Shown: positions 1 through 24,258 of the stretch, piece after piece | How the letters are laid out: each line of letters starts with the position of its first letter | Numbering within the stretch: position 1 is the stretch's first letter | DNA from: a virus | Length of the DNA stretch: 24,258 nucleotides | Direction: 5' to 3' (one strand) | Virus record (IMG/VR): IMGVR_UViG_3300014502_000033 | Location: 1-24,258 of that record | Notes under the pieces: model-generated | What the model was told of the DNA's origin: nothing | Databases searched by the model: none | What the model saw: the letters and a program-made list of their open reading frames with translations, nothing else | Made by a program: the position numbers and the translations under genes

Positions 1-177
1 AGCGCGACCGACATTCAGCCCGGCGACTACATCACGATTGCGGGCGTGACCGGAGTTAAGAAGGTGCTGACCGTCGTGGGAACGACCATAACAATAGACT
101 CAACCGCCGACGCCACGGTGATAGCAGCATCCGTTGTCACCCCAGACCCAACCTTTGTAGCGATGCCAAATCTATAA
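1..177 (+). CDS. C-terminal end of a phage structural protein (5' truncated)
   Basis: Frame 1 is open from the window edge to a TAA at 175-177, giving 58 residues without a start, so the gene begins outside the window. The tail is rich in beta-branched residues (QPGDYITIAGV, KKVLTVVGTTITIDS) and ends in VAMPNL. This looks like the last beta-sandwich strands of a virion or tail protein. That reading rests on the style of the sequence and its place before the membrane-protein cassette, not on a recognised family. Confidence 0.6.
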   Translation, partial: SATDIQPGDYITIAGVTGVKKVLTVVGTTITIDSTADATVIAASVVTPDPTFVAMPNL

Positions 178-225
178 CCATGATCATCCCCACCTCATTC
201 GCATCCGGCGCGAAGCACTACTGAC

Positions 226-534
226 ATGAAAAATAACTGGAAAACCTCTCTCGGTGGAGCAATCTCCATCACCGGGACAACGCTCATTGGAGTCGGCGTC
301 ATCACGACGCAAACGGAAGTCCCGTCAAAGGTGATCGTGGCGATCACGGTAGTCGGATTCGTCCTGTCGGCGCTTGGCAAGGGCATCACGGCTCTCTTCG
401 CAGCCGACGCTTCCACGGTCAGCAACGTTGCCGCCGCTGTGGACAAGATCAACGCGCTCGGGAGCGATCCCGGCCAGCCTCCTTCGCTCACCAAGCCACC
501 CTTCCCCGACAATCAACCCGCCAAAGTACCATGA
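226..534 (+). CDS. Small two-TM membrane protein, holin candidate
   Basis: The protein has 102 residues. A short polar, positively charged N-terminus (MKNNWK) precedes two hydrophobic stretches at about residues 8-27 and 34-52, followed by a polar Ala/Pro-rich C-terminal tail. Size and topology fit class II-like holins, which oligomerise in the inner membrane and time lysis. Its stop overlaps the start of the next gene, a lipoprotein, by an ATGA at 531-534, so translation is probably coupled. No purine-rich ribosome site is obvious before the ATG. The holin role is inferred from topology and neighbours; another small phage membrane protein is possible. Confidence 0.6.
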   Translation: MKNNWKTSLGGAISITGTTLIGVGVITTQTEVPSKVIVAITVVGFVLSALGKGITALFAADASTVSNVAAAVDKINALGSDPGQPPSLTKPPFPDNQPAKVP

Positions 535-881
535 AAATCCGTCTGCTCATCTCCATCCTCGCGCTGGCATTCGTTGTGCCGGCTGCCACGTTCACCATTA
601 CCGGCTGCTCGACCGCCCAGCAGACCGCCACCTACCTGACGCTCGAAGCCGTGGGCAAGAGCGCCAGGGCCAGCATGGACGCCTCCACCCAGCTCTTGAA
701 GCAGGGCGCAATCACTGTCGCTCAGTGGCAGAAAATCGCCAACGCCTACGACAACGACTTCCAGCCGGCCTACAATCTGGCCGTCGTTGCTGCCGGTTCT
801 TCCACCGCGCCCGCTCCCGCTGCCCTCGTGACCCAGCAAGCCACGTTCTCCGCCTCCGTAACTCAGTTGACTCCTCACTAA
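531..881 (+). CDS. Small lipoprotein with signal peptide and lipobox
   Basis: The protein has 116 residues. The N-terminus is a type II signal peptide: MKIR, a hydrophobic core at residues 5-21, then the lipobox I-T-G-C with lipidation Cys26. The mature part is Ala/Thr/Gln-rich and probably helical. Phage lipoproteins next to holin-like genes are often spanin components that act on the outer membrane late in lysis, but the mature part here is longer than a typical Rz1 and is not notably proline-rich. The lipoprotein call is firm; the spanin role is an inference from position. It overlaps the upstream gene by ATGA and is followed by the next ORF after 1 nt. Confidence 0.75.
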   Translation: MKIRLLISILALAFVVPAATFTITGCSTAQQTATYLTLEAVGKSARASMDASTQLLKQGAITVAQWQKIANAYDNDFQPAYNLAVVAAGSSTAPAPAALVTQQATFSASVTQLTPH

Positions 882-882
882 C

Positions 883-1098
883 ATGACTCCCGCCATCATC
901 GCCTCCCTTCTCGCGCAGTACGGTCTGCCTATGGTTCAGTATTTCGTCGGCCTCTTCCAGCAGGGCAGCAACCCGCTGACACCCGCACAACTCGCCACCG
1001 TCATCGCCGACGTGATCCAGCTCAGTCAGTACCGCTCTGTGGACTCTCTGACCGCGGCCGGCATCAAGATAGTCAATGGGCAGGTCGTGCCGCTCTAA
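883..1098 (+). CDS. Small hypothetical protein
   Basis: This 71-residue protein starts 1 nt after the lipoprotein gene. It has an amphipathic or hydrophobic N-terminal half (IIASLLAQYGLPMVQYFVGLF) and a helical polar part with PLTPAQLATVIADVIQL, ending IVNGQVVPL. I do not recognise the family. The first 25 residues could associate with the membrane, and the place inside a run of lysis-type genes suggests a small virion or lysis accessory. It is accepted as a gene because it tiles exactly between its neighbours with no competing frame. Confidence 0.6.
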   Translation: MTPAIIASLLAQYGLPMVQYFVGLFQQGSNPLTPAQLATVIADVIQLSQYRSVDSLTAAGIKIVNGQVVPL

Positions 1099-1154
1099 TT
1101 GGGTTGATTGCCCCATATTCTGACGCTTCGCTACCGGCTAAAATTTCCCCCCAA

Positions 1155-1505
1155 ATGCACGACCACGAATTGATCCACATTTTAGCCGACCTAGCCCACG
1201 ATGTCCGTGAGTTGGGGAAGCACGTAGCAGCAAACAATCAGAAAATAGGTGAACTCATGTCCCAAATCAGCGACTTCGTGGCCAAGCAGTCTGCGCACAA
1301 TCAGAAGGTCAGCAACGCACTCGACGCGATTAGCTCTGAGATCCAGAAGCTAAACGCTTACATCGCCGCCATCCAGAACTCCCCCGGCACACTGAGTGCC
1401 GCGGATCAAGCTTCCCTGGATGCCGCCGAAGCCAGTGGTCAGGCATTGGAAGACAAGGCGACCGCCCTTGCGGCCGTCACTCCTCCGACCGCCCCCGCCG
1501 TTTAA
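1155..1505 (+). CDS. Coiled-coil protein of unknown function
   Basis: The frame is open from a TTG at 1104, but the ATG at 1155 (MHDHELIHILADL) is the likelier start and gives 116 residues. Residues 1 to about 80 are a long amphipathic helix with regular hydrophobic spacing (ELGKHVAANNQKIGELM, ISSEIQKLNAYIAAIQ), consistent with a coiled coil. The C-terminus is Ala/Pro-rich (TPPTAPAV). Small coiled-coil proteins are common around phage tail and lysis genes, but no family was recognised. Confidence 0.6.
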   Translation: MHDHELIHILADLAHDVRELGKHVAANNQKIGELMSQISDFVAKQSAHNQKVSNALDAISSEIQKLNAYIAAIQNSPGTLSAADQASLDAAEASGQALEDKATALAAVTPPTAPAV

Positions 1506-1580
1506 GTCAACCATGTGGGAGTGCCGACGCTTTGGCCGGCTGACCCGGCACTCCCACCCTTCTTTCAAACCCTTACGAAA

Positions 1581-1742
1581 ATGTCCCTCGCTCTCTGTTA
1601 CTGGATTCTGCTGCTCATCTACGTCGTCTTCGGAGCCTGGTCGGCTTGGCCGAACGTCCGCACGGGCGGCGGTAGTTTGATCGTGTTCCTGCTCTTGCTC
1701 GTCATCGGTTGGAAAGTGTTCGGAGCACCGCTACACTCCTGA
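1581..1742 (+). CDS. Very small two-TM membrane protein
   Basis: The frame can be read from a GTG at 1515, but the ATG at 1581 immediately precedes the hydrophobic part and gives a clean 53-residue protein. It has one hydrophobic segment at residues 2-20 (ALCYWILLLIYVVFGAW) and a second at about 33-49 (SLIVFLLLLVIGWKVFG), joined by a short polar loop WPNVRTGGG. This is a hairpin topology, typical of small phage membrane proteins including holins and antiholins. It is followed after 3 nt by a second membrane protein. The lysis role is inferred from topology and clustering. Confidence 0.6.
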   Translation: MSLALCYWILLLIYVVFGAWSAWPNVRTGGGSLIVFLLLLVIGWKVFGAPLHS

Positions 1743-1745
1743 ATC

Positions 1746-2078
1746 ATGGAGCCCGGCGACGCCCCCCCCGAGCCTCTTCCGGCGCCCGCGAAGGTAGGAG
1801 ACAAGAACGCCGCTCCAACCACGACGGCAGCGGAGGACTTGGTTACTCACGGACAGCGAAAGATAAATCTGATCTGGGAAGTCACCCAGTCGATCATCGC
1901 TCTGGCCGTGACCTCGTGCGTGCTGTACGTCGCCGCCCGACTGGTTTTGGACGGCTCGAGCAAAGACGCCGCGTTTCTGCTGCTGTCTAATGCTTTTTTC
2001 CTTGTCGTTAGCGTTTACATACAGCGGACCAACCACCAAAAGGTAGGAGGCGTCAAAGAGGGCGACATTGGTCGATGA
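1746..2078 (+). CDS. Two-TM membrane protein with Pro/Ala-rich N-terminus
   Basis: The protein has 110 residues. Residues 1-35 are acidic and proline-rich (EPGDAPPEPLPAPAK) and presumably soluble. Two hydrophobic segments follow, at about residues 48-68 (TQSIIALAVTSCVLYVAARLVL) and 75-93 (AAFLLLSNAFFLVVSVYIQ). A short basic and acidic tail ends the protein. It is holin-like in size and topology. Its stop codon overlaps the start of the receiver-domain gene (ATGA at 2075-2078), which would couple translation of a membrane protein and a response-regulator-like protein. Confidence 0.65.
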   Translation: MEPGDAPPEPLPAPAKVGDKNAAPTTTAAEDLVTHGQRKINLIWEVTQSIIALAVTSCVLYVAARLVLDGSSKDAAFLLLSNAFFLVVSVYIQRTNHQKVGGVKEGDIGR

Positions 2079-2512
2079 GCTGGAGCCTTTTCAACATTGA
2101 GAAAATCGACATTGGGCGCGTGTGTTTTCCGTGGCGCGTGCCTTCGGTGCTGATTGTCGAGGACAACAAGGTTGTTGCCACCTGCATCAGACTTGCTGCG
2201 GAAGCAGAGGGGTTCCGCGCGGTCGTCACCGAAACGGCGGCAGAGGCCCTTGGGGTACTGCATCACAACGGCAAAAATTACGTGTGTGCCGTAATTGACG
2301 TGCGGTTGGCTCCTCCGCCAGCAATGGATGGCTGGGAGCTTTGGCATGAAATCAAGGTCAAATGGCCCGAAATGCCAGCGAGAATGATCTCGATAGATTT
2401 TGACAATTTCCGGTCAATACCAAGGGGTGTTCCAGTCACTATCATGGTTAAAAACGGCCATCAAGAATGTCCGCGGTTTTATAGAGTAGTTTCGACTTTG
2501 TTTTTAGTTTAG
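2075..2512 (+). CDS. CheY-like response-regulator receiver (REC) protein
   Basis: This 145-residue protein has a 23-residue leader, then a REC fold. Strand 1 with the acidic pair is VLIVEDN (Glu29-Asp30). The phospho-acceptor position is Asp75 in VIDVRL. Ser106 in MISID takes the conserved Ser/Thr place and Lys126 in IMVKNG the conserved Lys. Spacing between these residues (45, 31, 20) is close to CheY (44, 30, 22). There is no DNA-binding output domain, so it is a single-domain regulator. In the family, phosphorylation at the Asp changes partner binding. Its start overlaps the stop of a two-TM protein, and it is the last plus-strand gene before the convergent early block. The REC assignment is strong; its role in the phage is unknown. 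Confidence 0.8.
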   Translation: MSWSLFNIEKIDIGRVCFPWRVPSVLIVEDNKVVATCIRLAAEAEGFRAVVTETAAEALGVLHHNGKNYVCAVIDVRLAPPPAMDGWELWHEIKVKWPEMPARMISIDFDNFRSIPRGVPVTIMVKNGHQECPRFYRVVSTLFLV

Positions 2513-2702
2513 CGGCGCGCTCTTCGAGGTACTCGGCTACTTGGATGATTTCCGATGCTTCGACCGGAATCGAACCAGTCGCTACAGAAAACGCGCCTGA
2601 CTGGGGCCGTTGATCCGATAGGCCGGGTACGCTCGACCCGTCTTTGTTCCGCACGTCGCCCATCTTGGCGACGCCTTGCTCAAGTGTCTTTTGGAGTGGC
2701 AT
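2448..2702 (-). CDS. Small early protein, unknown
   Basis: This 84-residue minus-strand protein is the last gene of the early block. The N-terminal part is polar; the C-terminal half is helical and charged (IIQVAEYLEERAAKLKTKSKLLYKTADIL). Residues 36-43 (AFSVATGS) belong to a short DNA repeat that also occurs at 3298-3324 and 3939-3962. Its last 65 bp overlap the 3' end of the receiver-domain gene tail to tail. No family was recognised. Confidence 0.55.
   Translation of the reverse strand: MPLQKTLEQGVAKMGDVRNKDGSSVPGLSDQRPQSGAFSVATGSIPVEASEIIQVAEYLEERAAKLKTKSKLLYKTADILDGRF
2571..2594. repeat. Dispersed 24-bp repeat, copy A
   Basis: The plus-strand sequence begins CGAACCAGTCGCTACAG. It matches copy C (3939-3962) at 21 of 24 positions, and its first 17 bases match copy B (3298-3314) at 16. 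On the minus strand it encodes AFSVATGS inside the 2448-2702 gene. Confidence 0.5.
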
Positions 2703-2707
2703 AGGTT

Positions 2708-3052
2708 TTAGGGTTTGTTTCCGCTCGGCGCGTTCCTGACCTCCGCGTTAGACCCACGCTGAAGGCGGTCGATTTCTGCGGCTATCAGCGCCCCGGCCTT
2801 GGTGAGTTCGCGGACGCGATCATTCGGAGTCGGCTTCCACCATTTTGAATCCCACGGCCAGAGCGCATTCAGGAAGTTTGCAAAGCGTTTTAGCGGCTCC
2901 CCCCAACATCGAACATCCGGCGGCAATGCGTAGCACGCGGCGGCCAGGGCCAGTTGATTTTCGTCGTGTTCATCGTCGTGCCCGGCCGACCATTTCTCGA
3001 CTGAGATTTGTCGGACGCGTTCGTCTGCGATCAATTCGGTTCCAGTTTTCAT
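2708..3052 (-). CDS. Conserved phage protein, ERxRQI / KAGALIAAEIDRLQR type
   Basis: The protein has 114 residues. It carries the signature of a family seen in many phages: GTELIADERVRQISVEKW near the start, then an acidic H-D-D-E-H-D segment, a WPWDSKWWKP segment around residues 69-78, and RELTKAGALIAAEIDRLQR at about 82-100. The family is helical and of unknown function to me. The conserved acidic, His and Glu residues recall MazG-like all-alpha nucleotide pyrophosphohydrolases, but I cannot confirm this by eye. The start at 3052 is the only ATG before the conserved region. Confidence 0.75.
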   Translation of the reverse strand: MKTGTELIADERVRQISVEKWSAGHDDEHDENQLALAAACYALPPDVRCWGEPLKRFANFLNALWPWDSKWWKPTPNDRVRELTKAGALIAAEIDRLQRGSNAEVRNAPSGNKP

Positions 3053-3067
3053 AGATTAAAAAGAGGT

Positions 3068-3214
3068 CTAACCAGCCGCCATTGCCAACGCCTGCGGCGT
3101 TTCGTCAGTTGTGTTTTTCATTGGTTGATGCGCCGCAGTCGCGGCAAGTCTTAGTCGTTCGGCAAAATCGGGCCTCTCTGTTTGAGTTGGTCGATTCGCA
3201 TAGTCACTCGCCAT
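3068..3214 (-). CDS. Possible small protein overlapping the next gene
   Basis: This is a 48-residue ORF starting MASDYANRPTQTERPD, with a helical segment FAERLRLAATAAHQ. It overlaps the end of the upstream minus-strand gene by 64 bp in another frame and fills the gap before the 2708-3052 gene. The composition looks protein-like, but I recognise no family and the overlap is longer than elsewhere in this block. It may be spurious. Confidence 0.4.
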   Translation of the reverse strand: MASDYANRPTQTERPDFAERLRLAATAAHQPMKNTTDETPQALAMAAG

Positions 3215-3408
3215 TTTGAGTTTTGCGTAGTGAGATTGCGGCGGCGATAGAGCCCTCGAAGTTCCCGACTCCATTGCTTGTGGGCTTCCTCTTCAGCCGA
3301 ACCAGTCGCCACAGCGCAATTCGCACCAGCCGGGGCGGCTTTGGTTGGCTTTTGGACTGCCTTAATCGGTCCCCATACAAACAAGAAATTATTGCTCTTG
3401 GTGCTCAT
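3151..3408 (-). CDS. Small basic early protein, unknown
   Basis: This 85-residue protein starts with ATGA overlapping the stop of the upstream gene (3405-3408), as is usual in this block. The N-terminus is hydrophobic or aromatic (NNFLFVWGPIK). The middle carries CAVATGS, encoded by repeat copy B, and the C-terminal half is basic and helical (WSRELRGLYRRRN, WRVTMRIDQLKQRG). The positive charge would allow nucleic-acid binding, but no domain was recognised. Confidence 0.55.
   Translation of the reverse strand: MSTKSNNFLFVWGPIKAVQKPTKAAPAGANCAVATGSAEEEAHKQWSRELRGLYRRRNLTTQNSKWRVTMRIDQLKQRGPILPND
3298..3324. repeat. Dispersed repeat, copy B (diverged 3' part)
   Basis: The first 17 bases (CGAACCAGTCGCCACAG) differ from copy A at one position; the rest is diverged. 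On the minus strand it encodes NCAVATGS inside the 3151-3408 gene, in the same reading frame as copy A. Confidence 0.4.
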
Positions 3409-3626
3409 GGCTGGTCTTTAGCGTTAGCCGTTTTGGATTTCATTCTCAGTTTCATTGCTTCGAGTTCTACAAAGCACGCGATGCGGTCTTGGGCCTCTTG
3501 TGCCCACTTGAACACAAGATCAGGACGCTCCCCGTAGTCTGTTTCGCCGATGTGGGATTCGTCTCGTAGCCAGCTCACCACGACTCCTAGTGCTTCGCTT
3601 TGTATATGAGCTTTGTCTTTTTTCAT
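3405..3626 (-). CDS. Small early protein, unknown
   Basis: This 73-residue protein is mostly helical and charged: MKKDKAHIQSEALGVVVSWL at the start, then RPDLVFKWAQEAQDRIACFVELEAMKLRMK. It begins 10 nt after a CGGTGGTTAGGC segment in minus-strand reading and overlaps its downstream neighbour by ATGA. No family was recognised. It is real by tiling and codon quality. Confidence 0.55.
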   Translation of the reverse strand: MKKDKAHIQSEALGVVVSWLRDESHIGETDYGERPDLVFKWAQEAQDRIACFVELEAMKLRMKSKTANAKDQP

Positions 3627-3680
3627 GGGTTACGCCTAACCACCGCCCAGACCCAACGCGGGCCGAGCGGTGGAAGTTGT

Positions 3681-3929
3681 TCAAGGGTTGGGGCCGCGTG
3701 GGTCATGCGGGACGTTCGCCAGGATCGGTTCGACCGTGACCTTCACAATGCGACGCAGTGAACCTCCGAGGTCTGCGGCTTGCTCACGCGCTTGTTTTTC
3801 GGTGTCCCATGCCAGCGCCATAGAAGTCCATTTTTTCTCTCCCGGCTTGAGGATTTGGACTTTGTAGCCTACAAGTGGCCCATCTCCGGCATGCGTGCTG
3901 AGATAGAAAGTTGCTTCGTGTGTGGTCAT
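3681..3929 (-). CDS. Small early protein, predicted alpha/beta
   Basis: The protein has 82 residues. The first part looks beta-stranded (EATFYLSTHAGDGPLVGYKVQILKP), followed by W-T-S-M-A-L-A-W-D and a helix (TEKQAREQAADLGG), then a strand (RRIVKVTVEPI). The C-terminus DPRGPNP is disordered. The layout resembles small single-domain phage early proteins of about 80 residues; no family was recognised. Repeat copy C lies directly upstream, and its reading frame (AFSVTPGS) runs in frame into this ATG but is cut off by an upstream TGA. Confidence 0.6.
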   Translation of the reverse strand: MTTHEATFYLSTHAGDGPLVGYKVQILKPGEKKWTSMALAWDTEKQAREQAADLGGSLRRIVKVTVEPILANVPHDPRGPNP

Positions 3930-3938
3930 ATAAGGAGG

Positions 3939-3962
3939 CGAACCAGGCGTTACAGAGAACGC
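3939..3962. repeat. Dispersed 24-bp repeat, copy C
   Basis: It differs from copy A at 3 of 24 positions. This copy sits in the short gap upstream of the 3681-3929 gene rather than inside a gene. In minus-strand reading it still encodes AFSVTPGS in frame with that gene's ATG, but no start codon precedes it. Confidence 0.5.
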
Positions 3963-3971
3963 CCATAAACG

Positions 3972-4205
3972 TCAGTGAGTGTTGCTATCGGTGGAGGCTG
4001 GGCGCCTCTGAACTTGGTCGTTCGGCGAAGAGAGGCTGACGTAGCGCCCCTTTGGCCCGCGATAGCAGCCGTTGGATGCGCGCTCCATGTTGATTCCTTC
4101 GAGTCTGCCCTGCTCCCAATCAGCGCAAACGCGATTGTAGGAGTACAGCGGGAGCCGGTTGCGGAGCCAGCGAAGCGCGCAAAAGAGGCGGTCGGTGAGG
4201 CTCAT
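3972..4205 (-). CDS. Small basic early protein, unknown
   Basis: The frame is open further upstream to 4448, but that extension is the arginine-rich shadow of the next gene. The ATG at 4205 overlaps the upstream stop (ATGA 4202-4205) and gives 77 residues. The N-terminal helix SLTDRLFCALRWLRNRLPLY is amphipathic and basic; the middle NMERASNGCYRGPKGRYVSL may form strands; the tail VQRRPASTDSNTH is disordered. A purine-rich AAAGGA lies about 12 nt before the start. No family was recognised. Confidence 0.6.
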   Translation of the reverse strand: MSLTDRLFCALRWLRNRLPLYSYNRVCADWEQGRLEGINMERASNGCYRGPKGRYVSLSSPNDQVQRRPASTDSNTH

Positions 4206-4465
4206 AGCTTTCGATTCCTTTCCTTTGGGAAAAATTCCATGTGATCGGAATCGACTACCATATCTCCGGGGCACAGATCGTTTTCTCCGCACCAATCGCG
4301 CACGTCGCGCTTTGTTGCGGGGCGGCATGGAGCGATTACAAACGTTTTGAATCGGGCCTCGCGAGCGGTTTTTATCGCCGATGCGCGAGACCCACCGCCT
4401 GCGTGCCACTGTTCGGACTCTACGTTTCGATCTTCCGTCCATGCCCAATCGGTTGGCTTCTTCAT
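4202..4465 (-). CDS. Small early protein, predicted alpha/beta
   Basis: This 87-residue protein starts MKKPTDWAWTEDRNVE. A good ribosome site (GGAGGG, 8 nt before the ATG) decides this start over the longer frame. A middle region with alternating helix and strand (AIKTAREARFKTFVIAPCR, then DVRDWCGENDLCPGDMVVDSD) suggests a compact alpha/beta fold with three cysteines. ATGA overlaps join it to both neighbours. No family was recognised. Confidence 0.6.
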   Translation of the reverse strand: MKKPTDWAWTEDRNVESEQWHAGGGSRASAIKTAREARFKTFVIAPCRPATKRDVRDWCGENDLCPGDMVVDSDHMEFFPKERNRKL

Positions 4466-4713
4466 GCTTTGCCCTCCACGAATCGGCCCTTCTTTGCGCG
4501 CAGCTGGTGGATTATCCACCGCTCGTCAACGGAGACGATGACCTTCTCGTAGCCGAGCCGGCGCAGAATCGTGTAGGCGTAGGTTTCGGCGATGCCGAGG
4601 TTGGCTGCAATGACCTTGATGGGCAGGTTGTCGGCGATGCCCTTGACGCAGGCGTTGCGTAGGGCGTCGGACTGTTCGAGGGTGCGCTTGGGCTGACCGG
4701 GGAGGACTTTCAT
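4462..4713 (-). CDS. Small helix-turn-helix protein
   Basis: The protein has 83 residues. After a basic start (KVLPGQPKRTLEQSD) come helices ending in a helix-turn-helix pattern at about residues 31-54: PIKVIAANLGIAETYAYTILRRLG. This resembles the DNA-binding part of resolvase or sigma-region-4-like small regulators. A beta segment VIVSVDERW and a basic tail follow. It heads a three-gene ATGA-linked set and is preceded by a 150-bp gap holding an inverted repeat (4784-4804). A regulator or DNA-binding accessory role is inferred. Confidence 0.65.
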   Translation of the reverse strand: MKVLPGQPKRTLEQSDALRNACVKGIADNLPIKVIAANLGIAETYAYTILRRLGYEKVIVSVDERWIIHQLRAKKGRFVEGKA

Positions 4714-4783
4714 GGGATTGGGATTCTTCGGGGTTCGTTCGTCTGCGCCTCACTCACGGCGAGCAGGGTTTGCCGGGAATAGC

Positions 4784-4804
4784 GTGAAAAGAGAAAGTTT
4801 TCAC
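4784..4804. repeat. 7-bp inverted repeat, possible operator or hairpin
   Basis: GTGAAAA (4784-4790) and TTTTCAC (4798-4804) form a perfect inverted repeat with a 7-nt centre. It lies in the 150-bp non-coding gap between the RHH-like gene (ends 4864) and the HTH gene (starts 4713), where a secondary promoter and operator could sit. There is no T-run suited to termination. Confidence 0.35.
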
Positions 4805-4863
4805 AAAGAGAAGGCTACAGAGGAGAAGGGTTGGGAAAGTTGCAAGCATTATTCGTGGCCAGC

Positions 4864-5058
4864 TTATTTCAGCTTCTCAGCGTCAATAAGTTGCCCAACG
4901 AATTTACTCATTGACAGCTTTTTGCTTTGGGCAAGTTGAAAAAGCCTCCACGCTTGTTTCGGGTGAAGGCAAATCTTCACCGGCACTCGAACTTCTGTTT
5001 TGGGAAGCGGCGGGCGGCCGGGGCCGCGTTTCTTGGGTGTGGATTTCATGGGTGTCAT
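4864..5058 (-). CDS. Small basic protein, probable ribbon-helix-helix DNA binder with AT-hook-like N-terminus
   Basis: The protein has 64 residues. The N-terminus KKRGPGRPPLPK has the G-R-P core of an AT-hook, a minor-groove binding motif. The rest, TEVRVPVKICLHPKQAWRLFQLAQSKKLSMSKFVGQLI in order, has the pattern of a ribbon-helix-helix unit: a strand with alternating residues, helix A, a Ser-Met-Ser turn, then helix B. RHH proteins bind DNA as dimers and often autoregulate. The assignment rests on pattern only. Confidence 0.6.
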   Translation of the reverse strand: MTPMKSTPKKRGPGRPPLPKTEVRVPVKICLHPKQAWRLFQLAQSKKLSMSKFVGQLIDAEKLK

Positions 5059-5060
5059 AG

Positions 5061-5279
5061 TTAGGATTGCATCTTTTTCTCAACGTAGCGCATGGCCTCA
5101 TCTTTGGGGCGCTCGCCTCGGGCAATCGGGTAAAACTCCTCATTGAGAAGCCGCGTGGCCTCCTTCGTCCCGATGGCGCGTTGCACGAGCCAAAGAAGTT
5201 CTTCGGTGCTTTCGTAGGCGTCGCCCATCGTTTCGATTAGGCTCCATCCGGTTCTAAGGTGTGCGTAGCTTCCAGCCAT
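5061..5279 (-). CDS. Small helical early protein, unknown
   Basis: The ATG at 5279 (MAGSYAHLRTGWSLIETMGD) is chosen over the longer frame because it follows the upstream stop by 5 nt. The 72-residue product is helical and acidic in the middle (AYESTEELLWLVQRAIG, TKEATRLLNEEFYPIARG) and ends in a charged helix (DEAMRYVEKKMQS). I do not recognise it. It sits directly downstream of the recombination and replication-like genes and is probably co-expressed with them. Confidence 0.6.
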   Translation of the reverse strand: MAGSYAHLRTGWSLIETMGDAYESTEELLWLVQRAIGTKEATRLLNEEFYPIARGERPKDEAMRYVEKKMQS

Positions 5280-5284
5280 GGTGT

Positions 5285-5896
5285 TTATGGTATGAGTTTC
5301 AGGATTTCCGGTCGCAACAGTGGCGAAACGTCGAACCAACCGATCGTTTCAAAGTCCGTGGCGTTAGTCCATTCGAGGGCGTCCGGGTAACGCTTCTTTG
5401 CAACCTCGCGCCAGCCGGGCGGCGGCTCCACGTAAATGTCGGACTTCGAGGCGCGGGTACGTTCGGATCGGTTGGCCGTGATTTCGTGCCACCGCACGCT
5501 CAAGCACATCGGCCCGCAGTCCGGCCACTTCTTGCGGCAATACTTGGCCCCGCGCTCCAAATCCTCGGCGGTAACGGTCGGGTCAACTTCTCGGATTTGC
5601 GCGAGTGCGCTGCCAATCGTGCCGGCTGCGGCGCGCGTTATCTTGCCGTTATGCCCAAATCCTCGGGCGATGGCATCGAACAGCGCATTGCGGGCCGCAC
5701 CGTTGTTCGCTGCGCGTGCCCGCTTTGGAAGTTCCTTGGCCAAGGCGGGGCGCAAACATACGATCAAGGCATCTTCCGTCAGCCTGAAGGCCGGGTTGCC
5801 CTGGCGGGCGTCCATTACGTTCTGCCACGTGGCCCTGCCGACGCGCACGGCGGCATCTTCGGGCGGCATTCCGGGGAGCTGGGGCTGGGCGGTCAT
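5285..5896 (-). CDS. Phage protein with replication-protein-like C-terminal region
   Basis: The protein has 203 residues. The N-terminus is a Pro-rich lead (MTAQPQLPGMPPEDAAV). Residues about 60-90 (NNGAARNALFDAIARGFG) and 90-130 (IGSALAQIREVDPTVTAEDL, then AKYCRKKWPDCGPMCLSVRWHEI) resemble the helical region at the C-terminal side of many phage replisome-organiser or helicase-loader proteins, which often reads VTPEEI...YRR.FP...TP.ALAKHW. The end (PPPGWREVAKKRYPDA, then FDVSPLLRPEILKL) is also typical. The usual N-terminal winged-helix is missing, so it may be a partner or a short form. It overlaps the MmcB-like nuclease gene by ATGA. Confidence 0.6.
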   Translation of the reverse strand: MTAQPQLPGMPPEDAAVRVGRATWQNVMDARQGNPAFRLTEDALIVCLRPALAKELPKRARAANNGAARNALFDAIARGFGHNGKITRAAAGTIGSALAQIREVDPTVTAEDLERGAKYCRKKWPDCGPMCLSVRWHEITANRSERTRASKSDIYVEPPPGWREVAKKRYPDALEWTNATDFETIGWFDVSPLLRPEILKLIP

Positions 5897-6648
5897 GTGA
5901 GTTTGGCCGCGATCTGCGGCATGAGTTCGGCGACGCGGGCGATGGCCTGCTGATCTTGGTGCGAGAGACCAGATCGAATATCCTTCAGCTTATTGCCGAA
6001 TGACAACTCAGAACAGTCATCGCCAAGGCCGAGTGATTTCAGAAGTCGGATATGAGCGTCGTAAGCAGCCATCTTTTTCTGAAGGTCCGAGTTCTCGCGT
6101 TCGACCTCCAGTATCTTTTTCTCCACTGTCTCGCCGATGGACTTTGATACGCGAAGTCCGAAAACGTGATCTATCTCCCGCTTCTCAAGCCATTCCTTCC
6201 AGTATCCGCGATGATTGGCCGGAGCAAACTCTGACACGATCTTTGAACGGCACATCAGGACGTAGCGGAAGAGGCTCGATGGGTCGGGGATTTCCCGGTA
6301 CATCGCTTTCTTTTTTGTGAACAGCCGCGTTCCGGTTTTTGAGACTTCAAGGAATCCGATTTCTGGCGGTAGTTCATTGGCGAGGATCACGCCGGGAGGT
6401 GCCACAAAATACAGGTAATTGCAGAGCGTAAGATAATTTCTCCACTTGGTATCTCCCAAGAAATCAGAGCGAGTAACCTTAACCTCGTATCCGATCAAAG
6501 AGGGATTCGACCAGCTCCGGGGCATCACCCACGCATCCATGCGGGAATAACTCTGGACACTTTGAGTTGGCCCATCTTTGCACTCGGGGACAAATACATC
6601 CTCGTGATGTTTCAGCCTCAAAAGCTTGATTATGTCCTCGGAATTCAT
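5893..6648 (-). CDS. PD-(D/E)XK nuclease, MmcB-like
   Basis: The protein has 251 residues. The first 100 residues show a restriction-endonuclease-like core: RMDAW with Asp38, then IGYEVKVTRSDFLGD with Glu55-x-Lys57, then WRNYLTLCNYLYFVAPPG. This order (Asp, E-x-K, W..Y...Y.YFV.P, then P.E.G.L) is that of the MmcB/DUF1052 group of DNA-repair nucleases. Further conserved-looking stretches are SKTGTRLFTKKK and RYVLMCRSK. Residues about 165-205 form a charged coiled coil (VEKKILEVERENSDLQKKM). ATGA overlaps link it to both neighbours within the recombination cluster. Nuclease fold confidence is good; the substrate is unknown. Confidence 0.75.
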   Translation of the reverse strand: MNSEDIIKLLRLKHHEDVFVPECKDGPTQSVQSYSRMDAWVMPRSWSNPSLIGYEVKVTRSDFLGDTKWRNYLTLCNYLYFVAPPGVILANELPPEIGFLEVSKTGTRLFTKKKAMYREIPDPSSLFRYVLMCRSKIVSEFAPANHRGYWKEWLEKREIDHVFGLRVSKSIGETVEKKILEVERENSDLQKKMAAYDAHIRLLKSLGLGDDCSELSFGNKLKDIRSGLSHQDQQAIARVAELMPQIAAKLT

Positions 6649-6833
6649 GTCGGGTTTTGTGCCGCTGCGGCCTTCGCGTGGTCGGCCAGCAGGGCGTCAA
6701 GGATGGGTTGCAGAGCCTTCGCCGCGCTCTCAATTACGCGCTGGCGACGTTCGTGCTGCGTCGGCTCCGTGACGTACCATGCGGCTCCATGGCTCTCCAG
6801 CACGGCGGATGCTATGGCTTCGGCGGGCGTCAT
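6645..6833 (-). CDS. Small helical protein in the recombination cluster
   Basis: The frame is open upstream to 7022, but that part is a shadow of the exonuclease gene. The ATG at 6833 lies just after the exonuclease stop and gives 62 residues: MTPAEAIASAVLESHGAAWYV, then a basic helix (QHERRQRVIESAAKALQPILDALLADHAKAAAA). The all-alpha composition resembles small phage accessory proteins. It overlaps the nuclease gene by ATGA. No family was recognised. Confidence 0.6.
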   Translation of the reverse strand: MTPAEAIASAVLESHGAAWYVTEPTQHERRQRVIESAAKALQPILDALLADHAKAAAAQNPT

Positions 6834-6834
6834 G

Positions 6835-7524
6835 TTAGTCTGGAATCTTGCCGGTGGCCTCGTAGGCGGCTTTCTGGGCTTCGTAGGCGGCGCGGGCCGG
6901 CGCGTCTGCCGCGTCCTTCCAAGTCTTGAGTTTGGCGTAGATCGCGTCGAACTTGTCGAAGAAAGCCCCGAGTGCCGTTTCGATAAGGGCCATATGTCGG
7001 GGATCGCGCTCCACGCGCACAACGAGCGGCGGAAGCTGGCGGTGGTACGAAACGAACGTCCAGTAAGGCGCTCCGGTCACGTACAGGCTGAACGCGACTT
7101 GAACCCGGTACTCGGGCGGAACCTCGCCGTTTACGAAATACTTCAAATGGGCCGCGCCCTGCGGGCTTTTGATTTCCAGCCCGCTTCCGTCAGGAAGCAT
7201 CCCGTCAGGGCTGGCTCCGATTCTACCGTCATCGCTCACGCAAAACCCGACCTCTTTTACGTCCGTGTTGTACTGGAATGCGTACCAGGGGCGGGCAATC
7301 GTTTCTATAACATTCCCCTGTTCCATTGAAAACGTCCCGCCCGTCTCTGGGGCGTAGCCGAGGAACTTCTCTGCAACTTTCTTGTAGAGGTACGTCTCAA
7401 CGCCCTTCCCCTCGGACACCTTGAATGTCGGCGTGATGAGCGCGTCGGCCTCGCTCGCCGTGACGACGCCGAGCCGCGCCTGATGCCACTCCACGGAGTG
7501 CTGTTTTACGTCGAGGGTTTTCAC
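6835..7524 (-). CDS. YqaJ / lambda-type recombination exonuclease
   Basis: The frame runs far upstream as a shadow, but the real start is a GTG at 7524 overlapping the ERF stop (GTGA), giving 229 residues, normal for the family. Motifs in order are EWHQARLGVVTASEAD (residues 12-27), MEQGNVIETIARPWYAF with Glu74, GASPDGML with Asp107, LEIKSP with Glu117-x-Lys119, and YRVQVAFSLYVTG with Gln142. Asp107, Glu117 and Lys119 form the PD-(D/E)XK metal site. Such enzymes degrade one strand from double-strand ends to give 3' overhangs for the partner annealing protein, which is encoded immediately upstream. Confidence 0.9.
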   Translation of the reverse strand: MKTLDVKQHSVEWHQARLGVVTASEADALITPTFKVSEGKGVETYLYKKVAEKFLGYAPETGGTFSMEQGNVIETIARPWYAFQYNTDVKEVGFCVSDDGRIGASPDGMLPDGSGLEIKSPQGAAHLKYFVNGEVPPEYRVQVAFSLYVTGAPYWTFVSYHRQLPPLVVRVERDPRHMALIETALGAFFDKFDAIYAKLKTWKDAADAPARAAYEAQKAAYEATGKIPD

Positions 7525-8276
7525 TTTTTGGCCTTCATGCTGAGGCTGCGGACGAGCACCGGGTAAATGCCCTCGGTAATTTCGGCGTAGGACGCGACGC
7601 CGGCCATCGCCAGGAATCGCGCTTCGTTGCTGCCCGTCTCGCGCACCTGCTCTTGCAGCCACTGAATTTTGTCCGGGCCGATCTTCTCGCCTTCGATCGC
7701 GGCGTTCTGGTTGTCCGAGATGCGCGACTTGAGGCCAAACCACTTCATCATTAAGTGGCGCCATGCGGTCGTGGCACCTCCAGAGTCGCACGCGGCGGCG
7801 TCCTTCATGGCATTCGGCGCGCCGGCCCGTACGGTGAACTCGCGTTCCTCGGAATGTCCGCCCTCGTGCATGAGAGTTACCTTGACGGTAATTCGCCCGT
7901 CGTGCTCGGACTGGCCGAAGAGCATGGCGAAGCCGTAGCTCATCAGGTGCGGTTCGATCATTCTGGAGATTTCGGCTTCCGAGCAGTACGTGTATGCCGT
8001 CTCCCCGGTGCGCGTCTTGGCTTCCTTGTCCGCGTAGATTTCCGGCATGTTCTTGCGGAGCTGAAAAAACGCCTTGGCAAACGCGGCCTTGGCGTCCTCG
8101 GCGCGCTGGTCGCGACACATGGCGATGAGTTCTTTTGCTACCGATACTTTCTCCTGAGTCAGCTCAGGGGAAGATAGGACGCGCTCTAAAAGAGACAGCG
8201 GGGAAGCGCCAACCGGCGCGACTTTGCCGGCATCTTGCGGCGGCTCTACGATGAATTCGGACTGGTTTGGATTCAT
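7521..8276 (-). CDS. ERF-family single-strand annealing protein
   Basis: The protein has 251 residues. The ERF core covers about residues 55-185: FFQLRKNMPEIYADKEA, then TAYTYCSEAEISRMIEPHLMSYGF, a beta region (GRITVKVTLMHEGGHSEEREFTV), and GGATTAWRHLMMKWFGL, which corresponds to the conserved G.A.TYA.RY.L...LG segment. The C-terminal part is helical. ERF proteins form rings on ssDNA and anneal complementary strands during phage recombination. The pairing with a downstream YqaJ exonuclease (GTGA overlap) gives a complete two-component system. The leader carries a motif shared with the first early gene. Confidence 0.85.
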   Translation of the reverse strand: MNPNQSEFIVEPPQDAGKVAPVGASPLSLLERVLSSPELTQEKVSVAKELIAMCRDQRAEDAKAAFAKAFFQLRKNMPEIYADKEAKTRTGETAYTYCSEAEISRMIEPHLMSYGFAMLFGQSEHDGRITVKVTLMHEGGHSEEREFTVRAGAPNAMKDAAACDSGGATTAWRHLMMKWFGLKSRISDNQNAAIEGEKIGPDKIQWLQEQVRETGSNEARFLAMAGVASYAEITEGIYPVLVRSLSMKAKK

Positions 8277-8283
8277 GGGATTG

Positions 8284-8308
8284 ATTGGAGGGAAATTGAT
8301 CCTGTCGG
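8284..8308 (-). promoter_or_regulatory. Conserved leader element, copy 2 (before ERF gene)
   Basis: The plus-strand sequence ATTGGAGGGAAATTGATCC plus CTGTCGG matches 12624-12649 at 22 of 26 aligned positions with one gap. In minus-strand reading it ends about 9 nt before the ERF start codon. It is a candidate promoter part, operator or translation signal for early genes. Confidence 0.5.
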
Positions 8309-8333
8309 CAGGTCTTGGCTGTAACCGCTACCC

Positions 8334-8570
8334 CTAACGGCCAGTCTTTGCCCCGCCGGCAGGAAGATGTTTATCGGGCTTGAAGCCGGCGAGTTTGACG
8401 AAGGCGTAGGTCTGGTCATGCAACCTCCCCACGTTGCCGGCCTGCGGCGCAAGCCGTTCGATGATGCGCTTTGTTTTCGCGTCCACCAGCGCCCCGCCGA
8501 GCATGACGCGCCTGTTTTTTGAGCGGGGCCGGCCTGCTTTGCCTGCGACCTGAACGAAGATTTTACACAT
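8334..8570 (-). CDS. Small basic, possible ribbon-helix-helix protein
   Basis: The protein has 78 residues. A basic N-terminus (KAGRPRSKNRRVM) precedes LGGALVDAKTKRIIERLAPQAGNVGRLHDQTYAFVKLAGF. The order strand, helix, helix is compatible with a ribbon-helix-helix or related small DNA-binding fold. It overlaps the end of the upstream gene by 8 bp and lies directly upstream of the leader of the ERF/exonuclease pair, so it could regulate that pair. Function is inferred from charge and position only. Confidence 0.5.
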   Translation of the reverse strand: MCKIFVQVAGKAGRPRSKNRRVMLGGALVDAKTKRIIERLAPQAGNVGRLHDQTYAFVKLAGFKPDKHLPAGGAKTGR

Positions 8571-8850
8571 GGGATTCGGTGGCCAGCTCCTGCCAGTTGA
8601 TGCGGTCGATGTTCACGTCGGCAGACGTAGGGTACGCGGTGACTTCTATGTGCCTCTCCGCGTTTGAAAGATTGATGCGAGTCTGTGCGCAGTCCACAGC
8701 GATAGCCTTCAGGGCATAGAGCCGTGAATCAGGATGAACAATCTCTATTGATTTGGCGTAGTCGCGGTGATGGCGAATCTCATCCGCCGTGACGAAGACC
8801 TCACAACGCGCCTCCAGGTCGAAACGTAGCTCCTGCTTTTGCGTTGTCAT
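8563..8850 (-). CDS. Small early protein, predicted alpha/beta, unknown
   Basis: The ATG at 8850 follows the upstream stop by 1 nt; the longer frame is a shadow. The protein has 95 residues with a beta-type first part (ELRFDLEARCEVFVTADEI), then IEIVHPDSRLYALKAIAVDCAQTRINLSNAERHIEVTAYP in order, giving alternating strands and helices. A single compact domain is likely. I do not recognise the family. Confidence 0.6.
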   Translation of the reverse strand: MTTQKQELRFDLEARCEVFVTADEIRHHRDYAKSIEIVHPDSRLYALKAIAVDCAQTRINLSNAERHIEVTAYPTSADVNIDRINWQELATESHV

Positions 8851-8851
8851 G

Positions 8852-9103
8852 TTAAACGCTCTCCACGCCGAATCGGTCGGCGGCTTGCGCGTCGCGGAAC
8901 CACTCGGCGGCTTCGCGGGCGAGATTTTCGACGGTCTGCTCGTCAAGCGTCGGGAGTAGTTCGGTCCCGAGGCTGTAGTTGGTAACGTGGTCAATGACGG
9001 CCTCTGGCTTCTCGGCCATCGTGCCACTGTCTGCGATGTGGTAGCCGACTTCGCAATCTTGGTCGAAAACGTCGGCGTGAAATGTGCGGGTGGCGCGCTT
9101 CAT
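8852..9103 (-). CDS. Small acidic early protein, unknown
   Basis: The protein has 83 residues. The first 20 residues (MKRATRTFHADVFDQDCEV) look strand-forming. The rest is acidic and helical (LLPTLDEQTVENLAREAAEW, then FRDAQAADRFG). The overall negative charge is common in phage early proteins that bind host factors, but there is no motif to name. It is followed after 1 nt by the next gene and preceded by a 54-bp AT-richer gap. Confidence 0.6.
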   Translation of the reverse strand: MKRATRTFHADVFDQDCEVGYHIADSGTMAEKPEAVIDHVTNYSLGTELLPTLDEQTVENLAREAAEWFRDAQAADRFGVESV

Positions 9104-9157
9104 GTTGGGAATAATGGTTACTATCGCACGGAAATCGAGACTTTATTTCGTCTTTAA

Positions 9158-9313
9158 CTATTTCCACGTCAGCCAGAGCCAGAACGCGGAGGAGAGCAGC
9201 GCGCCGATGGCGAACCCGGCGGCTAGAGATTCGTTGGCGATTCTGCGCACGTCGCGGGTGATGTGGGCGCGCAGGGCGGGCGGGAGCGAGGAGTGGATTT
9301 CGGGGGTGGTCAT
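9158..9313 (-). CDS. Small single-TM membrane protein
   Basis: The ATG at 9313 follows the upstream stop by 1 nt and gives 51 residues. Residues 1-28 are polar and basic (ALRAHITRDVRRIANES), and 29-50 form one hydrophobic segment (LAAGFAIGALLSSAFWLWLTW) that ends the protein. A C-terminal anchor with a cytoplasmic N-terminus is likely by the positive-inside rule. It lies two genes from a possible lysozyme-fold protein. No family was recognised. Confidence 0.55.
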   Translation of the reverse strand: MTTPEIHSSLPPALRAHITRDVRRIANESLAAGFAIGALLSSAFWLWLTWK

Positions 9314-9314
9314 G

Positions 9315-9491
9315 TCAAAAGTTCTCCAGCGTATCGCGGTACGCTTCCTGTGCGGACTCCTCGGCTTCCGCTCGGTATTCGCGTTCAAGATCGCGGATTG
9401 ATTCGTTGTATTCTGCCAGCGAGATTTCTCCCGCGCTTAGCTGTTCTTCGAGGATATTCTCCTCGTGTTCCAGTTGTGATCTTGGGTCCAT
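9315..9491 (-). CDS. Small acidic coiled-coil protein
   Basis: The protein has 58 residues from the ATG at 9491: MDPRSQLEHEENILEEQLSA, then a Glu/Arg-rich helix (EYNESIRDLEREYRAEAEE, SAQEAYRDTLENF). It is almost entirely helical with strong heptad-like spacing, so a coiled-coil dimer is likely. It is placed between a single-TM protein and a secreted-type protein. No function is known to me. Confidence 0.6.
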   Translation of the reverse strand: MDPRSQLEHEENILEEQLSAGEISLAEYNESIRDLEREYRAEAEESAQEAYRDTLENF

Positions 9492-9495
9492 GTTA

Positions 9496-9894
9496 TTAGC
9501 GTTGTTTATCGTAGTACAAATTATGCACACTATCGGCGTAGAGAATTTGGTCGCCTCGTTGCAGGGCTCGCTTGCCTCCGGTCAGGCCCAAGCGCCAGCA
9601 CGCGCCGAGGGCGTAGGCGGTGACCGGCATTTTCGCACGCTTTAGCTGCGCGGTCAGCCATAGGACATGGCGCTTGGCCACTAAAAGCGCATACCCTTCG
9701 TCCCTGGCGTAGATGTAGGGCGTTCTCGGCATGTGCTGGAGCCACACTACCCGCGTCAGGTCATACGGCCCCAGCGGGCTTGCCGTGCCCGCCGTGCCCG
9801 CGACTTCGCGCACAGCGGCCAGGAAGCGCGCGGAATCGACCTCCTGAGAGGGAACGGAGACGAGCGCAGAGGCGAGGAGTAGGGCGGGGATCAT
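9496..9894 (-). CDS. Exported protein, possible lysozyme-fold (SLT-like) domain
   Basis: The protein has 132 residues. A hydrophobic N-terminus (residues 2-14) suggests export, although no charged n-region or Ala-x-Ala site is seen. Glu30 in FLAAVREVAGT could be the catalytic Glu of a lysozyme-like fold. It is followed by GPYDLTRVVWLQHM, which resembles the G-Y-Q-x-T..W segment, then helices and YALGACWRLGL, resembling A..WN.G. The end is YADSVHNLYYD, resembling YA..V..LY of transglycosylases. The Asn and Gly of WN.G are replaced, so it may be degenerate. If active it would cleave peptidoglycan. This is inferred from motif order; confirm by structure prediction. Confidence 0.5.
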   Translation of the reverse strand: MIPALLLASALVSVPSQEVDSARFLAAVREVAGTAGTASPLGPYDLTRVVWLQHMPRTPYIYARDEGYALLVAKRHVLWLTAQLKRAKMPVTAYALGACWRLGLTGGKRALQRGDQILYADSVHNLYYDKQR

Positions 9895-9896
9895 GG

Positions 9897-10172
9897 CTAA
9901 TTGTTGGTCGCATTTTCGAGTGCTTCAATCGCATTGCCTGCCTCAGATTCGAGGGTTTCTAGCCCGTCAACAGCATCGCTCAGTTGATCGACACATTCTT
10001 GAGCGGCGTCGCCCTTAGCGCCCGCTTGGATCGGCTCGGGCATATTATCGTGCGCCTCTTGCTCGTCGTCACGGATGTTGCTAAGGACATCTTTAATTTC
10101 AGTCAGTTGCTCCTGTATTCCGCGCAACTGAGTGGATAGGTTCTCGATTCTATTTCGTCGTTCTGCGTTCAT
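9897..10172 (-). CDS. Conserved phage coiled-coil protein (DEEQEAHDNMPE type)
   Basis: The protein has 91 residues. A basic, helical start (NAERRNRIENLSTQLRGIQ) continues into IKDVLSNIRDDEQEAHDNMPE, then a linker and a second acidic helix (CVDQLSDAVDGLETLESEAGN). The segment D-E-E-x-E-x-x-D-N-x-P-E-x-x-Q is the hallmark of a small protein family common in tailed phages. Function is unknown to me. Both helices probably pack as an antiparallel coiled coil. Confidence 0.75.
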   Translation of the reverse strand: MNAERRNRIENLSTQLRGIQEQLTEIKDVLSNIRDDEQEAHDNMPEPIQAGAKGDAAQECVDQLSDAVDGLETLESEAGNAIEALENATNN

Positions 10173-10184
10173 GTTGAAAATAGT

Positions 10185-10418
10185 TTAAGGTTTCGCCTCG
10201 CTCAGAATCTCCGCGTGACTGGCCAACCGCGTTTGCGTGTCCTGCCACGCGCCCCATCCGGCCAAGATGATTTCGGACATGGCAAGCTCGATTTGCGCCC
10301 GGCCCTCGGTTGTTAGCGTCAGGTCGTGCCCGGCCTTTTCGGATAGATACCAGCCGGTATCCGCTCGCAGCTTGGCAAGCGCGGGGAACTCGGCGCGGTT
10401 GTGTTGGGAAATAGACAT
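10185..10418 (-). CDS. Small early protein, unknown
   Basis: This 77-residue protein starts MSISQHNRAEFPALAKLRAD. The middle GWYLSEKAGHDLTLTTEGRAQIELAM mixes strand and helix, and the end is helical (GAWQDTQTRLASHAEIL). It is separated by 11 nt from the upstream gene and by 12 nt from the downstream one, without overlaps. No family was recognised. Confidence 0.55.
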   Translation of the reverse strand: MSISQHNRAEFPALAKLRADTGWYLSEKAGHDLTLTTEGRAQIELAMSEIILAGWGAWQDTQTRLASHAEILSEAKP

Positions 10419-10429
10419 GACGGGTAAAG

Positions 10430-11050
10430 TCAGGCGGTCGCGGACGCGATGGCGGCGCGGGCTGTTTCAATCGTTCGTTTCAGTTCACAGCAGCAAACGC
10501 CTACTGAATGGTCACAGTCGCCGATGTCCTTTAGGTAGCGTTCGCACTCGGCGGTTGTCGCTTGCAGCGCGGCCAGAAGCTCTGGCGCGGCGGCGATCAG
10601 CCGGGCGTTAGCCAGATGCGGGTTGCCGCTTGTGGCATGATGGAAGACCTCGCAGATACGTTGCCCACCCATCACGGGGCCGACAAACGTATCGCGGCAA
10701 CGGTTGTTTGTTTCAACCTGCCAAGGTCCGGGCGTGTGCTGTGCGGCTTTCGCGGTCATGGGATGATATGGGTTAAAGTAATCCTTTTGAGCGTCTTGTT
10801 CGCAGTCAAAGCATGACGCGGCGAGCGCAGTTTCGGCACGCGTCCGCATTTCTTCGGCAGCATCAACCGCTGCATCTGGTGATCCATTCCAGTATTCGGC
10901 AATGGAAGAAAGAGCGTTTACCATGGCGCAAACTTTGATCTCTAAGCGTGCCGCGTTGATCTTCATCGCGGCATATGCCTCGCCGTCGCTCGCACGCTGG
11001 CGGGTTAGTTTTGCGGATAGCTCCTCGGTGATTGGCGTGTCTGTTCTCAT
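10430..11050 (-). CDS. Two-module phage protein with HTPGPW C-terminal domain
   Basis: The protein has 206 residues. Residues 1 to about 85 are helical (EELSAKLTRQRASDGEAYA, then AAEEMRTRAETALAA), with a Cys-rich link (SCFDCEQDAQKDYF). From about residue 103 comes QHTPGPWQVE and, near 145, NPHLANARLIAAAPELLAAL. This HTPGPW...NARLIAAAPELL pattern defines a very common phage early protein module of unknown function. A second Cys-rich stretch (DCDHSVGVCCCE) precedes the last helix. The two modules usually occur in separate or shuffled proteins, so this is probably a fusion. Confidence 0.75.
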   Translation of the reverse strand: MRTDTPITEELSAKLTRQRASDGEAYAAMKINAARLEIKVCAMVNALSSIAEYWNGSPDAAVDAAEEMRTRAETALAASCFDCEQDAQKDYFNPYHPMTAKAAQHTPGPWQVETNNRCRDTFVGPVMGGQRICEVFHHATSGNPHLANARLIAAAPELLAALQATTAECERYLKDIGDCDHSVGVCCCELKRTIETARAAIASATA

Positions 11051-11054
11051 AGCT

Positions 11055-11369
11055 TTAGGCCGGCTTCTTGCCTGCCGCCACCATTGCAGCGTAAACTCGC
11101 AGGCGTTTTGACAGGTTGGCTGGCGACACTATCCATCCCATGCCAGCAGCATCAATCATTGCGGGCGTCGGCTGGATCGGAACAAGCGCCCATCCCTCGG
11201 GGATGCTCGCGGATTTTTTTAGCCTCTTAACTTCATCTTCAAGCCAACAAATATATGCTTTGTATTTTCTCATGGTAATTGATCGCCTGTCTTTCAGAAT
11301 TTGCGCCTCGCATCGCGGGCACTTGTCGGCAACGGCCAACAGCGAACCGCATTTAGCGCACGTTATCAT
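11055..11369 (-). CDS. Zinc-ribbon protein with PEGWALVP phage module
   Basis: The ATG at 11369 overlaps the upstream stop (ATGA) and places the protein directly at MITCAKCG, so it is chosen over 11387. It has 104 residues. Residues 4-20 form a zinc ribbon with Cys4-x2-Cys7 and Cys17-x2-Cys20. A basic helix follows (YICWLEDEVKRLKK). Residues about 63-104 are PEGWALVPIQPTPAMIDAAG...YAAMVAAGKKP, a module widespread in phage early proteins of unknown function. It is a modular fusion like its downstream neighbour. Confidence 0.7.
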   Translation of the reverse strand: MITCAKCGSLLAVADKCPRCEAQILKDRRSITMRKYKAYICWLEDEVKRLKKSASIPEGWALVPIQPTPAMIDAAGMGWIVSPANLSKRLRVYAAMVAAGKKPA

Positions 11370-11596
11370 TTCGGCCACTCCAACCACACGCCAAAGGATT
11401 TAAACGCCACTGCGCGAAGCATGCGACATTCCGCGTCTGCCTTCTCGGCAATCGCCTTTGCCTCAGAAAACCCCTTAACGGTCTTGGGCGAGCCCGCAAA
11501 CATCGCCTTATATTTCGCAACCGCTAGAGGCTGGTTACGGTCATACGCTGCGCAGGATGCGGCCCACTCGCTTTTCAGTTGATCCAAGGATTTCAT
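11366..11596 (-). CDS. Small helical early protein, unknown
   Basis: The protein has 76 residues and is all-helical by appearance: LDQLKSEWAASCAAYDRNQP, then VAKYKAMFAGSPKTVKGFSE, then AIAEKADAECRMLRAVAFK. Its stop overlaps the zinc-ribbon gene by ATGA, which couples the two. An 88-bp gap without a recognised element lies upstream. No family was recognised. Confidence 0.55.
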   Translation of the reverse strand: MKSLDQLKSEWAASCAAYDRNQPLAVAKYKAMFAGSPKTVKGFSEAKAIAEKADAECRMLRAVAFKSFGVWLEWPK

Positions 11597-11684
11597 GGGG
11601 GCGGACGTTAGGCGGTGGGGTTAGCTGTGACTCGACCTGCGGGAACCTCGAAAGAAGCCGTTGTGCCTTGCGAGCAAAGTGGTT

Positions 11685-12086
11685 TTAGGCGACGGGAGGG
11701 GTAAGTCGGGAAAGCTCTGATTGAAGCTCGGTAATGTAAGCCGCCTTTGCCGCCTCGTTTCTATTTTCGATTATCTCTGCCATACCGGCAAGCACTTGGG
11801 CGCGGTTTTTATTCAACCACGAAACGAGGGCATTCGCGGCTTCTTCACGGTCGCAAACGGAGATGAAGGTAGAACACGAAGAGTTGCCGTAATATCCGCT
11901 CCAGCTATCAAGAGAAACCTCAACCCTAAAGGAAGAGAATCTACTATCTAGGTTGAATCCGAAGCCGTGCTTGTCGCAACCCGGGCCACTGTAAACCTTG
12001 TCGAGCTTGGCCCATTTACTTTCAGCTTCTCGAAGCTGTTTTGCGGTTAATTCTAGACTAAGAAAATCTTGTGCTGTGGTTTTCAT
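11685..12086 (-). CDS. Early protein, predicted alpha/beta, unknown
   Basis: The protein has 133 residues. An N-terminal helix (SLELTAKQLREAESKWAKL) leads into a beta-rich centre (GFGFNLDSRFSSFRVEVSLDS in pieces, then YYGNSSCSTFISVCDR), and two helices close it (EEAANALVSWLNKNRAQVLA, IIENRNEAAKAAYITELQ). A globular single domain is likely. I do not recognise the family. Confidence 0.6.
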   Translation of the reverse strand: MKTTAQDFLSLELTAKQLREAESKWAKLDKVYSGPGCDKHGFGFNLDSRFSSFRVEVSLDSWSGYYGNSSCSTFISVCDREEAANALVSWLNKNRAQVLAGMAEIIENRNEAAKAAYITELQSELSRLTPPVA

Positions 12087-12104
12087 TGGGGTTGTTTTTT
12101 GCCG

Positions 12105-12347
12105 TTAGATTGCGATAGCTTGCGCGAGATGCCGAAAGTACGGGATCACGTCGCCGTTCATGAAGTCGATTTTGACGATCATCGTTTTAATCGCTGCCTT
12201 TTCGGATGCGGGCGCTTGGTTGATCGCCTCGATCACGCATCCAACCGGGATGCTGTTTTCGCCAGACAGGCCGGCGACGGTAAGCCTTTGCTCCATGTCG
12301 ATGCCTTTTTCAGAGCAGAAGGTTTCGAGCCATTTCTTGAAGTTCAT
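12105..12347 (-). CDS. Conserved small phage protein (MNFKKWLETF / IDFMNGDV type)
   Basis: The ATG at 12347 is chosen; the longer frame upstream is a shadow of the next gene. The protein has 80 residues: MNFKKWLETFCSEKGID, then SGENSIPVGCVIEAINQAPASE, then AAIKTMIVKIDFMNGDVIPYF, ending RHLAQAIAI. This order of a helix, a V-x-x-V-I-E-x-I segment and a K-x-x-x-V-K-I-D-F-x-N-G-D-x-x-x-Y-F-x-x-L-A end is familiar from small proteins in many phages and prophages. Function is unknown. Confidence 0.7.
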   Translation of the reverse strand: MNFKKWLETFCSEKGIDMEQRLTVAGLSGENSIPVGCVIEAINQAPASEKAAIKTMIVKIDFMNGDVIPYFRHLAQAIAI

Positions 12348-12382
12348 TTGCTGCGCAAGGTTGAGTTGTGGGCGGAAATGGG

Positions 12383-12625
12383 TTATCGACCGTTGCGCGT
12401 GTCGCATTCGTTGACGCGGACGCTTTCGGCGAATTGAGCAACTTGGTCGTAGCTGTGACAGATAGACGCTCCGTTGATCTGATAATCCCGCGGGTCGTAC
12501 TGGTACCCCGCCTGTTCGCAGATCGCGAGGAATGCTCGCACGGCGCGGTGATGGAGCGCACCGGACCCGGATTGTCGAAACGCCCAAGTAGCAAATTCGG
12601 CCGCTTTGTCTTCGAGATTTTTCAT
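12383..12625 (-). CDS. First gene of the early block, unknown small protein
   Basis: This 80-residue protein is helical at the start (NLEDKAAEFATWAFRQSGSG), then HHRAVRAFLAICEQAGYQYDP and a polar end with ASICHSYDQVAQFAESV. It is the first minus-strand gene after the divergent control region, so it is expected to be expressed first. Its start codon lies within the edge of the conserved leader element shared with the ERF gene. No family was recognised. Confidence 0.6.
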   Translation of the reverse strand: MKNLEDKAAEFATWAFRQSGSGALHHRAVRAFLAICEQAGYQYDPRDYQINGASICHSYDQVAQFAESVRVNECDTRNGR

Positions 12626-12649
12626 TGGAGGGGAAATAGAATCTGTCGG
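12624..12649 (-). promoter_or_regulatory. Conserved leader element, copy 1 (head of early block)
   Basis: The plus-strand sequence ATTGGAGGGGAAATAGAA followed by TCTGTCGG matches copy 2 at 8284-8308. In minus-strand reading it abuts the start codon of the first early gene. It contains CCCCTCC rather than a Shine-Dalgarno sequence on the sense strand. Function is inferred only from conservation and position. Confidence 0.5.
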
Positions 12650-12789
12650 GAATCACACTATCGGCCCGTATCGCACACAAAACAAGCATAAATTATGTCT
12701 GCTGTCCTAAACCATTGAGCTATGTCCGCACTACACCACGTTTTTGTTTCGCGCATCGCGTTTGTGTTGACTCGCAATGTCCGCGCTTG

Positions 12790-12829
12790 CACCTTGCGCA
12801 CGTTCTTTCGCGCCGGCTAGCGCAAGGTG
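12790..12829. repeat. 10-bp perfect inverted repeat with 20-nt spacer
   Basis: CACCTTGCGC (12790-12799) and GCGCAAGGTG (12820-12829) are perfect complements. It may be a hairpin in the leader RNA or an operator with two half-sites. It stands 21 bp before the terminator-like hairpin. Confidence 0.55.
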
Positions 12830-12850
12830 TCCATTTTCCGTGTCAGTTTG

Positions 12851-12883
12851 AAACCTCCGCGTCTAGCCGCACGGAGGTTTTTT
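12851..12883 (+). terminator. Terminator-like hairpin overlapping the HNH ribosome site
   Basis: AAACCTCCG (12851-12859) pairs with CGGAGGTTT (12872-12880) around a 12-nt loop, followed by a T-run to 12883 (six Ts at 12878-12883). This is a typical intrinsic terminator in plus orientation. The 3' arm contains GGAGG, the only ribosome-binding site of the HNH gene that starts at 12884. Confidence 0.6.
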
Positions 12884-13276
12884 ATGGAAATTTGGAGACC
12901 CATCAAACGTTTCAACCGATATGAGATAAGCTCCATCGGTCGCATTCGCGTCACCGAGCATGATGCGCTTCGCGGAAGATACGTTGTAACCTATAGGGCG
13001 CGCATCCTTCGCCCTCAACTCAGGAAGGGCTACCCTTCGTTTTATTTTGGTTCGGATAAACAGAAAACACGCGTTCAGCTTCATCGTCTGGTGGCGGAAG
13101 CGTTCATTCCAAATCCAGATTCTCTCCCTGTTGTTAATCACAAGAATGCAATTCGGTGCGATAATAGGGTTGAGAATCTTGAGTGGGTAACTGCGGCACA
13201 AAACGTCCGGCATTCGCTTGCTCTTCGTTTCCCGCTTTATGATTCAGAGCCTTACCACACCGAATTGACGGGCTAA
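12884..13276 (+). CDS. NUMOD4/HNH homing-type endonuclease
   Basis: The ATG at 12884, 7 nt after GGAGG, gives 130 residues; the frame is open further upstream but without protein-like sequence. Residues 2-22 (EIWRPIKRFNRYEISSIGRI) are a NUMOD4 motif. The HNH core is LHRLVAEAFIPNP (His67), then VNHKNAIRCDNRVENLEWVT (Asn85-His86, Asn94, Asn98), and the tail AAQNVRHS is typical. Such free-standing enzymes nick or cut phage DNA and spread by homing. It is the first plus-strand gene and its ribosome site lies in a terminator-like stem. The family assignment is strong; the target is unknown. Confidence 0.85.
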   Translation: MEIWRPIKRFNRYEISSIGRIRVTEHDALRGRYVVTYRARILRPQLRKGYPSFYFGSDKQKTRVQLHRLVAEAFIPNPDSLPVVNHKNAIRCDNRVENLEWVTAAQNVRHSLALRFPLYDSEPYHTELTG

Positions 13277-13709
13277 GCAAACTTCTTGGTTAATCGAACC
13301 TATGATATAAACGTTCTTTTTCGGGTTTCTTCTTTGGCCATGGTAGCGCGCAGGCGAAAAAGGGAACTCCCTTCCGACCGCGCAAGAGTAGGCCAAGGAA
13401 AAGCCCCGCAGGTTTCTCCCTTCGGCCGCGGTCACGAACGAGCCAAGCCCGAGAACCCAAAGAGCCGAGAGCCGGCCCCTCTCAGTAAATCGGCCCCGCT
13501 GGGTGGTAGTTGGCGCAAAGTCCTGCATCGGTGTTCGACGAGGTTTTCACCCGTGCAGGCAAGAGAGACGAAGCGAAGGACCGCAAGGGCAGAAGCCAAC
13601 CGCCAAACCCATCGGCGCGCGACGCTCTGGCCCAAAACGCCAGAAAGCCTCGCTCGGCCCGAAGGGCAGACTTGATCCGATCCGACTCCGAAGCGCAGCG
13701 CCAAGCCCC
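13277..13709. other. 433-bp gap without a convincing gene
   Basis: The plus frame from 13286 or 13340 is open to 13675 but gives an Arg/Pro-rich product without domain character, and minus-strand frames here are similar. Visible items are a TTGACG at 13265-13270 inside the end of the HNH gene with GTTAAT 18 bp further on, an AT-rich TATGATATAA at 13301-13310, and a small hairpin AAGGG/CCCTT at 13360-13373. Its place before an HNH gene and the terminases makes it a candidate for the packaging (cos or pac) site, but I see no direct proof. Confidence 0.4.
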
Positions 13710-14072
13710 ATGAAATACCAAGAGTACATGCAATCGGAGCACTGGAGACTTTTGCGCGGGGCCAAACTCCAGATTTCGCCACGTTGCGAGCGGTGCCGAA
13801 GCAAAGCCGAACTTGAAGTTCACCACGTCGTCTATCGGCCGGATCTGTGCGCGTGCAGCGTCGCCGACCTTCAGACGCTTTGCCACGGCTGCCACATCGC
13901 CGAGCACTCGAAAGCATGGCCGAGAATTGCGCCATGCACCAAAGCCGAAGACACCGCGCAGCGCATCCGCCAAAGGATCGAGCGCCTATCCCGCCTGAAG
14001 CAGACCCCAAGGCGAATCGCCAAGATTGCCAACGCGCAAGCCCGACTCCGAAGGCTGATCGCCCCTGAATAG
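13710..14072 (+). CDS. HNH endonuclease adjacent to terminase genes
   Basis: The ATG at 13710 (MKYQEYMQSEHWRLLRGAKL) is the standard start for this type; the longer frame upstream is low complexity. It has 120 residues. Zinc ligands are Cys26-x2-Cys29 and Cys58-x2-Cys61. The HNH core is LEVHHVVYRPDL (His38, His39), then ADLQTLCHGCHIAEH. The C-terminal helix is basic (QRIRQRIERLSRLKQ). HNH proteins just upstream of the terminases often assist terminase cutting in phages, which is the likely role here. The family is clear; the role is inferred from position. Confidence 0.85.
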   Translation: MKYQEYMQSEHWRLLRGAKLQISPRCERCRSKAELEVHHVVYRPDLCACSVADLQTLCHGCHIAEHSKAWPRIAPCTKAEDTAQRIRQRIERLSRLKQTPRRIAKIANAQARLRRLIAPE

Positions 14073-14094
14073 CTTTGCCTTTTGCCCCCGCGCT

Positions 14095-14110
14095 CACTAG
14101 GAGGTATCCC
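14095..14110 (+). repeat. 16-bp direct repeat, copy 1 (AGGAGGTATCCC core)
   Basis: CACTAGGAGGTATCCC is identical to 14372-14387. The AGGAGGT core is a full Shine-Dalgarno sequence. No ATG/GTG start follows at normal spacing here; the next gene starts about 100 nt later. Confidence 0.6.
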
Positions 14111-14207
14111 GAAGCCAGCGCGATTCAGCCTTCGCCCCTCCGCGCCACGCCAGCGCCCGCAACCCGTGGGCTTGACTCTCGCCCGCCACCGGCGCAATTC
14201 TCCCCAC

Positions 14208-14363
14208 ATGGTCGCAGACGCCCAGCTCGAAGCCAAACCCGCCCGAAAAACCAAGGGCAAACCCCTGCCAATCCCGCTTCCCCTCAAGCTCAAGGCCCGC
14301 AATCTGTACCTCATTCAAGGTTTGCCTTGGGCGGCGCGAGAGCCTTTTGAGTTGCGTTTTTAA
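14208..14363 (+). CDS. Small protein before the terminase genes
   Basis: The ATG at 14208 gives 51 residues: MVADAQLEAKPARKTKGKP, then PIPLPLKLKARNLYLIQGLP, ending WAAREPFELRF. The stretch LKARNLYLIQGL resembles the first helices of terminase small-subunit HTH domains, where K.R.LYL.G.S is common, but the protein stops before a complete HTH. It could be a remnant or a separate small protein. It lies between the two 16-bp repeats. The frame is open upstream to 14082, but that part looks non-coding. Confidence 0.45.
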   Translation: MVADAQLEAKPARKTKGKPLPIPLPLKLKARNLYLIQGLPWAAREPFELRF

Positions 14364-14371
14364 AAATACCC

Positions 14372-14387
14372 CACTAGGAGGTATCCC
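14372..14387 (+). repeat. 16-bp direct repeat, copy 2, ribosome-site context
   Basis: This is the same 16 bases as 14095-14110. AGGAGG at 14376-14381 lies 12 nt before the ATG at 14394, so here it could serve as an extended ribosome-binding site. It also forms a small stem with ATACC at 14366-14370 and GGTAT at 14380-14384. Confidence 0.55.
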
Positions 14388-14393
14388 CAGCCC

Positions 14394-14576
14394 ATGAACG
14401 CCACCACCAACACCGAGGCTATTTCGCAGCGTGAAGCGCCAAGCGGCAGAACCGCGCCAGCTCGCGCCAAGCTGCCCATTCAGCCCATCGCAGACTCCAA
14501 GCGCCGCGCCGCCGCGCCCACCCAGGTCAAAAAGCTCTTGCAATTCGCGCGCGCCAAAACCACCAATTCAGCATGA
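14394..14576 (+). CDS. Small disordered basic protein
   Basis: This 60-residue protein starts MNATTNTEAISQREAPSG. It is Ala/Arg/Lys-rich with few hydrophobics until a final short helix (TQVKKLLQFARAK), so it is mostly disordered and basic. The start has an AGGAGG site 12 nt upstream within the repeated 16-mer, and its stop overlaps the next start (ATGA 14573-14576). It is probably real because of these signals. No function was recognised. Confidence 0.5.
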   Translation: MNATTNTEAISQREAPSGRTAPARAKLPIQPIADSKRRAAAPTQVKKLLQFARAKTTNSA

Positions 14577-14830
14577 CGCCACAACCGAGATTTACGCACG
14601 ACGACCTGATAACATTCGACGACGGCACCCGCGTTCGCTTCGCATGGGACGCCGCAATAGACTTGCTCGGCATAAAGCGCGAATCAGCCCTCCTCGTTGA
14701 ACTCTCCCCAGACTGGGAGCCGGTCAACCCCGGAGAACCGCACAAGGGCACCTGCAAGGTTATAACCCTCGATGACCTCTTCGATTTGCGCTGGACACAC
14801 GGACTAAAAGAGCCCACACCCAGACCGTGA
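14573..14830 (+). CDS. Small acidic protein, predicted mostly beta, unknown
   Basis: The protein has 85 residues. RFTHDDLITFDDGTRVRFAW is strand-like, followed by a short helix (AAIDLLGIKRES) and more strands (ALLVELSPDWEPV, then GTCKVITLDDLFDLRW). A small beta domain is likely. An ATGA overlap with the upstream gene shows coupled translation. No family was recognised. Confidence 0.6.
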   Translation: MTPQPRFTHDDLITFDDGTRVRFAWDAAIDLLGIKRESALLVELSPDWEPVNPGEPHKGTCKVITLDDLFDLRWTHGLKEPTPRP

Positions 14831-14898
14831 ATACTACCTGCTCAGTCGATACCGGCGACGCGATCCTCAACGGAATCGTCAACCCGGTCAAAAAGTAA
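14827..14898 (+). CDS. Possible 23-residue peptide
   Basis: A GTG at 14827 overlaps the upstream stop (GTGA) and opens 23 codons to a TAA at 14896-14898, reading MNTTCSVDTGDAILNGIVNP then VKK. The overlap resembles other coupled starts in this genome, and the peptide fills the 77-bp gap before the small terminase gene. No ribosome site is visible, so it is weakly supported. Confidence 0.25.
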   Translation: MNTTCSVDTGDAILNGIVNPVKK

Positions 14899-14907
14899 GG
14901 CCCGCCC

Positions 14908-15390
14908 ATGGCCGGCGCCACCAACCGCGACTTTGACGCGGAAGTGCTCGCACGCATCGCTGAGGGAGAAAGCCTACGCGGTATCTGCTCAGACCTCAAG
15001 GAGTTCGGTTGCCCGGCAGCAAGCACTTACTGCGGAAGGGTGATTGATGACAAGCAGTTTGCCGAACGCTACGCGCGCGCGAGGGATATGCAGTTTGAGG
15101 CGTGGTCCGATGAGATACGGCGTGCATCGCAAAAGCACAGGGAAGGCGAGATCGTAACGGAGAAAGGTGACGGCACTGTAGAGCGCAAGCACGTCGATTG
15201 CGTAGAGCGCAGCAAGCTGGAAGTGGACTCGCTGAAATGGCTGCTCTCAAAGCTGAAGCCCGGGCGCTACGGCGATAAGCTGGCGGTTACGGGCGCGGAG
15301 GGCGGGCCTCTGGTGGTGCAGTGGATGGCGCCGGGTGCGAGCGTGACGACAACGGTGACGCACGCCACAACAGAGCCGAAAAGCGAATGA
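14908..15390 (+). CDS. terS: Terminase small subunit
   Basis: The protein has 160 residues. The N-terminal HTH region is AEVLARIAEGESLRGICSDL, then an oligomerisation helix region (DKQFAERYARARDMQFEAWS), an acidic/basic stretch, and the C-terminal segment VDSLKWLLSKLKPGRYGDKL. The K.W....L.P..YGDK ending is typical of the Sf6 gp1-like and related small subunits, which bind the packaging site and feed DNA to the large subunit. The tail after 135 is Thr-rich. The large subunit follows two small genes later, as expected. Confidence 0.8.
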   Translation: MAGATNRDFDAEVLARIAEGESLRGICSDLKEFGCPAASTYCGRVIDDKQFAERYARARDMQFEAWSDEIRRASQKHREGEIVTEKGDGTVERKHVDCVERSKLEVDSLKWLLSKLKPGRYGDKLAVTGAEGGPLVVQWMAPGASVTTTVTHATTEPKSE

Positions 15391-15632
15391 GCTTGCAGGG
15401 CGCACAGCCGGCTAACCCCGCGCCGCAGTACCAGACCGGGAGCATGGCGACGCCGGAGGGGATGCAGAGGGGCAAGCCCTGGCAGCGCGAGGAGCTCGAG
15501 GGAGAGGGCAACCCCGGCGACACGATGGCCAGCCGGGAACGCGCGCAGCTCATCCAGCGCAAGACGCTCGGATTCCTCGAGCCCAGCAGCCCAGGCGGCA
15601 GCATTACGGGGCGACGCGAGGGAGGGTTTTAG
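15387..15632 (+). CDS. Small disordered protein between the terminase genes
   Basis: The ATG at 15387 overlaps the terS stop (ATGA) and gives 81 residues. It is Pro/Gly/Gln/Arg-rich (GAQPANPAPQYQTGSM, GKPWQREELEGEGNPGD, SSPGGSITGRREGGF), with one helical part (MASRERAQLIQRKTLGFL). It is predicted largely disordered. Coupling to terS suggests a packaging or head accessory, but no family was recognised. Confidence 0.55.
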   Translation: MSLQGAQPANPAPQYQTGSMATPEGMQRGKPWQREELEGEGNPGDTMASRERAQLIQRKTLGFLEPSSPGGSITGRREGGF

Positions 15633-15635
15633 AGC

Positions 15636-15860
15636 ATGACACTTCACATCATTGTAATTGAAACCCGCGTGAATCAAAAGAGCCCGTGGTGGTGGTTCGG
15701 ATTAAAAACGATTCGGCAAACCCCCCACCTGTGTATTGTTCCTGACGAAGCTGATCTAATGACGAGGGAAGACGCCACCAGCAAGGCAGCTAAGGAACTT
15801 GCGAAGCGTGGCGTTAAATGGGATGAGATCAACGCTTGGGGGCAGGAGTGGTTTTACTGA
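15636..15860 (+). CDS. Small alpha/beta protein, unknown
   Basis: The protein has 74 residues. An N-terminal strand (MTLHIIVIETRV) and a Trp-rich loop (KSPWWWFGLK) come first, then TPHLCIVPDEADLMTRE, and a helix DATSKAAKELAKRGVKWDEI, ending NAWGQEWFY. GGGAGGG lies about 11 nt before the ATG. It is followed after 1 nt by the large terminase gene. No family was recognised. Confidence 0.6.
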   Translation: MTLHIIVIETRVNQKSPWWWFGLKTIRQTPHLCIVPDEADLMTREDATSKAAKELAKRGVKWDEINAWGQEWFY

Positions 15861-15861
15861 C

Positions 15862-17283
15862 ATGCCGCTCGTCACGATACCGTACACCCCGCGCGATGCC
15901 TTCGCTGGCTTCCATGCACGCAAGCAGCGATGGGCGGAAGTCATCTGCCACCGGAGAGCAGGCAAGACCGTTGCCGCAGTCAATGACCTGCAACGCGCCG
16001 CGCTATCGCTCCACCTTCCGCCAGAGCAGGCAGTGAACCCGCCCCGTTTTGCCTTCATGGCCCCGACGCGGGTACGCGCCAAGGAAATCGCATGGGAATA
16101 CCTGAAGCGATTCGCCCTTCCCATACCTGGAATCAAGATCAGCGAGAGCGAGCTCTTTGTCGAATACCCCAACAAGGGACGTGTGACGATCTATGGGAGT
16201 GACAATGACCGCGGCATGGGGCTGTACTTGGATGGCATTGTGATGGACGAGTGCGATGAGATTTCGCCAGTTGTGGATTCCATCGTCGTGCCGGCGCTTG
16301 GTGATCGCAAGGGCTGGCAAGTCAAAATGGGCATTCTGCGCGGGCGGCATAATCTGCTCAAGGAGTTCGAGCGATACCGCGGCCGTGCCGACCACTTTCA
16401 ACTCATGCTGCGCGCGAGTGAGAGCGGCATTCTCGACGATGAGGAAATGGCCATCCAACGCGAGAAGATCGGCGACGCGGCGTACAACATGCAATTTGAG
16501 TGCGACGTGACGGCGAGCCTGGCCGCGGCGATCTATGGTGCCTGCATGGACACGACGCGCAAGGATGGCCGGCTGCGCGCAATGGCCGTTGATTCCGAGT
16601 CGCCCCTCTACACCTTCTGGGACATCGGACACAGCGACATCGGCGACTGCTGGGCCATCTGGCTCGTGCAGTTCAGCGGGCGGGACATCATCCTGCTCGA
16701 CTGCTACTCGCGCACGGGATACACGCCGGCGCACTACGCCCTGAAAACAAAGGAGTGGGAGAGCGATTACAACAATTTCGTCGGCGCGCATTACCTGCCG
16801 CACGATGGCGCGCAGCATGACCAGCACGGCAAGAGCACGAGAGATTACCTGCTCGACGCCGGATTGCGCAACGTCAAGATCGTGCATCGCACGCCGAGCG
16901 TATGGGATTCAATCGGGCACCTGCGCGGCATGTTCTCGCGCATCTACATCAACAGCGTGAAATGCACGGTCGGCTATCAGCCCCCGGGGTCAATGGCAGA
17001 CGGAAGCCCGCTGGCCGAAGTGCCGAGCGGTGTTGACTCGCTCGACTACTACTCGAAGAAAGAGGATACAGTAAACAACATCATCACGGACGTGGTTGTT
17101 CACAACCAGTATTCCCATTTGTGCGATGCGCTCCGCACGATGGCCGAGGCAGACCGGAGCAAGATGCTGGAGGGGATGAGCGTGACGGCTAAGGCTTCGC
17201 GCCAGATGCCGAAAAAGGTATTGCGCGGCCCGGGTGAAGGTGCTTATCCGATGAGGCGCGGCCCGGCGCAAGTGCTGCGCTGA
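15862..17283 (+). CDS. terL: Terminase large subunit
   Basis: The ATG at 15862 follows the upstream stop by 1 nt and gives 473 residues. The N-terminal ATPase has an adenine-side segment (YTPRDAFAGFHARKQRW), Walker A at residues 29-36 (CHRRAGKT), an APTR motif (67-70) and Walker B LDGIVMDE with Asp129-Glu130. The C-terminal RNase H-like nuclease begins near 250 (YTFWDIGHSDIG, Asp254) and continues with LLDCY (Asp280) and HYLPHDG (Asp315). It pumps DNA into the prohead through the portal and cuts the concatemer. All catalytic positions appear intact, and the portal is encoded four small genes downstream. Confidence 0.92.
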   Translation: MPLVTIPYTPRDAFAGFHARKQRWAEVICHRRAGKTVAAVNDLQRAALSLHLPPEQAVNPPRFAFMAPTRVRAKEIAWEYLKRFALPIPGIKISESELFVEYPNKGRVTIYGSDNDRGMGLYLDGIVMDECDEISPVVDSIVVPALGDRKGWQVKMGILRGRHNLLKEFERYRGRADHFQLMLRASESGILDDEEMAIQREKIGDAAYNMQFECDVTASLAAAIYGACMDTTRKDGRLRAMAVDSESPLYTFWDIGHSDIGDCWAIWLVQFSGRDIILLDCYSRTGYTPAHYALKTKEWESDYNNFVGAHYLPHDGAQHDQHGKSTRDYLLDAGLRNVKIVHRTPSVWDSIGHLRGMFSRIYINSVKCTVGYQPPGSMADGSPLAEVPSGVDSLDYYSKKEDTVNNIITDVVVHNQYSHLCDALRTMAEADRSKMLEGMSVTAKASRQMPKKVLRGPGEGAYPMRRGPAQVLR

Positions 17284-17293
17284 ATTTCCTGCC

Positions 17294-17608
17294 ATGCACA
17301 TAGCAAACCAAGCTACTACCAACACGGAGCAGATCAAGTCTCAGGATCGCACGGCCGTGGGGAACAAGCCGGACGAGACGCCGGTGGGTGGCGGGACAAC
17401 GGGTAGCGGTGGGGGAGGCGGCGGCGGAGGGGTGACAGGCAACAAGCTGCTGGGGGCGGGCACAGGCGCAATCATCGACTCGGGGGCCGGCAAGTGGTTT
17501 GTGACGCACAACGATTGCAGCGAAGCCTCCACGGCGCTGACGAACAGCGGCGGGGCGAATTCAGCGGGGACGCGCTATGTCGGGCAGAACATGGGAGTGG
17601 ACCTGTGA
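17294..17608 (+). CDS. Glycine-rich small protein
   Basis: This 104-residue protein starts MHIANQATTNTEQIKSQD. The middle is a Gly/Thr/Ser linker (GGGTTGSGGGGGGGGVTG), and the end has GAIIDSGAGKWFVTHNDCSE and TRYVGQNMGVDL. The linker comes from G-rich DNA around 17400-17440. It may be a short virion or head-associated protein with a flexible linker; I recognise no family. It lies between terL and the portal gene. Confidence 0.55.
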   Translation: MHIANQATTNTEQIKSQDRTAVGNKPDETPVGGGTTGSGGGGGGGGVTGNKLLGAGTGAIIDSGAGKWFVTHNDCSEASTALTNSGGANSAGTRYVGQNMGVDL

Positions 17609-17618
17609 TGAGCTGACC

Positions 17619-17942
17619 ATGCCCTCGGTCGAACAGCGCGCGCGGGAGTTGCTGGCGCAGGTTGATCCGGCGGCAACATGGGAGGAGATGATCGCCTACT
17701 ATGGCACGGCGCCCAACGTCATAATCCAGACCGAGCGGATGTTTCTGGCCGCGGAGCCGTTTTATCTGGCCGGCTATGGCCGGGCGTGGTTTTGCTATCT
17801 GCTCGTGGGTTCGATCTCCGAAGCATTGGCGCTGGCACCCTACGAGTTGCCGTACCTCGCCTGGGGGCGCGCCAAAACCAAAAGCTTGCATTTTACGAGA
17901 ACTGAACGCATACGTGCCTTAACTCATCATGGGCGGATTTAA
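17619..17942 (+). CDS. Small protein upstream of portal, unknown
   Basis: The frame opens at 17577, but that start overlaps the previous gene by 32 bp; the ATG at 17619 gives 107 residues. A helical start (SVEQRARELLAQVDPAATWE) leads to IAYYGTAPNVIIQTERMFLA, AEPFYLAGYGRAWFCYLLVG and helical ends. Position and size invite comparison with the GNAT-like internal virion proteins of T7-type phages, but the acetyl-CoA loop is not visible, so the function is left open. Confidence 0.55.
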   Translation: MPSVEQRARELLAQVDPAATWEEMIAYYGTAPNVIIQTERMFLAAEPFYLAGYGRAWFCYLLVGSISEALALAPYELPYLAWGRAKTKSLHFTRTERIRALTHHGRI

Positions 17943-18264
17943 TGCCAAACATTTCGCTGACCCTCTCGGGCTTACTATCGGAAAAGGCCAGGGGGGGGGC
18001 GCGAAAAACTTCTGGGACCCGGCAGGTCTTTTCACCAACAATGGGAATAACGCGGCAAGTGCCATTGATTCTGCCCCGGTGCCGGTGCCGGCTCCGCCCG
18101 TGACCGCCGATAGCGCCGAAGTCCTCGCGGCGCAAAAGGACTTGGCCCGGCAAAACCTGCTCAAGAAGTCGGTCAAGAAGACGATCTTCGCGGGCGACAC
18201 GAGCACGAATATGGGCGGGCCGGGCAGCCCGATGCTGCCGCCGGCCAGCTATAAGAAGGGATAA
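17929..18264 (+). CDS. Small Gly/Pro-rich head-region protein with G9 tract
   Basis: The protein has 111 residues. The start GGFNAKHFADPLGLTIGKG is followed by FWDPAGLFTNNG. This DP-x-G style is common in small proteins next to podovirus portals. A Pro-rich linker (APVPVPAPPV) and a basic helix (AAQKDLARQNLLKKSVKK) follow, ending in GGPGSPMLPP. It overlaps the upstream gene by 14 bp. A run of nine Gs (17991-17999) encodes GGG within it and may be prone to slippage. Function is unknown. Confidence 0.6.
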   Translation: MGGFNAKHFADPLGLTIGKGQGGGAKNFWDPAGLFTNNGNNAASAIDSAPVPVPAPPVTADSAEVLAAQKDLARQNLLKKSVKKTIFAGDTSTNMGGPGSPMLPPASYKKG

Positions 18265-18268
18265 TGAA

Positions 18269-18403
18269 ATGGCCAAATCCACCAAATCGAAGCGGTACAA
18301 GAAGGGCGACATTGTGATGATCGACGGAAAGCCGCACATCATTACTAAAACCTATCTGGGCGGAATTGCTGCACGGGGAAAGCCAGTCAAAAAGGTCCGA
18401 TAA
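18269..18403 (+). CDS. 44-residue basic protein between head genes
   Basis: The frame ATG 18269 to TAA 18403 encodes 44 residues: MAKSTKSKRYKKGDIVMIDG, then KPHIITKTYLGGIAARGKPV and KKVR. It is highly basic, with an SH3-like strand pattern (GDIVMIDGKPHIITKT). It starts 4 nt after the previous gene and ends 1 nt before the portal ATG, with AAGGG about 7 nt upstream, so it is a genuine tiled gene. A nucleic-acid-binding or portal accessory role is possible but not shown. Confidence 0.6.
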   Translation: MAKSTKSKRYKKGDIVMIDGKPHIITKTYLGGIAARGKPVKKVR

Positions 18404-18404
18404 C

Positions 18405-20147
18405 ATGGCTGATAAACTTTCGAAAGAGCTTCTGGAGAGGTACGGAGGTCTAAAATCTAAGAGAGACGGAATTTGGCTTTCGGACTGGCAGTATATTTCG
18501 CAATATGCGCTACCGAAGGACAGCGACATCCAGACGACGAAGACCGAGGGCGTGAGCGGCTGGACGGAATTGGTTTTCGACACGACGATGATTGAGGCGG
18601 CGCACGCGCTGAAGACGGGACAATACAACTGGCTGACGCCGCCGAATCAGCCGTGGGGCGAGTACGTCGTTCCCGACGAGCTGAAGACAAAGGACGACGA
18701 CGACCCGGGCATTGACGAGGCGACGAAATGGCTGGCTCATGCGAGTGACGTCATCCGCGAGGAGCGAGCGCGGTCTAATTTCTATTCCGTGGTGGACATG
18801 GCTTATCTGGGCGTGTCGGTATTTGCGACGGACTTGATGATCGTGGAGGAGGGAAAGAAGACGCTGTTCAACTATCGGCACGCTCGGATCGGAACGTACT
18901 GCATCGAGGAGGACGATGAGGGAGTGGTCGATACCACGTTTCGCGAGTTCGAGATGACGTACCGGCAGGCGAAGCAATTGTTCCAGCGGAAGGACGACAA
19001 GATTCCCGAGGACATGGAGCGGCAGTGTCGCGGGGCAAAGGGGCTGGGCAAGAAGTTCAAGTTTCTGCATTGCATTTTCCCCCGGGAGGACAGCGACCGT
19101 TTGCCGGAGCGCAAGGATGGGGCGAACAAGCCGGTCGCGTCGGTTTACATTGCGATGGATTTTCCGAATGAGGAGCCGGTTCGGGTGTCTGGCTACGACG
19201 AGCAGCCGGCGCTCTGCCAGCGGTTTTCCAAGTGGGGCACGGATTCGCCTTGGGGTTACGGGCCGTCGTATCTGGCTTTGCCGATTGCTCGGCAGTTGAA
19301 CTACGTGCAGCAGTTCCTTGACGCACTCGCGGAGCTGCACGCCTATCCGCGAGTGCTGACCCCGGATAATTTGGATGGCGACGTCGATCTTCGAGCCGGC
19401 GGCAACACAGTTTACGACTCGGCCAACCCCAACGCCAAGCCCGAGGAGTGGGCGACGGTGGGTGACTACAAGTTGGGCATGGAAATGCAGGAGCAGCGGC
19501 GAGAACAACTGCGCGACGCCTTTATGAACAAGGCCTTCAAGTTGCTAAATTCGATGCCGCTGCTCGACAAGAAGATGACGGCCTTCGAGATTGCGCAGCG
19601 GCAGGCTGAGCAGTTGGGCGACTTCACCCCGACGCTGGGCCGGCGCATCACGGAGTTCCTGAATCCGCTCATGATGCGGGAATTTGGCATTGCGTACCGG
19701 GCGGGCAAACTGGGGCAGGCTCCCGATTCTCTGATGGTGGACTTGGGCAACGGCAAGCGTGGATTGGCGATGCCCAAGGTTGTCATCTCGAATCGGCTGA
19801 CCGATGCGCTTAAGGCGCTGAAGAACCGGGCCACCGAGGAGACATTTCAGTTCCTCATGCCGCAGGTCGAAACGAACCCCCAGGTGCTCGACATTTTCGA
19901 CATGGACAAGGTGAACGCCGACTACGCGCTGAACTCCGGCATGGCGCCCGATTCGATGCGGCCGAAGAAGGGTGCCAATAGCGTCGCAGCCATCCGGCAG
20001 GCGCGCGCGCAACAGATCAAGGCGCAGCAGGCCGCGCAAGCGGCGGAGCAGTTGGGCAAGGCCGGAGCGGGGCTCGGCAAGTCGCCGCAGTTCCTTCAGG
20101 ATGCCGCCGAGGAGCAGATGACCGGCGGCAAGAGCCAAGCGGCTTAG
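18405..20147 (+). CDS. Portal (head-to-tail connector) protein, podovirus type
   Basis: The ATG at 18405 gives 580 residues. The opening KLSKELLERYGGLKSKRDGI and WLSDWQYISQYALPKDSD, then FDTTMIEAAHALKTGQYNWL and PPNQPWGEYVVPDE, are the hallmark of the podovirus head-to-tail connecting family. The middle carries RYETQ-like segments such as MTYRQAKQLF and SPWGYGPSYLALPIARQLNY. Late helices (KMTAFEIAQRQAEQLGDFTP) would form the wing and crown, with an Ala/Gln-rich tail. It forms the dodecameric ring through which TerL packs DNA and to which the tail attaches. Expected length for the family is 500-600. Confidence 0.92.
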   Translation: MADKLSKELLERYGGLKSKRDGIWLSDWQYISQYALPKDSDIQTTKTEGVSGWTELVFDTTMIEAAHALKTGQYNWLTPPNQPWGEYVVPDELKTKDDDDPGIDEATKWLAHASDVIREERARSNFYSVVDMAYLGVSVFATDLMIVEEGKKTLFNYRHARIGTYCIEEDDEGVVDTTFREFEMTYRQAKQLFQRKDDKIPEDMERQCRGAKGLGKKFKFLHCIFPREDSDRLPERKDGANKPVASVYIAMDFPNEEPVRVSGYDEQPALCQRFSKWGTDSPWGYGPSYLALPIARQLNYVQQFLDALAELHAYPRVLTPDNLDGDVDLRAGGNTVYDSANPNAKPEEWATVGDYKLGMEMQEQRREQLRDAFMNKAFKLLNSMPLLDKKMTAFEIAQRQAEQLGDFTPTLGRRITEFLNPLMMREFGIAYRAGKLGQAPDSLMVDLGNGKRGLAMPKVVISNRLTDALKALKNRATEETFQFLMPQVETNPQVLDIFDMDKVNADYALNSGMAPDSMRPKKGANSVAAIRQARAQQIKAQQAAQAAEQLGKAGAGLGKSPQFLQDAAEEQMTGGKSQAA

Positions 20148-20250
20148 GATTGACACGCACGCCTGCATGACTCACTGATGGCGAACACCGCCACACTTAA
20201 AAACTAAACCGGGTGTATAAACCGCTCCGGCGGCAACCCACAAAAACATC

Positions 20251-20883
20251 ATGGCTATTCCCGCACTACAGTCGTTCGTTGGTCAGGTCGGTCCCGTCAC
20301 CACTCAAGATGGTGCCACGCCGCTTATGCGTTTCGGCAAATCCGCCGAACTCATCGCTCAGGAACTCCACGGTCGCTACTACGAGACCACGTATCGCAAG
20401 AATATGTACTCGGGTTCGATTGTCGGTCAGGTCACTACGGTCGGACTCGCGACGACCTACACCGGACTTTGCCTCGCCAATCCTCCTGGTAGCTCGGTCA
20501 ATCTGGTGCTCAACAAGGTGGGAGTGAGTTTCCTGGTGGTCTTTGCCGCCGCGTCCGCGGTCGGTCTGATGACGGGTTACAGCGGAGTCGCCCTGACGGG
20601 TGTTACCGCCGTCACCGTGCGCAATCAGTTGTTCAATGGCGGTGGGCCGGGACAGGGCCTCTTGGCGAGTGCCGCGACGCTCCCCATCGCCCCCACAGTG
20701 AACACGATCTTTGGCGCGGGCCTGACGGGAGCGATCACGACTGCGCCCGACGTGTTCGGGTTGTTTGACCTCGAAGGTTCGCTGATTCTTCCTCCGGGCG
20801 GATATGTGGCCATCTACACGTCCACCGTCTCGGGCGCGGCTTCGATGGCCGCGTCGATGAGCTGGGAAGAGGTCTTGATTTAA
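20251..20883 (+). CDS. Virion structural protein, beta-rich
   Basis: The protein has 210 residues. The N-terminal part is GQVGPVTTQDGATPLMRFGK, then SAELIAQELHGRYYETTYRK. Gly, Thr, Ser and Val-rich beta segments follow (LATTYTGLCLANPPGSSVNL, VTAVTVRNQLFNGGG), ending in PPGGYVAIYTSTVSGAASM. This layout of a short helix, GRYYE.TYR.N and a beta sandwich is common among virion proteins of environmental podoviruses. It may be a decoration or minor capsid protein. A 103-bp gap precedes it and a small stem (CCGC/GCGG) lies just upstream. The structural class is fairly secure. Confidence 0.7.
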   Translation: MAIPALQSFVGQVGPVTTQDGATPLMRFGKSAELIAQELHGRYYETTYRKNMYSGSIVGQVTTVGLATTYTGLCLANPPGSSVNLVLNKVGVSFLVVFAAASAVGLMTGYSGVALTGVTAVTVRNQLFNGGGPGQGLLASAATLPIAPTVNTIFGAGLTGAITTAPDVFGLFDLEGSLILPPGGYVAIYTSTVSGAASMAASMSWEEVLI

Positions 20884-20913
20884 CGGGAACGACAGAATGG
20901 TTTCGCCACAACC

Positions 20914-21243
20914 ATGAGTCTTGAACCAGACGCCACAAAATCCGACGCCCTCCAGCAAGCCCGAGCCAAAGCGCGAAGGCTTGCCGGGGCATTCGAGACC
21001 GTTTTCGGCAAGGGAACTCGACGCACAGCGGAGCAAAAACTTGTGTTGGAACATCTGTCCGCCTGTGCGAGCGACGACCAAAACGCCTATCGCTTCAACG
21101 AATCCCGCGATGGAGTCTCGTTGATCGCGGCCGGCATCCATCGCGACGGGGCACGCTCCGTCTTGAGAATTATCGACCGGCAGCTAGCCATAGCTGCCAA
21201 TGTGAAAGTCGCCAAGAAAGAGAAACCTGTAACCAAAAGATAA
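20914..21243 (+). CDS. Bbp19-like phage protein
   Basis: The protein has 109 residues. The core is AGAFETVFGKGTRRTAEQKL, VLEHLSACASDDQNAYRFNE, DGVSLIAAGIHRDGARSVL and RIIDRQL, with a basic tail. The pattern F..VFG....RT.EQ..VLEHL....D...F....DG...A..HRDGARS..R.ID is that of the Bbp19 family found near the portal and scaffold genes of podoviruses. Function in virion assembly is not established. It is separated by 9 nt from the next gene. Confidence 0.75.
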   Translation: MSLEPDATKSDALQQARAKARRLAGAFETVFGKGTRRTAEQKLVLEHLSACASDDQNAYRFNESRDGVSLIAAGIHRDGARSVLRIIDRQLAIAANVKVAKKEKPVTKR

Positions 21244-21252
21244 CGCCACACC

Positions 21253-21936
21253 ATGAGTGAAGAAATCGCCACTGATCCGGTCAAGTTCCACAAGAACGGA
21301 GACCTCACGCAAGACATCGACGGGAGCAAAACCGTTATCGGCCACTACGATAGAAAGAAACGCCACGTCGAATTTGAGACGCTGGAGTATTCGCGCAAGC
21401 TGATGCGGCAAGTCAGCGCCGCCATCGGCACCGTAGCGCAGGGCACGCAATCCAGCGGCCTCGTCATCGAAACCATCGGCGTCAAGGGGTTCGAGCGCGA
21501 CCAGCCGACCGGCAAGGTGCCGCCGCGGCCCAAGCGTGGCCCGCTGGGCGACCAGACACCCGCAGTCGTGGCGTGGTATTTCAAATACTACCCGCACGAG
21601 GCGTACATCCGCTACGGGGTGTTTCTCGACGAGAATGGCGATCCGGTGCGGAAGAAGGTCAAGCGCCGAACGACTGAGATCGTGGATGACCGCGAAGGCG
21701 ATAAAGGGTACTACAACGACGATCCGACGAACCAAGGGCAGCGCGTAGCCAACAAATCTTGGGAGAAGGGGCCGATTGGCCAGCTCACCACGGAAGAGGT
21801 CATCGACGACCAGATCATTGCGCGCCGGCCCACGCACATGACTTTCACGCCGAACGAAGTCGTAGGCGGATTCGACACGGGCGAGGAAGACGGAGACAAC
21901 CCTGACGAGACCACGAGCGGGGAGGACGCCCAATGA
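21253..21936 (+). CDS. Head-region protein, unknown
   Basis: This 227-residue protein begins MSEEIATDPVKFHKNGDL with a helix (SRKLMRQVSAAIGTVAQG), then a basic Pro-rich linker (TGKVPPRPKRGPLGD), a centre TPAVVAWYFKYYPHEAYIRY, and an acidic, disordered C-terminus (FDTGEEDGDNPDETTSGEDA). The alternating charged and disordered parts fit a scaffold-associated or internal head protein. Its stop overlaps the next start (ATGA). No family was recognised. Confidence 0.6.
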   Translation: MSEEIATDPVKFHKNGDLTQDIDGSKTVIGHYDRKKRHVEFETLEYSRKLMRQVSAAIGTVAQGTQSSGLVIETIGVKGFERDQPTGKVPPRPKRGPLGDQTPAVVAWYFKYYPHEAYIRYGVFLDENGDPVRKKVKRRTTEIVDDREGDKGYYNDDPTNQGQRVANKSWEKGPIGQLTTEEVIDDQIIARRPTHMTFTPNEVVGGFDTGEEDGDNPDETTSGEDAQ

Positions 21937-22196
21937 ACAATCCCCTTATCATCGCTGTGGTCATACTGGGAATTTCGCAAATCTTGATGGCAATTTCATT
22001 CATTAAGATGTTGTCCGATCAACGCAATTTACTGAGAAAAACCAATGAAGCAGCATTGGCCGAAAACAAGCGCGTTAGTTACCTGATCGAAAAACAATCT
22101 CCCCCGGTTTGCTCTAACGCGATTCCTCCCGCGGGAAACGTGGTGAGCTTTGCCGCACAAGAATCCGGTAAGGAAATGTCGGAGGTGGTCACATGA
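21933..22196 (+). CDS. Small single-TM protein in the head operon
   Basis: The protein has 87 residues. Residues 4-24 are hydrophobic (PLIIAVVILGISQILMAISF), followed by a helix (LSDQRNLLRKTNEAALAENK) likely to form a coiled coil and a polar tail. GGAGG lies 10 nt before the ATG and ATGA overlaps join it to both neighbours. A membrane protein amid capsid genes is unusual; an Rz-like inner-membrane spanin shape (one N-terminal TM plus coiled coil) is one possibility, although lysis genes are elsewhere. Function is open. Confidence 0.6.
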   Translation: MNNPLIIAVVILGISQILMAISFIKMLSDQRNLLRKTNEAALAENKRVSYLIEKQSPPVCSNAIPPAGNVVSFAAQESGKEMSEVVT

Positions 22197-22471
22197 GCAC
22201 CGTCGAAACCGCGCACGAGGTTCGCCTTGATCGAATCGTAAGCCAGAGCAACCTTGCTCAAAACCTGGCGCCGGCCTTCCGCGACAAATTCGATTTCAGC
22301 GACCCGAAGGACTACGACAAGCTGGCTGACTTCGCGTTTGCTGCCGCCGATGCGCTTCTGCGTAAAGAGGAGTACCTGATTCGATACGAGAACACCGACT
22401 ATGAACTTCAACTTCTAGCCGAGCAGAAGGCGGAGCAGCTTCGCCTCGCCAAAGCGGAGGGCAAGGTATGA
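22193..22471 (+). CDS. Small acidic head-region protein, unknown
   Basis: This 92-residue protein is helical and acidic: RLDRIVSQSNLAQNLAPAF, then RDKFDFSDPKDYDKLADFAF, AAADALLRKEEYLIRYENTD and a final helix ELQLLAEQKAEQLRLAKAEG. GGAGG lies 9 nt before the ATG, and ATGA overlaps link it to both neighbours. It is probably translated in a fixed ratio with the scaffold protein that follows. No family was recognised. Confidence 0.6.
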   Translation: MSTVETAHEVRLDRIVSQSNLAQNLAPAFRDKFDFSDPKDYDKLADFAFAAADALLRKEEYLIRYENTDYELQLLAEQKAEQLRLAKAEGKV

Positions 22472-23361
22472 GCGAAGTAATCACTCCTCCTGTTACTCCT
22501 CCGGTAACACCGCCCGTTACGCCTGACGCCAGCACGCCGTTTCATACCGACTGGCTGAAGTCTGACGGCACGCTCAACCCGTCCAGCTACGACCGTCTTC
22601 CCGAGGACGTGCGCTGGATGAAGGACACCCTCGGCAAGTACAAGACGCCCGAAGAGTTGATCCGCGGCACGGCCAACCTCGTCACCGCCGTAGGGAAGAA
22701 GGGGCTCATCCCACTACCCGACAATGCGCCGCCAGAGGCCCGCGCCGAACGCACGGCCATGCTCGACGCCATCAACGGCGTCCCGAAGGAGGCCAAGGAC
22801 TACGGCATCACCAAGCCGCAGGACTTGCCCGACGCCGCGTGGAATCAACCGCTCACGGACGCATTCACGAAATGGGCCAAGGAGAACAGCGTCAGCCCCG
22901 CCGCGGCAAAGAAACTTATTGCGATCACTGCCGAAAGCATGAAGGGCCAGCTCGCCTCGCAGTCGCAATACGAGAAAGATTTCTTCGACGGTCACGCCAA
23001 GGCATTCGAGGCGACGGTGAGGCAGGAGAACATCGCGATAGACAAAGCGAACGCGCTGGCGGAGCGCGGCGCCACGGCGCTGGGATTCGATCTCCAAAAG
23101 CCAGAAATGCAAATGCTGATGAAGAATTCGGCGGTGCGGCTAGCAATGATGCGCCACGCCATCCAGACCGGCGAGGACTCATTCATCAAGGGAGACGAGC
23201 AGGTGGGCGATAACAACCCCATGGCGCTCGCGCAGGACGCGACGCACAACAAGGCGAACCCACTCTACGAGCCGTTGCACGATCCGTCCCATCCGCAGCA
23301 CCGGATGGCGAAGGAGAAACTGGACGGCTGGTGGCGGGCAGCGTCGGCGAAGAAGTCATGA
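22468..23361 (+). CDS. Scaffold-like capsid assembly protein
   Basis: The protein has 297 residues. The N-terminus has a Pro-Thr-Val repeat (VTPPVTPPVTPPVTP), then WLKSDGTLNPSSYDRLPEDV, RWMKDTLGKYKTPEELIRGT and ANLVTAVGKKGLIPLP. A helical region follows (LTDAFTKWAKENSVSPAAAK, ENIAIDKANALAERGATALG), with a charged C-terminus ending KEKLDGWWRAASAKK. The layout of a W-L..DG.L...Y..LPE lead, a helical core and a basic end, encoded between portal and capsid, matches podovirus scaffolding proteins that guide capsid assembly and then leave or are cleaved. GGAGG precedes the start. Confidence 0.75.
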   Translation: MSEVITPPVTPPVTPPVTPDASTPFHTDWLKSDGTLNPSSYDRLPEDVRWMKDTLGKYKTPEELIRGTANLVTAVGKKGLIPLPDNAPPEARAERTAMLDAINGVPKEAKDYGITKPQDLPDAAWNQPLTDAFTKWAKENSVSPAAAKKLIAITAESMKGQLASQSQYEKDFFDGHAKAFEATVRQENIAIDKANALAERGATALGFDLQKPEMQMLMKNSAVRLAMMRHAIQTGEDSFIKGDEQVGDNNPMALAQDATHNKANPLYEPLHDPSHPQHRMAKEKLDGWWRAASAKKS

Positions 23362-23639
23362 TTCGACCCTTGCGCGATCTCCTTGTAATCCGGCCGCTCA
23401 AGCAGCCCGGGATGATCGGACTGATTCACATTCCCGACACCGAACGCTGCCGGGACAAAACCGGCGTGTGGGCGGAAGTCGTCGCGGCTGGTCCAAAGGT
23501 GGAACTGGCCCATGTCGGCACGAAGGTTCACGTCGCGGCCTACGGCTCGCATCTGGCGGGTGACGAGGTAACGGTGGACGGCGAAGTGCTCACGCTCATC
23601 AGGGAGCGGGACATCAACGGAGTGGAGGCGAAGTCATGA
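23358..23639 (+). CDS. GroES-like co-chaperonin
   Basis: The ATG at 23358 overlaps the scaffold stop (ATGA); the longer frame is a shadow. The protein has 93 residues. MIRPLRDLLVIRPLKQPG is the first strand pair, GMIGLIHIPD the mobile-loop region, then GVWAEVVAAGPKVELAHVGT, KVHVAAYGSHLAGDEV and VDGEVLTLIRERDINGV. This matches the GroES/Cpn10 order RPL.DRV.V.......GGI..P, G.V...G.G, G..V....Y.G......G..Y....E.DI.. Phage versions such as T4 gp31 replace or join host GroES to fold capsid protein. The family call is good; its substrate is inferred from neighbours. Confidence 0.8.
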   Translation: MIRPLRDLLVIRPLKQPGMIGLIHIPDTERCRDKTGVWAEVVAAGPKVELAHVGTKVHVAAYGSHLAGDEVTVDGEVLTLIRERDINGVEAKS

Positions 23640-24258
23640 ACGCCCAAGCTCTCGCGTCGCTCAAGGGCGGCATGTGGCAGGATTGGCAGAAGCGCGTGGA
23701 GGCGGCAGGCGGTCAATTCGCCAAGTCGCCGCTCTACGTCGAACAAGATAGCATACTGGAAGAAGAGTTTCGCCGCGTCGCAACACGGGTCGGGTTTGAT
23801 GGCGTGTACGACGTAGGCGGGGAACGGCGCGATGTTCCATTCGGGGCGCGCACGGTCGATACCTGCTTCGGCTGGGTTACGCGCATGTGGCTCGACTCGA
23901 ATACGGAGATCCATTTTCTCTACAAATACCTCCCCGAGTTGGACAAGATGCGCGTGCTCGACATCGGAGCGGGATACGGCCGGTTGGCGGTCGCGCTGGA
24001 GCCGCACGCTAAATTGGTGGCGTGCGTGGACGCAGTTCCAATCTCAACCAAGCTTTGCCGGAAATATGTGGAGGATTTCGGCACAGAAATTCCCGTGCTT
24101 TCGATCCAGCAGTTCATCGACGGTTATGCGCACATGCGGTTCGATCTCGCGATCAACATTCACTCGTGGAACGAATGCACTCTGGAGCAAGTTGAGGCGT
24201 GGCTGTACGTGCTGGTTGAAACGAAGGTGCCGTATCTGTTCACCGTGGCTTACAGCCA
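23636..24258 (+). CDS. Class I SAM-dependent methyltransferase (3' end outside window)
   Basis: The ATG at 23636 overlaps the co-chaperonin stop (ATGA), with GGAGG 8 nt upstream. 207 codons are seen before the window ends. A polar N-terminal region (SLKGGMWQDWQKRVEAAG, GVYDVGGERRDVPFG) is followed by EIHFLYKYLPELDKM. The SAM site is VLDIGAGYGRLAVALE, with the acidic residue of motif II in CVDAVP. Then FDLAINIHSWNEC and WLYVLVETKVPYLFTVAYS follow. The sequence style recalls putative sugar O-methyltransferases; the substrate cannot be fixed. It may modify phage or host glycans or small molecules. Confidence 0.75.
   Translation, partial: MNAQALASLKGGMWQDWQKRVEAAGGQFAKSPLYVEQDSILEEEFRRVATRVGFDGVYDVGGERRDVPFGARTVDTCFGWVTRMWLDSNTEIHFLYKYLPELDKMRVLDIGAGYGRLAVALEPHAKLVACVDAVPISTKLCRKYVEDFGTEIPVLSIQQFIDGYAHMRFDLAINIHSWNECTLEQVEAWLYVLVETKVPYLFTVAYS

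Follow-up and report, generated by a model that had tools for sequence, protein, structure and literature searches.

Introduction

The single-domain response regulator Osp of Rhodobacter sphaeroides inhibits the kinase CckA without phosphorylation and is active even with its Asp replaced (PMC9430884). EpsW, also a single-domain regulator, acts on a membrane-bound transferase (PMC12802240), and host kinases are bound by the phage protein PIT4 (PMC10714779). In receivers, an Ala or Gly after the conserved Ser/Thr keeps the active site accessible. Pseudo-receivers more often lose the catalytic Lys and this small residue, changes that are linked with weak or no phosphorylation, yet need not abolish it (PMC12632262).

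Receivers of Alteromonas phages have been labelled auxiliary metabolic or host-recognition genes, for example as PhoB (PMC8228385). For Alteromonas phage R8W, the holin g46 and the endolysin g43 were reported and were not linked to the receiver gene g48 (PMC8228385). A literature search with most subscription journals outside its scope found no paper linking receivers to phage lysis. The timing of phage lysis is usually explained by the accumulation of holin and the state of the membrane.

Gene layout of the record

The window, the whole stretch of 24,258 nt that was analysed, is a complete viral record, and probably represents an incomplete phage genome in which most tail genes are missing. 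Its right half carries the small and large terminase subunits and a podovirus-type head-tail adaptor, and its middle a leftward gene block with a RecE-like exonuclease and an Erf-like annealing protein. At the left end, the + strand carries a series of small ORFs, the last of which is the receiver (REC) gene, and this series converges on the leftward block. The features are as follows, with transmembrane stretches abbreviated as TM.

226..534, + strand: two-TM ORF of 102 aa, a second holin-like candidate by hydropathy, matching no family
531..881, + strand: likely lipoprotein of 116 aa, by hydropathy and sequence (signal with Gly-Cys)
1155..1505, + strand: soluble, probably coiled-coil ORF of 116 aa, with weak coiled-coil-type matches only and no TM
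1581..1742, + strand: small two-TM ORF of 53 aa, by hydropathy, matching no family
1746..2078, + strand: two-TM membrane protein of 110 aa, a holin candidate by synteny only, of an undescribed phage family
2075..2512, + strand: predicted single-domain REC protein of 145 aa, by Pfam, structure model and family profile
2448..2702, − strand: convergent ORF that closes the leftward block and shares 65 nt with the 3' end of REC
14908..20147, + strand: terminase small and large subunits and head-tail adaptor (portal), indicating a podovirus-type phage

The original prediction had placed the REC gene behind a run of lysis-type genes. This description is plausible for a stretch with several small TM and lipoprotein ORFs, but no endolysin was recognised among the ORFs scanned in the window. 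Relatives of the convergent ORF 2448-2702 were not found in the viral collections searched, nor were close viral relatives of the RecE-like gene.

Further genes were observed elsewhere in the window. An ORF of 114 aa (2708-3052, − strand) matches the C-terminal part of many PHROG families (6628, 9434, 9763 and others) and is a predicted widely shuffled phage domain. Two HNH endonuclease genes (12827-13276 and 13503-14072, + strand) precede the packaging module; the first has a low GC3 of 0.47, as expected of a mobile insertion. The ORF 23331-23639 (+ strand, likely start 23358) is Cpn10/GroES-like, with 21.8 bits against a Pfam cut-off of 21.1. Its relatives, at 36%, occupy the same place in the portal-relative contigs L055, L056, L058, L062 and L065, and the ORF is a candidate phage co-chaperonin. 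The frame 23637-24258 (+ strand), which runs off the right end, contains a VLDIGAGYGRLA-type methyltransferase motif.

Domain and fold of the REC protein

The ORF 2075-2512 matched the Pfam family PF00072 (Response_reg) with an E-value of 8e-9 and 36.1 bits (curated cut-off 30.2), over profile positions 1-79 of 111. It also matched PHROG 731, 5982 and 20458. A home-made receiver profile, built without this ORF, gave 35.7 bits, and the best of 1000 shuffles reached 5.1 bits, which ruled out chance similarity to receivers. The domain comprises residues 22-145, preceded by a short extension (residues 1-21). The receiver stands alone in the 145-aa ORF, in line with the earlier statement that there is no output domain.

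An AF2 model, made with a 16-row alignment, showed a full (beta-alpha)5 fold with a pLDDT of 77 and a pTM of 0.71. In its first half, beta1 (24-28), alpha1 (32-44), beta2 (48-52), alpha2 (55-68) and beta3 (69-75) follow one another. The second half consists of alpha3 (86-96), beta4 (102-106), a short alpha4 (109-114), beta5 (121-123) and alpha5 (133-143), and the last 25 residues have a pLDDT of about 56-61. Since the alignment was made up of receivers, the model supports the assignment and is not fully independent of it. A model from the single sequence reached a pLDDT of 32 and was discarded. Foldseek with the retained model returned 446 solved chains at E ≤ 0.001, receivers on top, and VIA-align gave Z-scores of 16.9 to the NtrX receiver (4d6x) and 16.5 to 2rdm.

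The original prediction had claimed a receiver fold, to be checked by structure prediction and a search of REC families. Both agreed with it: receivers were the top matches, and the Pfam score of 36.1 bits, the modelled (beta-alpha)5 fold and the Z-score of 16.9 identify the ORF, by profile and by model, as a true receiver domain.

Active site

The residues expected to form the active site are encoded at these positions.

2159..2164, + strand: codons of Glu29-Asp30, the acidic metal-binding pair after beta1
2297..2299, + strand: codon of Asp75, the predicted phospho-acceptor at the end of beta3
2390..2395, + strand: codons of Ser106 (the conserved Ser/Thr) and Ile107; Gly is at the 107 position in 10/10 family members
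2450..2458, + strand: codons of Lys126-Asn127-Gly128, replacing the invariant Lys-Pro-Phe/Tyr, one residue off register

In the model, Glu29-Asp30, Asp75 and Ser106 lie at the ends of beta1, beta3 and beta4. All five response-regulator positions had been reported as kept; this is borne out for Glu29, Asp30, Asp75 and Ser106, but not for Lys126, which is out of register and has lost its Pro. After beta5, all ten close family members read K-P-(F/Y), where the window has M-V-K126-N127-G128. The ungapped alignment with these ten places Asn127 in the Lys column and K126 one residue early, with the Pro lost. Directly after the Ser/Thr, the same ten have Gly and the window REC has Ile107. With the catalytic Lys displaced and the site possibly crowded by Ile107, it is uncertain whether the window REC is phosphorylated. 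The protein is thus best described as a borderline pseudo-receiver, with a doubtful fifth position.

Two artefacts were considered and rejected. A frameshift masking the KPF motif was sought by reading the other two frames, which contain no such motif. The C-terminus is not junk antisense of ORF 2448-2702, since its GVP and STL stretches align with the family.

Family and origin

In a tblastn search against plasmids, the best full-length matches were orphan single-domain regulators of Mesorhizobium (query 15-143, 29%). A family profile of ten members, from plasmids of Mesorhizobium, Sulfitobacter, Sphingobium, Sinorhizobium and Bradyrhizobium, scored the window REC at 50.0 bits, compared with 35.7 for the general receiver profile, and aligned to residue 127. 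The only close solved structure was 2rdm, from Sinorhizobium medicae. By similarity, the nearest family is that of the alphaproteobacterial orphan single-domain response regulators. No annotated kinase gene adjoined these regulators at the plasmid loci inspected, and a search of the window for a kinase partner, made with HisKA only, found none.

No close relative of the window REC was found in the viral contigs or phage records searched. Many matches in the 'phages' collection were bacterial-looking contigs (bulk fecal, Listeria and Acinetobacter sets) and were excluded as phage evidence. The GC3 of the REC gene is 0.57, compared with 0.68-0.79 in its + strand neighbours, and falls to 0.36 in its last quarter. 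The lower GC3 fits a later acquisition.

The upstream membrane protein and its pairing with REC

The upstream protein had been called a two-TM, holin-like protein. Hydropathy confirmed two TM stretches in ORF 1746-2078, at residues 50-68 and 75-93. A profile search with this protein found 47 viral relatives, in which the motifs R-x-x-N-x-x-W-E-x-T-Q ... Y-x-x-R-T-N flank the two TMs. With 16 members tested, no Pfam or PHROG family scored above noise and no known holin family was matched; the protein belongs to an undescribed phage membrane-protein family. A cell-wall hydrolase was the immediate neighbour in 6 of about 46 relatives: Hydrolase_2 (L008, L035), Amidase_3 (L026), phage lysozyme (L028), GH108 (L044) and one N-acetylmuramidase. 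In L003, an M15 peptidase lies upstream. Several relatives overlap their neighbour by ATGA, and others adjoin capsid, portal or connector genes. The layout of L025 is similar to that of the window, with the membrane-protein gene followed by at least one further gene and then by convergent RecE/Erf genes, and a different gene occupies the REC slot. The evidence on the holin-like label is mixed: the two TMs and the hydrolase neighbours speak for it, but known holin families do not match and head genes are the neighbours elsewhere. From synteny only, the protein is a plausible holin candidate.

The start of the REC gene overlaps the stop of the membrane-protein gene by 4 nt (2075..2078, + strand; ATGA), as had been noted. 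Translational coupling, also claimed, is made possible by this overlap, but is not special to it, as six further ATGA overlaps occur elsewhere in the window. The original prediction named absence of the pair from related phages as a refuting outcome, and this is what was found for the exact pair: a receiver above the Pfam cut-off was present in 0 of the 47 records carrying the membrane protein and in 0 of 13 portal-protein relatives, all of which are fragments. The exact pair of membrane protein and REC is private to the window.

Receivers in the lysis regions of Alteromonas phages

Relatives were traced from a CheY-like protein (149 aa) that Alteromonas phage V22 encodes and that appeared in the fold search. 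In V22, the late region contains a papain-like amidase, ORF29, the REC gene (ORF30), an Rz-shaped protein, a two-TM protein, small genes and convergent genes. Phage A5 (Schitoviridae) has a REC gene (gp11) followed by an Rz-shaped protein, a two-TM protein and an endolysin. In R9Y1, a TM coiled coil, the REC gene (gp12) and a lysozyme are joined by ATGA-type overlaps. The Autographiviridae R8W (REC gp48) and H4/4 (REC gp44) encode a class II holin, a one-TM protein, the receiver, a TM protein and TerS. Phage PB15 has a 101-aa TM coiled coil, the REC gene, Peptidase_M15_3 and GTA_holin_3TM, and then convergent genes; XX1924 has the same layout, with a TM coiled coil, the REC gene and then GTA_holin_3TM. 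In V19, a one-TM protein overlaps the receiver, both between tail genes. In each of the seven Alteromonas phage records searched, the REC gene was the single PF00072 match. Most of the lysis-region receivers retain the catalytic Lys.

Stand-alone receivers thus recur in or beside the lysis genes of several unrelated Alteromonas phages of several morphotypes, as seen among the receiver hits followed up, which were those with isolate phages behind them. They share a host genus, and one gene may in part have spread by transfer. The gene immediately before the receiver encodes a small membrane or coiled-coil protein in most of the Alteromonas phages followed, and these upstream proteins are related within the pairs V22/A5, R9Y1/H4-4 and PB15/XX1924, which suggests that the receiver and its upstream partner form modules that move. 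Although the exact pair of the window is absent from its relatives, the wider idea of receivers among lysis genes is better supported because of the Alteromonas phages.

Some details of single loci were also recorded. Small TM coiled-coil proteins lie upstream of the receivers in L097, L100, L101, L103 and L104. The upstream proteins of R9Y1 and H4/4 share 25% (E 2e-9), and those of PB15 and XX1924 have their TM at the C-terminus. The V19 receiver (L101 3498-3950) no longer has the phospho-Asp region or the Lys, while its overlapping TM partner gene is kept, and is a predicted phage pseudo-receiver. Stenotrophomonas phage Bhz63 was considered as a further stand-alone case and rejected; its regulator is a complete OmpR-type protein rather than a lone receiver.

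Possible roles of the receiver

Both roles offered in the original prediction, tuning of lysis timing and drain of phosphate from a host pathway, are inferred, and control by phosphate is made less likely for the window REC by its displaced Lys and the Ile behind Ser106. The explanation we prefer, tentatively and in the knowledge that it may well be wrong, is that the REC protein is a captured, host-derived receiver of the orphan type, made late and acting by contact, through which host two-component signalling would bear on lysis or on late infection. It builds on the observed domain, fold, family and position of REC and on the observed recurrence of lysis-region receivers. The phage would have captured a single-domain receiver of the alphaproteobacterial orphan type from a host and placed it at the end of the late operon, behind the two-TM membrane protein. 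Presumably produced late in infection, the receiver would work through protein-protein contact, as proteins of this type do. Its partner would be a sensor kinase or phosphorelay of the host, or else a membrane protein from the lysis region, and binding of this kind would couple the two-component signalling of the host to lysis or to late infection. For the window REC, phosphate-independent contact action is at least as likely as phosphorylation, and we favour contact over a strict phospho-switch. Where receivers lie, among or next to lysis genes, suggests that they are expressed late and have a part in lysis or late infection. Location by itself is no proof of a role in lysis, since the ends of late operons also gather unrelated cargo. 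Against the proposal, the exact pair is not kept, the viral collections searched gave no close relative of the window REC, the Alteromonas receivers are of another lineage and share a host genus, some relatives of the membrane protein adjoin capsid or portal genes, and no endolysin was recognised in the fragment.

A host-directed decoy with no tie to lysis, which would titrate or inhibit a host kinase or phosphorelay in stress, envelope, motility or exopolysaccharide control from a late region that is merely a tolerant site, is doubtful but still a serious possibility. Orphan single-domain regulators such as Osp are known to act in this way, and PIT4 is an example of a phage protein directed at host kinases. 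Among relatives, the gene behind the membrane protein also varies (endolysins, head genes, unknowns), and the GC3 of REC (0.57, compared with 0.68-0.79) is as for acquired cargo. However, the receivers of PB15, R9Y1, A5 and H4/4 lie inside and not just beside the lysis genes, in frames that overlap or abut.

It is quite improbable that the gene is a recently acquired, decaying passenger without function in the phage. The lack of REC relatives in the related phages searched, the degenerate Lys-Pro motif, the GC3 of 0.36 in the last quarter and the 65-nt overlap with ORF 2448-2702 would all fit decay, but the frame is open and homology persists beyond the degenerate motif as far as the C-terminus (GVP, STL), which argues against a truncated relic. 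Least probable of all, and very unlikely, is a phospho-switch, the strict form of the lysis-timing idea in the original prediction. Asp75 would receive phosphate from a host kinase or a small phosphodonor, and the coupled two-TM protein would change its activity in response to the phosphorylated receiver. The kept Asp75, acidic pair and Ser106, the ATGA overlap and the Lys of most Alteromonas lysis-region receivers favour it, but the off-register Lys, the lost Pro and the Ile107 after Ser106 are of a kind linked with weak or no phosphorylation (PMC12632262), and the membrane-protein family goes without a receiver in 47/47 records.

A broader reading concerns lysis-region receivers at large. 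These would be a recurrent, independently captured part of lysis modules, and with a small membrane or coiled-coil partner they would let host two-component signalling, or the state of a host kinase, advance or delay lysis. We consider this general form unlikely, if well short of negligible. That receivers recur among lysis genes in unrelated phages is of greater interest than the one occurrence in the window. If such receivers function there, they would allow host signals to act directly on when lysis occurs; alternatively, they would be a phage tool to silence host signalling at the end of infection. Isolates exist for PB15, R9Y1, R8W, H4/4, A5 and V22, which are therefore open to ordinary genetics.

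Comparison with known systems

By its description, Osp resembles the window REC in being a single-domain protein with the phospho-site Asp present and an imperfect active site, and it binds a kinase (PMC9430884). In contrast to the window REC, it is chromosomal and has no acidic pair, which the window REC keeps. The cyclic-phosphate processing receiver domain of jumbo phages, cREC, is likewise a divergent receiver fold carried by phages (PMC7824862), but is tied to NAD/ADP-ribose enzymes, none of which were seen here. The window REC passes the PF00072 cut-off, and the fold search placed cREC models further down.

The orphan alphaproteobacterial regulators (e.g., WP_199200804.1 of Mesorhizobium, and 2rdm) share 29-30% similarity with the window REC over the full length, together with the GWEL, ISxD and GVPxSI stretches, and neither has an output domain. 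The window REC differs in being phage-borne, in its longer beta3-alpha3 loop and 21-residue N-terminal extension, in the Lys-Asn-Gly that stands off register for Lys-Pro-Phe, and in the Ile for Gly after the Ser.

The receivers of the Alteromonas phages belong to another lineage, most of them keep the catalytic Lys and their host is known. Upstream of them lies a small coiled-coil protein, in most cases with a single TM, and not a member of the window's two-TM family. Like the window REC, these CheY-like proteins are stand-alone and encoded in a late or lysis-type region behind a small TM or coiled-coil gene, and the frames mostly overlap, as they do in the window.
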